64,000 nt of DNA, taken from contig JAQSDM010000005.1 in the NCBI GenBank assembly GCA_029945945.1, forward strand, positions 955,353-1,019,352, read 5' to 3'. Every line of letters starts with the position of its first letter. The first letter of the stretch is position 1. This stretch comes from Algoriphagus sp. GTDB lineage: Bacteria > Bacteroidota > Bacteroidia > Cytophagales > Cyclobacteriaceae. The notes beneath the pieces were generated by a model. That model was not told the origin of the DNA. It was given only the letters and a program-made list of their open reading frames with translations, and searched no databases. This document shows, one piece after another, positions 1 through 64,000 of the stretch. A program made the position numbers and the translations under genes.

Positions 1-2696
1 TTTGTCATGGAGATTTAACCCATGCAAATTATCCGGTCTTGGCAGGGCATTTCCAATTCGATTCAATATTGACTACCGAAAAGGTTGTAAATATGAAATT
101 GGACGGAGAACTCTCCAGATTGCTGAGTTTGGGGTTGTATCCCGGACCAATTGGCACTCATCAGGTAGTATTGACGAAGGATATTGCTTCTTCTGATAAG
201 CAGTTTCCAGGTACCGTTGTAGTTGGGATGGGAATCCCGGGCGAATTGACCCCTTATCAGTTGATGGTGACCGTTTCCAAGGGAATAGCTCGATACCTGA
301 CCATCAGAAATGTCAGAGAGGAAGAACTGAATGAAGAAATCGTCGGCGAAGGTGGGGAGCCCAAGAAAAAAGAAATAATGGGTATTTCTATTATTGCTTT
401 GGCTACCTCTTACGGAGGATTTTCAAGCGATTCTTCCATTCGGTCCATCATTTTGGGGATTCAGGAAGCCAATAGGAATATTCGAAAAACGTATGATGGC
501 AAAGTCAAGGTGATTGAAGAGATCGAAGTCATAGAGCTCTACCATGATCGCGCTTTGGGCATCTTGCGAACAGTCAAAAACATCGAACAGGATGAAAGCC
601 GGGAGTTTAATATCAGCGTTCCAACTCTTTCTTTGATTCAAAAAGTTGGTAGACTTTCCCGAATTCCCTACGACAATACGGCCGATTGGTGGACTCGAAT
701 CAAAGTAACTGAAGAATTGAGTGAAGGTGAAAACAAAGGTTTTGGCCGAAAAATCCGCATGGCTATGGCCACTACCGGAGCAAGTGAAAAAGAAATACCG
801 CTTCGAACAAACGTAAAAAATATAGAGACTTTGCTTGAGGGTATGACGAGCAAAAACCAGTACGAGCCGGAAATCGCCAAGACCATGTTTGAGCTGTTGG
901 TTCCCTTTGAATTTAAGGAGGACCTCAAGCGCCAAAACAACATAACTTGGGTATTGGACAAACGAACTGCGAATTTTCCCTGGGAAATGCTTCAGGAAGA
1001 TTTAAACGGATTGCCATTATGCATTCATTCCGGCATGGTCAGGCAGCTCGCTACTACAGAATTCAGGAAAAATGTAGCAACAGTACTCGACAAAAGGGCT
1101 TTGGTCGTTGGAGATCCTGATCTGAAAGGATTCATGCCACAGCTCAAAGGCGCTGAAAAAGAAGGAGTATTGGTCGCGGAGAAGTTGAAAAACAATGGTT
1201 TTGAGACAGAAAGTTTGATCAAAGGTTCAACTCCAGAGATTATCCTTAAACTCTTTACACAGAACTATAAACTCATTCACTTGGCTGGTCATGGAGTTTT
1301 TAGTGCCGATGAAAACAAACCTTCAGGCATGGTCATAGGAGACGGAAACTACCTGACTACAAGTGATATCGCTCAGATGAGCAAAGTTCCTGAATTTGTC
1401 TTTGTGAATTGCTGCTATCTGGGGCAAATGGACAGTAAAGCTGAGGAACAAAACCAGTTCCGAAACAGACTCGCTGCAAATATTGGTACCCAATTGATCG
1501 AAATCGGTGTGAAGGCTGTCATTGTTGCAGGCTGGGCCATTGATGATGCTGCGGCTTATGATTTCTGTGAAAAATTTTATGGATGTCTCCTCAGTGGAGT
1601 TCCTTTTGGAGAGTCGACAAAGTCTGCTCGCAAGCTGATCTATGAGCGCTATAAAGGTCGTACCAATACATGGGGGGCCTATCAGTGTTACGGGGATCCA
1701 TTCTATAAACTTGACGGGCTGGCTTTTGCTTCCAAGTCAGGCCAGGGATTTTATCTTCTGGAAGAAATCGAATTGGAACTTTTCAATATGATTTATTCAC
1801 TTGAGTCCAAAAACCTTTCAAAAGAAAATGCGAAGAAAAAGCTTGAGGAGTTAGAGGCAGGACTGAAGAAATCCAATCTTTCCAGTGATAAAATCTTAGA
1901 ATACAAAGCGGAAGTCTATAACAAGCTCGGGGAATATGGAAAAGCGATCGAGCTCTATGAAAAACTGATCAAACTTGAGAAAGCTGGGTTCTCATTCCGT
2001 GCGATGGAGCAATACTGCAACATAACCTGCAAATATTGTGTAGAGGAGTTTTCAGCGTCACCTGATTTGGGAGAACAAGCGATTGAAGGGATAGACAAAG
2101 CAATCAGCCAACTGAAGAGCTTGATTTCTCTGGGTGCAACTGCCGAGCGGTTTAGTTTGCTGGGAAGTGCCTATAAGCGGAAATTGATGGTTTTGAAACC
2201 TGATAATAAGGAAGTATTCCTGGAGACTTTGAAGCTTTCATCAGCTGTCTATTTTGAAGCAGCAAAAGTTAAAAAGCTTACTGACTCGTATGCGATCAAC
2301 AATGCAGTACAACTTGGCAGAATCTATGAGTTGCTAGCAGGGACGGAGTTTACACTTGGTGAGAAACCTAAAATTAAACTCCGAAAACTTCTGGAAGACT
2401 TAGTTAATGTTCTGAATGACCAGCCAAAAGAGAAAAAAGGATATTGGGATTTTGTGACCGAAACCAACCTTTTATTATCAGCTTTTATACTTGAAAAAAG
2501 GCTACCTGAAACTAAATGGAGATCCCTCAGGGATTCCTATTTGGATCTTTGGAAAAGAGCCGGAAGCCCATCTGACAGAAAAGCTGAAGAAGAACACCTG
2601 GAGATTTTACTCAAGGGTTTGGAATTTGCCGAGTCGGAGGAAGGAAAGGGATTGAAGGAGTCTTTGGAAAGGCTTAAGGATGAGATTGCAGGATGA
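1..2696 (+). CDS. CHAT-domain (caspase-like) protease with C-terminal TPR-like helices, 5'-truncated by window edge
   Basis: The reading frame is open from the first bases, so the true start lies left of the window. The visible N-terminus (HGDLTHANYPVLAGHF, then LGLYPGPIGT) resembles the region that precedes CHAT domains in large CHAT proteins. The CHAT domain has the catalytic pair expected of clan CD proteases: His in LAGHGVF (codon 1290-1292) and Cys in FVNCCYLG (codons 1410-1415). From about position 1780 the protein becomes lysine/glutamate-rich and helical, with TPR-like pairs (YNKLGEYGKAIELYEKL), which would suit substrate or partner binding. CHAT proteases cleave specific partner proteins, and several act in programmed death or defence; no partner is visible here. 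The family call is firm; the target and role are unknown. It ends at a strong bidirectional terminator. Confidence 0.85.
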   Translation, partial: CHGDLTHANYPVLAGHFQFDSILTTEKVVNMKLDGELSRLLSLGLYPGPIGTHQVVLTKDIASSDKQFPGTVVVGMGIPGELTPYQLMVTVSKGIARYLTIRNVREEELNEEIVGEGGEPKKKEIMGISIIALATSYGGFSSDSSIRSIILGIQEANRNIRKTYDGKVKVIEEIEVIELYHDRALGILRTVKNIEQDESREFNISVPTLSLIQKVGRLSRIPYDNTADWWTRIKVTEELSEGENKGFGRKIRMAMATTGASEKEIPLRTNVKNIETLLEGMTSKNQYEPEIAKTMFELLVPFEFKEDLKRQNNITWVLDKRTANFPWEMLQEDLNGLPLCIHSGMVRQLATTEFRKNVATVLDKRALVVGDPDLKGFMPQLKGAEKEGVLVAEKLKNNGFETESLIKGSTPEIILKLFTQNYKLIHLAGHGVFSADENKPSGMVIGDGNYLTTSDIAQMSKVPEFVFVNCCYLGQMDSKAEEQNQFRNRLAANIGTQLIEIGVKAVIVAGWAIDDAAAYDFCEKFYGCLLSGVPFGESTKSARKLIYERYKGRTNTWGAYQCYGDPFYKLDGLAFASKSGQGFYLLEEIELELFNMIYSLESKNLSKENAKKKLEELEAGLKKSNLSSDKILEYKAEVYNKLGEYGKAIELYEKLIKLEKAGFSFRAMEQYCNITCKYCVEEFSASPDLGEQAIEGIDKAISQLKSLISLGATAERFSLLGSAYKRKLMVLKPDNKEVFLETLKLSSAVYFEAAKVKKLTDSYAINNAVQLGRIYELLAGTEFTLGEKPKIKLRKLLEDLVNVLNDQPKEKKGYWDFVTETNLLLSAFILEKRLPETKWRSLRDSYLDLWKRAGSPSDRKAEEEHLEILLKGLEFAESEEGKGLKESLERLKDEIAG

Positions 2697-2729
2697 TTGA
2701 AAACCCTACTGAAATTTTAAGTGTATTGT

Positions 2730-2769
2730 AAACAAACGACCCGCAGATTTTTCTGCGGGTCGTTTGTTT
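2730..2769. terminator. bidirectional intrinsic terminator between the CHAT gene and pfkA
   Basis: A perfect 18-bp inverted repeat (2730-2747 and 2752-2769) surrounds a T4 loop, with A-rich and T-rich arm ends. It sits between convergent genes and reaches into the pfkA stop codon, so it can stop transcription from both sides. Confidence 0.9.
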
Positions 2770-3757
2770 AAGTCGAAAGGATTTTCGCTATTCTGAAATC
2801 TTCCTCGTCAACAGTTTTATCATCGACGATGGCTTTTTTGATAGGAGTGAAAACTACTTTGTGATTGATCACGCCTGCCATTACATCGTATTTGCCTGCG
2901 AGTAAGCCTTCAATCGCAGCAACTCCAAGCTTCGAGGCGAGTAATCTGTCAAAAGAAGTAGGAGCTCCGCCACGCTGGAGGTGACCCAGAATTGTCACTT
3001 TGATGTCGTAGTAAGGCAGAAATTTTTTCACTTTTTCAGCGATTTCACCGGCTCCACCACTTTTTCCGCCTTCAGCTACAATTACAATATTCGAAGATTT
3101 CTTCGCTTTGGTTCTGAGCTTTAGTTTTTCTATCAACTCTTCAATCAACATTTTTTTCTCTGGAATCAAAATCGCTGCAGCAGCACTGCCGATTCCGGCA
3201 TTGATTGCGATGAATCCCACATCTCTCCCCATTACTTCTACGAAGAATAAACGATCGTGCGAAGTGGCCGTATCCCGAATTTTGTCGATAGCCTGAATAG
3301 CCGTATTACATGCAGTGTCAAAACCAATTGTGAAATCAGTTCCGGAAAGATCATTATCAATTGTGCCTGGTAATCCAATTGCAGGCACCCCATATTCCTG
3401 AAAAAACAGGTGGGCACCAGTCAGGGAACCATCCCCTCCAATAACTACCAATGCGTCAATTCCATGGGTTTTCAGGTTTTCATAAGCTTTTTTCCTTCCT
3501 GCTGCTGTACGGAATTCTTCGCTTCTTGCAGACTTAAGGAATGTTCCGCCACGCTCAAGGACATGGGTGATATGTTTAGAATCAAGTTTTTTGATGTCGT
3601 TTTGAATCATTCCCTCGTATCCACGGTAGATTCCATACATCTCGAGGTTATAATAAAATCCGGCACGGACTACTGCACGAATGGCAGCATTCATTCCGGG
3701 AGAATCTCCTCCTGAAGTAAGTACTCCAATTCTTTTTATGGTTTTAGGTTCCATCAA
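2768..3757 (-). CDS. pfkA: ATP-dependent 6-phosphofructokinase
   Basis: Phosphorylates fructose 6-phosphate to fructose 1,6-bisphosphate, the committed step of glycolysis, in the cytoplasm. The 329-residue length fits bacterial PfkA. Family signatures are visible: the N-terminal ATP-site GVLTSGGDSPGMN, the GGDGS phosphate loop and the substrate/catalytic PGTIDND motif, followed by EVMGRDVGF. The glycine after GGDGS-type residues is typical of ATP-dependent rather than PPi-dependent enzymes. Two methionines open the frame (MMEP), so the start is uncertain by one codon. It lies 4 bp downstream of mgsA on the same strand, an operon that pairs the glycolytic gate with the methylglyoxal bypass. 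Confidence 0.95.
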   Translation of the reverse strand: MMEPKTIKRIGVLTSGGDSPGMNAAIRAVVRAGFYYNLEMYGIYRGYEGMIQNDIKKLDSKHITHVLERGGTFLKSARSEEFRTAAGRKKAYENLKTHGIDALVVIGGDGSLTGAHLFFQEYGVPAIGLPGTIDNDLSGTDFTIGFDTACNTAIQAIDKIRDTATSHDRLFFVEVMGRDVGFIAINAGIGSAAAAILIPEKKMLIEELIEKLKLRTKAKKSSNIVIVAEGGKSGGAGEIAEKVKKFLPYYDIKVTILGHLQRGGAPTSFDRLLASKLGVAAIEGLLAGKYDVMAGVINHKVVFTPIKKAIVDDKTVDEEDFRIAKILST

Positions 3758-3761
3758 TGGT

Positions 3762-4127
3762 TTAAATTAAGGCTTGAAACATTAGGTCTGCTGCCGCAGG
3801 ATTTGTGGCCAAAGGAATATTGTGAACATCACAAATTCTCATCAGCATTTGCACATCGGGTTCATGTGGATGCCTGTCTAACGGATCTCTGAAGAATATG
3901 ACCATTGCCAATTCCTTTTGAGCCGCCATCGCCGCTATTTGGGCATCACCTCCGATGGGTCCGGAAAGCATTTTTTGGACTTTGAAACCGGCTCTTTCAA
4001 TATGAGTGCCTGTGGTTCCTGTGGCAACTAAATCGATGTCTGCTCGATGTAGTTTTTCCTTGAATCCACTTAAAAAGTGAACCATGTCGGCTTTTTTACC
4101 ATCATGGGCAATAAGGGCAATTTTCAT
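3762..4127 (-). CDS. mgsA: methylglyoxal synthase
   Basis: Converts dihydroxyacetone phosphate to methylglyoxal and phosphate, a bypass of lower glycolysis that relieves sugar-phosphate stress. The frame is open further upstream, but the family N-terminus KIALIAHDGKK begins at the ATG at 4127, which gives 121 residues. The phosphate-binding GTTGTHIE segment, LSGPIGGDAQ and FFRDPLDRHPHEPD, which carries the catalytic aspartate and histidine, are all present. The TNPAAADLM ending is typical. It is the first gene of the mgsA-pfkA pair. Confidence 0.95.
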   Translation of the reverse strand: MKIALIAHDGKKADMVHFLSGFKEKLHRADIDLVATGTTGTHIERAGFKVQKMLSGPIGGDAQIAAMAAQKELAMVIFFRDPLDRHPHEPDVQMLMRICDVHNIPLATNPAAADLMFQALI

Positions 4128-4239
4128 CAATAGATTTAGATAGGTGGTGGCAAAGTTAGGGAAAATTCTCTTTCCCATTACTTTGGTTTTTTGCTTTCAG
4201 AGCTTTTTAAAATTTTGCTTATTTCAGATTAACCCGATG

Positions 4240-6297
4240 TTAATTTTTCGGAACCGGAATCAGATTCTCCAAATAGAAAAGAAACGTGTATTCCAAGGCG
4301 AGCTCTTTCAGCGAATTGAACCGCCCTGAAGCGCCCCCATGCCCGGCTTCCATATTGGTGTGAAGGAACAAAAGATTCGTATCAGTTTTTAATTCCCGCA
4401 GCTTTGCCACCCATTTGGTAGGTTCCCAATATTGAACCTGACTATCATGTAAACCAGAAGTCACCAGGATATTTGGGTATTCTTTGGCTTCTACATTATC
4501 GTAAGGTGAATAGGAAAGCATGTATTCATAATATTCTTTGTCTTTTGGATTTCCCCATTCCTGAAATTCCCCTGTCGTAAGCGGTATACTTTCATCCAGC
4601 ATAGTCGTGACTACGTCCACGAAAGGAACATTGGCTACAATTCCATGGAACAAATCAGGCCGCATATTCATCACTGCGCCCATCAATAATCCGCCTGCAC
4701 TTCCTCCCATCGCATACAAATGAGCAGGAGAGGTGTAATTTTTCTGAATTAAATGCTCGGCGCATGCGATGAAATCGGAGAAGGTATTCACTTTCTTTAG
4801 CATTTTTCCGTCTTCATACCAATGACGGCCGAGATCTTCACCGCCGCGGATATGGGCTATCGCAAATACAAATCCCCGATCCAAAAGACTGAGTCTGGTG
4901 CTGGAAAAGTAAGCGTCCATGCTGAAACCATAAGAGCCGTAGGAATAAAGCAAAAGAGGGTTTTTGCCCTCTGATGTAAACAATTCTTTTTTATAGACCA
5001 GCGAAATCGGAACCATCACACCATCTCCTGCTTTTGCCCAAATTCTTTCAGAATGATAGGCTGACGAATCATATCCCCCGATAACTTCCTGCTGCTTGAG
5101 AAGAGTTTTTTCCCGGGTGACCATGTTGTAATCGAATACACTGGATGGTGAAACCATGGAGTTGTATCCAAATCTCAGGATTTCTGTTTCAAATTCCGGA
5201 TTGGTGCTGATCCATGCCGTATAGGTTTCATCTTCGAATGACAATTGATGCTCAGCAGATTCTTCCCAGTTTTTGATCAGAATTTGAACCAGGCCGTTGC
5301 TACGCTCCTGGGTGACCAAAAAACGAGAAAACAGATCAAAGTCCTCCAGTAAAACTTCGCTTCGATGAGGAATGACGTCCACCCAATTTTCCAATGAAGG
5401 CTTGGTAACTGGTGCTTTGACAAGCTTGAAGTTTTGGGCTTGGTGGTTTGTGCGGATCCAAAAATGATCCTTATAATGATCCGCAGCATATTCCAAATGG
5501 GGTATTCTGCTTTGCAAAATCTGAAATTCATCGTCAGGATTCTTGGCCTCCAGAAATCTCATTTCTGACGAAATTGTGCTTTCAGAATGGATAAATAAAT
5601 AAGCTTCTGACTTTGATTTATGAACGTGACAGGTGAATTCCTCGTCCATTTCCTCAAAAATCAATTCAGATTCAGTTGGGGCAATTCCGAGAACATATTT
5701 GAAAATCTGATTGGCGCGAAGCGTATCCGGGTCTTGCTTAGAGAAGAAAAGGGTCTTGTTATCTGCCGCCCAGGAGAAATTTCCGGTAGTTTCAGGAATG
5801 CTTTGAGAATAAATTTCACCTGTTTCCAGATTCTTAAAATGGATGGTGTAGATCCTTCTACCAACCTCATCGGATGCAAAAGCCAGGATCTTTTGATCGG
5901 GAGTGGTGGAGGTTCCTCCCACTTGGTAATAGCTTTTTCCTGCTGCAAGTTGGTTTACATCAAGAATGATTTCTTCTTCTGCATTCAGTGATTCCTTCTT
6001 CCTGCAATAGATTGGGTATTCGCCACCGGTTTCATGTCTGACATACCAAAAATATCCCGATTTGAAATAAGGAACACTCTGATCGTCTTCCTTGATCCTG
6101 CCTTTCATTTCTTCGAAAAGCTGATTTTGAAACTCTTCGGTTGACTTCAAAGTAGTTTTCAAATAGTCATTTTCGGCATTCAGATACTCGATTACTTCAG
6201 GATTTTCACGGTCTTTCATCCAATAGAAATTATCATTTCTCTGATGTCCGTGAATTTCTAAAAGTTCTGGTTTTTTCGGGGCAATAGGAGCTATCAT
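4240..6297 (-). CDS. ptrB: oligopeptidase B-type prolyl oligopeptidase (S9A)
   Basis: A 685-residue S9A serine peptidase that cuts short peptides after basic residues. The N-terminal two thirds form the family's beta-propeller gate and the C-terminal third the alpha/beta-hydrolase. The nucleophile elbow GGSAGG puts Ser at residue 533, and the catalytic His is in EAGHGG at residue 653. The stretch VPFVDVVTTMLDESIPLT and EWGNP is characteristic of oligopeptidase B rather than prolyl oligopeptidase. There is no signal peptide, so a cytoplasmic role in peptide turnover is expected. It appears to be a single-gene unit, facing away from mscL. Confidence 0.92.
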   Translation of the reverse strand: MIAPIAPKKPELLEIHGHQRNDNFYWMKDRENPEVIEYLNAENDYLKTTLKSTEEFQNQLFEEMKGRIKEDDQSVPYFKSGYFWYVRHETGGEYPIYCRKKESLNAEEEIILDVNQLAAGKSYYQVGGTSTTPDQKILAFASDEVGRRIYTIHFKNLETGEIYSQSIPETTGNFSWAADNKTLFFSKQDPDTLRANQIFKYVLGIAPTESELIFEEMDEEFTCHVHKSKSEAYLFIHSESTISSEMRFLEAKNPDDEFQILQSRIPHLEYAADHYKDHFWIRTNHQAQNFKLVKAPVTKPSLENWVDVIPHRSEVLLEDFDLFSRFLVTQERSNGLVQILIKNWEESAEHQLSFEDETYTAWISTNPEFETEILRFGYNSMVSPSSVFDYNMVTREKTLLKQQEVIGGYDSSAYHSERIWAKAGDGVMVPISLVYKKELFTSEGKNPLLLYSYGSYGFSMDAYFSSTRLSLLDRGFVFAIAHIRGGEDLGRHWYEDGKMLKKVNTFSDFIACAEHLIQKNYTSPAHLYAMGGSAGGLLMGAVMNMRPDLFHGIVANVPFVDVVTTMLDESIPLTTGEFQEWGNPKDKEYYEYMLSYSPYDNVEAKEYPNILVTSGLHDSQVQYWEPTKWVAKLRELKTDTNLLFLHTNMEAGHGGASGRFNSLKELALEYTFLFYLENLIPVPKN

Positions 6298-6483
6298 TCT
6301 TAATTCTAATTTCGAGGAGCAATGTTAATCAAAAAATCAAAAAGCAAAAGCGATTGATTTTTTGGTGATATTCTATGATAAAGGCTGATTTTTGAGGAAA
6401 AAGTTCAGTTTTTTCAACGTCTATTTGGAATCCTATCATTTAATTGAAATATTTAGTAATAATCAACCATTAACCTCACACTT

Positions 6484-6912
6484 ATGGGAATGCTAAAAGA
6501 GTTTAAAGAATTTGCCGTGAAAGGCAATGTGATCGATCTCGCTGTCGGTGTGATCATCGGTGGTGCTTTTGGAAAAATTGTAGCATCGTTTGTTAATGAC
6601 ATTGTCATGCCTCCAATCGGGATTTTGTTAGGAGGAGTGGATTTTAAAGAACTTAAAGTTTTTCTTAAAGAGGAAGTGCTCAATGATGCAGGTGAAGTAG
6701 CTACTGCCGCTGTGACTTTGAATTACGGTATGTTTATCCAGAATGTGATCGATTTTGCAATCATTGCATTCGTGATATTTCTGGCTATCAAAGGGATCAA
6801 TAAAATGAAGCGAAAAGAGGAAGAAGTTCCTGCAGCTCCGGCACCGCCTGCCGAACCATCAAAATCAGAAGTACTTCTGGAAGAAATCAGAGACTTGCTG
6901 AAGAAGAAATAA
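6484..6912 (+). CDS. mscL: large-conductance mechanosensitive channel MscL
   Basis: A 142-residue inner-membrane channel that opens under membrane tension to release solutes during hypo-osmotic shock. The hallmark N-terminal segment [20 protein letters not shown] and the pore-lining [14 protein letters not shown] are present, followed by a periplasmic loop and a second membrane helix ([15 protein letters not shown]). A charged cytoplasmic C-terminal helix ends in [10 protein letters not shown]. The length is normal. The 185 bp upstream holds its promoter region but I see no convincing consensus box. Confidence 0.96.
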
Positions 6913-6938
6913 AAAAAGCGGCTCAGGCCGCTTTTTTT
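6911..6938. terminator. bidirectional intrinsic terminator after mscL
   Basis: A7-GCGGC, loop TCAG, GCCGC-T7: a GC stem flanked by A and T tracts that serves mscL on the plus strand and the Spy-like gene on the minus strand. Confidence 0.9.
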
Positions 6939-7372
6939 TATTGATCGTGTTTTCCGCGTTGATAGAGTTGCCGGGTAAAATCTCTGGCGATATCATTCAA
7001 TTCGAGAAGTTGAGCGTAGGTAATGACCTTTGACATGTCATTGACGAATTTTTCTTCGTCATCCACCATTTTTCGCTGAAGCTCGAATTTTTTCTCAATT
7101 CGTTGCTTTGCATCAGCTTCAGATATTTCAGCTTCCTGATGGCGATTCAATCCGGAGATCTGCTTTAGATTTTTCTCTCTTGTTGCTGTGTATTGATTGA
7201 AAATCGGCCAGAATTTTTCCGCCTGTTCTGGCTTCAAATCGAGACGGGAAGTGATGAATGCAACTCTCGCAGCCTGGAGTTTTTCAGGATCGTAATTTGG
7301 TTGTGGTCTCTGGGCGAAGGTTTTTCCTAGTATCAGGAAAAACAGGATCGCTAATAAGCTATATTTTTTCAT
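6938..7372 (-). CDS. periplasmic Spy/CpxP-like protein (sigma-factor-linked)
   Basis: A 144-residue exported protein. The ATG at 7372 opens a clear signal peptide (KKYSLLAILFFLILGKTFAQ), while the longer open frame upstream lacks one. The mature part is almost all helical and charged, with paired segments (FITSRLDLKPEQAEKFWPIF and VDDEEKFVNDMSKVI) resembling the LTxxQ-type repeats of Spy/CpxP chaperones and of the metal-sensing proteins found beside ECF sigma factors. It lies 5 bp after the membrane-protein gene and is the third gene of the sigma operon. I infer a role in envelope-stress sensing; the ligand cannot be read from the sequence. Confidence 0.65.
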   Translation of the reverse strand: MKKYSLLAILFFLILGKTFAQRPQPNYDPEKLQAARVAFITSRLDLKPEQAEKFWPIFNQYTATREKNLKQISGLNRHQEAEISEADAKQRIEKKFELQRKMVDDEEKFVNDMSKVITYAQLLELNDIARDFTRQLYQRGKHDQ

Positions 7373-7377
7373 TTCGT

Positions 7378-7734
7378 TTAAAACCAAGTTTGTTCTTCTT
7401 CTGTCCAAATATTTTCTGTGAAAGCCAATTCTTCCTGAATAATCTCATCCAAAATAGCATTAGGATCTTCGCTCATGCTAAGTACTTCTTCTTCTGTCCA
7501 ATATTGGCTTTCAATATAAAGCTCTGATTGTTCTTCAAATGTAAGTTCTACAGGTTTTGGTTCAAAAAGACCAAATTGCCAGAAGCCCAAACCAAGAACA
7601 AGAACTGCAGCAGCTGCCCACTTGGTCCAGCCAAAATTTGCCTTTGGTTGGATTCCGGACATGATTTGATCCGGGAGATTTTCGAAGTAACCTTCCGGTG
7701 CTTTGAATTCCTGAATTTTCGGTAATTTATTCAT
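7378..7734 (-). CDS. small single-pass membrane protein, putative anti-sigma factor
   Basis: 118 residues: an N-terminal cytoplasmic part with FKAPEGYFENLPDQIM, a motif common at the start of short Bacteroidota anti-sigma-like proteins; one membrane helix (AAAAVLVLGLGFWQFGLF, about residues 39-57); and a strongly acidic C-terminal domain rich in Glu and Trp. No zinc-binding HxxxCxxC motif is seen. Its place directly after an ECF sigma gene is the main reason to propose that it holds that sigma factor. The functional call is inference from context. Confidence 0.55.
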   Translation of the reverse strand: MNKLPKIQEFKAPEGYFENLPDQIMSGIQPKANFGWTKWAAAAVLVLGLGFWQFGLFEPKPVELTFEEQSELYIESQYWTEEEVLSMSEDPNAILDEIIQEELAFTENIWTEEEQTWF

Positions 7735-7767
7735 GATATCAATTAGACTAGGTGGTGGCTCAATAGT

Positions 7768-8313
7768 TTATTCACCGGTGAGAGATAGTTCAATTTTTTT
7801 CACCGCATGGTGGTAGCTGGCTTTCAATGCTCCCACACTTGTTCCGGTGATTTCTGACATTTGATCATAAGTCAGATCTTCCTGATACTTAAGATGAAAG
7901 ACCAATCTTTGCTTCTCAGGAAGCTTTAGAAGTGCTTTTTGAAGCTTGATCTGTATTTGATCTCCATCCAGACTTCCCGATTGATCTACATACGATTCAA
8001 GTTTTTCCTGATAACCATCCAATGAAAAGAAGAATCGTTTTTTCTTTTTTTCAATAAATCCCAACGCTTCATTAGTAGCGATCCGGTAAAGCCAGGTGAA
8101 TAAACTGGAATGTCCCTGGAATCGATCGATGTGATGATACGCTTTGATAAAGGTATTTTGGGTGAGGTCATCGGCATCCTCATGGATCAGCACCATTCGG
8201 CGGATTACATGGTAAACCTTTTTTTGGTAGGTCTGAATCAGTTGCCTGAAACCCATCTCCCTGCTCAGAGGGTCTTGGATGAGATTGAGGATTTCCTGAT
8301 CACTGGTTTTCAT
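7768..8313 (-). CDS. ECF-type RNA polymerase sigma factor
   Basis: 181 residues with the ECF layout: region 2 (residues about 20-90; EDADDLTQNTFIKAYHHID and FTWLYRIATNEAL) that melts and reads the -10 element, a short linker, and region 4 (about 125-178; LPEKQRLVFHLKYQEDLTYD and GTSVGALKASYHHAVKK) that reads the -35. Regions 1 and 3 are absent as in all ECF factors. It is the first gene of a three-gene unit with a putative anti-sigma and a Spy-like periplasmic protein, a layout typical of envelope-stress circuits. Confidence 0.92.
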   Translation of the reverse strand: MKTSDQEILNLIQDPLSREMGFRQLIQTYQKKVYHVIRRMVLIHEDADDLTQNTFIKAYHHIDRFQGHSSLFTWLYRIATNEALGFIEKKKKRFFFSLDGYQEKLESYVDQSGSLDGDQIQIKLQKALLKLPEKQRLVFHLKYQEDLTYDQMSEITGTSVGALKASYHHAVKKIELSLTGE

Positions 8314-8438
8314 GAGTCTTGATTTAGACCAGGCCCAAGCCCAAAGGTTTATTGGGAAGATAAAAAAAAAGTATCCGGGCTCAATTCAACTGATTGATTC
8401 GAAGATTGAGCGAGATATTCAGTACTGATTAAGGTAAA

Positions 8439-9359
8439 TTATATCTCGAGGATGTAATCCAGAATCCCTGCATTTTTACCTTTTTGACGTGTGACCAGAA
8501 GCGGAAGACTGTCGTTGAATTTGATCAGACGTTCGGCTATGCTCCCAATAAATAAGGCGGTTGCGGCTGTTTTTCCTTTGGCTCCGATAATGATCAAATC
8601 TGCCTTGATTTCTAAAGCCTTTGATACAATTTCCTGGACAGGATCATCGTCATCATCAAGTGTGTAAACCGGCGTTATTTTGATGCCCTTTGCATCTATT
8701 TTCCGGATGAACTTTTTGAAATTGATCTCTGCATGCATTTGCATGATCTCCTTAAATTCTTCGTAAGTCTTTCCTGTGAAATGATAGCCCGATGGAATCG
8801 AAAAAACATTCTGACAAATAATTGAGGCATTTCCCTGATTTTTGGAAATAAGAATTGCCTCTTCCAAAGCATCTTTAGAATAATCGGAGAAATCGCTGGG
8901 AACCAATAATTTGGAAACTCTTGGTTTAGTCCCTTCGGGCACGATTAGCAATCCGCAACTGGCTCTTCTTGCCAGTCTTGAAGAAGCTACTCCTGTTCCC
9001 GGAAGATTGACTTTCCTTCCAATCAGAATCAGGTCGGCAGATTTTTCCTCTGCCAGCTTCAGGATTTTTTTGGAAAGCGTGCCTTCCTTCACCACGAAGT
9101 TTAGGGAGATGCCTTTAATTTCGGGAAAATGTTTTTTTACTTCAGATTGCATTGCCTCGATCCGCTCATTGATCATACTTTCGATCAAATTAGGGAACTC
9201 CTCAAGCACCTCTTTGGGGACACTCAGGTTCTTGATGACATTGACGAAGTAAATTTTTTTGATAGGATTGACTTTCGCAATAAATGCAGCGTACTGGATC
9301 AGCGTTTGGTCAAGTGATGTTTGATCTAAACAGACGATCAATTTTTTAATCAGGTACAT
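8439..9359 (-). CDS. tandem universal stress protein (UspA family)
   Basis: 306 residues made of two Usp domains (about 1-145 and 148-290). Each ends in the nucleotide-binding pattern: SADLILIGRK..GTGVASSRLARRA in the first and ADLIIIGAKGKT..FIGSIAERLI in the second. The G-x2-G-x9-G(S/T) ATP signature is imperfect in both, so nucleotide binding is uncertain. Soluble and cytoplasmic. It is a single gene with its promoter in the 250 bp to the right. Confidence 0.88.
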   Translation of the reverse strand: MYLIKKLIVCLDQTSLDQTLIQYAAFIAKVNPIKKIYFVNVIKNLSVPKEVLEEFPNLIESMINERIEAMQSEVKKHFPEIKGISLNFVVKEGTLSKKILKLAEEKSADLILIGRKVNLPGTGVASSRLARRASCGLLIVPEGTKPRVSKLLVPSDFSDYSKDALEEAILISKNQGNASIICQNVFSIPSGYHFTGKTYEEFKEIMQMHAEINFKKFIRKIDAKGIKITPVYTLDDDDDPVQEIVSKALEIKADLIIIGAKGKTAATALFIGSIAERLIKFNDSLPLLVTRQKGKNAGILDYILEI

Positions 9360-9604
9360 GGTGTGCCGGAGGTTTCTTCTCTCAAAATTTAGGGCAATTC
9401 ATTTGATTTTCGATTCCTTCGGAAAAAAATATAATTCTGAATAATGAGCAGGATGCAAACGATTGGTTATAATGGATTGATTCTTTGAACTTAAAAAGAA
9501 ACAGGATTTCGATTTTTTAAAATTCACTGCTTTTTATCACCAATTTTTGGTTTTCGGAAAACTTCAAATTCATGGAATTAACCAACCCCATTTGTTTTAA
9601 ATCG

Positions 9605-9612
9605 TATATTTG
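9605..9612 (+). promoter_or_regulatory. -7 box TATATTTG of the 9617-9812 small RNA
   Basis: A perfect match to the Bacteroidota TAnnTTTG element, 5 nt before the predicted RNA 5' end. A TTTG lies at 9591-9594, but at a spacing shorter than the usual -33 box. The rest of 9360-9604 shows no gene. Confidence 0.6.
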
Positions 9613-9616
9613 AGAC

Positions 9617-9812
9617 GTCCGGGTTGTCGACATGTTCAAACTTCACAATTTATTTTAATTACCGAGTAAAGCCTCCTCCAAAAACAGGCCTCATCCTTAT
9701 TCGTAAGGACCTCGCTCAAAAAGCAGGATAACAGTGGAAGTTTGCGGATCCAAGGCAGCTCAAATCTTGTTTACTAGGAGGTTTGTAACACTCTAAGACC
9801 CGGACTTTTTTA
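9617..9812 (+). ncRNA. structured small RNA, about 195 nt, 6S-like architecture
   Basis: No protein is encoded here, yet the segment has all parts of a stand-alone RNA gene. A perfect -7 box lies at 9605-9612. The 5' end GTCCGGG (9617-9623) pairs exactly with CCCGGAC (9799-9805), and a T6-A-T6 run follows at once. Inside, GTTCAAACTT (9634-9643) pairs with AGGTTTGTAAC (9779-9789) apart from a one-base bulge, and AGTAAA pairs with TTTACT. A hairpin TCCTTA-TTCG-TAAGGA lies at 9694-9709. Paired ends, a large one-sided internal bulge and about 195 nt resemble 6S RNA, but I see no decisive sequence signature, so the class is a guess. The last 13 nt are antisense to the 3' end of the flippase gene. 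Confidence 0.6.
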
Positions 9813-11268
9813 TTTTTTCTTTTAGCCATTTCCACTCTTCCTGTCCTACATTTAGCAGCATCGAGTAAAATAAGTAGATGGCCAGAACAAAGATTGATGT
9901 AAAAATCAGACTTGGTATCGGTTCCAAATCAAAGATTTTGTAACGTCCGGGTAAGAGTGCAAAGAAACCCACCACCAATATTTTCAAGGTTTCTGTTGAA
10001 AAGGGGCTGAAGCCCAATCTGATTTTCAGGAAGATGAATTTGGTCAGATTATATAGCAACATGACCAAGGCAGAAGCCATTGCCGCTCCTTCAATTCCAT
10101 AAATTGGGATCAGCCAGTAATTCAGGACGACGATCAAAATACTCATCCCGATGGTAGCAATTAGATTGAATCGGTAGTACTTAGAAAAGACCAAAATCTC
10201 ACTGTTTACCGAAAAAGCCACATCCATCAGCTTCCCGATTCCGATGTATAGCACCACCAATTTTCCGGCTTTATAGATTTCCCCGTTCGGGATGAAATGA
10301 TACAGCGAGTCAATATTTGACCAGATTCCTGCGAAAAGCAACAAGCAAATGTATAATTGCCGATTGGAGACTTGCTTGTAGATTTTATCGATCTCATCAT
10401 GATTGCCTTTTGCAAAATGATCTGCAATCACAGGCATAACTACCTGAGAAATCGCTCTTCGCGGCATCTCAATCACCAAAGCCATGCTGAAGGCAATCGC
10501 ATAAATCGCATTCGCTTCCAGACTTACCATAGAACTGACCATGATGCTGTCGATTTTCATGATCAGGGTCGAGGCAGCTGTGGCAAGAAAAGTGACCAGA
10601 CTGAATTGGATAAATGAAGTTCTGAATCCTTTAGGAAAACTATTCCAACGGAAATCAAACTTGAGAACTCCCAGCCAAAGCAAATACACCAGCATTCCTG
10701 CCATCGCAACTCCATAAACGAGGACAAGTCCCTGCATCACTCCTGTGAAATTTATTCCTCCCAAAAGATAGATTCCTACCAGCATTCCGGTCAATAACCG
10801 GAGCAAAACCTCCCTGAAAAAGGTGGGAATGGCAACTTTGAGAAACGAGCGACTATAGGCATCCAAAATGCTATTGAGCAAAGCGAAAAGCGTGATGAGC
10901 AAAACCACCCCGAAAAAATCTATAACTTCTGGTGAATTGACTGCAAAGAGACTGATGATTTCGTTTTTGAATCCCAGAAAAATCAGACTCACAACCGCAA
11001 ATCCCACCATTGCCAAAAGCAAACTATAACTCAGAAAAGCAGATTGATTGGATTCGAGTTTGGGGAAAAAGCGGGTAATTCCATGTCCAAGACCTAATTG
11101 AGCAAAAGGGACAAAAAGCAATGCGATGTCCTGAATTGTCCTGAATGCACCTAGCTCGGAAGCTTCAAGAGCATAGGGATAGAGCCACAAAACATTAAAA
11201 TAGCCTATGACTACTCCGAGGTAAGAAAATATGGTGGTTTGAATACTCTGGCTGGCTACTTTGCCCAT
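9793..11268 (-). CDS. polysaccharide flippase-type membrane protein (Wzx/MATE-like)
   Basis: 491 residues with about 12-14 hydrophobic helices and no large soluble domain. The N-terminus KVASQSIQTTIFSYLGVVIGYF and the ELGAFRTIQD segment are typical of oligosaccharide flippases of the MOP superfamily, which move lipid-linked sugar units across the inner membrane. No glycosyltransferase or polymerase gene is nearby, so the substrate is unknown. Its last codons overlap the terminator of the small RNA on the other strand. Confidence 0.85.
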   Translation of the reverse strand: MGKVASQSIQTTIFSYLGVVIGYFNVLWLYPYALEASELGAFRTIQDIALLFVPFAQLGLGHGITRFFPKLESNQSAFLSYSLLLAMVGFAVVSLIFLGFKNEIISLFAVNSPEVIDFFGVVLLITLFALLNSILDAYSRSFLKVAIPTFFREVLLRLLTGMLVGIYLLGGINFTGVMQGLVLVYGVAMAGMLVYLLWLGVLKFDFRWNSFPKGFRTSFIQFSLVTFLATAASTLIMKIDSIMVSSMVSLEANAIYAIAFSMALVIEMPRRAISQVVMPVIADHFAKGNHDEIDKIYKQVSNRQLYICLLLFAGIWSNIDSLYHFIPNGEIYKAGKLVVLYIGIGKLMDVAFSVNSEILVFSKYYRFNLIATIGMSILIVVLNYWLIPIYGIEGAAMASALVMLLYNLTKFIFLKIRLGFSPFSTETLKILVVGFFALLPGRYKIFDLEPIPSLIFTSIFVLAIYLFYSMLLNVGQEEWKWLKEKIKKSGS

Positions 11269-11318
11269 GAGTTTAAAAGTATCAAAAAATCAGCAATCCT
11301 GAGAGTTTCAACTAAAAA

Positions 11319-11435
11319 TCAGGGCTTCGCACATTTATCGCATCCGGCTTCAGTTTTTGGTTTTCCAAAGAATTTTCTTCCCAAATAGACCAAAGCAGCA
11401 ACGATTAAAACTCCGATTATGATTTCTTGCCACAT
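11319..11435 (-). CDS. FeoB-associated Cys-rich membrane protein, 38 aa
   Basis: A very short gene starting one base after the feoB stop codon. It encodes MWQEIIIGVLIVAALVYLGR, then a basic linker and a C-terminal GCDKCAKP. One membrane helix plus a CxxC pair is the pattern of the small proteins that commonly follow feoB. Members of this group are thought to assist ferrous iron uptake, but the mechanism is not established. Its tight linkage to feoB and the intact CxxC make it a convincing real gene. Confidence 0.85.
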   Translation of the reverse strand: MWQEIIIGVLIVAALVYLGRKFFGKPKTEAGCDKCAKP

Positions 11436-11436
11436 A

Positions 11437-13563
11437 TCAGGATAGGATTTGATAGGTAATGAAAGCCGCCAAATAAGCCAGGACAGTCATGTAGGTTGTC
11501 TGGATTAACGGCCATTTCCATCCTTTAGTTTCCCGATAGACCACCGCCACCGTGCTCATGCATTGCATCGCAAAGGCATAGAATACCATGAGTGAAAACG
11601 CTGTTGCCGTATTGAAGACCTTTTCTCCGGTAGTTGGATTGATTTGCTGATCAAGTTTTTGGCGGATGGTCAAGTCATCTTCCGGATCTCCACCTATGCT
11701 GTAGATCGTGGCGATTGTGGAAACGAAAACTTCCCTTGCTGCGAATGATGCGATCAATGCAATTCCGATTTTCCAGTCATATCCAAGCGGCCGGATGACA
11801 GGTTCAATTCCTCGTCCCATGATTCCGATAAATGAATTTTCAAGCAATAGGGAGGAAGTTTCAGCTTCAATTACTTCATGCTCAGATTCAGGCGCGAGAG
11901 CAAGTTTTTCTTGTCCTGAAGTCCGGATTGCATCCATTTTGGAAGGTGGTCCGTAAGATGCCAACACCCATAAGATGACGGAGATCGCAAGGATTACCTT
12001 TCCTGCTTCCGTCACGAAAGTTTTTGATTTGTTATACATCGTGAGGCCAACATCTTTCCATCGTGGTCTGCGATAAGAAGGAAGCTCAACCATCAAATAG
12101 CTTTTTTCTTCCGTTTTCAGGATGATCTTGAGAAGAAATGCGGTTCCTAAGACGCCAACAACTCCGAGAACATACAATCCAAAAAGTGCAAAAGACCGGA
12201 GATTAATAATCCCGATGGATTCATCTGGTACGACTAAACCAATCAAAATCACATAAACCGGTAACCGTGCCGAGCAACTCATCAATGGGGTTACCAGAAT
12301 CGTAATCATTTTCTCTTTCCAGTTTCCAATGTTTCTGGCAGCCATTACCCCGGGTATCGCACATGCGACTCCCGAAACTAACGGAACAATACTTTTTCCA
12401 TGCAATCCGAATGGCCTCATCCAGCGATCCATCAGGAAAACCACTCTTGACATATAACCGGTATCTTCCAGAATTGCCAAAAATCCAAAGAGCATGGCTA
12501 TTTGTGGGATAAAAATTACAACTCCTCCAATCCCCGGAATGATGCCTTCAGTAATCAAGCTACTCAAAGGTCCCGCTGGTAAAAGCTCACTTACTTTTCC
12601 GGCAAACTGGGCAAATGTGCCGTCAATAAAGTCCATCGGAACGGATGACCAGGCAAAAATCGCCTGAAAAATCAAAAGCAGGATAGCTGCAAAAATAGCA
12701 TATCCAAAAACCGGGTGCAGCAGAATTTTATCAATTGAGGACGCCTGATTTTTTACCTCTTTTCTTACAACCGTTTTTTCGACAATCGCTGTTATTTTTT
12801 TGTATCGCAGCTTTGTTTCTTCCAGCTGAGCAGCATCCAAATCAAAATGCTGATCCTTTAATTGTTGATTAATCCAGGATTTTTCTTCAGCAGAAATGGT
12901 TTTGTCTTTAGTGCCAAAACGAAGCAACTGATAAGCCTGGTAAAAATTCTGAAGATTGAAATGCTCTTTCACATTTTGCAAAAGAGACTTGTCTACAATT
13001 TCCTCGATTGCTATAAATCCGGAGGTATTTCCAAAATTTTTCTGATGAATAAGGTCTCGTATTTTGTCCAGGCCTTTTTCCCCGCGGGCATCCGTGCTGA
13101 GTATCGGCACGCCCAATGCTTTGAAGATTTCAAAACCTTTGATCTCGATATTTTTTTTGGTGGCAAGATCTGCCATGTTTAAAACAAGGGCAAGATTCAG
13201 CCCCAAATCGATCAACTGGGTCGCCAAAAAAAGTCCTCTCGAAAGTTGAAGAGAATCAATGACCATGAGGACATAGTCAGGCTTCTCTTTTTTATTCAGC
13301 TGATTGAGGACTCGGTGCGCGATGATTTCATCTTCCGAATTTGGATAGAGGCTATAAGTCCCTGGCAAATCGACGATTTCATAGGTATTCCCTTTGAAAC
13401 TCATTATCCCGGTTTTTTTGTCCACCGTCACTCCCGGATAATTCCCGATTTTCTGATTCAGACCGGTGAGCTGGTTGAAAATCGTCGACTTTCCTACATT
13501 GGGATTTCCAATGATGGCTATTCTGGGCATTTTTACTAAAGGGTGAGTAGGGGACTCGGTCAT
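11437..13563 (-). CDS. feoB: ferrous iron transporter FeoB
   Basis: 708 residues. The N-terminal G domain carries G1 GNPNVGKS (residues 19-26), G3 DLPG (65-68) and G4 NMAD, and drives or gates Fe(II) import. A helical linker follows, then a polytopic membrane domain with the two Gate regions (GIGGVVIFIPQIAMLF and a C-terminal AAREVFVSTIATIYSIGG). The start at 13563 lies 5 bp after feoA; an internal Met at residue 12 is an alternative. The FeoA-FeoB-small Cys-rich protein order is a standard ferrous iron operon. Confidence 0.96.
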   Translation of the reverse strand: MTESPTHPLVKMPRIAIIGNPNVGKSTIFNQLTGLNQKIGNYPGVTVDKKTGIMSFKGNTYEIVDLPGTYSLYPNSEDEIIAHRVLNQLNKKEKPDYVLMVIDSLQLSRGLFLATQLIDLGLNLALVLNMADLATKKNIEIKGFEIFKALGVPILSTDARGEKGLDKIRDLIHQKNFGNTSGFIAIEEIVDKSLLQNVKEHFNLQNFYQAYQLLRFGTKDKTISAEEKSWINQQLKDQHFDLDAAQLEETKLRYKKITAIVEKTVVRKEVKNQASSIDKILLHPVFGYAIFAAILLLIFQAIFAWSSVPMDFIDGTFAQFAGKVSELLPAGPLSSLITEGIIPGIGGVVIFIPQIAMLFGFLAILEDTGYMSRVVFLMDRWMRPFGLHGKSIVPLVSGVACAIPGVMAARNIGNWKEKMITILVTPLMSCSARLPVYVILIGLVVPDESIGIINLRSFALFGLYVLGVVGVLGTAFLLKIILKTEEKSYLMVELPSYRRPRWKDVGLTMYNKSKTFVTEAGKVILAISVILWVLASYGPPSKMDAIRTSGQEKLALAPESEHEVIEAETSSLLLENSFIGIMGRGIEPVIRPLGYDWKIGIALIASFAAREVFVSTIATIYSIGGDPEDDLTIRQKLDQQINPTTGEKVFNTATAFSLMVFYAFAMQCMSTVAVVYRETKGWKWPLIQTTYMTVLAYLAAFITYQILS

Positions 13564-13568
13564 GAAAT

Positions 13569-13790
13569 TCAGAGTAATTGAACCTGGATCAAAGCGGCTT
13601 CGCTTTTTCGGAGAGCGAGTAATGTGTCTTCCATTCGGAAAGCCATTGGTCCTCCTCCCGGAGCCGTGTGATCGAGCGTAATTTTTTTGCCGGGCAGAAA
13701 GCCAAGTTCCATTAAATTAATTTTCAGAGGTGAATCGGAAATTTCCCTGATGATAGCAGATCGGGAAAGCGGCATCTTTTCAGCAGTCAT
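13569..13790 (-). CDS. feoA: FeoA, SH3-like partner of FeoB
   Basis: Starts at the ATG at 13790, giving 73 residues, the normal FeoA size; the longer frame upstream adds a non-homologous tail. The core MELGFLPGKKITLDHTAPGG and the ending LALRKSEAALIQV match the SH3-like FeoA domain that regulates FeoB in the cytoplasm. It is the first gene of the feo operon, with a TACTTTTG -7 box at 13814-13821 on the same strand. Confidence 0.93.
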   Translation of the reverse strand: MTAEKMPLSRSAIIREISDSPLKINLMELGFLPGKKITLDHTAPGGGPMAFRMEDTLLALRKSEAALIQVQLL

Positions 13791-13813
13791 GAATATGGGG
13801 TGAAATCCATACA

Positions 13814-13844
13814 CAAAAGTAATATTATTTGGAATGAATCTAAA
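13814..13844 (-). promoter_or_regulatory. feoAB promoter with an imperfect palindromic operator
   Basis: The minus strand carries TACTTTTG (13821-13814), a perfect -7 box 24 bp before feoA. Just upstream is TTTAGA-N5-TCCAAA (13844-13828), a near palindrome whose halves differ at one base. It lies in the -33/-7 spacer, where a metal-dependent repressor of the DtxR/IdeR or Fur class would act. Operator identity is inference. Confidence 0.4.
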
Positions 13845-13929
13845 GAAAAATAAACAAGATTTTTATCAGGTTTTTCTCTGATTTATAAGAGTCAAAAAGT
13901 CTTTTTTATCAGTTTGATGAAAGCCAACC

Positions 13930-16338
13930 TCAAAAACTTCCTCTGATCGAAAAGGTGAAATTCCTACCGGGTGCAGCAATTCCCGAGCTGTAAGGTTGAT
14001 ATCGAATATCACCGATGTTCTCTACTCCAGCCATTAAGTGGATGTGCGGGTCGAGCTGATAGCTTGTGTTAAAGTTAAAAATCATCCAGGAAGGTGAATA
14101 TGGCCTGCCCAATTCATCTTTTGCATAGAGATGTGGCTTCCCTTTTTCTTCCAGAGGCATTCTTCCGTAAGAAACTTCCCTGCTGTATTGTGTCGTGAAT
14201 TCAATCCTGAGTTTTTTATTTAAATAACTCAAACGAGTCAGGCCAAATGCAGGGGCTGCATGACGGGATGGACTTGTACTTTCATCGTCCAGTTCCTCCG
14301 TTCCTTTTTGCCAATTGTATCGCGAGGTGATAAGGATTCGCTTGGTCACAGCAAATTCAATTCCTGCCTGAAAACCGTAGATCTTTGCGGATGCGGCATT
14401 TTGAATTGCAAAAACCTGGCTTGGCTGGCCTTCATAATCAATCTCCGTTTCTCCATTTAATGTAAATGGGCGTCTAACCAACGCATTATCCAGTAAGGTG
14501 TAAAAACCGCTGAAATCCAGTTTGAGGAATTGATTGAAATGCTTATTGAGATTCAATTCAGCATTGTAGGCATATTCCGGCTTCAAATCCGGATTTGGTA
14601 CCAGCACCATTCCCGGCTCGGAGTCGAAGATTTTTCCAAGATCGTCCACATTCGGTGCGCGGAAACCAGTCGATAAAACAGGTGAAATGGTCAGGGTGGG
14701 CTCTGGATTGAAAATCAATCCAAGGCTTCCAGTGACTGATCCAAATGAATTGGAAGCTTCTGAAAATGGAAGAGGATAGAATGCTGTATTATTTCCGAAA
14801 TCAGCCTGAAGATCAGTGAAATTGTATCGCAAACCTGTCTGGAGTTTTAACTTTTCAGAGAAATGTGCGTGATAAGTGCTGTAAACCGCCAGCGAGTTCC
14901 AGTCTGAATCAGGATATCTGGCCGAAGCAGGAGTGGAGATGCCGGTCGCTATATTTTCAACAATTCCGGTGGATCCGACCTCGTTGTATACCCATTCGCC
15001 ACCGTAGGTCAGGAAGCTTTCATTTCGGATCAATTTTACAAAATCTGCATTCAGAGACAGGGCATTGACTTTTTCAGTTCTTTTAAATAGATCCTCCTTT
15101 CCAAATCTTCGATCATTTCGACTTTCCTCAAAATATTGATGAGCGATTTTCACGTTCATTTGATCGAAAATCCCTGATTCTCCCCGATGAGTCATCCCAA
15201 GGGTATTCATCACCCATACCTGGGGTCCGTAATACCATTCTGCATATTTAAGTGCTGATCCGTTTCCTTCAATCAATCGATCGTACCTCGGAATATCTCC
15301 TGTCCGACTGTAGTGAAAGCCATAGTCAAATTCTGTTTTTTCACTTGGTTTGAAACTTACTTTCTGCATCAGGTTCATTTGTGAATAACCACTTTTGACC
15401 TGAACTCTTGGATCTGAATTTGAAATCGTGGTATCCATTTCTCCATCTCTTTCGGCATAAAATGGTCTTAGATATTCGTTGGGACCGGATTTTCCCATTT
15501 TCAAATCCCCATAGTCAAAATTTGAAAAGCTTGTCAGGAATGCCCACTTTTTAAAGCCCCAGGACACATCTGCATGGAGGGTTAATTCATTATTGGCAGT
15601 AGCAAACCTTGAAAATATATTGCCTGAAAGGAGGGAAGTGTCTTTTGAGAATTCTGGTTTTAAAGTTTCAAATGCCATCACGCCTCCAATGGCATCGCTT
15701 CCATACATGACCGATCCAGGACCAAAAAGTACTTCGGTGCTTTGAATCGAAAATGGGTCAACCGAAATCACATTCTGAAGATTGCCGGAGCGAAATATGG
15801 CTGTGTTCATTCTGACCCCATCCACGGCATAAAGAAGCCGATTTGCAGAGAAACCCCGAATCATAGGACTTCCGCCACCTTGTTGGCTTTTCTGAATAAA
15901 GACTTCTCCGCTGCTTCCCAGCCAATCTGCAGAATTTGCAGGGTTTCGGATTTGAAGATTCGAAGCTGAAAGAACAGAAACTTTTCCGGGAACATCCTGA
16001 CTACTTTGGCGCCATTTGGTTGCTGAAACTATAGCCTGATCCATCTGAATCATTCCTGGAAACATTTTCAAGAGGAAATCGGATTTTTTGATTTCTTCCC
16101 AACTCATAGTCAGACTTTGAAAGCCTAGAAGTTGAAAATGGATTGTATTCTGACTTTCAAATTTGGATATATTGGCATTTCCATTCTTGTCAGAAACTTC
16201 ACTTCCATTGGTTTCTGTTCCAAAAATAAGAACTCCTGGCAAAGGCGTTTTGGAATCGCTGTCAAGTATCCTGACGGTCTGTCCAAAGGATTGAACTCCG
16301 AAAGTCAACAGGCATGAAAAAATGTAAAAAAACCTCAT
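13930..16338 (-). CDS. TonB-dependent outer membrane receptor
   Basis: 802 residues from the ATG at 16338, which opens a signal peptide (RFFYIFSCLLTFGVQSFGQ). Next comes a carboxypeptidase-regulatory-like beta-sandwich (LPGVLIFGTETNGSEVSDKN), then the plug domain with VPGKVSVLSASNLQIR, GGGSPMIRGFSANRLLYAVD and a RMNTAIFR segment, then the 22-strand barrel ending in the aromatic-terminated strand NFTFSIRGSF. Its heme/siderophore-type plug and its place beside feoAB suggest an iron complex as substrate; that is inference. It is transcribed alone from a promoter at about 16381. Confidence 0.9.
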   Translation of the reverse strand: MRFFYIFSCLLTFGVQSFGQTVRILDSDSKTPLPGVLIFGTETNGSEVSDKNGNANISKFESQNTIHFQLLGFQSLTMSWEEIKKSDFLLKMFPGMIQMDQAIVSATKWRQSSQDVPGKVSVLSASNLQIRNPANSADWLGSSGEVFIQKSQQGGGSPMIRGFSANRLLYAVDGVRMNTAIFRSGNLQNVISVDPFSIQSTEVLFGPGSVMYGSDAIGGVMAFETLKPEFSKDTSLLSGNIFSRFATANNELTLHADVSWGFKKWAFLTSFSNFDYGDLKMGKSGPNEYLRPFYAERDGEMDTTISNSDPRVQVKSGYSQMNLMQKVSFKPSEKTEFDYGFHYSRTGDIPRYDRLIEGNGSALKYAEWYYGPQVWVMNTLGMTHRGESGIFDQMNVKIAHQYFEESRNDRRFGKEDLFKRTEKVNALSLNADFVKLIRNESFLTYGGEWVYNEVGSTGIVENIATGISTPASARYPDSDWNSLAVYSTYHAHFSEKLKLQTGLRYNFTDLQADFGNNTAFYPLPFSEASNSFGSVTGSLGLIFNPEPTLTISPVLSTGFRAPNVDDLGKIFDSEPGMVLVPNPDLKPEYAYNAELNLNKHFNQFLKLDFSGFYTLLDNALVRRPFTLNGETEIDYEGQPSQVFAIQNAASAKIYGFQAGIEFAVTKRILITSRYNWQKGTEELDDESTSPSRHAAPAFGLTRLSYLNKKLRIEFTTQYSREVSYGRMPLEEKGKPHLYAKDELGRPYSPSWMIFNFNTSYQLDPHIHLMAGVENIGDIRYQPYSSGIAAPGRNFTFSIRGSF

Positions 16339-16380
16339 GAGTAAATAGAATCGGGTTGGACTGTTTCCAAGTTGTTCTAC

Positions 16381-16397
16381 CAAAGTTAAACGTTTAA
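16381..16397 (-). promoter_or_regulatory. promoter of the TonB receptor with overlapping palindrome
   Basis: TAACTTTG (minus strand, 16388-16381) is a perfect -7 box about 45 bp before the start codon. It overlaps the 12-bp palindrome TTAAACGTTTAA (16386-16397), which could be a repressor site. Confidence 0.4.
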
Positions 16398-16460
16398 AAA
16401 AGTCTTAAAGGGCTTCTTTGTATGAAAAGAAATAATGGGAGTTTGAATGGTTGGAAATGA

Positions 16461-16486
16461 AAAAACCTGGCGTTAACCAGGTTTTT
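16461..16486 (-). terminator. intrinsic terminator after the sulfide:quinone oxidoreductase gene
   Basis: AAAAACCTGG, 6-nt loop, CCAGGTTTTT: a 10-bp stem with flanking A and T tracts, just beyond the stop codon at 16491. Confidence 0.85.
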
Positions 16487-16490
16487 CGAA

Positions 16491-17753
16491 TTAAGCTTTG
16501 CCTCTCAGCATCAGATTCCAATACATGAAGGGAAGACCGTATTTTTTCAGAAGCCACATACTGTATTGTTCTTTGGTCGTATCGACAAACTTTGAAATAA
16601 GCGGATCGCTATCGCGAACGTTGTCGTATTTGAATTCCGCCAAGACCATTCTGCCATAACCTGTTACCAGCGGACAAGAGGAATATCCAGAATAAACATC
16701 CTTTCCGAGTTGGTTTGTTTTAATCAGGTTAAGAATATTTCCTACCACGACGGGCGCTTGTTTTCTCACAGCGGCTCCGGTTTTACCGGTTGGCAGGGCT
16801 GCAACATCTCCCAGCGCAAAAATATTTGCAAATCTCTTATGTTGAAGTGTATTGATGTCTACATCCACCCAACCTTTAGAAGGTCCGTCTTGCATAGAAA
16901 CTATGGATTCACGGATGAATTTAGGAGCTGCCTGAGGCGGAGCCAGGTGAAGCATGTCGAAATGCATTTTAACTTCGAGGTCCGCGACTAATTCTTCTCC
17001 TATTCTACCTGCATCAGTCACGGGACAAGTGGTAGCTTCGGGCTTATTATATTTGAAAAAAATCTCTTGATTCTTCGCATCAATCCGGATAGGGGAATAA
17101 TGGCCTTTAAAAATTATATCCCGGTCAATCAGAATTTTATTGAGTGTTTTTGCAAATTCAGGAACACTGAAAATCGATGGGCCAGGTGTTGCAAAAATCA
17201 CATTGGTCTTATTCCGAACTCCGGATTTGTGAAAATACTCTTCCGCCAGATACATGATTTTTTGGGGTGCTCCACCGCATTTGATTGGGGTGGCAGCTTG
17301 AGTAAATACCGCGTTTCCACCTTTGAAATTTTGTAAAACTTCCCAAGTATGCTCCGAATTGGTGTAGTTACTGCAAACAACTCCTTTGTCCATGGCCTCT
17401 TTCAACCCTGGCATTAGTTCGGGAGCCATCACCAAGCCTGGTGCAAGAACCAAGTATTCATAAGTAAAATCACCGGAATTTTCGGTGCTGACTGAATTAG
17501 TTTCTGGATTGACCCCTGTTGCTTTATCCTTGATCCAATCTACTCCCTTGGGAATATAATCGGCTTCATTTCTTATCGTGTCTTTGTAGTCAAAAGTTCC
17601 AGCACCTACCAAAGTCCAGGCAGGTTGATAGTAGTGCTTTTCCGAAGGCTCAATAATCGCCATTTTTAGGCTGGCGTTCTTATTTTTGAATTGGGCAGCT
17701 ACGGTAATTCCTGCAGTACCGCCTCCGATTATTAATATTTGGTAATTTTTCAT
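16491..17753 (-). CDS. sqr: sulfide:quinone oxidoreductase, type II (SQOR-like)
   Basis: A 420-residue FAD flavoprotein that oxidises sulfide at the membrane, passes electrons to quinone and leaves a persulfide. An N-terminal dinucleotide fold IIGGGTAGITVAA (residues 8-20) and EPSEKHYYQPAWTLVGAG follow the family. The two redox cysteines of type II enzymes are present in IKCGGAPQKIMYL (Cys159) and GYSSCPLVTGYGR (Cys360), as in mitochondrial SQOR, and the C-terminus PFMYWNLMLRG is likewise conserved. It is divergent from the Crp/Fnr gene and shares its intergenic region; its own Crp-type site is at 17805-17818. The strong match supports sulfide detoxification or energy use. Confidence 0.93.
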   Translation of the reverse strand: MKNYQILIIGGGTAGITVAAQFKNKNASLKMAIIEPSEKHYYQPAWTLVGAGTFDYKDTIRNEADYIPKGVDWIKDKATGVNPETNSVSTENSGDFTYEYLVLAPGLVMAPELMPGLKEAMDKGVVCSNYTNSEHTWEVLQNFKGGNAVFTQAATPIKCGGAPQKIMYLAEEYFHKSGVRNKTNVIFATPGPSIFSVPEFAKTLNKILIDRDIIFKGHYSPIRIDAKNQEIFFKYNKPEATTCPVTDAGRIGEELVADLEVKMHFDMLHLAPPQAAPKFIRESIVSMQDGPSKGWVDVDINTLQHKRFANIFALGDVAALPTGKTGAAVRKQAPVVVGNILNLIKTNQLGKDVYSGYSSCPLVTGYGRMVLAEFKYDNVRDSDPLISKFVDTTKEQYSMWLLKKYGLPFMYWNLMLRGKA

Positions 17754-17774
17754 CTTCTGGATTATTTGGTTAGT

Positions 17775-17818
17775 GAAAGATAAAAATTGGCAAATTGTAA
17801 TCGGGTGACTTTTATCAC
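17775..17818 (-). promoter_or_regulatory. sqr promoter: Crp-type site plus -7-like box
   Basis: A perfect palindrome GTGA-CTTTTA-TCAC (17805-17818) lies 52 bp before the sqr start. On the minus strand TATCTTTC (17782-17775, one mismatch to TAnnTTTG) begins 29.5 bp from the site centre, the same spacing as at the other four promoters of this block. Confidence 0.7.
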
Positions 17819-17873
17819 CTTAAGATGGAATATCAATTTTGAATCCTGCGAAAAACCGATTCGTTTAGAGGGT

Positions 17874-17917
17874 GTGATTTTTATCACTATTTTCACTCTA
17901 TCAGAACTCTAAATTCG
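17874..17917 (+). promoter_or_regulatory. promoter of the Crp/Fnr gene: Crp-type site plus -7-like box
   Basis: GTGA-TTTTTA-TCAC (17874-17887), with TAAATTCG (17910-17917, one mismatch) 29.5 bp downstream of its centre and the ATG at 17935. This implies autoregulation. Confidence 0.7.
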
Positions 17918-17934
17918 AAACTTTTTACAAAAAC

Positions 17935-18591
17935 ATGAATACTGAAGAACTCAAAGCAGCATTACCAAATTTCACAGACCCTAAGCTTCTTCAAGCGATT
18001 CTTGACAAAGGACAAATCATGAATTTGGAGCCTGGGAAGGTCATGATGGAGCCTGGGCAATTCATTAAGATGGTTCCTATCGTACTGGAAGGTTCTATTA
18101 AAATCATGAGAGTGGACGAGGAAGGGAAAGAACTTTTTCTTTATTACCTGGATGCGGGAGAGACCTGTGCGCTGTCACTTACTTGCTGCACTGCCGCTAA
18201 GCCTAGTGAAATCAAAGCTGTCGTTGAAGAAAAAACCACTATCATAGCGATCCCTGTGTCAGTTCATGAGCAGTTTTCGGACGAGTTCAGACAGTGGAAG
18301 GACTTTGTTGCCAATACGTATCAAAACAGGTTTCAGGAAATGCTGGTCGCACTAGATGCAGTGGCATTTAAACGTATGGACGAGCGCCTGATGCGCTACA
18401 TTGTGACTAAAATGAAGCAGTATAAAACAAACGAGCTCCATACAACCCATCAGGAAATCGCCAATGAATTAGGTACTTCGAGGGAAGTTATTTCCAGACT
18501 TTTGAAAGTGCTTGAAAAGAAAAAGTGGATCGAACTTGGGAGAAACGTAATCTATATCCGCGATGATTTCGAAGAATTGATTAGCAAATAA
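17935..18591 (+). CDS. Crp/Fnr-family transcription regulator of the sulfur block
   Basis: 218 residues: a cNMP-type beta-roll effector domain (about 20-115), a dimer helix (about 120-145; FVANTYQNRFQEML) and a C-terminal winged helix-turn-helix with THQEIANELGTSREVISRLLKVLEKK. Three cysteines sit together in the effector domain (GETCALSLTCC: Cys78, Cys84, Cys85), which could sense thiol oxidation, persulfide or a metal; no Fnr-type N-terminal Fe-S cysteine cluster is seen. It sits between sqr and a stress-protein gene, and Crp-type palindromes precede all five transcription units around it, including its own. Regulator family is certain; the signal is inferred. Its stop codon abuts that of the convergent gene with no gap. 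Confidence 0.92.
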   Translation: MNTEELKAALPNFTDPKLLQAILDKGQIMNLEPGKVMMEPGQFIKMVPIVLEGSIKIMRVDEEGKELFLYYLDAGETCALSLTCCTAAKPSEIKAVVEEKTTIIAIPVSVHEQFSDEFRQWKDFVANTYQNRFQEMLVALDAVAFKRMDERLMRYIVTKMKQYKTNELHTTHQEIANELGTSREVISRLLKVLEKKKWIELGRNVIYIRDDFEELISK

Positions 18592-19395
18592 TCAATTCAT
18601 TATCAACAGTGGTACATGTGTATGGTAGGCCATTTTGATTGATTGGCTTTTGCTTAAGATTTGATCCCATAGGTTTTTGTGTTGGTGACACATGACCAGA
18701 ATTCCATTTTCATGCTCTTCCAGAAATTGGTCCAATCCTTCGGTTGCGCTTGGAGCATAATATGTGTGGATTTTTACAGGAAGTTTTGGGTATTTTTTGA
18801 CGATGTAGGATTCCAGGCCCAGGACAGAAAGGTTTTCCTTGAATCCGGATCCGGACTGTACGTGTAAAAACTCCAGACCAAGTCCCCATTTCTCACTCAT
18901 CATGACTGTCCAGTCGATGAATTCTTCCTCATGATTGGCAAATTCCAAAGCCAGAGTCACTTTTTTTAGCTTCGCTACATTTGCTTCTGCAGGTACAACG
19001 AGAACAGGAATTTTCGCTTCTTTGATTGTATTGACGGTGGTGCTTCCAACAAGGGTTTTTCTGATTCCGCTCGCCCCTTGGGTACCCATGACAATAAGAG
19101 TTGCTTTCAACTCCTCCGCTATTCTTGCAATTGTGATGGAGGCGGTGCCTTCTTTGATCACATAATCAAATTTTATTCCGGTAGCTTGATTGTCCTCGAT
19201 TGTCTTTTTCATCATTGTCTCAGCATCTCGGTGCATTGTATCTAATACGATTGCGGCCTGAGAAGCAAAGTCATATATTAACTCAATGACGTGTACCAAG
19301 GTGATAGAGGCATGCTTTTTATCAGCGAGAAAAATCGCAAATTCTAAGGCTTTTTTAGAGTTTTCGGAAAAATCTAATGGGAGTATGATTTTCAT
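18592..19395 (-). CDS. universal stress protein, tandem Usp domains
   Basis: 267 residues. The first domain (1-143) is canonical, with LPLDFSENSKKALEFA at the start and the nucleotide-loop pattern LIVMGTQGASGIRKTLVGSTT near its end. The second (about 146-267) is shorter and has lost that loop, so probably only one site binds nucleotide. It ends exactly where the convergent regulator gene ends. The site GTGA-TATTTA-TCAT lies 50 bp upstream of its start, tying it to the sulfur regulon. Confidence 0.9.
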   Translation of the reverse strand: MKIILPLDFSENSKKALEFAIFLADKKHASITLVHVIELIYDFASQAAIVLDTMHRDAETMMKKTIEDNQATGIKFDYVIKEGTASITIARIAEELKATLIVMGTQGASGIRKTLVGSTTVNTIKEAKIPVLVVPAEANVAKLKKVTLALEFANHEEEFIDWTVMMSEKWGLGLEFLHVQSGSGFKENLSVLGLESYIVKKYPKLPVKIHTYYAPSATEGLDQFLEEHENGILVMCHQHKNLWDQILSKSQSIKMAYHTHVPLLIMN

Positions 19396-19414
19396 AACAA
19401 TTGGATTTATGACT

Positions 19415-19458
19415 CTAATTTATGGCTTTGAACTGTTTAAATTCATGATAAATATCAC
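19415..19458 (-). promoter_or_regulatory. promoter of the universal stress gene: Crp-type site plus -7-like box
   Basis: Read on the minus strand: GTGA-TATTTA-TCAT (19458-19445) and TAAATTAG (19422-19415, one mismatch to TAnnTTTG), with the same 29.5-bp offset as its neighbours. Confidence 0.6.
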
Positions 19459-19529
19459 CGACTTAAATTTTTGTTTTGGGAAAACTTAGAAGTCAAGAGA
19501 TCTTGAATTACGCGATTAGAATGTGCCAT

Positions 19530-19573
19530 GTAACATTTGTCACCACTTTGGCTTTTGGATGAATCTACTTTTG
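19530..19573 (+). promoter_or_regulatory. promoter of the TauE-hydroxylase operon: Crp-type site plus perfect -7 box
   Basis: GTAA-CATTTG-TCAC (19530-19543) is a weaker site, and TACTTTTG (19566-19573) is a perfect -7 box 29.5 bp from its centre. The ATG follows at 19601. Confidence 0.6.
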
Positions 19574-19600
19574 TGCAGTCAAATCAGAAAAAAATAATTT

Positions 19601-20407
19601 ATGGATATTATAGTTATAATCGGTTTTGCAGCAGCTATCATTATTGGTATCAGCCTCGGATTGATTGGTGGGGGAGGTTCAATTCTTACAGTTCCAGTAC
19701 TGGTGTATATTCTGAACGTGGATCCTGTTTTGGCCACTGCCTATTCCTTGTTTGTTGTGGGAAGCACTTCGTTGGTTGGGTCCTTCACTTATATGCAGAA
19801 GAAACTCGTTCATTACAAGACAGCATTGGTATTTGCAATACCTTCCTTTATCGCGGTTTTCCTTACCAGGAAATTTCTAGTGCCCGCCCTACCTGATCCG
19901 CTTTTCACTGTAACAGGACTTGAAATCAGTAAGAATGTCGGAATCATGGTGTTCTTCGCCCTTATCATGCTTGCAGCTTCGATTTCCATGATCACAGGTA
20001 AAAAATGTAAGGATTGTGACGAAAACGAACCTGTCCGATTCAACTTCCCTATGATTGCTTTGGAAGGTTCTGTAGTGGGTGTCATTACCGGAATTGTGGG
20101 TGCAGGTGGTGGATTTCTTATTATTCCGGCACTGGTGATTTTGGCAAGACTACCGATGAAAATGGCCGTTGGAACTTCCCTTTTGATCATTGCTGCAAAA
20201 TCCCTGATCGGGTTTCTGGGCGATGTCTCTACTCAGACGATCGATTGGAAGATGCTCTTGATTTTCACCGGACTATCGATCATTGGTATTTTCATAGGAA
20301 GTGCGCTTTCGAAAAAAATCAATGAAAAAATCCTTAAAACAGGATTTGGATGGTTTGTGCTTGCGATGGGTATCTACATCATCACTAAAGAATTGACGTC
20401 AATTTAA
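19601..20407 (+). CDS. TauE/SafE-family sulfur-compound permease
   Basis: 268 residues, about 8 membrane helices in two homologous halves. The first half starts GISLGLIGGGGSILTVP and the second GVITGIVGAGGGFLIIP; these glycine-rich repeats define the TauE/SafE (DUF81) family, which exports sulfite, sulfoacetate or related anions or imports thiosulfate-like compounds. The loop between the halves carries KKCKDCDENE, a CxxC pair. It is first in a three-gene unit with a hydroxylase-like protein 11 bp downstream. The sulfur context supports sulfite or thiosulfate as substrate, but that is not shown by sequence. Confidence 0.9.
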   Translation: MDIIVIIGFAAAIIIGISLGLIGGGGSILTVPVLVYILNVDPVLATAYSLFVVGSTSLVGSFTYMQKKLVHYKTALVFAIPSFIAVFLTRKFLVPALPDPLFTVTGLEISKNVGIMVFFALIMLAASISMITGKKCKDCDENEPVRFNFPMIALEGSVVGVITGIVGAGGGFLIIPALVILARLPMKMAVGTSLLIIAAKSLIGFLGDVSTQTIDWKMLLIFTGLSIIGIFIGSALSKKINEKILKTGFGWFVLAMGIYIITKELTSI

Positions 20408-20418
20408 GACTGCTTTCT

Positions 20419-21294
20419 GTGGAAAAATATTTCAAAATATTCCTGGATGGATACTATGGTTATTGGAACTATCTAACCTCCGAAATCATCTATCCATCCT
20501 GGCATAACTACTTCTGGTGGCTTTTGGGCTTGTCTTTGGTAGTTTGGATGCTGGAAGTGGTTTTCCCCTGGAGAAAAAACCAGCCTTTGATCCGAAAGGA
20601 TTTTTGGCTGGATGCTTTTTACATGTTTTTTAACTTTTTTCTCTTTTCCCTGATCGTTTACAATTCCGTTTCCAATGTCGCGGTGGAAGCTTTCAACGAG
20701 TTTCTCGGAGTTTTTGGAGTTCAAAATCTGGTAGCAATTCAGGTCAATTCCTGGCCTGTTTGGGCGCAGTTTCTTTTGATGTTGGTGGTGGCAGATTTCA
20801 TCCAATGGAATGTCCATCGATTGCTACACTATGTGCCTTGGCTTTGGGAGTTTCACAAAGTCCATCATTCTGTTGAGCAAATGGGTTTTGCGGCTCACCT
20901 GAGATACCATTGGATGGAGACAATCGTCTACAAATCAATTCAGTATATTCCTCTGGCAATGATTGGTTTTGGACTGGATGATTTCTTTGTCCTCCACATT
21001 TTCACGATCGCAATAGGCCATTTGAATCATGCGAATGTCAATATCACCTATGGTCCTCTGAAGTATCTCCTGAATAACCCGATCATGCATATCTGGCACC
21101 ATGCTAAAAATCTGCCTGCGGGAAGTCACGGTGTCAATTATGGAATTACCCTGAGCATTTGGGATTATATGTTTGGCACTGCTTATATCCCAAATTCCGG
21201 CAAAGACGAACCGCTGGGATTTGATCATATCGAAGAATTTCCAAAGACCTTCTGGTCACAAATTACCTATCCATGGACAAGAAAGAACCCGTAA
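20419..21294 (+). CDS. fatty acid hydroxylase / sterol desaturase family membrane protein
   Basis: 291 residues from a GTG start 11 bp after the tauE-like gene. Membrane helices alternate with the histidine clusters of the di-iron hydroxylase superfamily: HRLLHY (HxxxH), HKVHHS (HxxHH), HLNH and IWHHAK. The superfamily inserts oxygen into lipid chains or sterols at the membrane, using two irons held by the histidines. All clusters are intact, so it is probably an active enzyme. Its substrate is unknown. Its position in an operon controlled by the sulfide-block regulator is unusual for the family. Confidence 0.85.
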   Translation: MEKYFKIFLDGYYGYWNYLTSEIIYPSWHNYFWWLLGLSLVVWMLEVVFPWRKNQPLIRKDFWLDAFYMFFNFFLFSLIVYNSVSNVAVEAFNEFLGVFGVQNLVAIQVNSWPVWAQFLLMLVVADFIQWNVHRLLHYVPWLWEFHKVHHSVEQMGFAAHLRYHWMETIVYKSIQYIPLAMIGFGLDDFFVLHIFTIAIGHLNHANVNITYGPLKYLLNNPIMHIWHHAKNLPAGSHGVNYGITLSIWDYMFGTAYIPNSGKDEPLGFDHIEEFPKTFWSQITYPWTRKNP

Positions 21295-21533
21295 AATTCA
21301 ACAATCCATTAAATCAATGGACACCAATTATACTCATGTGTCTGACACTGGGATTGGCGCCATTTTTCCCCGAGCCTCATGTTTGGGGTAAAGTTAAATG
21401 GGTCGCAGGCGGAGCAGTTGGGATGCAATTGATGGATTGGTTAGACTTTCTTTTCCACGGATTTCCATGGATTTTGCTAATGAGATTGATCATTATTAAT
21501 GCGAAAGCAAAATTCAAAACCCAGGCTGTTTAA
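21273..21533 (+). CDS. small membrane protein, 86 aa, unknown function
   Basis: Starts 22 bp inside the end of the hydroxylase-like gene in another frame, so it is probably translationally coupled. Two hydrophobic helices (IILMCLTLGLAPFF and a tryptophan-rich C-terminal LMDWLDFLFHGFPWILLMRL) surround a WGKVKWVAGGAVGMQ link. I do not recognise a family. It ends 8 bp before the next Crp-type site. Its preserved frame and operon position favour a real gene, perhaps a partner of the hydroxylase-like enzyme. Confidence 0.6.
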   Translation: MDKKEPVKFNNPLNQWTPIILMCLTLGLAPFFPEPHVWGKVKWVAGGAVGMQLMDWLDFLFHGFPWILLMRLIIINAKAKFKTQAV

Positions 21534-21540
21534 CACTGCT

Positions 21541-21584
21541 GTGACTTTTATTACTGTTTGGAGGGTTTGATGCCCGTAATTTTG
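21541..21584 (+). promoter_or_regulatory. rhodanese promoter: Crp-type site plus perfect -7 box
   Basis: GTGA-CTTTTA-TTAC (21541-21554), one mismatch to the palindrome, with TAATTTTG (21577-21584), a perfect -7 box, 29.5 bp from its centre. The ATG is at 21610. Confidence 0.7.
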
Positions 21585-21609
21585 CATCGAAATAAAAACC
21601 TAACAAACC

Positions 21610-21945
21610 ATGTTTGACTTCTTCAAAACAACACCAAAAAATTACGAGGATATTCCATCAGGCACTTTCCATGAGCTGATGCTTAAGCCAAACACCGTCA
21701 TCTTGGATGTTCGGACTGCAGGAGAATTTGCAGGCGGAAAAATCAGAGGAGCACGAAATATTGATATCATGTCAAGAGATTTCGTGAACCAGGTGAAAAA
21801 TCTCCCTAAAGACAAAACCTATCTGATTTACTGCAGAAGCGGAAACAGAAGCGGACAGGCATGTGAGATCATGGCTGATTTAGGATTCGAAAACCTAAAG
21901 AATATGGCTGGTGGTATCATGAGATGGCCTTTTGAAACAGTCTGA
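21610..21945 (+). CDS. single-domain rhodanese (sulfurtransferase)
   Basis: 111 residues, one rhodanese domain. It has the ILDVRTAGEFAGGKIRGARN front half and the active-site loop YCRSGNRSG with catalytic Cys75. It moves sulfane sulfur from thiosulfate or persulfide donors to thiol or cyanide acceptors in the cytoplasm; no signal peptide is present. Located with SQR and TauE, it probably takes persulfide sulfur produced by sulfide oxidation. It is a single gene with its own regulated promoter and a terminator at 21974. Confidence 0.92.
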   Translation: MFDFFKTTPKNYEDIPSGTFHELMLKPNTVILDVRTAGEFAGGKIRGARNIDIMSRDFVNQVKNLPKDKTYLIYCRSGNRSGQACEIMADLGFENLKNMAGGIMRWPFETV

Positions 21946-21973
21946 AAAAACCAGAATTTAAAATTAATAGAAA

Positions 21974-22002
21974 AGCGAGCTTCAACGGCTCGCTTTTTTT
22001 TG
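21974..22002 (+). terminator. intrinsic terminator after the rhodanese gene
   Basis: AGCGAGC (21974-21980), 7-nt loop, GCTCGCT (21988-21994), then a T run. Confidence 0.9.
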
Positions 22003-22064
22003 TTTTCCTAAATCCAGTCAAAAGAGATACTTCGTAAGTGGAGAACTAACCAAAAACTCTACCG

Positions 22065-23585
22065 ATGAAAACATCAAAATTACTATCCACGCTGCTGGGA
22101 GTGTCGCTCCTGACGACAGCAATGATCTCATGTAAAGACAAAGAAGGAATGGCTCCGGTCATTCAATTGCCGGAAATGGCGCCTGAAATTAGTTTCACTG
22201 CCCTTACCGAAGATGGAGAAATCCAGACTTACGACGCAAGAGAGCTCAACAGCAGTAATACCTCAATGGTAATCAAAGGTTTGGCTTCAGGAGAAAGCAT
22301 CATTTCTATTGATTACCGACCTGCTACAGGTCAGTTATACGGACTGAGTTCGATGAGCAGATTGTACATCATTAATGAAAATTCAGGAATGGCGACTCAA
22401 TTGGGAGCAGGCCCTTTCAGTCCGGCTATTTCAGGGGAAAATGCATCCATTGACTTCAATCCAACAGTAGACAGAATTCGATTAGTAACTGAGTCTGGTC
22501 AAAACCTGAGACTGCATCCCGAATTGGGAACAGTGGTAGCGACTGACGGAAATATTAACGGAGGAATGAATCCAAGAATTGGCGCGGTGGCTTACACCAA
22601 TAGTTTTTCAGGTGCGACAAGCACGATATTGTTCGATATAGATTTTGAGCAAGACAAACTGTATCAGCAAGTGCCTCCGAATGAAGGAGGGTTACAGGAA
22701 GTAGGTGATTTAAGAGTTGATTTCGAAGGATTGGGGGATATGGATATTACAGAAGACAACAAGTTTGCTCTTGCTGTGAATCGTAATATTGAAGAATCAA
22801 GACTTTATGCAATTAACTTAATGTCTGGCAAAGCAATCTGGATTGGTACATTCAACGATCCTGTTGTAAGCCTTGCAGTGAAAACAAGTCCTATTGCTTT
22901 TGCATCTGATTCTACAAATAAATTATATCGTTTTAACCCGAATGATCCGGAGCCAACTTCCGTGAGTTTAACAGGATTGATGTCAGGTGAAATGATCGTT
23001 GGATTAGATTTCAGACCTGCAAATGGTCAGTTAGTTGCAGTTTCCAGCATGAGCAAATTATACAGTGTCAACACAGCAAGCGGAGCTTTGGCACCGATTG
23101 GTACAGGATTCAGTCCGATGATTATGGGAGATTTTATCGGGTTTGATTTTAATCCGACAGTGGATCGAATCAGACTGGTGACTAATCAGGGTCAAAATCT
23201 GAGACTTCATCCGGATCTTGGAACGGCAGTCTTTGTTGACGGAACTTTAAAGCCAGGAACGCCAATGGTGAATTCGGCTGCGTATTTGAATAATTTCGCT
23301 GGTGCAACGACAACGACACTTTTTGTGCTGGATTCCGGAAATGGAATGCTATACACTCAAACGCCGCCAAATGAAGGATTGCTTGTACCAGTCGGTTCGT
23401 TGGGAGTGAGTTTTATGGAAGACAACGGATTCGATATCGGAGGTACTTCCAATAAGGCTTTCGCAGTATTAACCACAACTTCCGGATCCGGTGTTTACAG
23501 TATCAATTTGATGACCGGGGCAGCTACGAAAGTTTCTGACCTCAATTTCAAGCCTACTGCAATGGCATTGGGCTTAGGTTTCTAA
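22065..23585 (+). CDS. DUF4394 lipoprotein with two internal repeats
   Basis: 506 residues. The N-terminus KTSKLLSTLLGVSLLTTAMISC is a lipoprotein signal with the acylated Cys at about residue 23. Two copies of the DUF4394 domain follow (about 42-265 and 275-506), each containing the same blocks: NPTVDRIRLVT, GQNLRLHPELGT or GQNLRLHPDLGT, and the TPPNEG / VPPNEG motif before a VG(D/S)L strand. The fold is expected to be a beta-propeller-like surface domain; the function of the family is unknown. Single gene, terminator at 23593. Confidence 0.88.
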   Translation: MKTSKLLSTLLGVSLLTTAMISCKDKEGMAPVIQLPEMAPEISFTALTEDGEIQTYDARELNSSNTSMVIKGLASGESIISIDYRPATGQLYGLSSMSRLYIINENSGMATQLGAGPFSPAISGENASIDFNPTVDRIRLVTESGQNLRLHPELGTVVATDGNINGGMNPRIGAVAYTNSFSGATSTILFDIDFEQDKLYQQVPPNEGGLQEVGDLRVDFEGLGDMDITEDNKFALAVNRNIEESRLYAINLMSGKAIWIGTFNDPVVSLAVKTSPIAFASDSTNKLYRFNPNDPEPTSVSLTGLMSGEMIVGLDFRPANGQLVAVSSMSKLYSVNTASGALAPIGTGFSPMIMGDFIGFDFNPTVDRIRLVTNQGQNLRLHPDLGTAVFVDGTLKPGTPMVNSAAYLNNFAGATTTTLFVLDSGNGMLYTQTPPNEGLLVPVGSLGVSFMEDNGFDIGGTSNKAFAVLTTTSGSGVYSINLMTGAATKVSDLNFKPTAMALGLGF

Positions 23586-23592
23586 ACAATTT

Positions 23593-23634
23593 ATAAAAGG
23601 AAGGCCGGGGTTCAGGCACCTGCCTTCCTTTTAT
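23593..23634. terminator. bidirectional terminator between the DUF4394 and DUF2805 genes
   Basis: A 13-bp inverted repeat (23593-23605 and 23622-23634) with ATAAAAGGAAGGC-type arms that serve both convergent genes and overlap the end of the minus-strand gene. Confidence 0.85.
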
Positions 23635-23924
23635 CTTTTTGAGATCTTGTTCAGTGCAATTCCCCTTTGCATTCTTGACCTGAATCGGTCAACATCTTCG
23701 ACGACTTTTTGAGCGTGTTTGGTTTTTCTGCCCTGCACTCGTGCTCGCCACATTTTGAAGGAACTCAGCTTCATATTCCTTCGCATGAGTTTGATTACTT
23801 CTGCTTCCGGGATTCCAAACTGTGCATGGATCGCATCAAATGGTGTCCGGTCTTCCCAGGCCATCTCGATGATTCGATTGATTTCTTCTTCAGTGAGTTG
23901 ATCAAAATTCTCCATGTTCTTCAA
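23631..23924 (-). CDS. DUF2805 (TIGR03643) family protein
   Basis: 97 residues (or 94 from a second Met). Wholly soluble, charged and helical: [21 protein letters not shown], then a helix-turn-helix-like [16 protein letters not shown] and a basic [17 protein letters not shown]. This matches the TIGR03643/DUF2805 family, which has no known function; the basic HTH-like core could bind nucleic acid. It is divergent from the photolyase-like gene 30 bp away, with another small conserved gene beyond. Confidence 0.85.
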
Positions 23925-23954
23925 ACTTTGCCAGAGAGGGAAGGTTTAGCCTTT

Positions 23955-25424
23955 GTGCAAAAAATTTCAATTGTCTGGCTCAAAAGAGATCTGCGTCTGC
24001 AGGACCATGCTCCGCTGGCAGCAGCTCTTGATTCCGGACTTCCTGTGTTGATCTTGTATTTTTTTGAGCCTTCGCTCATTGAGGCTCCTCAGAGCAGTGA
24101 GCGACATTGGAGATTTGTCCTGGAGAGCTTAATGGATATGCAGCGTAGACTAGATCCTGTAAAAGCCAAGATCGCTATTTTCCATGCAGAGGCTGAACAG
24201 GTTTTTGAAAGGATCACCAAAGAATATGAGATCGTTACAGTATTCTCCCATTTGGAAACGGGGATTGAAGTCACTTTCCGAAGGGACCTAAAAATGAAAA
24301 AATACTTCTCCGAAAGAGGGATTCTGTGGGTGGAATTTGCTCAGCAAGGAGTACAACGCGGACGCAAAAACAGGAAGGGCTGGACAAAATATTGGGAGGA
24401 CCATGTAGCAAGTCCTTTGATCCCAATTGATTTGAATCGAACGAAATTCGTAACTCTTTCGAAGGAACTTGAAGAAAGCATCCCTCAAAACCCAATTCCA
24501 GAGTCCTGGCAACAATCCGATCCCCTCATGCAAAAAGGCGGGGAAACGATTGGAATGAAATATTTGCAAAATTTCCTTTCAGATCGGGTTAAAAACTATA
24601 GCAGGCATATCAGCAAGCCAGAGCTCAGCAGAAGAGGATGCAGCAGGATTTCTCCTTATTTGGCTTGGGGCTGTTTGTCTGTAAGGCAGGTTTACCACTT
24701 AGCTGAGCAACGAAAAACTGCAGGCTTCTTCGTAAGGGATATTGCCAATTTTCAATCCAGGCTTCGCTGGCATTGCCATTTTATCCAGAAGTTTGAGATG
24801 GAAAGCAGGATGGAATTTGATCCTGTGAACAAAGGCTTTCTGAAATTCAGAAAGAAGCCTGATCCTGAAAAAATCAATCTCTGGAAGGAGGGGAATACAG
24901 GAGTTCCGATTGTGGATGCTTGCATGCGCTGTCTGGGGGCAACGGGTTACCTCAATTTCCGAATGAGAGCGATGGTTGTTTCTTTTTTGACTCACCATCT
25001 TGGAGAAGACTGGAAATCTGGTTCCAATCATCTCGCGGGAGTTTTTCTGGACTTTGAGCCTGGAATCCATTACCCTCAGTTGCAGATGCAAGCTGGAGTG
25101 ACTGGGATAAATACCGTCAGGATTTACAATCCTGTGAAGCAATCCACAGATCATGATCCTGATGGAATTTTCATCCGAAAATGGGTTCCCGAACTTGCAA
25201 ATTTGTCCTCTGCTCTGATTCATCAACCCTGGAATCTGATGCCTTTAGAGCAAGCTGAATTAGGGTTTGAGTTGGGCAGAGATTACCCTTTTCCAATGGT
25301 GGAAGTGGAAAAATCCGGAGCCCTCGCACGAGATAAAATCTGGGCGGCACAGAAAGACCCGGATGTAATGAAAGAGGCTGAAAGGATTTTAAAAAGACAT
25401 ACAATTTCCCAGCGATGGGCTTGA
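23955..25424 (+). CDS. cryptochrome/photolyase-family flavoprotein, unusual subclass
   Basis: 489 residues from a GTG at 23955, where the family N-terminus begins ([20 protein letters not shown]). The open frame further left only mirrors the divergent DUF2805 gene. A Rossmann antenna domain (about 1-130) is followed by the helical FAD domain (about 210-470), with [33 protein letters not shown], an [16 protein letters not shown] block and IRKWVPEL. Where classical photolyases have H-N-R near the flavin, this protein reads LNFRMR, so the conserved Asn is replaced by Phe. This could alter repair chemistry or mark a cryptochrome-like role. It is followed 2 bp later by a DUF2256 gene. Confidence 0.85.
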
Positions 25425-25426
25425 AA

Positions 25427-25573
25427 ATGAAAAAGGAACATTTGCCAGAAAAGATTTGCGTTGTCTGCAACCGGCCGTTTTCCTGGAGAAAAAAATGGGA
25501 AAAGAACTGGAATGAAGTGAAGTATTGCTCCAAAAGATGCGCTGCAGACTCAAAAAAGGGGAAGAAAACTTAG
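25427..25573 (+). CDS. DUF2256 zinc-ribbon-like protein, 48 aa
   Basis: A 48-residue protein starting 2 bp after the photolyase-like stop codon. Two cysteine pairs, KICVVCNRPF (CxxC) and KYCSKRCAAD (CxxxC), enclose a basic, tryptophan-rich middle (FSWRKKWEKNW); this is the DUF2256 pattern and probably binds zinc. Its last 4 bases overlap the stop of the convergent membrane-protein gene. Function unknown; its co-transcription with a photolyase-like protein is a strong hint of shared work. Confidence 0.85.
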   Translation: MKKEHLPEKICVVCNRPFSWRKKWEKNWNEVKYCSKRCAADSKKGKKT

Positions 25574-26241
25574 CCTTTGTACACCATCACATAAAAGCTC
25601 AGCCAAATAGCCAATGGGAAAAAATAGCTGAGCAAAACAACAAGGCTTGATTCTCCCAAACTTCGACGACTGATCATGTGAAATCCGTACATCCAGAGAA
25701 TTCCGTAGAGGATTTCAAAAACATTGATGGTACCCAAAGCATAATGGTATTGCTGGGAGACATTTTCGGAGCCTAGCAAAGACAGCATTGAAAAAGCCCG
25801 GAACTCATCTATTTCCTTGTAAGTAACTCCTGAACCTGGATTCAGATAAACTATCAATCGGATCAATTCAGGGAAAATAAAAATAACCTCAGCAACTAAT
25901 GCAAACCTCCAAAGCTCCTTGTAAGGGACTTTGTATCCGATCATGAAAGCACCCAACCAAAACAAAAAAGAGATGACTGTGAATTTCCAAAGCAAGGCAA
26001 AAGGCGTCCATAAATAATTGAGCGCATTGAAAATATGGTAAATCATAAAACTTCCGGTGGCTTCCAGATTTTCATAATCAGGAATGGCCTCAAGAATCAG
26101 AATATTGGTCAAGTATCTGATTGCCAGAAAAATCACAACTAAAATCAAAAAATAAAGCCTCTTGTCGAAATCAATCAGCTCTTTCAAACGTTCTGCTTCT
26201 TGGGAAAGGGTTTTAGCCATTTTATAATGAATCTCATCCAA
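25570..26241 (-). CDS. integral membrane protein of unknown function, 223 aa
   Basis: About five membrane helices (LYFLILVVIFLAIRYL, FTVISFLFWLGAFMIGY, FALVAEVIFIFPELIRLIV, INVFEILYGILWMYGF, LVVLLSYFFPLAIWLSFYV), with an N-terminal soluble helix. An alternative start at residue 8 (26220) is possible. I do not recognise a family with confidence. It overlaps the DUF2256 gene by 4 bp at its 3' end and diverges from the TPR gene. Confidence 0.75.
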   Translation of the reverse strand: MDEIHYKMAKTLSQEAERLKELIDFDKRLYFLILVVIFLAIRYLTNILILEAIPDYENLEATGSFMIYHIFNALNYLWTPFALLWKFTVISFLFWLGAFMIGYKVPYKELWRFALVAEVIFIFPELIRLIVYLNPGSGVTYKEIDEFRAFSMLSLLGSENVSQQYHYALGTINVFEILYGILWMYGFHMISRRSLGESSLVVLLSYFFPLAIWLSFYVMVYKG

Positions 26242-26268
26242 ATCTAAAAGATTGTATTGAAATCCCCC

Positions 26269-26276
26269 TAATTTTG
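26269..26276 (+). promoter_or_regulatory. -7 box of the TPR gene
   Basis: TAATTTTG, a perfect TAnnTTTG, 22 bp before the ATG at 26298. Confidence 0.5.
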
Positions 26277-26297
26277 CAGCCTAAAGAGTTAAAAGTT

Positions 26298-27497
26298 ATG
26301 TATAAGAGATTAGCATTGATGTTGGTTTTCGTTTGTGGATTATCCGGAATAGCCAGTGTGAAGGCTCAAGGACCATCTTCCAGTACCACGGTTAATGCTC
26401 CTTCCAAGTATTTATTGCTTGATAAAGGTCTTCAATATCGAATCACCAAGTCCATCAACAGCATGTATAATTTCGATTTTCCCACTGCGGAGCACGATTT
26501 TGCTGTGTTTGGCTTCCAGTATCCAGATCATCCCTTGCCGGATTTCCTGATGGCGCTAGGCTATTGGTGGAGGATCGAAGTGGATGTGACGAATGAGCGC
26601 TACGACGACCTATTTATCGAATACCTGGATCGAGCCATCGAAAAAGCCGAAGATATGTGGGACGAAGATGAAACAAATAAAGAGGCTGCATTCTTTTTGG
26701 CAGCTGGGTATGGATTTCAGGGTAGACTCTACAGTGAGAGACAAAGCTGGACAAAAGCAGCTTGGGCAGGCAGAAATTCGCTGAAATACATGAATTTGAG
26801 CAGGGGAGAAGCTGAATTTAACCCGGAATTACTTTTGGGTGATGCGCTCTTTAACTACTTCTCTGTTTGGATCCCGGAGAATTATCCCCTAATGAAACCT
26901 GTCATGTCGCTTTTCCCAAAGGGAAGTAAGGAATTGGGACTAAAACAACTGGAAACAGTTGCTGAGAACGCTTTCTACACGAGAGTGGAGGCACAGTATT
27001 TTTTATTCAGATTGTATGCATCTGAAGAAAAGAGACCCTATGATGCGCTGAGGATTTCGGAGTATTTGAATACTAAATTTCCAAACAACCCCTATTTCCA
27101 TCGATCCTATGCAAGGCATTTGTATGCAGTAGGAAAATGGACAGAATCGATGAAAGAATCATTGGAAATTTTGAGTCGAATCGATTCTAAAATGCCGGGC
27201 TATGAGTCCAATAGTGGTAGATATGCTGCCTTTTTTATAGCCCAATACTATGATCGGATTGGTGATAAGGCTGAAGCAAAACGATATTATTTGAAGACAA
27301 TTTCCTACGGAGAAGAAACTGAATCTCAGGAAAGCGGATATTATTTGCATTCCTTAATTCAGCTTGGAAAGATTGCAACAGCTGAGAAAAATAAGCCTCT
27401 CGCAAAGAAATATTTCAATCAGGTAAAGAAGTATGCGAAGCGAAAACACCCGGCTCACCAGGAAGCCAGAGATTTTATCAAGAAGAATAAACTTTAA
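26298..27497 (+). CDS. exported tetratricopeptide-repeat protein
   Basis: 399 residues from the ATG at 26298, which opens a signal peptide (YKRLALMLVFVCGLSGIASVKAQ). The rest is helical with TPR-like pairs through most of its length, for example FPTAEHDFAVFGFQYPDHPL, PYDALRISEYLNTKFPNNPY and IGDKAEAKRYYLKTISYG. It probably works in the periplasm as a scaffold. No catalytic domain is seen. Single gene. Confidence 0.85.
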   Translation: MYKRLALMLVFVCGLSGIASVKAQGPSSSTTVNAPSKYLLLDKGLQYRITKSINSMYNFDFPTAEHDFAVFGFQYPDHPLPDFLMALGYWWRIEVDVTNERYDDLFIEYLDRAIEKAEDMWDEDETNKEAAFFLAAGYGFQGRLYSERQSWTKAAWAGRNSLKYMNLSRGEAEFNPELLLGDALFNYFSVWIPENYPLMKPVMSLFPKGSKELGLKQLETVAENAFYTRVEAQYFLFRLYASEEKRPYDALRISEYLNTKFPNNPYFHRSYARHLYAVGKWTESMKESLEILSRIDSKMPGYESNSGRYAAFFIAQYYDRIGDKAEAKRYYLKTISYGEETESQESGYYLHSLIQLGKIATAEKNKPLAKKYFNQVKKYAKRKHPAHQEARDFIKKNKL

Positions 27498-27667
27498 TTA
27501 AAACTCTCACGTTCTAAACTCCTTGAGACAGGAGATAATTTGAATATTTCAAAGAGAGCTGAGGATTTTAAAAGTATTGTTTGTTAAAAGCCCTCGTTTA
27601 CTGTAGAATATTTCGAATCTACTATTCTAAAATCTGATGAACGGTTAAAAACTTTCATCAATATTAT

Positions 27668-27675
27668 TAACTTTG
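27668..27675 (+). promoter_or_regulatory. -7 box of the Lrp-family gene
   Basis: TAACTTTG, a perfect TAnnTTTG, 32 bp before the ATG at 27708. The remaining 27498-27667 holds only a short hairpin, CTCCT-TGAGAC-AGGAG, near 27520. Confidence 0.5.
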
Positions 27676-27707
27676 TACCACATAAAATTTTGCAATATCA
27701 AAAGATC

Positions 27708-28190
27708 ATGGATAATAACGTAAGAATCAAATTCGATAAAATAGATCGCAGGATTCTCGAAATCCTTCAGGCTAACGCCAAAATAACGAATGCTCAACTT
27801 TCAAAAGATATAGGACTTTCTCCTGCACCGACCTTGGAGAGAGTGAAGAAATTGGAGCAATCAGGCATTATCAAGAGTTATCATGCTAAGCTTGATCCTG
27901 AAAAAATCGGATTAGGAGTAAGCACCTTCGTATTGGTAAGTTTGGTTGGACACAACAAAGGAAACATTGATGCCTTCATGAAGGAAATCAATCTGATCCC
28001 TGAAGTAATTGAATGTCACCACATCACAGGAACCGGCGATTTTATCCTTAAAATAATCGCAAAAGACATCACAGCATATCAGAAACTGATGCTTGAAAAA
28101 GTATCTGAGATCAAAGAAGTAGATTCCATGCAATCAATGGTAATTTTGTCTACTTTCAAAGACTCCAAAGTAATGCCTATTCCGGCTTAA
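27708..28190 (+). CDS. Lrp/AsnC-family transcription regulator
   Basis: 160 residues from the ATG at 27708. An N-terminal helix-turn-helix (about 8-60: RRILEILQANAKITNAQLSK, LSPAPTLERVKKLEQSGII) precedes the RAM/AsnC ligand and oligomer domain (about 68-150), which contains VIECHHITGTGDFILKI, the usual effector-cleft segment. Lrp proteins form octamers that sense amino acids. No biosynthetic gene is adjacent to suggest its ligand. A clear terminator follows. Confidence 0.93.
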   Translation: MDNNVRIKFDKIDRRILEILQANAKITNAQLSKDIGLSPAPTLERVKKLEQSGIIKSYHAKLDPEKIGLGVSTFVLVSLVGHNKGNIDAFMKEINLIPEVIECHHITGTGDFILKIIAKDITAYQKLMLEKVSEIKEVDSMQSMVILSTFKDSKVMPIPA

Positions 28191-28211
28191 TCCGGACTTC
28201 GATATTAATCC

Positions 28212-28240
28212 AAGGGTGGCGAAAGTCACCCTTTTTTTTT
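28212..28240 (+). terminator. intrinsic terminator after the Lrp-family gene
   Basis: AAGGGTGGC, GAAA tetraloop, GTCACCC, then T9: a 9-bp stem including one G-T pair. Confidence 0.9.
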
Positions 28241-28249
28241 GAAACAGAA

Positions 28250-28795
28250 ATGAATACTGAAAACCCCTGGATCACCAAACGCAGTACTGAAATCTACCAG
28301 AACCCATGGATCAAGGTGGAAGAGCATGCTATTATTAATCCGGCAGGTAAGGACGGGATCTATGGTACGGTTCATTTTAAGAATAAAGCTATGGCAATCA
28401 TTCCAATCGATCGGGACGGGAATACCTGGTTGGTGGGTCAGTACAGATATCCGCTAAATCAATATTCCTGGGAAGTTCCAATGGGTGGAGGGCTAAACGG
28501 TAAAGACCTTTTGGAAAGCGCAAAGAGGGAACTGAAGGAAGAAACCGGTTTGACTGCTGGAAAGTGGACTGAAATCATGAAAATCCATACATCCAACTCA
28601 GTTACCGATGAAGAAGGTATAATTTACCTGGCAGAAGATCTCACGATGGGAGAAACTGAATTTGAGGAGACAGAGATTTTGCAAATCCGTAAATTGCCTT
28701 TTTCAGAAGTTTTGGAAATGGTCATGAACGGTTCAATCACCGATGGAATCAGTATTGCAGGAATTTTAAAAGCAGCCAGAATATTAGGCTATTGA
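28250..28795 (+). CDS. NUDIX hydrolase, ADP-ribose pyrophosphatase-like
   Basis: 181 residues with a full Nudix box (GGGLNGKDLL, then AKRELKEETGL) at about residues 77-99, which binds the metal that cleaves X-linked diphosphates. The VGQYRYPLNQYSWEVPMGGG approach is typical of ADP-ribose/NDP-sugar hydrolases. It is separated from the MATE gene by one base, so the two are co-transcribed. Confidence 0.9.
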   Translation: MNTENPWITKRSTEIYQNPWIKVEEHAIINPAGKDGIYGTVHFKNKAMAIIPIDRDGNTWLVGQYRYPLNQYSWEVPMGGGLNGKDLLESAKRELKEETGLTAGKWTEIMKIHTSNSVTDEEGIIYLAEDLTMGETEFEETEILQIRKLPFSEVLEMVMNGSITDGISIAGILKAARILGY

Positions 28796-28796
28796 G

Positions 28797-30191
28797 ATGA
28801 CAATTAAAGAACACTTCAATGTAACATTTGCGTTGGCCTTTCCGGTGATGATAAGCCAACTTGGCCAGGTTTCAGTGGGAGTGGCTGACAGCATGATGGT
28901 TGGAAGACTTGGAGCATTGCCACTTGCAGCTTCTTCTTTAGCCAACAGTATTTTCTTTGTGATTTTGATGTTTGGGATGGGGATTTCTATGGGGATTACT
29001 CCGTTGGTGTCCATTGCAGAGGGAAAAGGAAAGGCAAAGAGGATATCCAATTTATTTGGACACAGCCTTTGGATCAATATAATAACAGCGGTTTCATTGA
29101 CAGGAGTAGTTCTGGGACTTTCCAAGGGCTTGCATTTCCTTGGCCAACCCGAGGAAGTGGTCGTCTTGACCATTCCATATTTACTGGTCATCACGGCATC
29201 GCTATTCCCTTTCATGATTTTTCAGACCTTCAAACAATTTGCAGAAGGACTTTCTCAGACCAAGCAGGCGATGTACATCACGATCGTTTGTAACCTGGTA
29301 AATGTGTTTTTAAACTGGGTCTTGATTTGGGGGATGTTTGGAGCTCCGGAGCTTGGCTTGATGGGTGCAGGATGGGCAACTTTGATTTCAAGGATCCTGA
29401 TGCCAATTATGATGGGCTATTATATCCTCAGATCTAAAAGGTACAGCATCTATTCACTTTCTCTCAAGCTGAAAAAAGTTAGTATCCCGATTGTTTCCAG
29501 GATTTTGAACATTGGGATTCCAACCGGTTTCCAGTATATTTTTGAAGTGAGTGCGTTCAGTGCTGCAGCAATAATGATGGGCTGGATCGGGGTGAATGCT
29601 CTTGCCGGTCATCAGATCGCGCTTAACCTGGCTTCAATCAGCTACATGATGGCTGCGGGACTGTCTACTGCCGGAATGATCAGAGTAAGTAACCTGATTG
29701 GTCGGGGAGATTTGAAAGGGATGAGAGAAGCCGGAATGGTGGTTTTTGGGATGGTTTTGATTTTCATGTTTTCGACAGCCATGATTTTTGTGATTTTCCG
29801 GATGTTTTTGCCCACACTTTACATTGATGATCCTGAGGTGGTTTCCATGGCTGCTTCTTTATTGATCATTGCAGCGCTTTTTCAATTGTCAGACGGCGCA
29901 CAAGTTGCAGGATTGGGAGTGCTTAGAGGAATGGAGGATGTAAAAGTGCCAACTCTGGTGACTTTGGTTGCCTATTGGGTATTGGGTTTGCCTTTGGGTT
30001 ATTTTCTGGCTTTTGAACTTGGAATGGCCGAAAAAGGAATTTGGTATGGCTTATTAATCGGTTTAAGTATCACCGCCATTGTGCTTTTCTATCGCTTTCA
30101 TGCCTTGAGTAAAAAGAGAATTGAAGAGAGTTTACCGATTGAACCTGAGAAATTCGTTGCTGAAGGAAAATCTGATTCTGATTTATTGTAA
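28797..30191 (+). CDS. MATE-family multidrug/cation efflux transporter
   Basis: 464 residues, 12 predicted membrane helices in two halves with the MATE N-terminal pattern FALAFPVMISQLGQVSVGVA and DSMMVGRLGALPLAASSLAN. MATE proteins export cationic drugs or metabolites in exchange for H+ or Na+. It forms an operon with the NUDIX gene ahead of it. The substrate cannot be read. Confidence 0.92.
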   Translation: MTIKEHFNVTFALAFPVMISQLGQVSVGVADSMMVGRLGALPLAASSLANSIFFVILMFGMGISMGITPLVSIAEGKGKAKRISNLFGHSLWINIITAVSLTGVVLGLSKGLHFLGQPEEVVVLTIPYLLVITASLFPFMIFQTFKQFAEGLSQTKQAMYITIVCNLVNVFLNWVLIWGMFGAPELGLMGAGWATLISRILMPIMMGYYILRSKRYSIYSLSLKLKKVSIPIVSRILNIGIPTGFQYIFEVSAFSAAAIMMGWIGVNALAGHQIALNLASISYMMAAGLSTAGMIRVSNLIGRGDLKGMREAGMVVFGMVLIFMFSTAMIFVIFRMFLPTLYIDDPEVVSMAASLLIIAALFQLSDGAQVAGLGVLRGMEDVKVPTLVTLVAYWVLGLPLGYFLAFELGMAEKGIWYGLLIGLSITAIVLFYRFHALSKKRIEESLPIEPEKFVAEGKSDSDLL

Positions 30192-30227
30192 TTCTTCTAT
30201 ATTCAGGGCTTAAACCCTTCTTTGAAG

Positions 30228-31577
30228 ATGATCAGATTCTTTTACACTACCGTATTTTTGTTTATTTCCACTCTGGCCCAGGCCCAGGATCTGGCAGTTT
30301 TGTCACAGCGTGAACAAGCTGAAGTAATAGATTCCTGGCTGGATGAGCGAATCACTTATCTTTTACCTCAGTTGATGACTGAATCCGGGATCGATATGTG
30401 GGTTGTGATTTCAAGGGAGTACAACGAAGATCCTGTGATTCGAACCATGCTGCCGGCTACCTGGATGGCTGCTAGGCGGAGGACGATTCTGGTTATGTAT
30501 CAGCCATCGGCAAATGCGCCTGTGGAAACTTATGCTGTCGCCCGATATGATGTTGGGAAAGCTTTCAAAAGGGCATGGGACCCGGAAACTCAGCCGGATC
30601 AGTGGAAAGCTCTGGTTGAATTGGTTGCTTCAAAAAATCCCAAGAAAATCGGACTCAACTTTGCCAAAGATTATGGGCATGCTGATGGATTGACACATTT
30701 TGATCACGAGGAGTTTCTGAAAAACCTTCCATCAGGATATTCAGAAAAAGTGGTTTCAGCTCAAACACTTGCTGTAAGATGGCTGGAAACAAGAACACCT
30801 TCTGAAATGGCAACATACAGACATATTCAGCAATTGGCTCATAACATCGTCCAGGAGGGACTTTCGGAGCACGTGATTACGCCGGGTGTGACTTCAACAG
30901 AAGATGTGGTTTGGTGGTATCGTGAGAAGATCAAATCGCTGAAACTTGATACCTGGTTCCATCCTACGGTAGATATTCAGCGACCGGACCCTGCTTCAAA
31001 TGAAAGTACCAGATCTTTTGCATCGAGACCTTCTGAGCAGGTGATCATGCCGGGAGATTTACTTCACATCGATTTCGGGATTACTTATTTGAGATTGAAT
31101 ACCGATACTCAGGAACTGGCTTATGTCCTGAAACCCGGAGAAACTGATGTTCCGACCTATTTGAAGGAGGCTTTCAAAGTCGGAAATCGTGTTCAGGATT
31201 TGCTCACCCAAAATTTTGCCGCAGGCAGAACAGGAAACCAAATCCTTCGGGAATCAAGAAAAATGATGGACGCAGAAGGGATCAGAGGAAGTATTTATAC
31301 GCATCCTTTGGGATTCTATGGCCATTCCGCAGGTCCTACGATTGGAATGTGGGATAATCAGGGAGATACTCCCGGAGCCGGTGACTTCCCATTGCATGCC
31401 AATACAGGCTATGCGATTGAATTAAATGCGGTCGTATTTGTGAAAGAATGGAACAAAGACGTGAGAATCATGCTCGAAGAAGGTGCCTTTTTTGACGGTC
31501 AAAAAGTGACGTATTACAATGGTCGGCAGCGTTCGATTTTGCCGATTCCAAGAGCAAGTTCTTATTTGGGGAACTAG
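30228..31577 (+). CDS. M24-family metallopeptidase, Xaa-Pro aminopeptidase-like, exported
   Basis: 449 residues from the ATG at 30228, which opens a signal peptide (IRFFYTTVFLFISTLAQAQ). An N-terminal creatinase-like domain (about 30-190) precedes the pita-bread catalytic domain. Its metal ligands are visible: Asp in HIDFGITY, Asp in NTDTQ, His in THPLGFYGHS, Glu in IELNAV and Glu in MLEEGAFF. It removes N-terminal residues before proline, or related peptides, in the envelope. Its stop codon overlaps that of the convergent MFS gene (shared CTAG). Confidence 0.88.
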   Translation: MIRFFYTTVFLFISTLAQAQDLAVLSQREQAEVIDSWLDERITYLLPQLMTESGIDMWVVISREYNEDPVIRTMLPATWMAARRRTILVMYQPSANAPVETYAVARYDVGKAFKRAWDPETQPDQWKALVELVASKNPKKIGLNFAKDYGHADGLTHFDHEEFLKNLPSGYSEKVVSAQTLAVRWLETRTPSEMATYRHIQQLAHNIVQEGLSEHVITPGVTSTEDVVWWYREKIKSLKLDTWFHPTVDIQRPDPASNESTRSFASRPSEQVIMPGDLLHIDFGITYLRLNTDTQELAYVLKPGETDVPTYLKEAFKVGNRVQDLLTQNFAAGRTGNQILRESRKMMDAEGIRGSIYTHPLGFYGHSAGPTIGMWDNQGDTPGAGDFPLHANTGYAIELNAVVFVKEWNKDVRIMLEEGAFFDGQKVTYYNGRQRSILPIPRASSYLGN

Positions 31578-32758
31578 ATAGAAATGGGATGAACAGGCTT
31601 CCTGTCCATTTTCACAAATAGTAAAAGGATAAAAGCCAAAGCGGCAGTGCTTCCGCTGGTCAGGAAAACGAGTTTGAAGTTTTCCGGTTTATTGTTGTAC
31701 AGCCAACCTGAGACAATCGCTCCGATCCCGATTCCCGCTTCGAGGAATATATACATCGTAGCGATTGCTCTTCCCCGGAATTTATCCAAAGACAAGTCCA
31801 CAACCCATGCGGCGGTTGTTGGGCTATACATTCCAACGGCCGATCCGAAAAGAACTCCTGACCAGAGCAACATGGCTTTGCTATCTGCAAAAGCAATTGT
31901 AATCATTGCCAACACCATCGTTAAATTCGCGGCCCTCAAGACTGGAACCCGTCCATAACGATCGGAGGTTTTTCCGGCAAGGAGTCTGATTCCAAGAGAT
32001 GAAAGAGTGAAAACCGCGAAAAAGAGTCCTTTATTTTTGATCCCCAGGAACGTAGAGAAATCAGGGACTATCGTCAAAACCACTCCAAAAGAAAATACCG
32101 AGAGAAATAAAATTGCAGAAGGAACCAAGACTCGTTTTTCAATGATTTCGTCCCGATGCAGTTTGAATAATCCCAAACTCAAAGGTTCTTTTTCTTTCAG
32201 AGTTTCTTTCAGTCTGGTTAAGATTAAGATGGAAAAAATGGAGGTAAAAGCAGCACAATAGAAAAGCGTTTCGATCGGCCAGTAACTCGCTATCCAACCT
32301 CCGATTGCCGGTCCGGCTGCCATTCCCATTGACCCGAAAAGAGACTGAATTCCCATTGCTTCGCCTCTTTTGTTGAAAGGAACGATGTCTGCCACATAAG
32401 CCGAAGCGCCGGTTGGTGTAAAACCTGCTGAAAAACCATGTGCAAAACGAAGAAAAAGAAATCCGCCCACAAAGCTTAGGAGCGGATACATCAAACCAAC
32501 GACAAAACAAACGCTGGCTCCAACCATCATCACCGGGATTCGCCCGATTTTGTCGGCAAGCTTACCGCTAAAAGGTCTCGACAGACCTGCGGAAAGAGTA
32601 AATAATGCGATGATCAAACCCTTATAATCTTCTCCACCCATAGAAGACAGGTAAGAAGGGAGCTCTGGAATAATCATATTAAAAGATGAGAAAAAAAGGA
32701 AGGAACTCAGGCAAAGCAGGAAAAAATCAAGCGTAAAAAAAGAGGGGATGAGTTTCAT
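31574..32758 (-). CDS. MFS transporter
   Basis: 394 residues, 12 membrane helices. The MFS signature between helices 2 and 3 is GKLADKIGRIPVMMVG, repeated in the second half as GKTSDRYGRVPVL. The size and N-terminal SSFLFFSSFNMIIPELPSYL suit drug/H+ antiporters, but no substrate can be assigned. Its stop overlaps the M24 gene stop. Confidence 0.9.
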   Translation of the reverse strand: MKLIPSFFTLDFFLLCLSSFLFFSSFNMIIPELPSYLSSMGGEDYKGLIIALFTLSAGLSRPFSGKLADKIGRIPVMMVGASVCFVVGLMYPLLSFVGGFLFLRFAHGFSAGFTPTGASAYVADIVPFNKRGEAMGIQSLFGSMGMAAGPAIGGWIASYWPIETLFYCAAFTSIFSILILTRLKETLKEKEPLSLGLFKLHRDEIIEKRVLVPSAILFLSVFSFGVVLTIVPDFSTFLGIKNKGLFFAVFTLSSLGIRLLAGKTSDRYGRVPVLRAANLTMVLAMITIAFADSKAMLLWSGVLFGSAVGMYSPTTAAWVVDLSLDKFRGRAIATMYIFLEAGIGIGAIVSGWLYNNKPENFKLVFLTSGSTAALAFILLLFVKMDRKPVHPISI

Positions 32759-32781
32759 ATTCTTTTCACGAAAATAAACAA

Positions 32782-32806
32782 AAAGGCCGGTGAATTACCG
32801 GCCTTT
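32782..32806 (-). terminator. intrinsic terminator after prfB
   Basis: A 10-bp stem AAAGGCCGGT / ACCGGCCTTT with a 5-nt loop; on the minus strand it is followed by a T-rich run. Confidence 0.9.
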
Positions 32807-32819
32807 CCTGTTGTTGCAG

Positions 32820-33921
32820 TTAATCTTTGTTTGCTGCTTCCTCGCTCTGGGCGAGCAGGAAAGCTTTCATAAATTCATTCAGACCACCGTCCAAAACATG
32901 CTGAGTATCCGATGTTTCGTATCCGGTTCGGGCGTCTTTCACCAGCTTATAAGGGTGAAGCACGTAGTTTCGGATCTGCGAACCAAAATCCACTCGAAGT
33001 TTGGAAGATTCTATTTTGGCGATTTCCGCATTTCTCTTTTCCAGTTCTACCTGATAAAGCCTCGACTTCAGCATTTGCATGGCCTTTTCACGGTTGGCAA
33101 GCTGAGAGCGCTCGATCTGACATACAACCACTATACCTGTTGGCTTATGAGTAAGCTGAACTTTGGTTTCTACCTTGTTCACGTTTTGTCCACCTGCTCC
33201 ACCTGACCGGGAAGTATGCAATTCGATATCAGCCGGATTGATGTCAATCTCAATCGTATCGTCTACTTCAGGATAGGCGTAAACGGATGCAAACGAGGTA
33301 TGGCGTCTTCCTCCGGAATCAAATGGAGAAATTCTTACCAATCGATGAACACCGGTTTCTGATTTCAAAAAACCATAAGCCAATGGACCTTCAAATTCCA
33401 GTGTGGCAGATTTAATTCCTGCGACTTCACCTTGCTGAACGTCTACTTCACGAACTTTATAGCCATTTTTCTCACCCCACATGATGTACATTCTCATCAG
33501 GATGGAAGCCCAGTCGTTACTTTCTGTTCCTCCTGCACCTGGGTTGATTTCAAGGACAGCATTGAGCTGGTCCTCTTCCCCGGATAGCATTTTCTTAAGT
33601 TCTAATTCCTCGACAGCAGTTTTTGCTTTGGTGAATTCAGTTTTAAGTTCTTCTTCCGAAACTTCTCCTGCACTGTAAAATTCATACAGTACTTCAAGAT
33701 CCTGAATCATTTGATCCAGTTTTTCGAAAGAACCTGTCCAGCCTTTTCTGGCCTGGATAACTTTCATTGTTTTTTCTGCCTCTTCGGAATCGTTCCAGAA
33801 TTCTGGTTGGGTCGATATAGCCTCGAGATCTTCTAATTCTTCTTTCTTACGATCGTAGTCAAAGATACCTCCTTAAAGCCGAGGTGCGAGCTTTCAAGTC
33901 TTTCAGTTGTTCCGAAGTCAT
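32820..33921 (-). CDS. prfB: peptide chain release factor 2, with programmed +1 frameshift
   Basis: Recognises UGA and UAA stop codons and releases the finished peptide. The gene is in two frames. A 20-codon first part starts at the ATG at 33921 ([20 protein letters not shown]) and ends in TGA at 33861-33859. The second frame continues from 33860 to the stop at 32820, giving 366 residues after a +1 slip. The slip site is classical: AGGAGG (33873-33868), TAT, CTT, TGA, C. The protein has the SPF tripeptide (about 198-200) and the catalytic GGQ (about 243-245). Shortage of RF2 lets ribosomes pause at the TGA and shift, so the site autoregulates RF2. Annotating only the long frame from 33767 would lose the first 51 residues. 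Confidence 0.96.
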
Positions 33922-33986
33922 GAGTTTAGGTTGAAAATGAGGTGCAAAAGTCTGAAAAAAAATCCTTTTTTGCTAAACAGATTCAA

Positions 33987-34493
33987 TTATTCCATTCTCA
34001 TGAGGATAATTTGAATATTATTTCGCTTTTCATGTTTGAAGGTTTTGTAGCGAAGAGGAAGCATGGCCAAGCCTGTTCCCAACAAGATCCCCGAGGTAAT
34101 AGCCACGCCATCACTGACTTCCAAATCTCCATTTTGGTAAATGCTGTTGACCATTTCAACTGAAACCAATAGTATTCCGGCCCCTAAAAAGAGCGCATTC
34201 AGGTTTTTAAGTGTGCTATTTCTTTTGTCCTTGTGCCGAATGTTAATTTCCAGAATATCTGCCGGAGCAAGAATATTTTCACTCAGATAAATAAAGTCCT
34301 TATCAAGACTTTCTATTACATCTGTTACAAAATAACCCAGCTTTTTGCTTTTGTAGGTAATTTCTTCCCCCGGATAAAATCGGATCTGAGTTTTTTGTTT
34401 TGCTCCTCTTTTCAATAAAATGAAGTCGCTGGATTGACCAAAAGAGGTTAGGCAACTTCCCAAAAGTAAAACCAGAATTAATGCCTTTTTCAT
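33987..34493 (-). CDS. exported protein of unknown function, 168 aa
   Basis: Signal peptide KKALILVLLLGSCLTSFGQ, then a beta-rich domain (ILLKRGAKQKTQIRFYPGEE, VTDVIESLDKDFIYLSENI) and a C-terminal pair of hydrophobic helices (LFLGAGILLVSVEMVNSIY, GVAITSGILLGTGLAMLP). I recognise no family. It lies in the long minus-strand run between ilvE and prfB. Confidence 0.7.
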   Translation of the reverse strand: MKKALILVLLLGSCLTSFGQSSDFILLKRGAKQKTQIRFYPGEEITYKSKKLGYFVTDVIESLDKDFIYLSENILAPADILEINIRHKDKRNSTLKNLNALFLGAGILLVSVEMVNSIYQNGDLEVSDGVAITSGILLGTGLAMLPLRYKTFKHEKRNNIQIILMRME

Positions 34494-34555
34494 GAAGCTA
34501 AGTAAAAAAGAAAAAGCTGACTAAGTCCATTTAGCTGAAAAATTTTGACAAAAAA

Positions 34556-34577
34556 AGCGGGAAGATGTCTTCCCGCT
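34556..34577 (-). terminator. intrinsic terminator after ilvE
   Basis: An inverted repeat with AGCGGGAAGA-type arms, followed on the minus strand by T6 (complement of 34551-34556). Confidence 0.85.
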
Positions 34578-34582
34578 TCGAT

Positions 34583-35650
34583 TTAGAATTTGATAATCCA
34601 ACCATGTGGATCTGCAACTTCTCCATATTTGATACCATCCAGTTCTTCAAGGATTCGCTTTGAAAAAGAATCTTCAGATAGTTGAGGGAGCATGTAATCT
34701 TTTCCGTTCACATTGATTCGCTCAATATGTGCGATTGTGGCTGCGGTACCAGTTCCGAATGCTTCTTCCAGAGTTCCTGCATCCAAAGCTTCCTGTAATT
34801 CGGAAACCGTCAGGAATCTTTCTTCCAATGGAGTTCCCCAGTCTTTGGCCAGCTGAATTACTGAATCTCTTGTGATCCCTTTGAGGATCGTTCCGGTGTT
34901 GACAGGAGCGGTGATGATGGTTCCTTTGATTTTGAACATCACGTTCATAGTTCCGCTTTCCTCAATTTTGCTGTGGGTTTTGCCATCTGTCCAAAGAAGC
35001 TGATCGTAACCTGCTTTTTGGGCTTTCAAAGCGGGATAAAGAGAGGCTGCATAGTTTCCTGCAGTTTTAGCTTCGCCTGTCCCGCCTTCAATTGATCTCG
35101 AAAAAGTTGTCTCAACTTTCACACTCACCGGCTTGCTGTAATAGGTTCCGACAGGACAGGTGAAAATGATGAATCTATAGCTTTCAGAAGGTTTAACTCC
35201 AATGTAATTGTCCATGGCAAACATGAACGGCCGCACGTAAAGCGAAGCGCCGTGTGCAGAGGGCACCCAATCTCTGTCCAAATCCAACAATTGAACCAGA
35301 CCTTCCATGAATATTTCTTCGGGAAGTGATGGCATACACATTCTGTCAGCAGACTCATTAAATCGTCTCCAGTTGGCATCAGCACGGAAAATCAAAACTT
35401 CACCTGCTGCGTTTTTGTAGGCTTTCATACCTTCGAAAATCGACTGACCATAGTGCAAAGCGGCATTTGCAGGATGGATTTCCATCGGAGCATAAGGCTC
35501 GATTCTGAGATCCGACCATTCTCCATTTTTGTAATCAGCCACAAACATGTGATCACTGATCGTTTTTCCGAAAATCAGATTGGAGAAATCAGTTTCTGCT
35601 AATCTGGATTTTGTGATTTTTTCAACCGGGATGGCAAGTGATGTCTTCAT
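34583..35650 (-). CDS. ilvE: branched-chain amino acid aminotransferase
   Basis: 355 residues, class IV PLP aminotransferase that interconverts leucine, isoleucine and valine with their 2-keto acids. The type II BCAT pattern is clear: ALHYGQSIFEGMKAY, the PLP-lysine region GGTGEAKTAGNYAASL, QLLWTDGKTHSKIEE, and the phosphate-binding FGTGTAATI near the end. It lies 43 bp after the cobalamin adenosyltransferase gene and ends at its own terminator. Confidence 0.95.
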   Translation of the reverse strand: MKTSLAIPVEKITKSRLAETDFSNLIFGKTISDHMFVADYKNGEWSDLRIEPYAPMEIHPANAALHYGQSIFEGMKAYKNAAGEVLIFRADANWRRFNESADRMCMPSLPEEIFMEGLVQLLDLDRDWVPSAHGASLYVRPFMFAMDNYIGVKPSESYRFIIFTCPVGTYYSKPVSVKVETTFSRSIEGGTGEAKTAGNYAASLYPALKAQKAGYDQLLWTDGKTHSKIEESGTMNVMFKIKGTIITAPVNTGTILKGITRDSVIQLAKDWGTPLEERFLTVSELQEALDAGTLEEAFGTGTAATIAHIERINVNGKDYMLPQLSEDSFSKRILEELDGIKYGEVADPHGWIIKF

Positions 35651-35693
35651 GGGTTTTGCCTTTATTCCGACCTGAGTCGATTATGATAAATGA

Positions 35694-36242
35694 TTAAATT
35701 CTGGGTTTCCAGGTTACTTCTTCCACTTCTAAGTCCTGAGCCATTTTTCTACCAAGAACAAAAAGGAAATCTGAAAGCCTGTTTAAGTATTGGATGACCA
35801 AGTCTGAAACCGGCTCAAATGAAGCCAATTCCACGGTGATTCTTTCAGCACGGCGACAAACTGTCCGTGCCAAATGACAAAAAGAAACGGATTGATGACC
35901 TCCGGGAAGGATAAAAGCAGTCAAGGGAGGTAGCATGGCATCCATAAGATCCATCTGGTCTTCCAGCATTTGAACGTCTTCTGCATGGAGATCCGGTTTT
36001 TTTACTCTGTCTTTGCCGGGAACTGTGGCGAGGTCTGCGCCCAATGTAAACAGGCGATCCTGGATTTCTTTGAGTAAATCGGAGCGAAAAGCATTCACTT
36101 CCTGATCTCTCAATAGTCCGATATAGGAATTGAGTTCATCGATCGTCCCGTAGGCATCGATTCTGAGGTCTGATTTGGGGACCCGCATTCCCCCCAACAA
36201 TGATGTAATTCCCTGGTCTCCTGTCTTGGTATAGATTTTCAT
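35694..36242 (-). CDS. PduO-type cob(I)alamin adenosyltransferase
   Basis: 182 residues. It transfers the 5'-deoxyadenosyl group of ATP to cob(I)alamin to make adenosylcobalamin. The N-terminal ATP loop TKTGDQGITSLLGG and the RIDAYGTIDELNSYIG segment are diagnostic, as are the basic CRRAERITVEL helix and the C-terminal YLNRLSDFLFVLGR. B12 use fits the cobalamin-dependent methionine synthase at the right end of the window. Confidence 0.94.
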   Translation of the reverse strand: MKIYTKTGDQGITSLLGGMRVPKSDLRIDAYGTIDELNSYIGLLRDQEVNAFRSDLLKEIQDRLFTLGADLATVPGKDRVKKPDLHAEDVQMLEDQMDLMDAMLPPLTAFILPGGHQSVSFCHLARTVCRRAERITVELASFEPVSDLVIQYLNRLSDFLFVLGRKMAQDLEVEEVTWKPRI

Positions 36243-36296
36243 CGCCTCTTATATCTCCAGCGACAAAAATAAGAATCTATTTCAAATAAGAAGTGC

Positions 36297-37016
36297 TTAT
36301 AGGGCGTGAACAGGCATTCCGCGGGAAGGATTTGGATTTATTTTATCAGTTTCTACCAATCCATCTCTCAATCTCACAATTCTATGTGCATAATGGGCGA
36401 TATCATCTTCGTGAGTTACCATGATGATGGTATTTCCTTTAGAATGGAGTTCGTGAAAAAGCTCCATGATATCGTGAGAAGTTTTGGAATCCAGGTTACC
36501 GGTAGGCTCATCGGCAAGGATGATACTTGGATTGTTGACAAGCGCTCTGGCAATCGCCACACGCTGACGCTGACCTCCGGAAAGTTCGTTCGGTCTGTGC
36601 TTGGTCCGCTCTCCTAGGCCTACGTTGGAAAGTGCCTGAAATGCTTTTTCCTCTCTGTCACCTTTGCTCAATCCTGCGTAAACCAATGGCAACGCAACAT
36701 TTTCAAGGCATGATGCTCTTGGAAGGAGGTTGAAAGTTTGAAATACGAACCCAATTTCCTTGTTTCTGATTCCTGCAAGCTCGTTTTCTGTCATGTCACT
36801 TACATCCTTGTTATTCAAAATGTAAGTTCCGGATGTCGGAGTGTCCAAACAGCCGATGATGTTCATGAGCGTTGATTTTCCTGATCCGGATGGACCCATG
36901 AAAGCCACATATTCGCCACGGTCAATAGATATGCTTACAGACTTAAGTGCCTCAATAATTTCAGAACCCATTTTATAGGTTTTGTTGATTTCGTGGGTTT
37001 CAATGATTTTGCTCAT
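36297..37016 (-). CDS. ABC transporter ATP-binding protein, MacB/LolD type
   Basis: 239 residues with Walker [10 protein letters not shown] (41-49), Q-loop, signature [15 protein letters not shown], Walker [12 protein letters not shown] and a switch His in MVTHED. The sequence pattern fits the MacB/LolD class that powers lipoprotein or peptide extrusion rather than substrate import. No permease gene adjoins it, so its membrane partner is encoded elsewhere. Confidence 0.92.
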
Positions 37017-37092
37017 GGTAGAAAATTTTGCTCAAGATAGGATTTAGGTTTTAAAAATACTGGTTCAACTTGTCAAAATACGTGAAAACAGA

Positions 37093-39882
37093 TCAGAAGT
37101 TCGCTCGTTGCAATTTTTCCAGATCTTGCTCCGAAACCCAGCCTTTCAGTTCCATAAAAGCCTCATAGGAATAAGTATCCAAACCAATTTTACTGGCAGC
37201 TCTGATTTTTTTTATCCAAAGGATCGGGTCCCGGTTGAATTCCGAAGCAGCGTTTAAAATTTCATACTTCAAAAGAGGATCTTCAGTTTTCTCCTCAGCA
37301 AATAAAATCAAAGGAGTCAGGTAAGGATTTGAATTGAGCTCATCACTTGCATTAAGCCATTCCAGATAGGCCTTCAGGCTTTCCGGATTTTTCCCATCCG
37401 GGTTTGCGATAAACGTATCCAGTTTTTCCTGAGGGCCAATTTCATCCGAAATATGCTTGGCAAGTTGCTTCAATTGATCAGGGCTCAAGTCGTGAGATTT
37501 TTGTGCGAGCATCCGAATAGCCAGATCGGTTTTTAGCTCATTCTTAGGGAAAGTAATCCACGATTCCCAAAGCCTTGAGCCCAATGTCTCGTTAAATCGG
37601 GCGATCAGTTTCAGGTATTCGGATGTTTGGGTTCCCTGCTCATTCAGGTAAATGGGAAAAATCACTTCGTATCTTTGGCGCACTTCCTCAGCTTTTTCCG
37701 GCATTCCACCCAAGGTTATAATAGCCAAATGATGTGGTTGGAAAGCCTGAAATCCCTTTTCCTCAGCAGCAAGAAGTTCGGTGCCTGCCTTTTTAAAATC
37801 AAGGTTTTGTGCCAATATCGATGTGGAAAGCGATAGGAAATAGCCTGCATCCCCGGGATTTCTGAAAGCCAATCCATTCAGATTTTTGATCGCTTCGGTT
37901 ACTCTTCCGGCAGCAAGACTGCGGATCACAGCAGTTTCCTGGAGATCCATGATGTAATCCTGCATTCCTTCCAGCTTGCCCAAACTGTCCAGCAAATTTA
38001 AGTCGGGCTGAGGATCGGTTCTGTCTTTCTGAGACCAAAGATTCCGAAGCCCCGCTTGCAAAAGCATTGGTGATACCTCATATTTTAACTTTTGATTAAT
38101 AGACCCAATCAAGTCTTCCGAAGGAATATTTCCCAAAGCATTGCTCGCTGCAAGTTGATTTAGCTGTGCCGATAATTCATTGCTTGTATTTTCGGATTCA
38201 ACGGGCTGACCTGATTTGGTCCTTAATGCACTCAGATTTGATTTCAGGGTTGGATCGTTTCCTTTTGCTTGTTCCAGCAAAGCCAGACCATCTTTTGAGC
38301 GATTAATTTTGGTATAAAAGAGCGCAAGATTATTGATTAGCCTTGGATCATTTGGGAAGATTCTGAGTCCTCTTTCGAGATAATAAACGGATTCGAAGAT
38401 CTTATTTTCCAAATGCAGCCGATCGCTTATCAGGAGAATATTGTCAACCTGGGGAGCTTCCGCAAAACTTTCCTCGAGATGCTGCTTCGCTAAAGTTGGC
38501 TGGTTCAATTGAAAAAGTAATTGGGCAGTCGTATGTTTTGCTTTGGGATTATTTCGATAGCGAGCCCAGGCATTTTCATAGAGGATGCTTGCCTCCAGCT
38601 TTTGATCAGTTTCGTAATAGTAATCCCCCAAAATATTGTTGGTCATCGAGTTGACTTGCACGCCGACAATTCCTTCCGAATAAGTCGTCAAAACGAGCAT
38701 GGTAATCAGTCCGCCTATTCGAAGATGGTAATAAGGAAGAGAGAAAGGCTTGAAAAGAATTTGATCGACCGATTTTCCGGAGTCCATGACCGAAAGGAAA
38801 TTCGACAACAGGTAAACAATAAAAAAAAGTGAAAAACCTATCTGGGAGTATACAAGCAGATGTTTTATCAATTCCTCAGCAGGCTGATTTCCGGAGATTT
38901 TAAGTTTCCAAACCAGCCAAAGACTCAATCCGAATCCCAAAAAATACAAGGCTTTCAGAACGACCGAACTCGCTGCCAAATCTTTCACCTGATCAATTTT
39001 GGCATTTAGGGGAAACCAACCCATGATCCCGATCGGGACGAGCAAATAAAGTGGATTGAAAGTAGGGAAATACAGGATTGATTCTCCGGTGAGAGCCAGG
39101 AATAGAGTAAAAAGCAGAATCAGGTAAAGCAGGGAAATAAGGACGATCTGTACCGAAATTTTCATCCCCAAATTTCTATTTGCACGACTCAGCAAAATGT
39201 ATGATCCTGATAGAATCCCATGACCACTCCAGAAAATCCAGGCAACCGAAAGTCCAATTGCCAAAACGGTGGAGTGGTGGGCAATGTAAATTTCAGGTGA
39301 AATGATCGGGCTGAATTTAATCAAGACGAACAACGAAGCACCGGAACAAAGTAGGGAAGCCAACCATTTGATCCCAAAAGCGAAATGCTCTCCCCAGATA
39401 TGGAAATACACGATAGGAAGCAAGCTACCGCAAATAAGGATGATCAAAGGGAAATTGGAACTTGGTCCTCCGATGTTCAGTCCGTTGAAATTGCTGAAAG
39501 TCAAAAGTGCTATCCAGACCACTGCAGCGATCAGAAAATATGTCTTCTTGAACTCAGAGATCAATGCCAAAGAGGCCGTAACTACCAGCCAAACAATTCC
39601 TGCAAAAATCAAAGCTTCAGTACTTCTGAAGATCGGGGCTAGTGCTTTGAATTCCTGAAAAATAAGAAAATTATCAACCGTAATCGGAAATGAAATCGGG
39701 CCAATCTGAACCCAATCGAACGGAACCGGAACGCTATCGAGGAACTGTGCCGCTTCGACAAGTGAATATGGCCGGGGATTAAAAATCAGGTAATACAGCG
39801 CAAAAAGCCCTCCTGAAATGATGAGTAGGAGGGCAGGAATTAAGGCTGATAGAGGAAGTGGATAATCTTTTTGTACGGACAT
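37093..39882 (-). CDS. large polytopic membrane protein with TPR-like C-terminal half
   Basis: 929 residues. The first ~420 hold about 11 hydrophobic helices (for example LIPALLLIISGGLFALYYLI and VQIVLISLLYLILLFTLFLA). The rest is helical and soluble with TPR-like pairs (GDYYYETDQKLEASILYENA, VYYLERGLRIFPNDPRLINN, and INRSKDGLALLEQA). No catalytic motif is seen. Its ATG overlaps the gatC stop by one base, so it is translated in the same operon. I cannot name a family. Confidence 0.75.
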   Translation of the reverse strand: MSVQKDYPLPLSALIPALLLIISGGLFALYYLIFNPRPYSLVEAAQFLDSVPVPFDWVQIGPISFPITVDNFLIFQEFKALAPIFRSTEALIFAGIVWLVVTASLALISEFKKTYFLIAAVVWIALLTFSNFNGLNIGGPSSNFPLIILICGSLLPIVYFHIWGEHFAFGIKWLASLLCSGASLFVLIKFSPIISPEIYIAHHSTVLAIGLSVAWIFWSGHGILSGSYILLSRANRNLGMKISVQIVLISLLYLILLFTLFLALTGESILYFPTFNPLYLLVPIGIMGWFPLNAKIDQVKDLAASSVVLKALYFLGFGLSLWLVWKLKISGNQPAEELIKHLLVYSQIGFSLFFIVYLLSNFLSVMDSGKSVDQILFKPFSLPYYHLRIGGLITMLVLTTYSEGIVGVQVNSMTNNILGDYYYETDQKLEASILYENAWARYRNNPKAKHTTAQLLFQLNQPTLAKQHLEESFAEAPQVDNILLISDRLHLENKIFESVYYLERGLRIFPNDPRLINNLALFYTKINRSKDGLALLEQAKGNDPTLKSNLSALRTKSGQPVESENTSNELSAQLNQLAASNALGNIPSEDLIGSINQKLKYEVSPMLLQAGLRNLWSQKDRTDPQPDLNLLDSLGKLEGMQDYIMDLQETAVIRSLAAGRVTEAIKNLNGLAFRNPGDAGYFLSLSTSILAQNLDFKKAGTELLAAEEKGFQAFQPHHLAIITLGGMPEKAEEVRQRYEVIFPIYLNEQGTQTSEYLKLIARFNETLGSRLWESWITFPKNELKTDLAIRMLAQKSHDLSPDQLKQLAKHISDEIGPQEKLDTFIANPDGKNPESLKAYLEWLNASDELNSNPYLTPLILFAEEKTEDPLLKYEILNAASEFNRDPILWIKKIRAASKIGLDTYSYEAFMELKGWVSEQDLEKLQRANF

Positions 39883-40169
39883 TATTCCATCACCTTCGGT
39901 ACGCGGAAATAATCAGAATCTCTTTTTGGAGCATTTTTCAAACCCGCTTCATGGTCCAGATGGGAACCGACTTTGTCTTCACGCATCACATTTACTTCGG
40001 AAGACATGGTCGTCAATGGTTCAATATTATCTGTATTCAGCTCATTCAATTGCTCCACCCAATCCAGAATTTGACTCATGTCTTTGGACATTTTTTCAGC
40101 ACTGCTTTCGTCAAATTCCAGCCTTGCCAAGTGAGCAATTTTTTTGATTGAGTTCTTATCGATTTTCAT
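39882..40169 (-). CDS. gatC: Asp/Glu-tRNA amidotransferase subunit C
   Basis: 95 residues. It stabilises GatA in the GatCAB complex that amidates mischarged Glu-tRNA(Gln) or Asp-tRNA(Asn). The IAHLARLEF start, LDWVEQLNELNTDNIEPLT middle and FRVPKVME end are conserved. It overlaps plsC by 4 bp at its start and the membrane-TPR gene by 1 bp at its end. gatA and gatB are not nearby. Confidence 0.95.
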   Translation of the reverse strand: MKIDKNSIKKIAHLARLEFDESSAEKMSKDMSQILDWVEQLNELNTDNIEPLTTMSSEVNVMREDKVGSHLDHEAGLKNAPKRDSDYFRVPKVME

Positions 40170-40897
40170 ATACTTTCAAAGTCTAGATTGAGTTGCTTTT
40201 GGATTATTTCAAAGCATTTCTCTTTAAGTGTGTCTTCGGTTTCATTCGAGGAGGGAACCAAAGCTTCGTGAAGAATCATTTTAGCCGGCCGCCGCCTGAG
40301 TAGCAATTTTCCGTCGTCGGGCAAAATTAGATGATTATAAGATAAAGTGACAGGTATAATCGGGATTTGTTTCTCGATTGACAATCGAAAAGCTCCGTTC
40401 TTGAAGGGAACCATCAGCGGTGGGTGGCTTGTGAAAATTCCTCCTTCCGGGAAAATGATAACGCTGCTGCCTGCATCGAGACTTTCGCCTGCTCTTTTCA
40501 TTGTTTCTGCACGGCTTTTCAACCGATCCCGGTCAACAGCGATATGTAGGCTTTTGAAATAATATCCAAACAGTGGGGCTTTCCGAATAGATGCTTTTCC
40601 AACAAAAAGCACGTCACCCGGTACAAATCCCATCATGGGAATATCAAGATAGGAAAAGTGATTGGCGACGAAAATGTAGGGTTTACCTTTTTCAATTTTT
40701 GCTCTTTTCTCTATTTTGACGGGCAGGAAAATGAGAGGAAAATAGACTTTAGCCCAATATTGCTGCATTTTTCGACCTATACTTTTCCAACTTGGTACCC
40801 AAATACAGATTAGTAGGATCGGAAAGACCAGAAGGAAGCTAATTGCAAACAGCAGTCCTGCATAAATGGTATAAACCCTTCGAAGCAGGTTACTCAT
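40166..40897 (-). CDS. plsC: 1-acylglycerol-3-phosphate acyltransferase
   Basis: 243 residues. It adds the second acyl chain to lysophosphatidic acid at the inner membrane. It has an N-terminal membrane helix, the catalytic NHFSYLD (HX4D: His80, Asp85), the substrate-binding FPEGGIFT block and a later VPVTLSYNH-type region. It overlaps the globin gene by 8 bp and gatC by 4 bp, an indication of translational coupling. Confidence 0.92.
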   Translation of the reverse strand: MSNLLRRVYTIYAGLLFAISFLLVFPILLICIWVPSWKSIGRKMQQYWAKVYFPLIFLPVKIEKRAKIEKGKPYIFVANHFSYLDIPMMGFVPGDVLFVGKASIRKAPLFGYYFKSLHIAVDRDRLKSRAETMKRAGESLDAGSSVIIFPEGGIFTSHPPLMVPFKNGAFRLSIEKQIPIIPVTLSYNHLILPDDGKLLLRRRPAKMILHEALVPSSNETEDTLKEKCFEIIQKQLNLDFESI

Positions 40898-41264
40898 GGT
40901 TGATCATGTGGTTAGCTACTTTAATAAAATATTCCATCATCAACTCGCGTGCATTAGGTTCCAGATCGAGCTTGTCCATTGCTGTAAACATTGAATTGAG
41001 CCAGTGATCACGCATGGATTCATTTATTTCCCAATCGAAATGTCTCATTTTCAAACGAGGATGTCCTCTTTGCTCGGAGTAGGTTTGGGGCCCGCCAAAA
41101 ACCTGAAGAAGAAATAGAAACAAACGATTTTCAGCAGGATCAAGATCCTCCGGATAGAGACTTCTGAGCTTCGGATTTTTTGCTACTTCCTGATAGAAGT
41201 GATGCGTCAGTTGCCTGATTTGATCTTCTCCGACCAATTCATAAATCGTCTGAAATGGATTCAT
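40890..41264 (-). CDS. truncated hemoglobin, group II
   Basis: 124 residues of the 2/2 globin fold. The heme-ligand region is RGHPRLKMRHFDWEI with proximal His at about residue 75, B10 Tyr in HHFYQEV and the G8 Trp in RDHWLNSM; the LFLQVFGGPQTYSE-type stretch marks group II. Such globins bind O2 or NO and often act in nitrosative stress. It is first in the run of overlapping genes down to the membrane-TPR gene. Confidence 0.92.
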   Translation of the reverse strand: MNPFQTIYELVGEDQIRQLTHHFYQEVAKNPKLRSLYPEDLDPAENRLFLFLLQVFGGPQTYSEQRGHPRLKMRHFDWEINESMRDHWLNSMFTAMDKLDLEPNARELMMEYFIKVANHMINHE

Positions 41265-41292
41265 GAGGCAAACTTAGTAATTTCCGGAGCTT

Positions 41293-42648
41293 TCAGCCTT
41301 CCCACTGTTTTACTTTTAAGGATGTCCCTTCTGTGGAAATGACAATGATTTTCTCCCCCTGATCCACGAATTCGCCTCTGGAATAGGCATCATATATTTC
41401 CCCGTCAATCTCCACTTTGCCACTTGGACGAAGCCTGGAATGGACCACCCCGGTCTTTCCAAGCATTGAATCAGAATAAAAGCTGGACGTATAACCTTCT
41501 GATCGTTGCTGGGTATCTGCCAACGCGACTGACCTGAAAGCACCCCATTGGTTGATCTTGGGCGTAAGCCAAAAGATAAGAACCACAGATCCTAAAGCTG
41601 CCAAAATTACTGTCAGAAGGGCAGCGAAGAGATCGGCTGCAGGAACAAATTCGAAGTCGAAATCCTGGTTAGGAATCATCCCTAATACCAGTCCGGTCAA
41701 AATCCCAATGATTCCAAGAATTCCGAAAACGCCAAAACCCGGAATCACGAAAAGCTCAACTGCGAGTAAAACAATTCCAAGAATAAAGACCAGGATTTCC
41801 CAGTTTTCTGCCAAGCCGCTCAGATAGTAAGGGGTGAAATAAAGAACTGTTGAAATTATGGCAGCCAAAAGCGGAAAGCCTACGCCCGGCGTTTGCAACT
41901 CAAAATAAATTCCTCCGATGATAATCAGGATGAGAACTCCGCTGATGGCGGGAGTAAGAAAGAAAGCGATGATTTTTTCAATATTGCCTTCTTCATAAGC
42001 GATGATTTCTGACGATTGGAGATTTTGGGCAGTGAGAATATCTTGAATGCTTTTGTACTCTCCTTCGCAAAAACCGTATTTGATCGCTTCAGAAACAGAA
42101 AATGTAATGACCGAAGTGGAATCTGAAATACCTTCAACGACGATTTTTTCATCCACCATTGCTTCTGCGATTCTTGGATCCCGACCGGTAGCCTCGGCCG
42201 TGCTTCTCATCATGGACCTCATGTAAGATTGATATTTGTCCGGAGCAGCAGCTCCATCGGTTCCGTTTACTACCGTTGCTGCTCCGATACTTCCTCCCGG
42301 CGCCATATAAATACTGTCACTTGCTATCGAGATCAAGGCACCTGCGGAAGCTGCATCTTTGTTGATAAATACATAAATCGGGATAGGGCATTCCAAAATC
42401 ATGGTTCGGATATCGTCAGCATCATTCACTGCGCCTCCGTAAGTATCCATTTCGATAATAATCAAATCTGCTTCATCCTCTTTTGCTTTGTTTAAAGCAA
42501 GTTCGACTCTTCGATTCATAGCAGGATCGATGTCTTTATCTATCTTGAAAGTGTAGATTTTTTTAGTCTTTTGCTCACTGGTTTGAGCTTTGACCAATTG
42601 GCTCGAAAACAGAAAAACGATAAACAGGGCGATGGAATAAAGTCTCAT
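41293..42648 (-). CDS. NfeD-family membrane-bound serine protease
   Basis: 451 residues: signal peptide (YSIALFIVFLFSSQLVKAQ), a ClpP-like protease domain with catalytic Ser101 in DAASAGALI and the MAPGGSIGAAT segment, four to five membrane helices (about 235-345), and a C-terminal NfeD OB-fold (GKTGVVHSRLRPSGKVEIDG). Such proteins process membrane proteins, often with stomatin/flotillin partners, which are not visible here. It lies 28 bp upstream of the globin gene. Confidence 0.9.
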   Translation of the reverse strand: MRLYSIALFIVFLFSSQLVKAQTSEQKTKKIYTFKIDKDIDPAMNRRVELALNKAKEDEADLIIIEMDTYGGAVNDADDIRTMILECPIPIYVFINKDAASAGALISIASDSIYMAPGGSIGAATVVNGTDGAAAPDKYQSYMRSMMRSTAEATGRDPRIAEAMVDEKIVVEGISDSTSVITFSVSEAIKYGFCEGEYKSIQDILTAQNLQSSEIIAYEEGNIEKIIAFFLTPAISGVLILIIIGGIYFELQTPGVGFPLLAAIISTVLYFTPYYLSGLAENWEILVFILGIVLLAVELFVIPGFGVFGILGIIGILTGLVLGMIPNQDFDFEFVPAADLFAALLTVILAALGSVVLIFWLTPKINQWGAFRSVALADTQQRSEGYTSSFYSDSMLGKTGVVHSRLRPSGKVEIDGEIYDAYSRGEFVDQGEKIIVISTEGTSLKVKQWEG

Positions 42649-42934
42649 TTTAGGATAAGCTTTGGATTGGTAAAAGATACAAAAACCGATTCAGAACTGT
42701 TTTTTTTAAATGAATGAGATTTTTTCTGACTCTTTTGGAAGTCACTGGTACAGGTTTCTTTTCATATGACAATAATTTAATTTTCATTGGCCATATGGAA
42801 TCTTCGCATTGCTGATAATCATAAAGGTGTGCGTCCCTTGCGTCATGCTCGATTTCTAGCATAATTCTTGTTCTTTTTGTGTTTCGAAATTAATCTTGTA
42901 TTTCGGCTAATTCCATACAAATTCCCTTTCTCGC

Positions 42935-44113
42935 ATGATATTAAGGTCTCGATCTTTCTGGTTTTTACTAAGTGTTTTGTGCTTTTCTGCCTCATTTTCA
43001 ATGGCTTTTGGGCTCTCCGAAGTTGATTCTATTGGTGTTGAGCGTGTAGGTGATAAGTCATATATCCTTCATCAAGTTGAGCCGAAAGAGACACTTTTCG
43101 GAATATCCAGAAGGTATGGTGCTCCGGTAAATGATATAGTAAGTGTAAATGAAGCTTTGAAGCAAGGTTTGAAAATCGGTCAAACGATTAAAGTACCATT
43201 TATTCCCAAGGGAGATTTGCCGAGCGGATCAATATTGCATAAGGTAGCTCCGGGCGAAACCCTATTCTCCATCTCCAAATTTCATGGAGTAACAGTGGAT
43301 CAGATTAAGCTAAGTAACGATTTGAAAGGAAATGATCTGAGCGTCGGTCAGTCTTTAATTATTGAAAAATCCGGACTTGCAATTTCCGAATCGAAACCGG
43401 CCACACAAACTGCTGCTCCTGCTCAGACCCCTCAGCAAAAACCGGTAGTTCAAAACACTCCTGCAAAAGAGGTTGCTGTTGCATCAACGGCTAAGGTGGA
43501 AAAGCCTGCCCCAAAACAAAAAGAGGTCGAAACTGTCAAACCTGAGCAGGCAAAAACAGCGTCCAGCCAAACTTCAAACACTACACCGATGGTTCCGGGT
43601 GAATGGATGTCCCATAAAGTGAAAGCAGGTGAGACACTTTTCTCAATTTCCAGTCAGTACGGTGCCAAAGTAGAAGATTTGATTACCTGGAATGCGCTGA
43701 CTTCAAATAACGTAAAGGAAGGTCAGAATCTGAAAGTTGGGAGAGGACCTGCTGAGGCTTCTAAAGTTCCTGTGGTTGGTACACCTCGGGTGGTAACCAA
43801 TGTTGAAGAAATGAATGTTGAGCCAACGGCTGAAAATACAGGGGGATATAAAAATATCCGTGAAACAGGCCAGGCGGAACGAATTGACGGTACCGGCGGA
43901 CATAAGAAGTATTTGGTATTGCATAGAACAGCTCCCGTCGGCACTATCATGAGGATCAAAAATGAGGAAAATGATGTGACGATTTTTGCCAGAGTGGTGG
44001 GAACTTTGCCTGAAACCGGAGACAATAGCAGACTCGTAATAAAGCTTTCTCAGGCAGCCTTTGATCAGCTGAAAGCTGTCAATGAGAGATTCCCTGTTGA
44101 GATTATGTATTGA
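42935..44113 (+). CDS. LysM-repeat protein with C-terminal RlpA-like domain
   Basis: 392 residues: signal peptide; three LysM modules at about 44-88, 100-144 and 226-269 (each with the GETLFSIS-type core), which bind peptidoglycan; a Pro/Ala/Gln linker (155-220); and a C-terminal double-psi beta-barrel-like domain (LHRTAPVGTIMRIKNEEN, ARVVGTLPETGDNSRLVIKL). It probably acts at the cell wall. A TTTG at 42876-42879 and a TA-rich -7-like box at 42899 stand 19 bp apart upstream. Confidence 0.88.
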   Translation: MILRSRSFWFLLSVLCFSASFSMAFGLSEVDSIGVERVGDKSYILHQVEPKETLFGISRRYGAPVNDIVSVNEALKQGLKIGQTIKVPFIPKGDLPSGSILHKVAPGETLFSISKFHGVTVDQIKLSNDLKGNDLSVGQSLIIEKSGLAISESKPATQTAAPAQTPQQKPVVQNTPAKEVAVASTAKVEKPAPKQKEVETVKPEQAKTASSQTSNTTPMVPGEWMSHKVKAGETLFSISSQYGAKVEDLITWNALTSNNVKEGQNLKVGRGPAEASKVPVVGTPRVVTNVEEMNVEPTAENTGGYKNIRETGQAERIDGTGGHKKYLVLHRTAPVGTIMRIKNEENDVTIFARVVGTLPETGDNSRLVIKLSQAAFDQLKAVNERFPVEIMY

Positions 44114-44256
44114 TATTAAGAAAAGACTAATGGGTAAAATCAGATTTCTCCTGATTCGATCTTAAACTTTCCAAAATTTCTTTTCAAAAAGCTGGCTTCT
44201 GGTCAGCTTTTTTGCATTGTGGAACAATGGGGGTAAATTGCAGTTCGATACTTGCC

Positions 44257-44811
44257 ATGAACAAAGTACAACTCATATTTCATCACGTTTTCAGATTTAT
44301 CTGGAATGCTATCTTCATCATTTCGTATCCGATTTTAGCGAGTTTTGGGTTGTTGTTTATTGGTCTTACCTATCTTTTTTCATTGATTTCCAGACTTTTG
44401 ACCAGACTCAGACCTGAGGGGAAAGCGATTGTTTTGAAAGATACAGAGTGGGAGACATTGCCTTATTCCAATGATTTGCTGGAAGGAAGACTGATTAAGC
44501 AGATTATGTTTGGACCATCAGGATTTAAACTCCGCAGAAAAGATGGAGTGCCTTCTGTGCTGAGCGATTATGTTTTTGGAAAAAAGATCAGGGTGATGGA
44601 AGAAGGATTCATTCTGGAAAAATGGAACAGCACAGAATCAAAAGATTTACCTGATTTTGACATTTGCCTGTATGATCCGCATCAGGATTCTCTTCGGACT
44701 CTGACGAATATCAAGTGCTTTGACTGGCATGTCTCTGAAAAAGTGGAAAATGAGCTTTCATTCAAATGGTTTGATGGCACTCAGGGTGGTGAGGTAAAAG
44801 TTGCCCTTTGA
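44257..44811 (+). CDS. conserved protein of unknown function, 184 aa, N-terminal membrane helix
   Basis: Begins at the ATG at 44257 (NKVQLIFHHVFRFIWNAIF). An N-terminal hydrophobic region of one or two helices (ISYPILASFGLLFIGLTYLF) is followed by a soluble beta-rich part with EWETLPYSNDLLEGRLIKQ and CLYDPHQDSL. I recognise no family. Its stop overlaps the next ATG by one base (TGATG), so the two genes are coupled. Confidence 0.75.
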   Translation: MNKVQLIFHHVFRFIWNAIFIISYPILASFGLLFIGLTYLFSLISRLLTRLRPEGKAIVLKDTEWETLPYSNDLLEGRLIKQIMFGPSGFKLRRKDGVPSVLSDYVFGKKIRVMEEGFILEKWNSTESKDLPDFDICLYDPHQDSLRTLTNIKCFDWHVSEKVENELSFKWFDGTQGGEVKVAL

Positions 44812-45578
44812 TGCAGGGGTTAAAGGATTTTTTAGACGAGAAAGTAGAGAAGTACAATCAGCCAGGCTTTATCACCCTGGACCCGATTTTCATTCCACAC
44901 ATGTTTTCAAAAAAAGAAGACATCGAAATTTCAGGGTTTTTTGCGGCGATTCTGGCTTGGGGGCAGAGAAAAACGATCATCAATAAATGCATTGAACTGT
45001 TCCAAAGGATGGACAATTCACCGCACGATTTTCTTTTGAATCATCAGGAAGCCGAACTCAAGGTCTTTCTAAATTTTAAGCATCGCACGTTCAATGATGT
45101 GGATACGCTTTATTTCATTCACTTTTTATCCTGGTTTTACAGAAATCATAATTCACTTGAGGAAGCTTTTCTAATAGGCCAAAATCATCAATTGGATTCA
45201 ATGGATGCTATTTTGACTCAGTTTCACCAGTTTTTCTTCAGTCTCCCGGATTCGCCCAGTCGAACCAAAAAGCACATTGCAACTCCCGCTCGAAAAGCTG
45301 CATGCAAGCGAATCAACATGTATTTGCGTTGGATGGTGAGATCGGATGAGAAGGGAGTGGACTTTGGACTTTGGAAAAAAATCAGCCCTTCACAATTGAT
45401 TTGCCCATGTGACTTACATGTGGACCGCGTAGGGAGAAAACTGGGATTGATCACCCGAAAGCAAACCGATTGGCTGACAGCAGTAGAATTGACTCAGAAA
45501 CTTCGGGAATTTGATCCAAAAGATCCGGTCAAGTATGATTTTGCACTTTTTGGACTTGGAATCGAGGAGAAATATTAA
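44811..45578 (+). CDS. TIGR02757/DUF2400 family protein
   Basis: 255 residues, soluble. Family features include the N-terminal FLDEKVEKYNQPGFI, DPIFIPHMF, SGFFAAILAWGQRKTII, and a C-terminal CPCDLHVDRVGRKLGLITRK. The helix-hairpin-like end with conserved His and Asp hints at a DNA-glycosylase-like fold, but activity is unknown. It is coupled to the membrane-protein gene before it. Confidence 0.85.
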   Translation: MQGLKDFLDEKVEKYNQPGFITLDPIFIPHMFSKKEDIEISGFFAAILAWGQRKTIINKCIELFQRMDNSPHDFLLNHQEAELKVFLNFKHRTFNDVDTLYFIHFLSWFYRNHNSLEEAFLIGQNHQLDSMDAILTQFHQFFFSLPDSPSRTKKHIATPARKAACKRINMYLRWMVRSDEKGVDFGLWKKISPSQLICPCDLHVDRVGRKLGLITRKQTDWLTAVELTQKLREFDPKDPVKYDFALFGLGIEEKY

Positions 45579-45579
45579 G

Positions 45580-45725
45580 TCAACTGACGACGGTCAGCAG
45601 TCGACTGCTGGAATTTGAAATTTCGAACTCTATTGCTTCAATTCAACCTGTTTTACTCCAAAGAAGATTCTAATATTGGAGTTCTTTCAGCCAACAGTGG
45701 ATTGTGGTCTGTCTACCGTAGACAA
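45580..45725. repeat. intergenic cluster of short palindromes built on GTC/GAC words
   Basis: Contains CTGAC-GACG-GTCAG, the perfect 16-bp palindrome CAGCAGTCGACTGCTG (45595-45610) and GTCTAC-C-GTAGAC (45711-45723) between convergent genes. No reading frame or terminator is visible. Confidence 0.4.
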
Positions 45726-45731
45726 AATGAA

Positions 45732-46949
45732 TCAATGAAACTTCTTCACTTCCGGGGCATCCGCCACCGTTGAGAAATCTCTGGCTAATCGCTCTGTGTA
45801 TTCATCAAGTAGTTGCTTTACTCGCTTTAATTCACAGGATTTTACAATCAGGCCTGCATGGTAATCAAGCGGAACTCTGAAATAAACTTCAGGATCATTG
45901 AAACTGCTCAGATCAGGATGCTCAAATTTGGAAAGTGTAAGCACGATACCTGCATAGTTTTTTGCAACTTTTGGAAGTACGTATTTATGTCCTTTTACAA
46001 TTGAATCCTCGATTTTTGCCCATTCTGTCCAGAGATTGATATCTGTGGCTGCTTCCACCATTTCTGCCAGATGCGCTCCGCCAACGCGTGATGCAGTCTC
46101 GAGGAAGTATATTTCACCATCTTCACGGTTTTTGATAAACTCAGTATGGGTTGCTCCGGATTTCATTCCGAAGGCTTTCATGATTTCGGCGTTCACTTTT
46201 TTGATTGCCTTATCATCATCCGAACCGTATTTCAAATTTGCACTTCTGAAGATTCCTCCTCCTTGTGATATTTCCATAGGAGTATCCAAGTATCGGGACA
46301 CTGTCAGAAAAAGAGTTTTCCCATCCACCATCAGCCCATCGGCATGATACACGTCGCCTGGCTTAAACTGTTCTACCAGATAATAAAGTCGGTTGTCACC
46401 AAGTTCGTGGATATGATTCCAAAGAGATTCTTTGTCGTAGACTTTGATGATTCCATGAGCCGAAGCTTCAGATCTTGGTTTCAAAACCCATGGTGCTTGT
46501 ACATTATCCGCAAACTGATTGATTTCCTCATCATTGAAAAGTGGGGAAAAAGCTGGAACCTTAATTCCGGCCTCCTGAGCTTTGATTCGCATTGCCAGCT
46601 TGTCACGGAAAAATCTACCAGTAGTCTGACCCATACCCGGGATTCGCAGACTTTCCCGGAGAAAAGTTGCCTTTTCCACATCATAATCGTCCAAGGCAAT
46701 GATCGCTTCAATTTTATGATGCTTCATTAATCCACCGACTCCTTTCAGTAGAAGATTCAGATCCCAATCGAGATCCTGACCGGGCATATAGAAAACCTCA
46801 TCGATGTATTCAAAGGCCCAGGGCTTCTCTCTGAGTTTTTCAGAAGTGATCAAAAAGACTCTGTTTCCTTGTTTTTTGAGGGCAATTAAAAAGGCATTTC
46901 CTTTAAAAAAATTGGAAATGCAAAGGAAAGTTTTTCCAGGGTTATCCAT
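45732..46949 (-). CDS. ATP-grasp domain ligase
   Basis: 405 residues with the three-part ATP-grasp layout: an N-terminal Rossmann-like pre-ATP domain (about 1-115), the ATP lid with APWVLKPRSEASAHGI, and the metal-binding C-terminal lobe with EIYFLETASRVGGAH (Glu and Arg ligands). These enzymes join a carboxylate to an amine or thiol via an acyl phosphate. It lies 2 bp after the leucyl aminopeptidase gene. The substrate is unknown. Confidence 0.85.
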   Translation of the reverse strand: MDNPGKTFLCISNFFKGNAFLIALKKQGNRVFLITSEKLREKPWAFEYIDEVFYMPGQDLDWDLNLLLKGVGGLMKHHKIEAIIALDDYDVEKATFLRESLRIPGMGQTTGRFFRDKLAMRIKAQEAGIKVPAFSPLFNDEEINQFADNVQAPWVLKPRSEASAHGIIKVYDKESLWNHIHELGDNRLYYLVEQFKPGDVYHADGLMVDGKTLFLTVSRYLDTPMEISQGGGIFRSANLKYGSDDDKAIKKVNAEIMKAFGMKSGATHTEFIKNREDGEIYFLETASRVGGAHLAEMVEAATDINLWTEWAKIEDSIVKGHKYVLPKVAKNYAGIVLTLSKFEHPDLSSFNDPEVYFRVPLDYHAGLIVKSCELKRVKQLLDEYTERLARDFSTVADAPEVKKFH

Positions 46950-46951
46950 AC

Positions 46952-48379
46952 CTATATGTGGTTTTCGATGAATTTAAGCAATAAACTTACACCGTAAGCA
47001 GTCCCTGATTTGGTTTTTGCAAATTCGCTGTCCCCGAAGGCAACTCCTGCAATATCCAGGTGAGCCCACTCCGGATGTTCGTGAATAAATGCCTCCAAAA
47101 ACTTAGCTGCGGTGATTGCTCCGGCGAAAGGTTTACCATGATAATTTTTAATGTCGGCAACTTCGCTGTCCATTTCTGAGCGGTAGCTTTCCCACATCGG
47201 AAGAGCCCATGATTTTTCTCCAACTGACATTCCTGCCTTTTGTAATGCCTCAGATAAGGAATCGTTGTTAGAAAACAGCGCTGCGCATTCGTAACCGAAA
47301 GTACCAATGCTGCTTCCCGTCAAAGTTGCCAGATCGATGATCTGATTTGTTTTGTAGTTTTTTATCAGGTAAGAAAGTCCGTCGGCCAAGATTAGTCTTC
47401 CTTCAGCATCCGTATCAATCACTTCGATGCTGAGACCGGCATGACTGCCGATCACTTCACTTGGCAGATAAGCATCTTTGTCAATGGCATTTTCGACCGA
47501 AGGTACAATTGAAGTAAGGTTGATGGGAAGATTCAACTCGGCGATCAGTTTGGTCGTGGCTAAAACTGCTGCCGCTCCTCCCATGTCCGACTTCATGTGC
47601 ACCATTCCGTGAATTTTCACATTCAGTCCTCCGGTATCGAAAGTCACCCCTTTACCGACCAAGCCCAAATGATACTTTGCCTTTGGATGTCTGTATTCCA
47701 TGATGATGAACTGAGGTGCTTTAGCACTGCCTCTTCCTACTGCCAAAAAGGCTTCCAGTCCTTCAGATTTAGATTTTTTGCGATCGAAAACAGTTACATC
47801 AAAACCCGATTTTTTCCCGGCTTTCTTTGCCCAGTCTGCCAAATACTCCGGAGTAATTTCATTGGGGGGAAGGTCAACCAACTGAAAAGCGTCGGTCTTT
47901 GCCTCGGCAATTTTCTCTGATCTTTCAGCAATTTCTTTGGCCTTTTTCAGACTGGAAATGACTTCAACTTTCAGCTTCGAAAAGTCGTTTTTCTTGTCTT
48001 TTTCTTTTTTGAAAAAACCCAAAGAATAAGCTCCGAGCTGAAATCCGACTAATGCCGGTTCAAATAAATCTTCCGGAAAATGAGAGGGAAAGTCAAGAGA
48101 AACTGTTTTTTCAACCAATGTTGAGTTTTTTGATAAGACTCTTCGGTATGAATTTTCGACGTTTTTGTACTCCGGATTTTCGCCCAGACCAATTAAAAGA
48201 ACTAATTGATCTCCATGGGAAAGAGCGTATGAGCTGTCTTTTTTTGCAGAAAAAAGTGATTCGGAAACATTATTTTCTCCAAGCTTTTCCAGCAAAACAG
48301 CGTTTCTTTCTTTTTCCAAAACAGGAATAACCCGAAGCGCTTTTTCGGATATTGACTTGGGATTGACTTTGAATTGCAT
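46952..48379 (-). CDS. pepA: leucyl aminopeptidase, M17 family
   Basis: 475 residues. It removes N-terminal residues using two metal ions. The C-terminal catalytic domain holds the metal-binding GLVGKGVTFDTGGLNVK, MKSDMGGAAAVL and the signature DTDAEGRLILADGL, with a carbonate-binding Arg. The N-terminal domain is typical of the family. It is the middle gene of an esterase-pepA-ATP-grasp run with 18 and 2 bp gaps. Confidence 0.94.
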   Translation of the reverse strand: MQFKVNPKSISEKALRVIPVLEKERNAVLLEKLGENNVSESLFSAKKDSSYALSHGDQLVLLIGLGENPEYKNVENSYRRVLSKNSTLVEKTVSLDFPSHFPEDLFEPALVGFQLGAYSLGFFKKEKDKKNDFSKLKVEVISSLKKAKEIAERSEKIAEAKTDAFQLVDLPPNEITPEYLADWAKKAGKKSGFDVTVFDRKKSKSEGLEAFLAVGRGSAKAPQFIIMEYRHPKAKYHLGLVGKGVTFDTGGLNVKIHGMVHMKSDMGGAAAVLATTKLIAELNLPINLTSIVPSVENAIDKDAYLPSEVIGSHAGLSIEVIDTDAEGRLILADGLSYLIKNYKTNQIIDLATLTGSSIGTFGYECAALFSNNDSLSEALQKAGMSVGEKSWALPMWESYRSEMDSEVADIKNYHGKPFAGAITAAKFLEAFIHEHPEWAHLDIAGVAFGDSEFAKTKSGTAYGVSLLLKFIENHI

Positions 48380-48397
48380 AAAATTTCGTTTTAGAAT

Positions 48398-49522
48398 TTA
48401 CTCAGCTTTATCACTAAAAAACAACCATTCGATCGCTTTTGGAAACTCATCGCTCCAATAGGTTTCGTTGTGTTTGCCTTCAGCATTGATGCTTAATTTT
48501 ACTTTCATTTTCCCTTTCAGACTTTCTCTTTTCATTAACCGGTCGCGAAGTTTGGTGACATGATTGACCATTGTCTTGCTTTCATCACCTCCTGCATAGA
48601 GGTAAAGACGAGTTTCCAAGGGTTCAAAAAAGTCAAAAAAACTAAGCTTTATTTTAGGAATTACCCAAAGTGAAGGAGAAAATACCATCAACTTCCCAAA
48701 AATTTCAGGGTACATAAGACCTGAGAATATACTCACTAATCCTCCCATTGAGCTTCCTCCGATTCCTGTATTTTCCCGATCGGTTTTAGCACGATAAGTT
48801 ATGTCAACAAATGGTTTGAGAGTTTCGGTGATGAATCGGATGTATTTTTTACCATGCCCGGCTCCAAGAAGGGTCTGGCCCACATTATATTCCTGTAGCC
48901 GCTCGGATTCTGCGTGTTCGATGGCAATGATGATGATTTTTCCAATGCCGTAATCTGACATTACAGCCAGCTTTTTATCGATCTGCCAGTTTCCATATTC
49001 AGCGTTTTCGTTGAAAAGATTCTGAGCATCCTGGAGGTAAAGAACCGGATAAGTCTCTGTGCTCGTATCGTAGTCGTGGGGCAGTAGCGCCCAGATTTTT
49101 CTGGTTTTATTGAGCTGAGGAATCTCAAACTCTTCAGAAATCAGGTGAATTTTCGGGAGTTGGCTTGGCCGGTAGGGTAGCCAGTTTTTTCTCCATTTAG
49201 CGACCTTTTCTATTTTGACGGACTTCTCATCGTTCCAGTGTCTGTTTGGAGTCCGATGCCCGTCCCGGTCAATTTCAACTTCTGACCAATCGCCCTTTGT
49301 GAATTTGTAAATGAGTTCTTGTTCAAACTCTGACCCTTCCGGAAATTCATACTCATACTTGCCCTGAGCAATTTTCTGCATCCGGAACTTGAAATCTTGT
49401 GTCGCCCAGTTATTGAAATTCCCCGCAAGGTAAACGGGGCGATCATCGTCCTCCGGCGTTTGGAGAATGATTTTCTTGGTTCGGGTAGGAGTTTTTATAG
49501 GTTGTTTGATCTCAGACTGCAT
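48398..49522 (-). CDS. esterase with N-terminal AMPK-type glycogen-binding domain
   Basis: 374 residues. The N-terminal part (about 17-105) resembles the CBM48/AMPK1 carbohydrate-binding fold (RPVYLAGNFNNWA, YEFPEGSEFEQELIYKFTKG). A C-terminal alpha/beta-hydrolase of the EstD/Fes-like group carries the nucleophile elbow GGSSMGG (Ser258) and a GDESKTMV stretch; the acid and His are less certain (a late HNETYW is a candidate). No signal peptide is seen, so it is probably cytoplasmic. It heads the pepA operon. Confidence 0.85.
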   Translation of the reverse strand: MQSEIKQPIKTPTRTKKIILQTPEDDDRPVYLAGNFNNWATQDFKFRMQKIAQGKYEYEFPEGSEFEQELIYKFTKGDWSEVEIDRDGHRTPNRHWNDEKSVKIEKVAKWRKNWLPYRPSQLPKIHLISEEFEIPQLNKTRKIWALLPHDYDTSTETYPVLYLQDAQNLFNENAEYGNWQIDKKLAVMSDYGIGKIIIIAIEHAESERLQEYNVGQTLLGAGHGKKYIRFITETLKPFVDITYRAKTDRENTGIGGSSMGGLVSIFSGLMYPEIFGKLMVFSPSLWVIPKIKLSFFDFFEPLETRLYLYAGGDESKTMVNHVTKLRDRLMKRESLKGKMKVKLSINAEGKHNETYWSDEFPKAIEWLFFSDKAE

Positions 49523-49600
49523 GGAAAGGGCGATGGGTAAATAACCCGGAATTGCAAAAATACGCTTTGCCTTGTTAAGAATAAAGCAACTTCGATTAAC

Positions 49601-51328
49601 TCAGATGATTTGTCCTGGTCGGAATCGTATTTCTTCAGGATAAGGAAATGCATGGATCAGCTCTCCTTTTCTGATTTTCTCCTGGATTTCCTGCCAGTGT
49701 TTTGGGTCAAACAGCGCGGCGTGATATTCGAGAAAATGGTCCTTCAGATCACTTCTGCCTATCATCCATCGTTTGAAATCTTCCGGGAACACATCGTTTT
49801 TGGCGATGCTGTACCAAGGTGCCGGAGCGTAAATCTGCTCATAGGTTTCAGCTTTTGGCTTTTCGCGGAAATTCATATCCGTCAAAAATTCGATTTCATC
49901 GTAATCATAGAAAATCACCCGCTTTTGTCGGGTTACGCCAAAGTTTTTGGTCATCATATCACCCGGGAAAATATTCGCCTGGGCCAGCTGAAGGATGGCT
50001 CTTCCATAATCTTCGGATACGCTCAAGCCATGTTCTGTCGTGCAAGTTTCAAGATATATATTGAGAGGAATCATTTTTCTCTCCGTATATAGATGTTTAA
50101 TAATCAGATGTGTATCTGTGAATTCGAGAAGCGAATTTGCTGTATTTCGCAGCTCCTTCAAAAGGTCAGGATTGATCCGGTTTTTTGGAATTCGGAAATA
50201 CTCAAATTCATGTGTATCTGCCATTCTTCCAACCCGATCGTGCAGGGAGACAAGCTTATATTTTTCACGAACTTCCTGACGAGTCATTTCTTTGGGCGGT
50301 TCAAAATGATCTTTGATCAGCTTGATCACGATATTGAAAGATGGCAAGGTGAATACCGTCATTACCATTCCCTTGATCCCGGGAGCTATGATAAACTCGT
50401 CTCCGCTTTGGTCCAGGTGGTGTAAAAAATCCCTGTAAAAAATCGTTTTCCCATGCTTATTGAAACCGATCGCATTATATATTTCATGGATTTTTTTCTG
50501 AGGAATGACTGAACTCAGAAAGCTCACAATTTCAGAGGGTATCTCAGCTTCCACCATGAAATAGGAACGGGTAAAGCTGAACATCCCGCTCATTAGATTT
50601 GGGTCAAAGATCAGTGTGTCTACAAAAATCCCCTCTTCGCCATGCATCACCGGGATCAGGAATGGCATCCATTTATGACCGAGGTAGGTTCTGCCAATCA
50701 GATAAGCGGCTTTATTTCGGTAAAAAACTGATTTCAGGATTTGAGTTGTGGTATCAGGCGCGATCTTATATCGAGTGAGGATCACTTTTTTGACGCTGTC
50801 AACCAGGAATTTTACATCCTGCTCTTTGTCCATGTATGGTGCTCCAAAATCATAATCTTCCACAATTTGCCGGATGATTCGGTTCAGTCCTAATGATGCG
50901 GGATAAGAGTGGAAAAGATGGTCGTTTTTCTGGATTTTGCATGAACTGTAACTTTCCATTACAAACATCAATTCCTCGTCAATCGAAATACCCGGGAAAC
51001 TTTTTCTGATTACTGAATTGAAAAAAGTTTCAGCCAATTCGATGTCAGTTCTATCAGTGATCAAGTCCGAATAGTCAGCTTTTATACTTTTCCAAGTCTG
51101 CCGGTCGGATTTCTTATCCTCCAGAATTTCCATGCAGTTTTTTGCCAAAGGGAAAAGTAAGTCTTTGTACAACCTGAGCCTTTGACGATGGTTTACCTGG
51201 ATGGCTTGCCAGTTCCTTTCGCTGAAATAGGCCGGAGTCAATCGGGTGTAGGTATTGAAAAGCTCCCTGTAGGTTATAAAACCATGCAGAATTTTGAATG
51301 CAATTGTAAAACTCAGGGATTCAGGCAT
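49601..51328 (-). CDS. aceK: isocitrate dehydrogenase kinase/phosphatase
   Basis: 575 residues. It phosphorylates and dephosphorylates isocitrate dehydrogenase to set the split between the TCA cycle and the glyoxylate bypass. The whole protein follows AceK, with the ATP-site loop APGIKGMVMTVFTLPSFN, KEMTRQEVREKY, HDRVGRMADTHEFE, LYTERKMIPLNIYLE, NIFPGDMMTKNFGVTR and IFYDYDEIEFLTD. The length is normal. The bypass genes aceA and aceB and the icd gene are not in this window. Confidence 0.95.
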   Translation of the reverse strand: MPESLSFTIAFKILHGFITYRELFNTYTRLTPAYFSERNWQAIQVNHRQRLRLYKDLLFPLAKNCMEILEDKKSDRQTWKSIKADYSDLITDRTDIELAETFFNSVIRKSFPGISIDEELMFVMESYSSCKIQKNDHLFHSYPASLGLNRIIRQIVEDYDFGAPYMDKEQDVKFLVDSVKKVILTRYKIAPDTTTQILKSVFYRNKAAYLIGRTYLGHKWMPFLIPVMHGEEGIFVDTLIFDPNLMSGMFSFTRSYFMVEAEIPSEIVSFLSSVIPQKKIHEIYNAIGFNKHGKTIFYRDFLHHLDQSGDEFIIAPGIKGMVMTVFTLPSFNIVIKLIKDHFEPPKEMTRQEVREKYKLVSLHDRVGRMADTHEFEYFRIPKNRINPDLLKELRNTANSLLEFTDTHLIIKHLYTERKMIPLNIYLETCTTEHGLSVSEDYGRAILQLAQANIFPGDMMTKNFGVTRQKRVIFYDYDEIEFLTDMNFREKPKAETYEQIYAPAPWYSIAKNDVFPEDFKRWMIGRSDLKDHFLEYHAALFDPKHWQEIQEKIRKGELIHAFPYPEEIRFRPGQII

Positions 51329-51516
51329 TGGATAGGATCAAAGTCGAGGTAAAATCAAGGAAAAATCGGGGAATTAAAAATATTTTGAATCGACCCTTTT
51401 GTGATTTCCCTGATTTTTAAGGTTTTACACCAAATTATCATTGGGAAATAAAATTTTGAAAATCTTTCGCAATCGATTGTTTGGAGGATAGGAAAACATT
51501 TTCTACTTTTCGAAGG

Positions 51517-51600
51517 TATTCATGAATTGAATATCTACAATAGGTTTAATAGGTTTGAGAGCTAGAAAAGGTTGGGGTAATACTCCAACCTTTTTTGTTT
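51517..51600 (+). ncRNA. candidate short RNA or leader ending in an intrinsic terminator
   Basis: Within the 316-bp gap before the lipoprotein gene, TTTG (51480-51483) and TACTTTTC (51504-51511, one mismatch to TAnnTTTG) stand 20 bp apart. About 50 nt later a terminator closes the segment: AAAAGGTTGG (51566-51575), an inner stem and CCAACCTTTT, then TTGTTT. No coding frame fits. It could be a free small RNA or an attenuated leader. The rest of the gap (51329-51479) shows nothing. Confidence 0.35.
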
Positions 51601-51645
51601 TTTTAGCATCAACGCTTAGCTTAACATTCCCAAATTAAAATTCCA

Positions 51646-52326
51646 ATGAGGATTTCGCTCTCCAGGTTGTTAATGCTCTTTATTATGCCTTTTGGCGTGA
51701 TGCCTTTTATTTCTTGTGAAAGCTCGGAATCAAAAAAGGAAAATGAAGAAGTGGTGTCTACTTCCGAGGAAGAAATGACCAAATACATCGATCAGCTTGA
51801 TTTGGCTTTGGCACAAAACTCATCTTGGTTCTCGCATTGGTCAGTTAAAGTTGGAGCGTTTGAGGGTTCTGATTTTACCCTCGTTTTGACAGATTCAATC
51901 GATCCGATGGAAATGCCTGAGAAAAATCCGATCCTGATCGATGACCCACTTTATCCGTACCAGCTTCTTCATCCAACAGGTAACGGGACAATGGACATCT
52001 ATTCTTATAAAGTAGAAGCATCAGAGAATATTGTTCAGCCTTTTCTAAATCCGGACTCTGAAGTGATCTGGTATCGCGAGGATGGTATGAAAGAGCGATT
52101 GCTTTTTATGGGTCCTTCGGGAATGTTTGAAGAGGGAATGTGGCTAAATGAAAATGAATTTTTGGTATTGGGATATTTTCAGGATGATGCGGGATTCAGA
52201 CCGATGGCTTGGTTGATTGACGTTGAAAATCATATTTTGAGACAATTCCGTTTGGAGAAAACTTCGGTTGATTATGCCCCTGAGTCCTACATCAATCAAA
52301 AAATCAAATTGGTAGATCTGAGTTAA
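51646..52326 (+). CDS. lipoprotein of unknown function, 226 aa
   Basis: Signal peptide ending in a lipobox-like PFISC with the acylated Cys at about residue 24, followed by a Ser/Glu-rich tether. The mature part is a compact beta-rich domain (WSVKVGAFEGSDFTLVLTD, FLVLGYFQDDAGFRPMAWLI). I recognise no family. The next gene starts one base after its stop. Confidence 0.7.
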   Translation: MRISLSRLLMLFIMPFGVMPFISCESSESKKENEEVVSTSEEEMTKYIDQLDLALAQNSSWFSHWSVKVGAFEGSDFTLVLTDSIDPMEMPEKNPILIDDPLYPYQLLHPTGNGTMDIYSYKVEASENIVQPFLNPDSEVIWYREDGMKERLLFMGPSGMFEEGMWLNENEFLVLGYFQDDAGFRPMAWLIDVENHILRQFRLEKTSVDYAPESYINQKIKLVDLS

Positions 52327-52327
52327 A

Positions 52328-52966
52328 ATGGATTTCAAAGAGGTTTTGGGTTTGCTTGAGCGAGGAATGCAGCTTCCTTTGCCAGGCAAGGATGCTCATT
52401 TGCAGATGTCCCCGAGTCCGGTGGACTTGAGGAGATTTGACCCTAAACTACCCGCTGACTATCGAAAAGGAGCTGTCTTGATTTTGTTTTACCCCGAAAA
52501 CGAAAAGGCATATTTTCCTTTGATAAAGAGGCCTGAGTATCCCGGTTTTCACAGCGGCCAGATTGCTTTTCCCGGTGGAAAAATGGAGCCAGGTGATTCG
52601 GACGAAATCCAGACTGCACTTAGAGAAGCCTCAGAAGAAGTTGGGATTTACCCTGAAAATGTGAGATTAATTGGTCGTATGAGTGATTTATTTATTCCCA
52701 CCAGCAATTTTTTAGTAAGTCCGGTTTTAGGCTTTTCTGAAACACGACCAGATTTTGTACCAGAAGTGAGGGAAGTGTCCCGAATCATTCCAACGGCTCT
52801 CAGCGGACTCTACCTACCTGAATTAAGAAAGCGAAAACTCCTGGAATTCAGTAATGATTTCCGGTTAGATACTCCGTATTTCGAAGTGGATCAGGAGATG
52901 GTTTGGGGAGCGACGGCGATGATTTTGAGCGAGCTCATCCAGCTTTTGGAAAACGGAAAGCTATAA
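52328..52966 (+). CDS. NUDIX hydrolase, CoA pyrophosphatase type
   Basis: 212 residues with the NuCoA motif (GFHSGQIAFPGGKMEPGD) leading into the Nudix box (REASEEVGI), the pattern of enzymes that split coenzyme A into 4'-phosphopantetheine and 3',5'-ADP. VLILFYPENEKAYFPLIKR and the FLVSPVLGF segment agree. It is coupled to the preceding lipoprotein gene. Confidence 0.9.
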   Translation: MDFKEVLGLLERGMQLPLPGKDAHLQMSPSPVDLRRFDPKLPADYRKGAVLILFYPENEKAYFPLIKRPEYPGFHSGQIAFPGGKMEPGDSDEIQTALREASEEVGIYPENVRLIGRMSDLFIPTSNFLVSPVLGFSETRPDFVPEVREVSRIIPTALSGLYLPELRKRKLLEFSNDFRLDTPYFEVDQEMVWGATAMILSELIQLLENGKL

Positions 52967-53025
52967 ATTCTAGCCTTTCTGACCTTTTGTTGGTATTGTT
53001 GCAATCGGTTCCACCCACTTAAATT

Positions 53026-54279
53026 ATGGAAGAAAATACCCCGTTGATAAGCAATGATGCTGTAGTTTTTGGTTTGTTGATGGCTACATTGGCTCTGGTT
53101 TTTGCCACAGCATCGAGCGACAAACCCTTCTGGAAGAAATTTTATTCATTCGTTCCTACAGTTCTCCTTTGCTATTTCATTCCTGCTTTGTTCAATTCCT
53201 TTGGATGGATTTCAGGTGAATCTTCCGGATTATATAAGGTTGCTAGCAGATATTTACTTCCAGCCTCACTTGTTCTTTTTACCATCAGCATTGACCTGAA
53301 GGCAATTTTGAAATTGGGTCCAAAGGCTCTTACCATGTTTTTAGCGGGCACAGTCGGAGTGATGTTTGGTGGACCGTTAGCCTTATTCACAGTGGGAATG
53401 ATTAAACCGGAGCTACTTGGTGGAAGTGGTCCCGATGAAGTTTGGCGTGGACTCTCTACAATTGCAGGTTCCTGGATCGGTGGAGGTGCCAATCAGACTG
53501 CTATGTTGGAAGTTTTTGGAGCCAGTTCCACTTTGTTTGCTCAGATGATTGCTGTGGATGTTTTAGTAGCAAATCTTTGGATGGCGTTTTTGCTGTATTG
53601 GGCTGCCAAACCTGAAAGAATAGATAGGTTTTTTAAAGCTGACACAAAGGCAATTTATGAGTTGAGAGACAAGATGACCCTCGTTCGTGAAAGTACTATC
53701 AAAATTCCCAGTCTTACGGATATAATGGTCATTCTTGGGATTGGATTTGGGGTAACCGGATTTTCCCATTGGATTGCTGATATTTTGGCTCCGTTTTTTG
53801 GAACTAACTATCCTCAGCTCAAGCAATATTCACTCGATTCAGTTTTCTTTTGGATCGTAGTTATTGCCACGACAGCTGGCTTGTTACTTTCATTTACAAA
53901 GGCCAGAAAGTTGGAAGGAGCAGGTGCCTCTAAAATTGGCAGCGTTTTATTGTATGTTTTGGTTGCGACTATCGGAATGCAAATGGACTTGATGGCTGTT
54001 TTTGATAATCCAGTTTTATTTTTAATCGGGATTCTTTGGATGTTTTTTCACATTCTCATAATGTCTATTGTTGCATATGTGATCAAAGCACCATTTTTTT
54101 ACGTTGCAGTAGGATCACAGGCCAATATAGGAGGAGCAGCTTCTGCTCCGATTGTTGCATCCGCTTTTGACCCTTCTCTGGCTCCAGTGGGAGTTCTATT
54201 GGCTGTGTTGGGATATGCAATTGGTACGTATGGCGGATATTTATCAGGGTTGATGATGCAGGCTATTTCCGGAGGATAA
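53026..54279 (+). CDS. DUF819-family membrane protein
   Basis: 417 residues, about 10-11 membrane helices. The family pattern TIAGSWIGGGANQTAMLEVF and the C-terminal GSQANIGGAASAPIVASAF identify DUF819, whose transport role is uncharacterised. The two GG-rich repeats look like substrate-site loops of a pseudo-twofold carrier. Its stop overlaps the ATG of the small ferredoxin gene (TAATG). Confidence 0.87.
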   Translation: MEENTPLISNDAVVFGLLMATLALVFATASSDKPFWKKFYSFVPTVLLCYFIPALFNSFGWISGESSGLYKVASRYLLPASLVLFTISIDLKAILKLGPKALTMFLAGTVGVMFGGPLALFTVGMIKPELLGGSGPDEVWRGLSTIAGSWIGGGANQTAMLEVFGASSTLFAQMIAVDVLVANLWMAFLLYWAAKPERIDRFFKADTKAIYELRDKMTLVRESTIKIPSLTDIMVILGIGFGVTGFSHWIADILAPFFGTNYPQLKQYSLDSVFFWIVVIATTAGLLLSFTKARKLEGAGASKIGSVLLYVLVATIGMQMDLMAVFDNPVLFLIGILWMFFHILIMSIVAYVIKAPFFYVAVGSQANIGGAASAPIVASAFDPSLAPVGVLLAVLGYAIGTYGGYLSGLMMQAISGG

Positions 54280-54521
54280 TGAAACATAAGCGAGAACTCA
54301 TATTCATATGCACTGGCTCGGATTGTAAAAAATCAGGTGGAAAATCTATTCTCAAAGGACTCAAGGCAGAATGTAAGCAAGGACCTTTGAAGGGAAGTTT
54401 GAAATTGATCAAAACCAAATGTCTGGATATGTGCAAGTCAGCCCCGGTTGTCATAGTAGGCGATCAATTTTGCAAAAATGCTTCGATCGAAAAGGTCTTG
54501 GAAAAATTAAAAAAGTCCTGA
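54279..54521 (+). CDS. small thioredoxin-like [2Fe-2S] ferredoxin
   Basis: 80 residues with IFICTGSDCKKSGG (Cys11, Cys16) and a second pair in KTKCLDMCKSAP (Cys48, Cys52), the four-cysteine pattern of thioredoxin-like [2Fe-2S] ferredoxins. No signal or membrane helix. It is coupled to the DUF819 gene by a 1-bp overlap. The electron partner is unknown. Confidence 0.85.
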   Translation: MKHKRELIFICTGSDCKKSGGKSILKGLKAECKQGPLKGSLKLIKTKCLDMCKSAPVVIVGDQFCKNASIEKVLEKLKKS

Positions 54522-54535
54522 ATGATCAGGACTTT
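54512..54535. terminator. intrinsic terminator between the ferredoxin and YbjQ-like genes
   Basis: AAAGTCCTGA (54512-54521), 4-nt loop, TCAGGACTTT: a 10-bp stem between convergent genes, with A-rich flank favouring the minus strand. Confidence 0.75.
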
Positions 54536-54539
54536 CGCT

Positions 54540-54860
54540 TTATAACTTGGTCGTTTTTACTGCTGTTCCGCATGCGGTCACCATCAGCATTCCTTCGCGG
54601 ATTGTCTCATAATCCAGGTCAATCCCAATAATTGCATTCGCTCCAAAGGCTTTGGCTTGCAATTCCATTTCTGACATTGCGATAGATTTTGCCTCCCGGA
54701 GAACTTGCTCATAAGAGGAAGATCTTCCTCCTACGATGTCTGTGATACTTGCAAAAAAATCTTTAAAAACATTCGCTCCGATAATGGTTTCTCCGGAAAC
54801 AATGCCCAAATACTGATCAATTTGGTATCCGTCCAGCGTGTTGGTTGTCGTAATAATCAT
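54540..54860 (-). CDS. YbjQ/UPF0145 family protein
   Basis: 106 residues. The family's [20 protein letters not shown] start, [15 protein letters not shown], and [15 protein letters not shown] are all present. It is a small pentameric cytosolic protein of unknown role. A 34-codon frame upstream overlaps its ATG (ATGA). Confidence 0.9.
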
Positions 54861-54961
54861 AAAATTTCAGTTGATACTTTATAAATGAGTTTAGGTTTTT
54901 GTTTGAGACGATAAAGCTCCAGCTTTTGTTTTAAAGCTTCAAAAAAGTGCGGCGGTTCCAA
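54857..54961 (-). CDS. possible 34-aa ORF coupled to the YbjQ-like gene
   Basis: Starts with a TTG at 54961 and ends in TGA that overlaps the YbjQ-like ATG by 4 bp. The product ([19 protein letters not shown] and onward) is basic and amphipathic. No ATG is available and no Shine-Dalgarno is visible, so it may be chance. Confidence 0.25.
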
Positions 54962-55105
54962 AAATATTCAGGACAATTAACAGGTAAAAAATAGTATTTT
55001 CAATTCTTCGAAATCTAGGAAGGCAAGGTTAATAGTTATATTTTTAGTTTATTAAGTAGTTTAATTGCAAAAGTGAGAGTTAAAGGAGAAGTACCAAAGC
55101 GTTTT

Positions 55106-58100
55106 ATGAATCAATTCAAACAATTCGACATTTCTGATTTTTTTGATGCAATTCAAGATCCGCTCTTTTTGATCGATTCAGATGAAATTATTTTTTTCAA
55201 TCAATACTTCAAACAGGATTTCGAGTTACTAAACGATCATTGGAGAGACTTTTTTTCGGATGAAAAAATTATAAAAAACCTTGAAAATTTTTTTGAATCC
55301 GGTGAGCTTCCAAAAGGAGATTATATCAATTCGATCAAAGATAAATCCGGGAAGTCCCATAGGTATGAATGGAGTTTTATGAATCTCCCTTCCGGATATA
55401 ATTCCCGATTTCTGGTGGTAAAAGGCAGCAGGATTAAATTCTTTTCTGTGGAGTTTCAAGATGGAGATTTGGTAGACAAAGAGGCCATTATTAGTCACGA
55501 ATTAGGCTACATACAGAGTATTCTCAGCAACAGTCATGATTTGATTGCGATTTTAGACGGAACAGGAAAATATAAGTTTATCAGTCCTTCGGTAAGTGAA
55601 AAACTTGGCTTTCAGGTCGAGGATATTGTGGGTAAAAATTACCAGGACTTTATCGGAAGCGGTATAATTGAAATAATTAAAGGTGATTTTCGGGAAGTCT
55701 TGAAGACCGGAAAAGAAGTGAATATTGACTTTTGGATTCATAAGGAAAACGGAGAAAAACTGTACATCGAGAGTTTTGCCAAAAACCTGCATGACCATCC
55801 TCAAATACAGGGAATTCTCTTCAGCGCCCGTGAAATCACCGAATATGTGGAGACCGATCTTTCTTTGCAGCGGAGATTTGAAATTGAAAACCTGATCAAT
55901 AAGATATCTACGAAGCTAATCAACAGTCGCCTTCAGGACCTGGAGTATCATTTCAATGAATCACTCAAACTTTTCAGCGAGTTTCTCAAATCCAAAAAGT
56001 CCAAAATTTTAATTCTCAATAAAGAAACGCAGCAGTTTGAATTGCTTAATGAGTGGAAAATAATTCCTGATATTTCAGGATTATCTTATGAAGAATGTCA
56101 GAAACATATAAGTAATCAAAGAGCTTTCCTGGAGGAAGGAAAAGTTAAATTATTGACTCAGATTGGCCATAATGAGATTTCCGGGCTTCTCTTGATTCCG
56201 ATGGTTTCTTCTTCCAGAATTTTGGGTTTGATCAGTTTTGAGTTGGATCTGGCTAATTTTCAGTTTGCCGAAAAAGAGCTCCAAATCCTCAAGCAATTCG
56301 GAGATATTCTGGCTGGAGTATATGTGGGAAGCCAAATGACCCGGAGAATAGAGCGAAATGAAAACTTGCTGACAACTACGGAAATCCTGTCAAGATCAGG
56401 TTCCTGGACATTCAGTACGTTTCGAAATCGCTTCTTCATGTCCGGAGGTTTAGCCAATTTGTTTGGACTGGGAAGCCAACCAATATCAACTGAATTCACG
56501 ACTTTGATTTACCGAATCGAAAAACCTTACCGCAAGGAGTTTGTCCAAAACTTGAAAAATGTAATTAAGAAACCGGGCAAGTCATCCGGGGAATTTATTA
56601 TTACCAACAGGGAAGGCAAGTTGCTCAATATCAGCTACGAGATAGAATCCAAAAAAGACTTTTTGACTCAAGGAATTGAAGTTTTTGGATTCTGTAAGGA
56701 TATCACCCAAAAGCGGGATGCTGAGAATTATCTGAGATTGCAATCTCAGATTTTGGCCCAGGTAAGTGATCCTATTGTGGTAACCAATCCTGATCTGGAG
56801 GTGATCTATCTGAACGAAGCCGCAATTCAGGTTTGCTGCCCGGAAACAGCAAGAGCCTTCAATGGTCCGATCGGAAACCTGATTAAGCTTAATTCCCAAG
56901 ATGGGCTTTCTTTCGAATCCATCACTGCGAATTTGCAATTGGGTCAACCCGCCAAAGAAATTACATTTTTGGAAACCTTGCATACCAAATTCTCTCCTTT
57001 TGAAATCTCGGCCCAAATTATTCATGCAGATGGAAAAGAGGGAATTGGTTACTCGTTTATTCTCCATAGTCTGGCTGAAAAATATGAGAACGAGCAGATT
57101 TCAAAAAGGGCGCAGTTAATTGTCGAAAACAGCCCTGCGGTACTTTTCATAGTTGATCCGGAACTTGATTATAAGATCACCTACATCTCTGAAAACATCA
57201 ATCGCTTTGGCTACCAATCTAAGGAAATGATTCAAAATGGAGCATCGTTTTTAGATTTACTCCATCCAGAAGACGCTAGCTGGATTTTGAGGAATTCAAT
57301 CGATTCAAGGACGGATAGCGGCATTCCGGCATTTTCCGGTGAATACAGAATAAAAAAGGCAGACGGAACATACCTCTGGGTGGAAGATCAGACCACTGAA
57401 GTGTATGATGAACATGGTAATGTGATTCTTCACGAGGGACTCTTTCAGGATATTACTGACCGGAAAAAGCTCCAATTTTTTAACGAAGAGAAGGACAAGC
57501 AATACAGGTTGCTTGCTGCCAATATCCCCGGAAGCAATATTTTCTTGCTCGACAAACAAAGAAAATACATCCTGGCCGAGGGAACCAATTTTGAATTTTG
57601 GGGGATGAAGCGGGAAGATTTTGAAGGAAAATATATTCGGGAAATCTCTATTACCAATTATGAGGAAATAGATTTAATCCTTGATCGGGTCTATGAAAAT
57701 AGGGAAATCTATGAAAGTGAGTTTTTCTTTAAAGACAGATTTTATCAGCGGATAATCAGGCCAATTATTGAAAATGGAGAGGTTGAGTTTGCGCTGAGTA
57801 TTATTCGTGACATCAATGAGGAGCATCAGGCTAAAGAGAACTTAAAAAAATCAGAAGAAAAATACAGAAACCTCGTAGAGGAGTCTACTGAGATCATTTT
57901 CTCGCTTACTGATACGTTTCATTTGCATTATGTTTCACCCAATGTCAAGCAGTTTTTGGGCTATGAGGCGAATGAAGTTTTAGGATTGAGCATTTTCGAC
58001 TTCCTGAATCCTGAAGATTTGGACATATTCCAGTCCATGCTGGGGAGTTCAAAGGATTTTTTGGCAGAGAATCAATTCCTGGAATTCCGCTTGAGACACA

Positions 58101-59395
58101 AAGACGGAGAATACAGAGTCTTCAATTCTAATGGCAGAATGACTGAAGACAAACATGAGGGCAAGAGATTTTATACCGGAATTGCCCGGGATATTTCTAA
58201 ACTGAAAGAAGCTCAAAGAGAACTTTTTCATGCAAAAGAGAGAGCTGAGCAAGCTTCGATTGTCAAATCACAATTCCTCTCTGTCATGAGTCATGAGATC
58301 CGCACTCCAATGAATGCGGTGATAGGTTTGGCTCATTTCCTGATGGAAGAAGATCCTCGTCCTGACCAACTTGAGAACCTAAAAACACTTCAATTTTCCG
58401 CTGAGAATCTAATGGGATTGATCAGTGACATTCTGGATTACAGCAAAATAGAATCAGGGAAGGTTGAGTTGGAAGAAGTGCCTCTTGACCTCAGGAATCT
58501 GCTTCACAGGACTGTCCATTCTCATAGTTTTCAGGCCCTTGAGAAGTCACTTAAGATCAGTTGTGAAATAGACGAAAGCATCCCGGAGTTGTTAATTGGG
58601 GATCCGGTTCGATTGGGTCAGATAGTTAATAACCTGGTTTCCAACGCAATCAAGTTTACGGAAAAGGGTGCTGTTAGAATTGTCCTTCAGCAATCAATTT
58701 TGGAGAATGGAAAGTCCGCTATTAAGTTCTCGTTTGAAGATTCAGGTATTGGAATTCCTCAAGAAAAATTGGGAACCATTTTTGAAGCTTTTACTCAGGC
58801 GTCCTCTTCCACTACCCGAAAATATGGAGGAACAGGTTTGGGATTGGCGATTGTCAAGCGTCTGGTTGAGCTGCATGGGGGAGAGATTATAGTCCACTCA
58901 GGCCATCCAACCGGTAGTGTTTTTGAGTTTACTTTAGAATTTAAAATTGTGGAAGAAAGCATAAAATCCAAGTCATTCGGGAAGATAGTCCAGCCCAAGT
59001 CTTTGCAGGAAGCTTCGATTCTTGTCGCTGAGGATAATATTGTAAATCAAATTCTGATTCAAAAATTCCTCACCAAATGGAACGCTGGAAAACTGGTCAT
59101 TGCCTCGGATGGTCAGCAGGCGTTGGATCTTTATAATTCCGGCTATTTCAACATCGTTTTGTTGGATTTGCAAATGCCAAGGTTAGATGGATTTTCTGTA
59201 GCCAAAGCCATAAGAAATCACCCGGATCCGGAAAAAAGGGATGTGCCCATTTTAGCGCTCACAGCTTCTTCTTTACATGAAGTCAAACAAGAAATGGAAG
59301 AAGCAGGGATCGATGATTTTATTCCTAAGCCATTTACTCCGGAAGCTCTTTACGAAAAGCTTGTCAATTACCTAAATCCAAAAGTTCAGGAATAA
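55106..59395 (+). CDS. multi-PAS hybrid sensor histidine kinase with receiver domain
   Basis: 1429 residues from the ATG at 55106 (a GTG at 55073 is the alternative; AGGAG at about 55085 is 17 bp before the ATG). No membrane helix is apparent, so it is probably soluble. Seven or so PAS-like units and one GAF domain (about 260-395) lead to the phospho-acceptor helix SHEIRTPMNA (His1063), a HATPase with NNLVSNAIKFTEKG, DSGIGIP and GGTGLGLAIVKRLVELHGG, and a C-terminal receiver with Asp1354 in LLDLQMPRLDG. It autophosphorylates His and passes the phosphate to its own receiver; the signal and output are unknown. No cognate regulator gene is adjacent. Confidence 0.92.
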   Translation: MNQFKQFDISDFFDAIQDPLFLIDSDEIIFFNQYFKQDFELLNDHWRDFFSDEKIIKNLENFFESGELPKGDYINSIKDKSGKSHRYEWSFMNLPSGYNSRFLVVKGSRIKFFSVEFQDGDLVDKEAIISHELGYIQSILSNSHDLIAILDGTGKYKFISPSVSEKLGFQVEDIVGKNYQDFIGSGIIEIIKGDFREVLKTGKEVNIDFWIHKENGEKLYIESFAKNLHDHPQIQGILFSAREITEYVETDLSLQRRFEIENLINKISTKLINSRLQDLEYHFNESLKLFSEFLKSKKSKILILNKETQQFELLNEWKIIPDISGLSYEECQKHISNQRAFLEEGKVKLLTQIGHNEISGLLLIPMVSSSRILGLISFELDLANFQFAEKELQILKQFGDILAGVYVGSQMTRRIERNENLLTTTEILSRSGSWTFSTFRNRFFMSGGLANLFGLGSQPISTEFTTLIYRIEKPYRKEFVQNLKNVIKKPGKSSGEFIITNREGKLLNISYEIESKKDFLTQGIEVFGFCKDITQKRDAENYLRLQSQILAQVSDPIVVTNPDLEVIYLNEAAIQVCCPETARAFNGPIGNLIKLNSQDGLSFESITANLQLGQPAKEITFLETLHTKFSPFEISAQIIHADGKEGIGYSFILHSLAEKYENEQISKRAQLIVENSPAVLFIVDPELDYKITYISENINRFGYQSKEMIQNGASFLDLLHPEDASWILRNSIDSRTDSGIPAFSGEYRIKKADGTYLWVEDQTTEVYDEHGNVILHEGLFQDITDRKKLQFFNEEKDKQYRLLAANIPGSNIFLLDKQRKYILAEGTNFEFWGMKREDFEGKYIREISITNYEEIDLILDRVYENREIYESEFFFKDRFYQRIIRPIIENGEVEFALSIIRDINEEHQAKENLKKSEEKYRNLVEESTEIIFSLTDTFHLHYVSPNVKQFLGYEANEVLGLSIFDFLNPEDLDIFQSMLGSSKDFLAENQFLEFRLRHKDGEYRVFNSNGRMTEDKHEGKRFYTGIARDISKLKEAQRELFHAKERAEQASIVKSQFLSVMSHEIRTPMNAVIGLAHFLMEEDPRPDQLENLKTLQFSAENLMGLISDILDYSKIESGKVELEEVPLDLRNLLHRTVHSHSFQALEKSLKISCEIDESIPELLIGDPVRLGQIVNNLVSNAIKFTEKGAVRIVLQQSILENGKSAIKFSFEDSGIGIPQEKLGTIFEAFTQASSSTTRKYGGTGLGLAIVKRLVELHGGEIIVHSGHPTGSVFEFTLEFKIVEESIKSKSFGKIVQPKSLQEASILVAEDNIVNQILIQKFLTKWNAGKLVIASDGQQALDLYNSGYFNIVLLDLQMPRLDGFSVAKAIRNHPDPEKRDVPILALTASSLHEVKQEMEEAGIDDFIPKPFTPEALYEKLVNYLNPKVQE

Positions 59396-59466
59396 TTTTC
59401 TGTTTAGCATTAATTTTGCCAATAGGCTTGAGATAGTACACTAGCCTTCCGACAAACCCTTTGTTC

Positions 59467-60783
59467 ATGCCAATATTTTTCAGAATTGCCATTCTTGTCC
59501 TTTTTCAGGGGATTGCGATTTCTTTGAGCGCTCAGCAATTGGTTTCCAAACGATCTTCCTTCTATGTAGTCGCTGGTACTTCTGGTGCCAAATTGAATCA
59601 GTTTGACAAAATGCTGGCAGAGCGAGGATTGTCCGGACTTAGGAACCGTTACCAAACGATTGGTCTGGGCTATCAGGCCAGGATCAATGACTTTGTACTT
59701 GGGATGGAATTGTATCAAAATCTCGGGAAAAAAAGTGAGCTGGATAATTATACGCTGAGTTACCGAACGAGCAGGGCTTTGATAAATGTTGGCTACGCAT
59801 TTACTGAGGAGTCCCGTTTTCAACTCATCCACTACATGTCTCTGGGTGTTGGATATTTGAATTTTCAAATGCTTCCGGATGAGCAGGAAGATAATTTGCA
59901 ATACTTTTTAGCTGATCCTGCGGAAGGATTTGTCCTTCGAAAAAAGGATATCCAGAAAGGAACTTCAAACTATGGGAATTTTTTGACAGAAATCGGATTT
60001 CAGTTGAGTTACGATTTTGATCTGCCGGGAAGAGAAGAAGCGGTTCAGATAATGGCCAAAATGGGTTATTCCTTCAGTCCGTTCGAAGGGAAATGGAACA
60101 TGTCAGGTGTGTCATTTGATAATACCCAAAGTGGAGCATTTGTGAGGGTAGGAGCTGGTATTTCGCTTCCTGACCGCAATTTCTTTTACAAAGATGCCAC
60201 ATTAGGAATCCATTTAATTAAGGCAATCCATTTCACCACTCCCCAAGATTTCAATGAGCAGTTGGTGGCTGCCGGATATAATCCTCTTGAAGGCTCTCCT
60301 TCAAATTTTGGTTTGAGGATTTTGGGAGAAACGGAAAGATTGCTTTATGGGGCGGAAGTTTACAATCTATCTCAAAGCGGAAGTGCCAGTAATACTCATT
60401 CACAAACTCTCAATAGTCTCCGTGTGTATGCCAATGGCGGCCTAAAATTCCTTCAATTCAAAAATTTTGGATTGGGAGGACTTGCCGGACTTGGTTTTGG
60501 AAATGTGAGATACACGTTGTCCCAAAACATCAAACCCGATTTTCCTGAATTGTTGGAGCAAAGAGATTTTGATGGTTATCTGAAAAAAAACGGTTTGATG
60601 CTGAAGCCTGAGGTTTTTGCTGAGTACGGGCTACCCATGACAAAAAGAAAGTTTTTTGACCTTGTTTTCACAGCAGCGGCAGGATACGAGTTGCCAGTAG
60701 GGGGATATAAATTAGGGGAATTTGACATGGTCAATTACATGGCCGGACCTTATCTGAGTTTTGGAATTGGAGTAAGACCTTAA
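59467..60783 (+). CDS. outer-membrane beta-barrel-like protein of unknown function
   Basis: 438 residues from the ATG at 59467, which opens a signal peptide (PIFFRIAILVLFQGIAISLSAQ). The mature protein is made of alternating amphipathic strands (FYVVAGTSGAKLN, RALINVGYAFTEESRF, GLGGLAGLGFGNVRY) and ends with the strand AGPYLSFGIGVRP. This is the composition of an outer-membrane barrel. No family is recognised. Confidence 0.7.
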   Translation: MPIFFRIAILVLFQGIAISLSAQQLVSKRSSFYVVAGTSGAKLNQFDKMLAERGLSGLRNRYQTIGLGYQARINDFVLGMELYQNLGKKSELDNYTLSYRTSRALINVGYAFTEESRFQLIHYMSLGVGYLNFQMLPDEQEDNLQYFLADPAEGFVLRKKDIQKGTSNYGNFLTEIGFQLSYDFDLPGREEAVQIMAKMGYSFSPFEGKWNMSGVSFDNTQSGAFVRVGAGISLPDRNFFYKDATLGIHLIKAIHFTTPQDFNEQLVAAGYNPLEGSPSNFGLRILGETERLLYGAEVYNLSQSGSASNTHSQTLNSLRVYANGGLKFLQFKNFGLGGLAGLGFGNVRYTLSQNIKPDFPELLEQRDFDGYLKKNGLMLKPEVFAEYGLPMTKRKFFDLVFTAAAGYELPVGGYKLGEFDMVNYMAGPYLSFGIGVRP

Positions 60784-60795
60784 TTTTTGATTCGC

Positions 60796-60826
60796 AAAAA
60801 ACCCAATTACTTTGGGGTGATTTTTT
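60796..60826 (+). terminator. probable terminator after the outer-membrane protein gene
   Basis: AAAAAACCCAA and TTGGGGTGATTTTTT form an imperfect stem with a short loop and a T6 tail, 15 bp after the stop codon. Confidence 0.5.
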
Positions 60827-60857
60827 AAAATATAGACTTATTTTTTGTCAAAATGCT

Positions 60858-60865
60858 TACATTTG
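60858..60865 (+). promoter_or_regulatory. -7 box TACATTTG of the metH riboswitch transcript
   Basis: A perfect TAnnTTTG whose predicted start falls at the first base of the aptamer. Confidence 0.6.
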
Positions 60866-60869
60866 TGCT

Positions 60870-60966
60870 GCTTATCGAGAAAGACCGAGGGAAGGGCCCT
60901 ACGACGTCTTAGCAACCTGAGTCAAGGTGCTAACTCCCATTTCGGAAATGCCGGAAAAAGATGAGC
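60870..60966 (+). promoter_or_regulatory. SAM-I riboswitch aptamer (S-box) upstream of metH
   Basis: P1 forms from GCTTATC (60870-60876) and GATGAGC (60960-60966). Between them lie the conserved SAM-I blocks: CGAGA, GAGGGA, GCCC, the AGCAACC strand, GGTGCTAA and CCCATTTCGGAAATG as a P4-like hairpin. SAM binding should close the switch when methionine is plentiful. The 66 nt from 60967 to the ATG at 61033 form the expression platform; I see no clear terminator there, so control may be at translation. Confidence 0.88.
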
Positions 60967-61032
60967 GGACTTAGTACTAGTTACTTTTATCCGTGTTTTG
61001 CTCGATTAGCTTTTTGAATTAACGATAACAGC

Positions 61033-62085
61033 ATGCAAAACAGAACGGAAACCCTGCTTCAACAAATTTCTAGACGAATTTTGATCCTTGACGGAGCGAT
61101 GGGCACCATGATTCAACGCTATAATTTAACCGAGGAAGATTTTCGGACTCCCGAACTGGCCTCTCACCACAAGTCACTCAAAGGGAATAATGATTTATTG
61201 TCTCTGAGCAGACCTGATATCATTAAACAGATTCATCGCGAATACCTGGAAGCGGGAGCTGATATCATTGAAACCAATACTTTTTCGGGAACCACTATCG
61301 CTCAGGAGGATTATGGATTGTCTCACCTGGCATATGCGATTAACTTTGAATCGGCAAAATTGGCGCGGGAAGTGGCAGAGGAATTCACTGCAAAAGATCC
61401 ATCCAAACCAAGATTTGTAGCCGGAGCAATCGGTCCTACAAACAAAACGGCTTCCTTATCCCCGGATGTCAATGATCCCGGCTATCGGGCGATTACTTTT
61501 GATCAACTCGCAGAGGCGTATTCAGAACAAGTAAGAGGCTTGCTCGATGGTGGTTCAGACATCATTCTGGTTGAAACAATTTTTGATACACTGAATGCGA
61601 AAGCAGCGCTTTATGCAATTCAGGATGTGTATGAGCAGCGAGGAATTCCCCTGGACCCCAAAGAAGGAGGGATCCCAATCATGATTTCAGGTACAATTAC
61701 GGACGCGTCAGGCCGAACACTTTCCGGTCAGACTACTGAAGCTTTCCTGATTTCAATTTCACATGTTCCATTGCTTTCTGTTGGACTGAATTGTGCCCTT
61801 GGAGCCAAAGAGTTGAGACCTTATCTGAAAGTTTTGGCGCAAAAAGCACCATTCTACGTAAGTGCCTACCCAAATGCAGGTTTGCCAAATGAGTTTGGTC
61901 AATATGATCAAGGAGCAAATGAAATGGCTGATCAGGTCAGAGATTTTCTGAAAGAAGGAATGTTAAACATCCTTGGAGGTTGCTGTGGCACTACGCCCGA
62001 CCACATTCGTGCATTGGCACATATGGCGGAAAATTTCCAGCCAAGAAAATTACAGGAAGAAATTAAAGAAGAAGCACTGGACTGA
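61033..62085 (+). CDS. metH: methionine synthase N-terminal unit (homocysteine S-methyltransferase domain)
   Basis: 350 residues, the homocysteine-binding barrel of MetH as a separate protein. [49 protein letters not shown] and [11 protein letters not shown] are conserved. The zinc-binding cysteines are in GLNCALGA and [10 protein letters not shown]. It lacks the pterin and B12 modules, which are encoded by the next gene 4 bp downstream. It is controlled by the SAM-I riboswitch upstream. Confidence 0.95.
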
Positions 62086-62089
62086 GGAG

Positions 62090-64000
62090 ATGGAAAACTA
62101 TATGAAACTATCGGGTCTGGAACCTTTGATTCTGACACCCGAAATCAATTTTGTCAACATAGGTGAGCGAACCAATATCACCGGATCAAAGAAATTTGCC
62201 CGTCTGATTCTGAACGGAAACTATGACGAGGCGCTCGAAGTAGCACTTGACCAGGTTCGCGGAGGCGCGCAAGTACTTGATGTCTGCATGGACGAAGGCA
62301 TGCTCGACGGAGAAGCGGCTATGGTCAAGTTTCTTAATTTGATTGCCTCAGAACCGGAAATAAGCCGAATTCCGATCATGATTGATAGCTCCAAATGGAG
62401 CATTATCGTTGCCGGACTGAAATGTGTCCAGGGCAAAGGAATCGTGAATTCTATTTCCATGAAAAATGGGGAAGAGGAATTTATCAACCAAGCCAAAACG
62501 ATTAAGAAGTTTGGTGCAGCGGTTGTCGTGATGGCTTTTGATGAGAAAGGTCAGGCGGATTCCTACGAAAGGAGAATCGAAATCTGCGAGAGAAGCTATA
62601 GAATCCTGGTGGATCGTGTGAAGTTTAATCCGCAGGATATCATTTTTGATCCGAATATTTTCCCGGTCGCAACCGGAATGGATGAGCATAGACGGAATGC
62701 CCTGGATTTCTTTTTGGCCACCAAATGGATCAAAGAAAATCTACCCGGAGCCAAAGTCAGTGGCGGAGTGAGCAATGTAAGTTTCTCCTTCCGAGGCAAT
62801 GACCCTGTAAGAGAAGCCATGCATGCAGCTTTCCTTTACCATGCAATCCATCATGGAATGACCATGGGAATAGTGAATCCTACCATGCTGGAGGTCTATG
62901 CCGATATTCCGAAAGACTTACTTGATCGGGTGGAAGATGTTCTTTTTGACCGGAGGGAAGATGCTACGGAAAGATTGTTGGAATTTGCCGAGACGGTAAA
63001 AGCCTCAGGTAAGAAAGAAGTAGCCAATGAAGTCTGGAGAACTGACCCTGTTGGAAAAAGAATCGAGCATGCGCTGGTCAAAGGTATTTTGGATTATATA
63101 GTTGAGGATACCGAAGCCGCGAGATTAGAGTTAGTTAATCCCCTGAAAGTCATCGAAGGTCCACTGATGGACGGGATGAACGTGGTGGGAGATCTCTTTG
63201 GCGAAGGTAAAATGTTCCTTCCTCAGGTGGTGAAATCCGCCCGCGTAATGAAAAGAGCGGTTGCGTATCTGGAGCCTTTCATGCCATTGCCGGAAGAGGG
63301 ACAGGAGGCTTCCTCACTGAAGAAAATCTTGTTGGCGACCGTTAAAGGCGATGTTCACGACATTGGAAAAAATATCGTAGGAGTGGTTTTAGCATGCAAC
63401 AGCTACCAAATCATCGATCTTGGTGTGATGGTGGATGCACAGAAAATCATTGACGAAGCCATCAAAAATAAAGTCGATATCATCGGATTGAGCGGGTTAA
63501 TTACTCCATCTCTGGATGAGATGGTCAATGTGGCTTCTGAGATGGAGCGTCAGGGACTGAAGATTCCATTGCTGATTGGTGGCGCGACTACGTCGAGAAT
63601 CCATACCGCAGTCAAGGTTGACCCGGTTTATTCTGGGATAGTCATTCATGTTACGGATGCAAGTAAATCTGTTCCAATTGCCGGAGAATGTATTTCTGAA
63701 GAAACGAAAGAGGAATACCGTCTGAAAATAAAGGAAACGTATCGCCTTCTCCGAATCGAGCACGAATCCAAGCAATCCCTCAAGCAACTCGTGACTTACG
63801 AGGAAGCCAAAGCAAATCCGGTTGTAATAGACTGGGCTGCTTTCCCTCCCGTAAAACCCGCAAAACTTGGGAATACGGTTTTGAAGAATCTGGATTTGGA
63901 AGTTCTGAGAAAATACATTGACTGGACGCCCTTCTTCAGCACCTGGATGCTGAGTGGAAAATATCCTAAAATCCTCGAAGATCCGATAGTGGGCGAGGAA
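62090..64000 (+). CDS. metH: methionine synthase C-terminal unit (pterin, B12 and activation modules), 3'-truncated
   Basis: Open from the ATG at 62090 to the window edge (637 codons seen). It contains the folate-binding barrel ([36 protein letters not shown]), a helical cap, the cobalamin domain with the axial His423 in [21 protein letters not shown] and GGATTSR, and the start of the activation domain, which continues beyond 64000. With the preceding unit it would rebuild full MetH, which methylates homocysteine from methyltetrahydrofolate using B12. The split between two adjacent genes is intact on both sides, so it is a genuine two-subunit form rather than a frameshift. Confidence 0.93.

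What the first reader, a model, noticed from the sequence alone, without database searches (positions are those of the whole stretch)
17775..21584. Five-promoter Crp/Fnr regulon with identical operator geometry around a sulfide-oxidation locus
Seen directly: GTGA-N6-TCAC-like palindromes lie ahead of sqr (17805-17818), the crp-like gene (17874-17887), the universal stress gene (19445-19458), the TauE operon (19530-19543) and the rhodanese gene (21541-21554). In all five the site centre is exactly 29.5 bp from the first T of a TAnnTTTG-like -7 box (two perfect, three with one mismatch), and the start codon is 50-57 bp from the site. Known: Crp activators centred near -41.5 work as class II activators. 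Inference: one regulator activates the whole locus, giving a Bacteroidota sulfide-response regulon with the activator site placed where a -33 box would be.
Basis: partly seen in the sequence, partly recalled or inferred. Interest (0 to 1): 0.8.

Follow-up and report, generated by a model that had tools for sequence, protein, structure and literature searches.

The report
Crp-like switch for sulfide-oxidation genes
Bacteroidota carry a Crp-like protein that is predicted to switch on sulfide-detoxifying genes, likely sensing reactive sulfur through conserved cysteines; its proposed DNA sites sit at a nearly fixed distance from the promoter box and differ according to one amino acid of the protein's DNA-reading helix.

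Summary
All five palindromes lie exactly 22 nt before a TAnnTTTG-like box (centre 29.5 bp from its first T). They are the only such hits in 64 kb at that stringency (simulated mean 0.37, maximum 2). In same-genus genomes site and spacing (22 or 23 nt) are kept before tauE, rhodanese, the regulator gene and mostly sqr, but not before the universal stress gene. Elsewhere in the genome the geometry precedes persulfide-dioxygenase, thioredoxin, TsdA-like and rhodanese genes. Across Bacteroidota it recurs near homologues of the regulator and before the same sulfur genes. The strongest link between protein and sites is covariation: loci whose regulator has Glu at the CRP-E181 position have GTGA-N6-TCAC (48 loci; 1 has GTAA-N6-TTAC); Val-type loci have GTAA-N6-TTAC (47; 1 has GTGA). 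The cAMP contacts are lost and cysteines (C78, C84, usually C85) sit in that stretch. Best reading: a class II (-41.5) Crp/Fnr-family activator of sulfide/persulfide oxidation, likely a thiol sensor. Binding, activation and sulfide response are untested; Glu/Val switched only a few times, and many loci show no perfect site.

The parts
16491..17753 (-). sqr, sulfide:quinone oxidoreductase, close to mitochondrial SQOR
   Evidence: mitochondrial SQOR chains best, E 6e-103; Pfam Pyr_redox_2
17805..17818 (-). operator for sqr, GTGA-N6-TCAC, perfect
   Evidence: site at 22 nt with total mismatch <=2 in 6 of 8 same-genus rows, window included
17775..17782 (-). -7 box of sqr, TATCTTTC
   Evidence: 22 nt from operator
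17874..17887 (+). operator for the regulator gene (likely autoregulation), perfect
   Evidence: site at 22 or 23 nt in 11 of 12 same-genus rows, window included
17910..17917 (+). -7 box of the regulator gene, TAAATTCG
17935..18591 (+). Crp/Fnr-family regulator, 218 aa; C78, C84, C85; recognition helix R183 E184 R188
   Evidence: Pfam cNMP_binding and HTH_Crp_2; alignments
18592..19395 (-). universal stress protein gene; regulon membership doubtful
   Evidence: Pfam Usp; site not conserved
19445..19458 (-). operator-like site before usp, one mismatch
   Evidence: not conserved in same-genus genomes
19415..19422 (-). -7 box of usp, TAAATTAG
19530..19543 (+). operator for the tauE operon, hybrid GTAA-N6-TCAC
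   Evidence: site at 22 or 23 nt in 12 of 12 same-genus rows, window included
19566..19573 (+). -7 box of tauE, TACTTTTG, perfect
19601..20407 (+). TauE/SafE-type exporter gene
   Evidence: Pfam TauE, E 6e-46
20419..21294 (+). fatty-acid-hydroxylase-family gene, likely in the tauE operon
   Evidence: Pfam FA_hydroxylase
21273..21533 (+). small ORF of 86 aa, overlaps the gene before it
   Evidence: no family
21541..21554 (+). operator for rhodanese gene, GTGA-N6-TTAC
   Evidence: site at 22 or 23 nt in 6 of 6 same-genus rows, window included
21577..21584 (+). -7 box of rhodanese gene, TAATTTTG, perfect
21610..21945 (+). rhodanese gene, 111 aa
   Evidence: Pfam Rhodanese

Best explanation
Four, perhaps five, promoters of this locus share one operator geometry, and the Crp/Fnr-family protein encoded among them likely binds these operators as a dimer and is predicted to switch on sulfide/persulfide-oxidation genes as a class II activator centred at -41.5, likely in response to reactive sulfur reaching its conserved cysteines. 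Shown by sequence: the sites, their spacing and its conservation, the sulfur genes behind them, covariation of operator with residue 184, the cysteines and the loss of cAMP-contact residues. Inferred: binding, since R183/E184/R188 match CRP R180/E181/R185; activation through contact with RNA polymerase where the -33 element would lie; autoregulation. Least certain: persulfidation or disulfide formation at C78, C84 and C85 as the switch. Predicted outcome: SQR makes persulfide, thioredoxin and rhodanese carry it, persulfide dioxygenase oxidises it, TauE and YeeE/YedE-type proteins move sulfur compounds.
For: Spacing: perfect sites peak at 22 nt: 25 against about 1 per other spacing in 60 same-family loci, 30 in 80 named loci. 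Covariation in 174 non-redundant regulators with C78 and C84: Glu184 loci 64 GTGA/TCAC and 1 GTAA/TTAC sites at 22 nt; Val184 loci 1 and 75; loci 48:1 and 1:47. With all 256 half-sites open, GTGA (22, background 0.06) and GTAA (50, background 0.22) stand out; the next best have 1 and 2. Four genomes hold both types with own-type sites nearby. In 392 Bacteroidota genomes GTAA matches are 100 (control 17) in the 160 with a regulator match and 8 (control 16) in the other 232; GTGA 42 (7) and 5 (5) (hand-tallied). Behind 176 sites at 22 nt: tauE 27, pdo 27, regulator 22, yee1 11, sqr 9, rhodanese 6, unassigned 56. Core sulfur genes near 76 of 148 regulator loci against 1 of 40 control windows. C78 in 211 of 211 rows, C84 197, C85 187. 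AR3-like acids D61 (146 of 175) and E66 (168 of 175) kept. TAnnTTTG spans -12 to -5 in a flavobacterium (PMC9723704, passages), which puts the site centre at -41.5.
Against: No transcript, binding or sulfide data. E/V covariation rests on few events: four minimal changes on the tree, one supported independent pair, two on the best tree. 64 of 112 Glu-type and 15 of 62 Val-type loci have no perfect own-type site at 22 nt nearby. Among 33 Glu-type loci with >=70% identity to the window's regulator only 9 have a core sulfur gene within reach. In the phylum set only 50 of 71 rows have all three Cys; 7 of 12 kept regulators without C85 still have GTGA sites, so C85 is not needed for the pattern. 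Conservation counts lean upward: the 80 named rows were found with DNA patterns that include TCA...TCC. Of CRP's AR2 residues none is in the window's protein. The Cys loop is the least confident part of the model (residues 81-83 pLDDT <50). L304 holds a Val-type paralogue without C84/C85 and a GTGA site, and in L305 GTAA sites also lie near the Glu-type paralogue. The usp site is not conserved.
Confidence: 0.78

Rival explanations
1. The same protein is the regulator but its signal is not reactive sulfur: the cysteines sense oxygen, nitric oxide or general thiol stress, or hold a metal or cluster, and the sulfur genes are one output among several.
For: Sites also precede SulP permease, efflux, HMA, ABC, MFS and cytochrome genes, 56 of 176 sites at 22 nt precede unassigned ORFs, and C85 is missing in a group that keeps the sites. 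Cysteines in Crp/Fnr proteins serve other signals (recalled).
Against: Named targets other than the regulator itself are mostly sulfide/persulfide genes. The cysteines sit in the effector stretch; no other Cys column is filled in more than 5 of 61 rows, so an FNR-like N-terminal cluster motif is absent.
Confidence: 0.25
2. The palindromes are sites of the genome's other Crp/Fnr protein, an FNR-like factor with N-terminal cysteines (L037 4228-4992).
For: It is the only other Crp/Fnr gene over the PF13545 cut-off in the genome. The usp site and its weak counterparts share a TGAT...TCAT core, which fits an FNR-type site (recalled).
Against: Residue 184 of the window's regulator family covaries with the operator, and sites cluster near its gene in many genera. 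The FNR-like protein has T, not R, at the CRP-R180 position (read by eye).
Confidence: 0.08
3. The protein is a repressor: bound at -41.5 over the -33 region it blocks RNA polymerase, and persulfide releases it, as with BigR, SqrR or CstR.
For: The site covers the place of the -33 element. Known sulfide sensors BigR and CstR are repressors (BigR: PMC7315123, passages; CstR recalled).
Against: A spacing with one sharp mode at 22 nt is what class II activation needs and repression does not. AR3-like acids are kept.
Confidence: 0.15
4. The pattern is chance or a by-product of AT-rich promoters.
For: The palindrome alone is not enriched in the window; at <=2 mismatches the genome-wide excess is small.
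Against: The peak at one spacing, control windows with 0 GTGA and 1 GTAA site at 22 nt in 800 kb, and the reversed-pattern controls.
Confidence: 0.01

Closest known systems
E. coli CRP (CAP) at class II promoters
   Same: Crp fold (best fold match a Crp protein), R-E-x-x-x-R recognition helix, GTGA half-sites, centre at -41.5, AR3-like acids
   Different: cAMP contacts absent in the window's protein: E72 is a gap, R82 aligns with K89, S83 with P90, T127/S128 with M136/L137; cysteines in that stretch; Bacteroidota -7 box; sulfur regulon; a natural Glu-to-Val form with GTAA sites
FisR of Cupriavidus and Acinetobacter
   Same: Activator of a sulfide oxidation/detoxification operon (Acinetobacter: PMC7315123, passages)
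   Different: FisR is a sigma-54 AAA+ activator; the protein here has Crp domains and no AAA+ domain
BigR/SqrR
   Same: Control of a yeeE-yedE-pdo operon, dithiol sensing (BigR: PMC7315123, passages)
   Different: ArsR-type repressors (recalled), no Crp domain
CstR of Staphylococcus aureus
   Same: Regulon with TauE, persulfide dioxygenase-rhodanese and SQR (recalled); the genome's PDO matches the MBL-rhodanese chains 3tp9 and 3r2u
   Different: CsoR-type repressor (recalled)
HcpR of Porphyromonas gingivalis
   Same: Crp/Fnr-family regulator of Bacteroidota, similar fold (9day, TM 0.70)
   Different: Serves nitrosative stress with heme (recalled); 15% identity in the fold match

Membership tests
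Crp/Fnr superfamily | cNMP-binding-type domain followed by Crp helix-turn-helix | tested here: met
   PF00027 32 bits (cut-off 27.5), PF13545 49.2 bits (27); fold match to Crp structures
cAMP-responsive CRP | cAMP-contact residues E72, R82, S83, T127, S128 | tested here: not met
   None kept in the window's protein. Over 175 rows: R at the R82 column in 28, S at the S83 column in 3, no T or S at the T127 and S128 columns; E72 falls in a gap
FNR | N-terminal cysteines for a 4Fe-4S cluster | tested here: not met
   The window's protein has only C78, C84 and C85 (read by eye); no other Cys column filled in more than 5 of 61 rows
Crp-type DNA recognition of GTGA half-sites | R180, E181, R185 in the recognition helix and GTGA-N6-TCAC sites | tested here: met
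   R183/E184/R188; covariation with the site; no binding assay
Class II Crp promoters | Site centred at -41.5, replacing the -35/-33 element | tested here: met
   Met on sequence only: 29.5 bp to the first T of the box, box at -12 to -5 (PMC9723704, passages); no 5' end mapped
Class II Crp promoters | Activation through AR1/AR2/AR3 contacts | tested here: inconclusive
   AR3-like acids kept; AR2 residues absent in the window's protein, K at the K101 column in 81 of 175 rows; AR1 not assessed
Persulfide-sensing regulators (FisR, BigR/SqrR, CstR) | AAA+, ArsR or CsoR domain of these proteins | tested here: not met
   No such Pfam domain at E<=0.001
Persulfide-sensing regulators (function) | Reversible thiol chemistry with persulfide changes DNA binding | not testable with these tools
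   Only conserved cysteines seen

The most novel reading that the evidence does not exclude
Much of Bacteroidota controls sulfide and persulfide oxidation with a Crp protein that has traded its cAMP pocket for a cysteine switch. One lineage has rewritten the regulon's operators from GTGA to GTAA together with a Glu-to-Val change at the CRP-181 position, so evolution has redone a classic laboratory specificity mutant while the sites kept their distance from the promoter.
Probability: 0.45. Interest if true: 0.85.

Novelty: new variant of a known kind. Interest (0 to 1): 0.68.

Why it matters
Regulators of sulfide oxidation are known from Proteobacteria (FisR and BigR in PMC7315123, passages) and Firmicutes (CstR, recalled). 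For Bacteroidota my searches of the open library listed none; subscription papers are not covered. If right, this gives a phylum-wide candidate sensor, a regulon with a readable operator, and a natural one-residue specificity switch in which protein and sites changed together while geometry stayed nearly fixed. It makes two questions directly testable: how a Crp fold can work without cAMP as a thiol switch, and how a regulon changes its operator without breaking, since hybrid sites (30 GTAA/TCAC and 14 GTGA/TTAC in Glu-type loci) look like a possible bridge.

Tried and rejected
Palindrome counts alone: no excess in the window, so site plus box was used. Two-mismatch genome scan: too noisy. Treating all five promoters as equal: rejected for usp. 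FNR-like paralogue as owner of the sites: held unlikely because of covariation. Base composition as cause of the GTGA/GTAA split: rejected, because backgrounds at other spacings are 1.65 (GTGA) and 0.65 (GTAA) in Glu-type, 0.10 and 2.55 in Val-type loci, against 64, 1, 1 and 75 at 22 nt. The Fisher p of 1.9e-25 is not corrected for relatedness and is not used as a probability. The pair test on the tree is without power. An L136-type paralogue (G130) with its own sites was left aside. The CRP residue table was off by one in numbering; one search replaces it.
Full report
What is there. The window is part of a 4.84 Mb genome; the best named matches to its regulator are Algoriphagus. The locus holds sqr (closest solved relatives mitochondrial SQOR), a Crp/Fnr-family regulator, a universal stress gene, tauE with a fatty-acid-hydroxylase-family gene and a small ORF, and a rhodanese gene. 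The five reported sites and boxes are as described, with 47 to 57 nt from site to start codon.

Is it more than chance? The palindrome alone is not: 23 found, 19.67 expected at one mismatch. Site (<=1 mismatch) plus box (<=1 mismatch) at 22 nt gives exactly the five reported promoters; spacings 12 to 21 and 23 to 34 give 0 to 2 each, and 60 simulated sequences gave mean 0.37, maximum 2.

Rest of the genome. With at most one mismatch over site and box there are 11 places. Four are in this locus. Four lie 47 to 67 nt before the start of a rhodanese lipoprotein gene, a thioredoxin gene, a metallo-beta-lactamase/rhodanese gene of the persulfide-dioxygenase type, and a TsdA/SoxA-type cytochrome gene (the lipoprotein was read by eye). 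Three stand before no credible gene. The usp site has two mismatches in all and is not among the 11. At two mismatches there are 59 hits against 38 for the reversed pattern. Two Crp/Fnr genes pass the PF13545 cut-off in the genome.

Relatives. In same-genus rows (window included; not every gene is present in each) a site at 22 or 23 nt with total mismatch <=2 is found for tauE in 12 of 12, rhodanese 6 of 6, regulator 11 of 12, sqr 6 of 8 and usp in 2 of 12: the window, and L168 at 23 nt and 132 nt from the start. In 60 loci around regulator homologues of the same family, perfect palindromes with a box (<=1 mismatch) peak at 22 nt: 25, with 4 and 5 at 21 and 23 and about 1 elsewhere. In 80 named loci, mostly Cytophagales, Flavobacteriia and Saprospiria by title: 30 at 22 nt; some are the same strains as. 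In 148 same-family genomes the exact 44-mer pattern has 90 matches against 9 for the reversed pattern; 87 (control 8) are in the 128 genomes with a regulator match at E<=1e-20 and 3 (control 1) in the 20 without (hand-tallied).

The operator follows the regulator. The recognition helix has R183 and R188 in all 141 rows, but residue 184 is Glu (109) or Val (32). This residue aligns with CRP E181, which contacts the operator (PMC3265434, passages). From memory, Ebright and co-workers found that Val or Leu at 181 changes preference at this base pair; I have not read that work here. The prediction, written down and alongside the test, was that Val-type regulators would use GTAA half-sites. bore it out on 140 loci. 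One search repeated it on 174 regulators with C78 and C84 (from 211 extracted; 14 without C84 and 23 at >97% identity to a kept one were dropped). Glu-type: 112 loci, 64 GTGA/TCAC sites and 1 GTAA/TTAC at 22 nt. Val-type: 62 loci, 1 and 75. 64 Glu-type and 15 Val-type loci have no perfect own-type site. With all three Cys required the split is 41 Glu-type loci with GTGA (one of them also GTAA) and 47 Val-type with GTAA (one also GTGA). The single GTGA site in a Val-type locus (L305) lies just behind a second, Glu-type paralogue. When all 256 half-sites were left open, with perfect boxes only, GTGA (22 sites, background 0.06) stood out in Glu-type and GTAA (50, background 0.22) in Val-type loci; the next best had 1 and 2.

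Genomes with both types. G492, G521, G233 and G422 each hold a Val-type and a Glu-type protein. GTAA sites lie in the Val-type locus (15 bp to 12 kb from the gene) and a GTGA site lies within about 50 bp of the Glu-type gene, in three cases at 22 nt and in G422 at 23 nt from the box. In G233 GTAA sites are also found about 0.4 kb past the Glu-type gene. A paralogue group with C-G-G or C-A-G in place of C-C-C is mixed: Glu-type L298 has GTGA, Glu-type L300 only hybrids, Val-type L302 has GTAA, Val-type L301 and L303 none, and Val-type L304 a GTGA site in the locus.

How many switches? A quick tree without column 184 needs four changes in all. Val forms one clade of 61 rows (support 87), a separate clade of three (L282-L284, support 98), and two places among paralogues without C84/C85. 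Two of the three in the small clade have a perfect GTAA site in the fetched locus. Only one supported independent pair exists (two on the best tree), in the expected direction, so the event count is small even though the site count is large.

Phylum sample. Of 392 Bacteroidota genomes, 160 match the regulator profile at E<=1e-30. GTAA pattern: 108 matches, 100 in those 160 (control 17), 8 in the other 232 (control 16). GTGA pattern: 47 matches, 42 (control 7) and 5 (control 5). Tallies by hand. The profile also catches paralogues, so 160 is an upper figure for true orthologues.

Targets. Of 212 sites (own-type, other and hybrid forms, spacings 21 to 23) with an ORF behind them, the 176 at 22 nt precede tauE 27, pdo 27, the regulator 22, yee1 11, sqr 9, rhodanese 6, thioredoxin 5, rhodanese lipoprotein 4, DUF2892 3, fah 3, omp 2, tsdA 1, and 56 unassigned ORFs. 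Of 38 unassigned ORFs with the own-type perfect site I scanned ten: three SulP permeases, a sulfite-oxidase-like molybdenum protein, two outer-membrane efflux proteins, an HMA protein, an ABC ATPase, an MFS protein and a cytochrome. A core sulfur gene (sqr, pdo, tauE, yee1/2, tsdA) is found in 44 of 102 Glu-type and 32 of 46 Val-type loci of at least 8 kb, against 1 of 40 arbitrary 20-kb windows from 20 relatives. The 40 loci were picked mostly because their genomes had pattern matches, which helps the first figures somewhat. Against the reading, only 9 of the 33 closest Glu-type loci (>=70% identity) have such a gene.

The sensor. Of 211 extracted regulators C78 is present in 211, C84 in 197, C85 in 187. 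By set, all three are in 59 of 60 family rows, 76 of 80 named rows (found with patterns that include TCA...TCC) and 50 of 71 phylum rows. C78 is shared with paralogues and so is not diagnostic; 7 of 12 kept regulators without C85 still have GTGA sites. The cysteines sit in the stretch that aligns with CRP's phosphate-binding cassette (name recalled); none of the cAMP contacts is kept in the window's protein. The predicted structure is confident (pLDDT 88.5) except for this loop (residues 81-83 below 50). Nearest solved folds are Crp proteins. That the cysteines react with persulfide is inference.

Mechanism. TAnnTTTG lies at -12 to -5 in Flavobacterium psychrophilum (PMC9723704, passages), so a centre 29.5 bp before its first T is -41.5, the class II position. 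CRP's AR3 acids D53 and E58 correspond to D61 (146 of 175) and E66 (168 of 175). AR2 residues are absent in the window's protein. The likely working is a dimer at -41.5 that takes over from the -33 element. Activation itself is not shown.

Known and new. Searches of the open library for a Crp/Fnr sulfide regulator or Bacteroidota sulfide regulation listed no such report (listings only). PMC7315123 (passages) describes FisR and BigR, and notes Crp of Acinetobacter as a persulfidated protein whose activity may be affected. The system works like a FisR or CstR regulon; it is not a member of those families.

Noticed in passing
L305 10173-10808, L307 3524, L309 6411, L284 4245: A second Glu-type Crp/Fnr paralogue without C84/C85 sits just ahead of a GTGA site in four genomes (spacing 22 or 23 nt to the box); its signal and targets are unknown.
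   Followed up: partly
L136 8697-9335 with sites at 9363 and 13266: In G130, a same-genus genome, a Crp/Fnr homologue with S in place of C85 has GTGA sites nearby at 21 and 22 nt from a perfect box.
   Followed up: no
L037 4228-5542: The genome's other Crp/Fnr gene, FNR-like with N-terminal cysteines, is followed by a rhodanese-like ORF (read by eye).
   Followed up: no
window 19445-19458: The usp site is weak in relatives, but a TGAT...TCAT-like core remains at 22 nt in several; it may belong to the FNR-like protein.
   Followed up: partly
L088 15165-16895, L129 9047-10747, L194 10716-12434: SulP sulfate-permease-family genes lie behind both site types, which suggests an anion carrier in persulfide metabolism.
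   Followed up: no
Glu-type loci: Hybrid sites are lopsided: 30 GTAA/TCAC against 14 GTGA/TTAC at 22 nt, so the promoter-proximal half keeps the GTGA type more often.
   Followed up: partly
window 20419-21533: A fatty-acid-hydroxylase-family gene (OlsE-like, below the NCBIfam cut-off) and a small ORF follow tauE and recur with it in several relatives; their link to sulfur is unclear.
   Followed up: no
window 22065-23585: A DUF4394 protein with two matched stretches follows the rhodanese gene.
   Followed up: no
window 11437-16383: A FeoB-like and a FeoA-like ORF (11437-13814) and a TonB-dependent-receptor-like ORF (13930-16383) lie beyond the end of sqr (read by eye).
   Followed up: no
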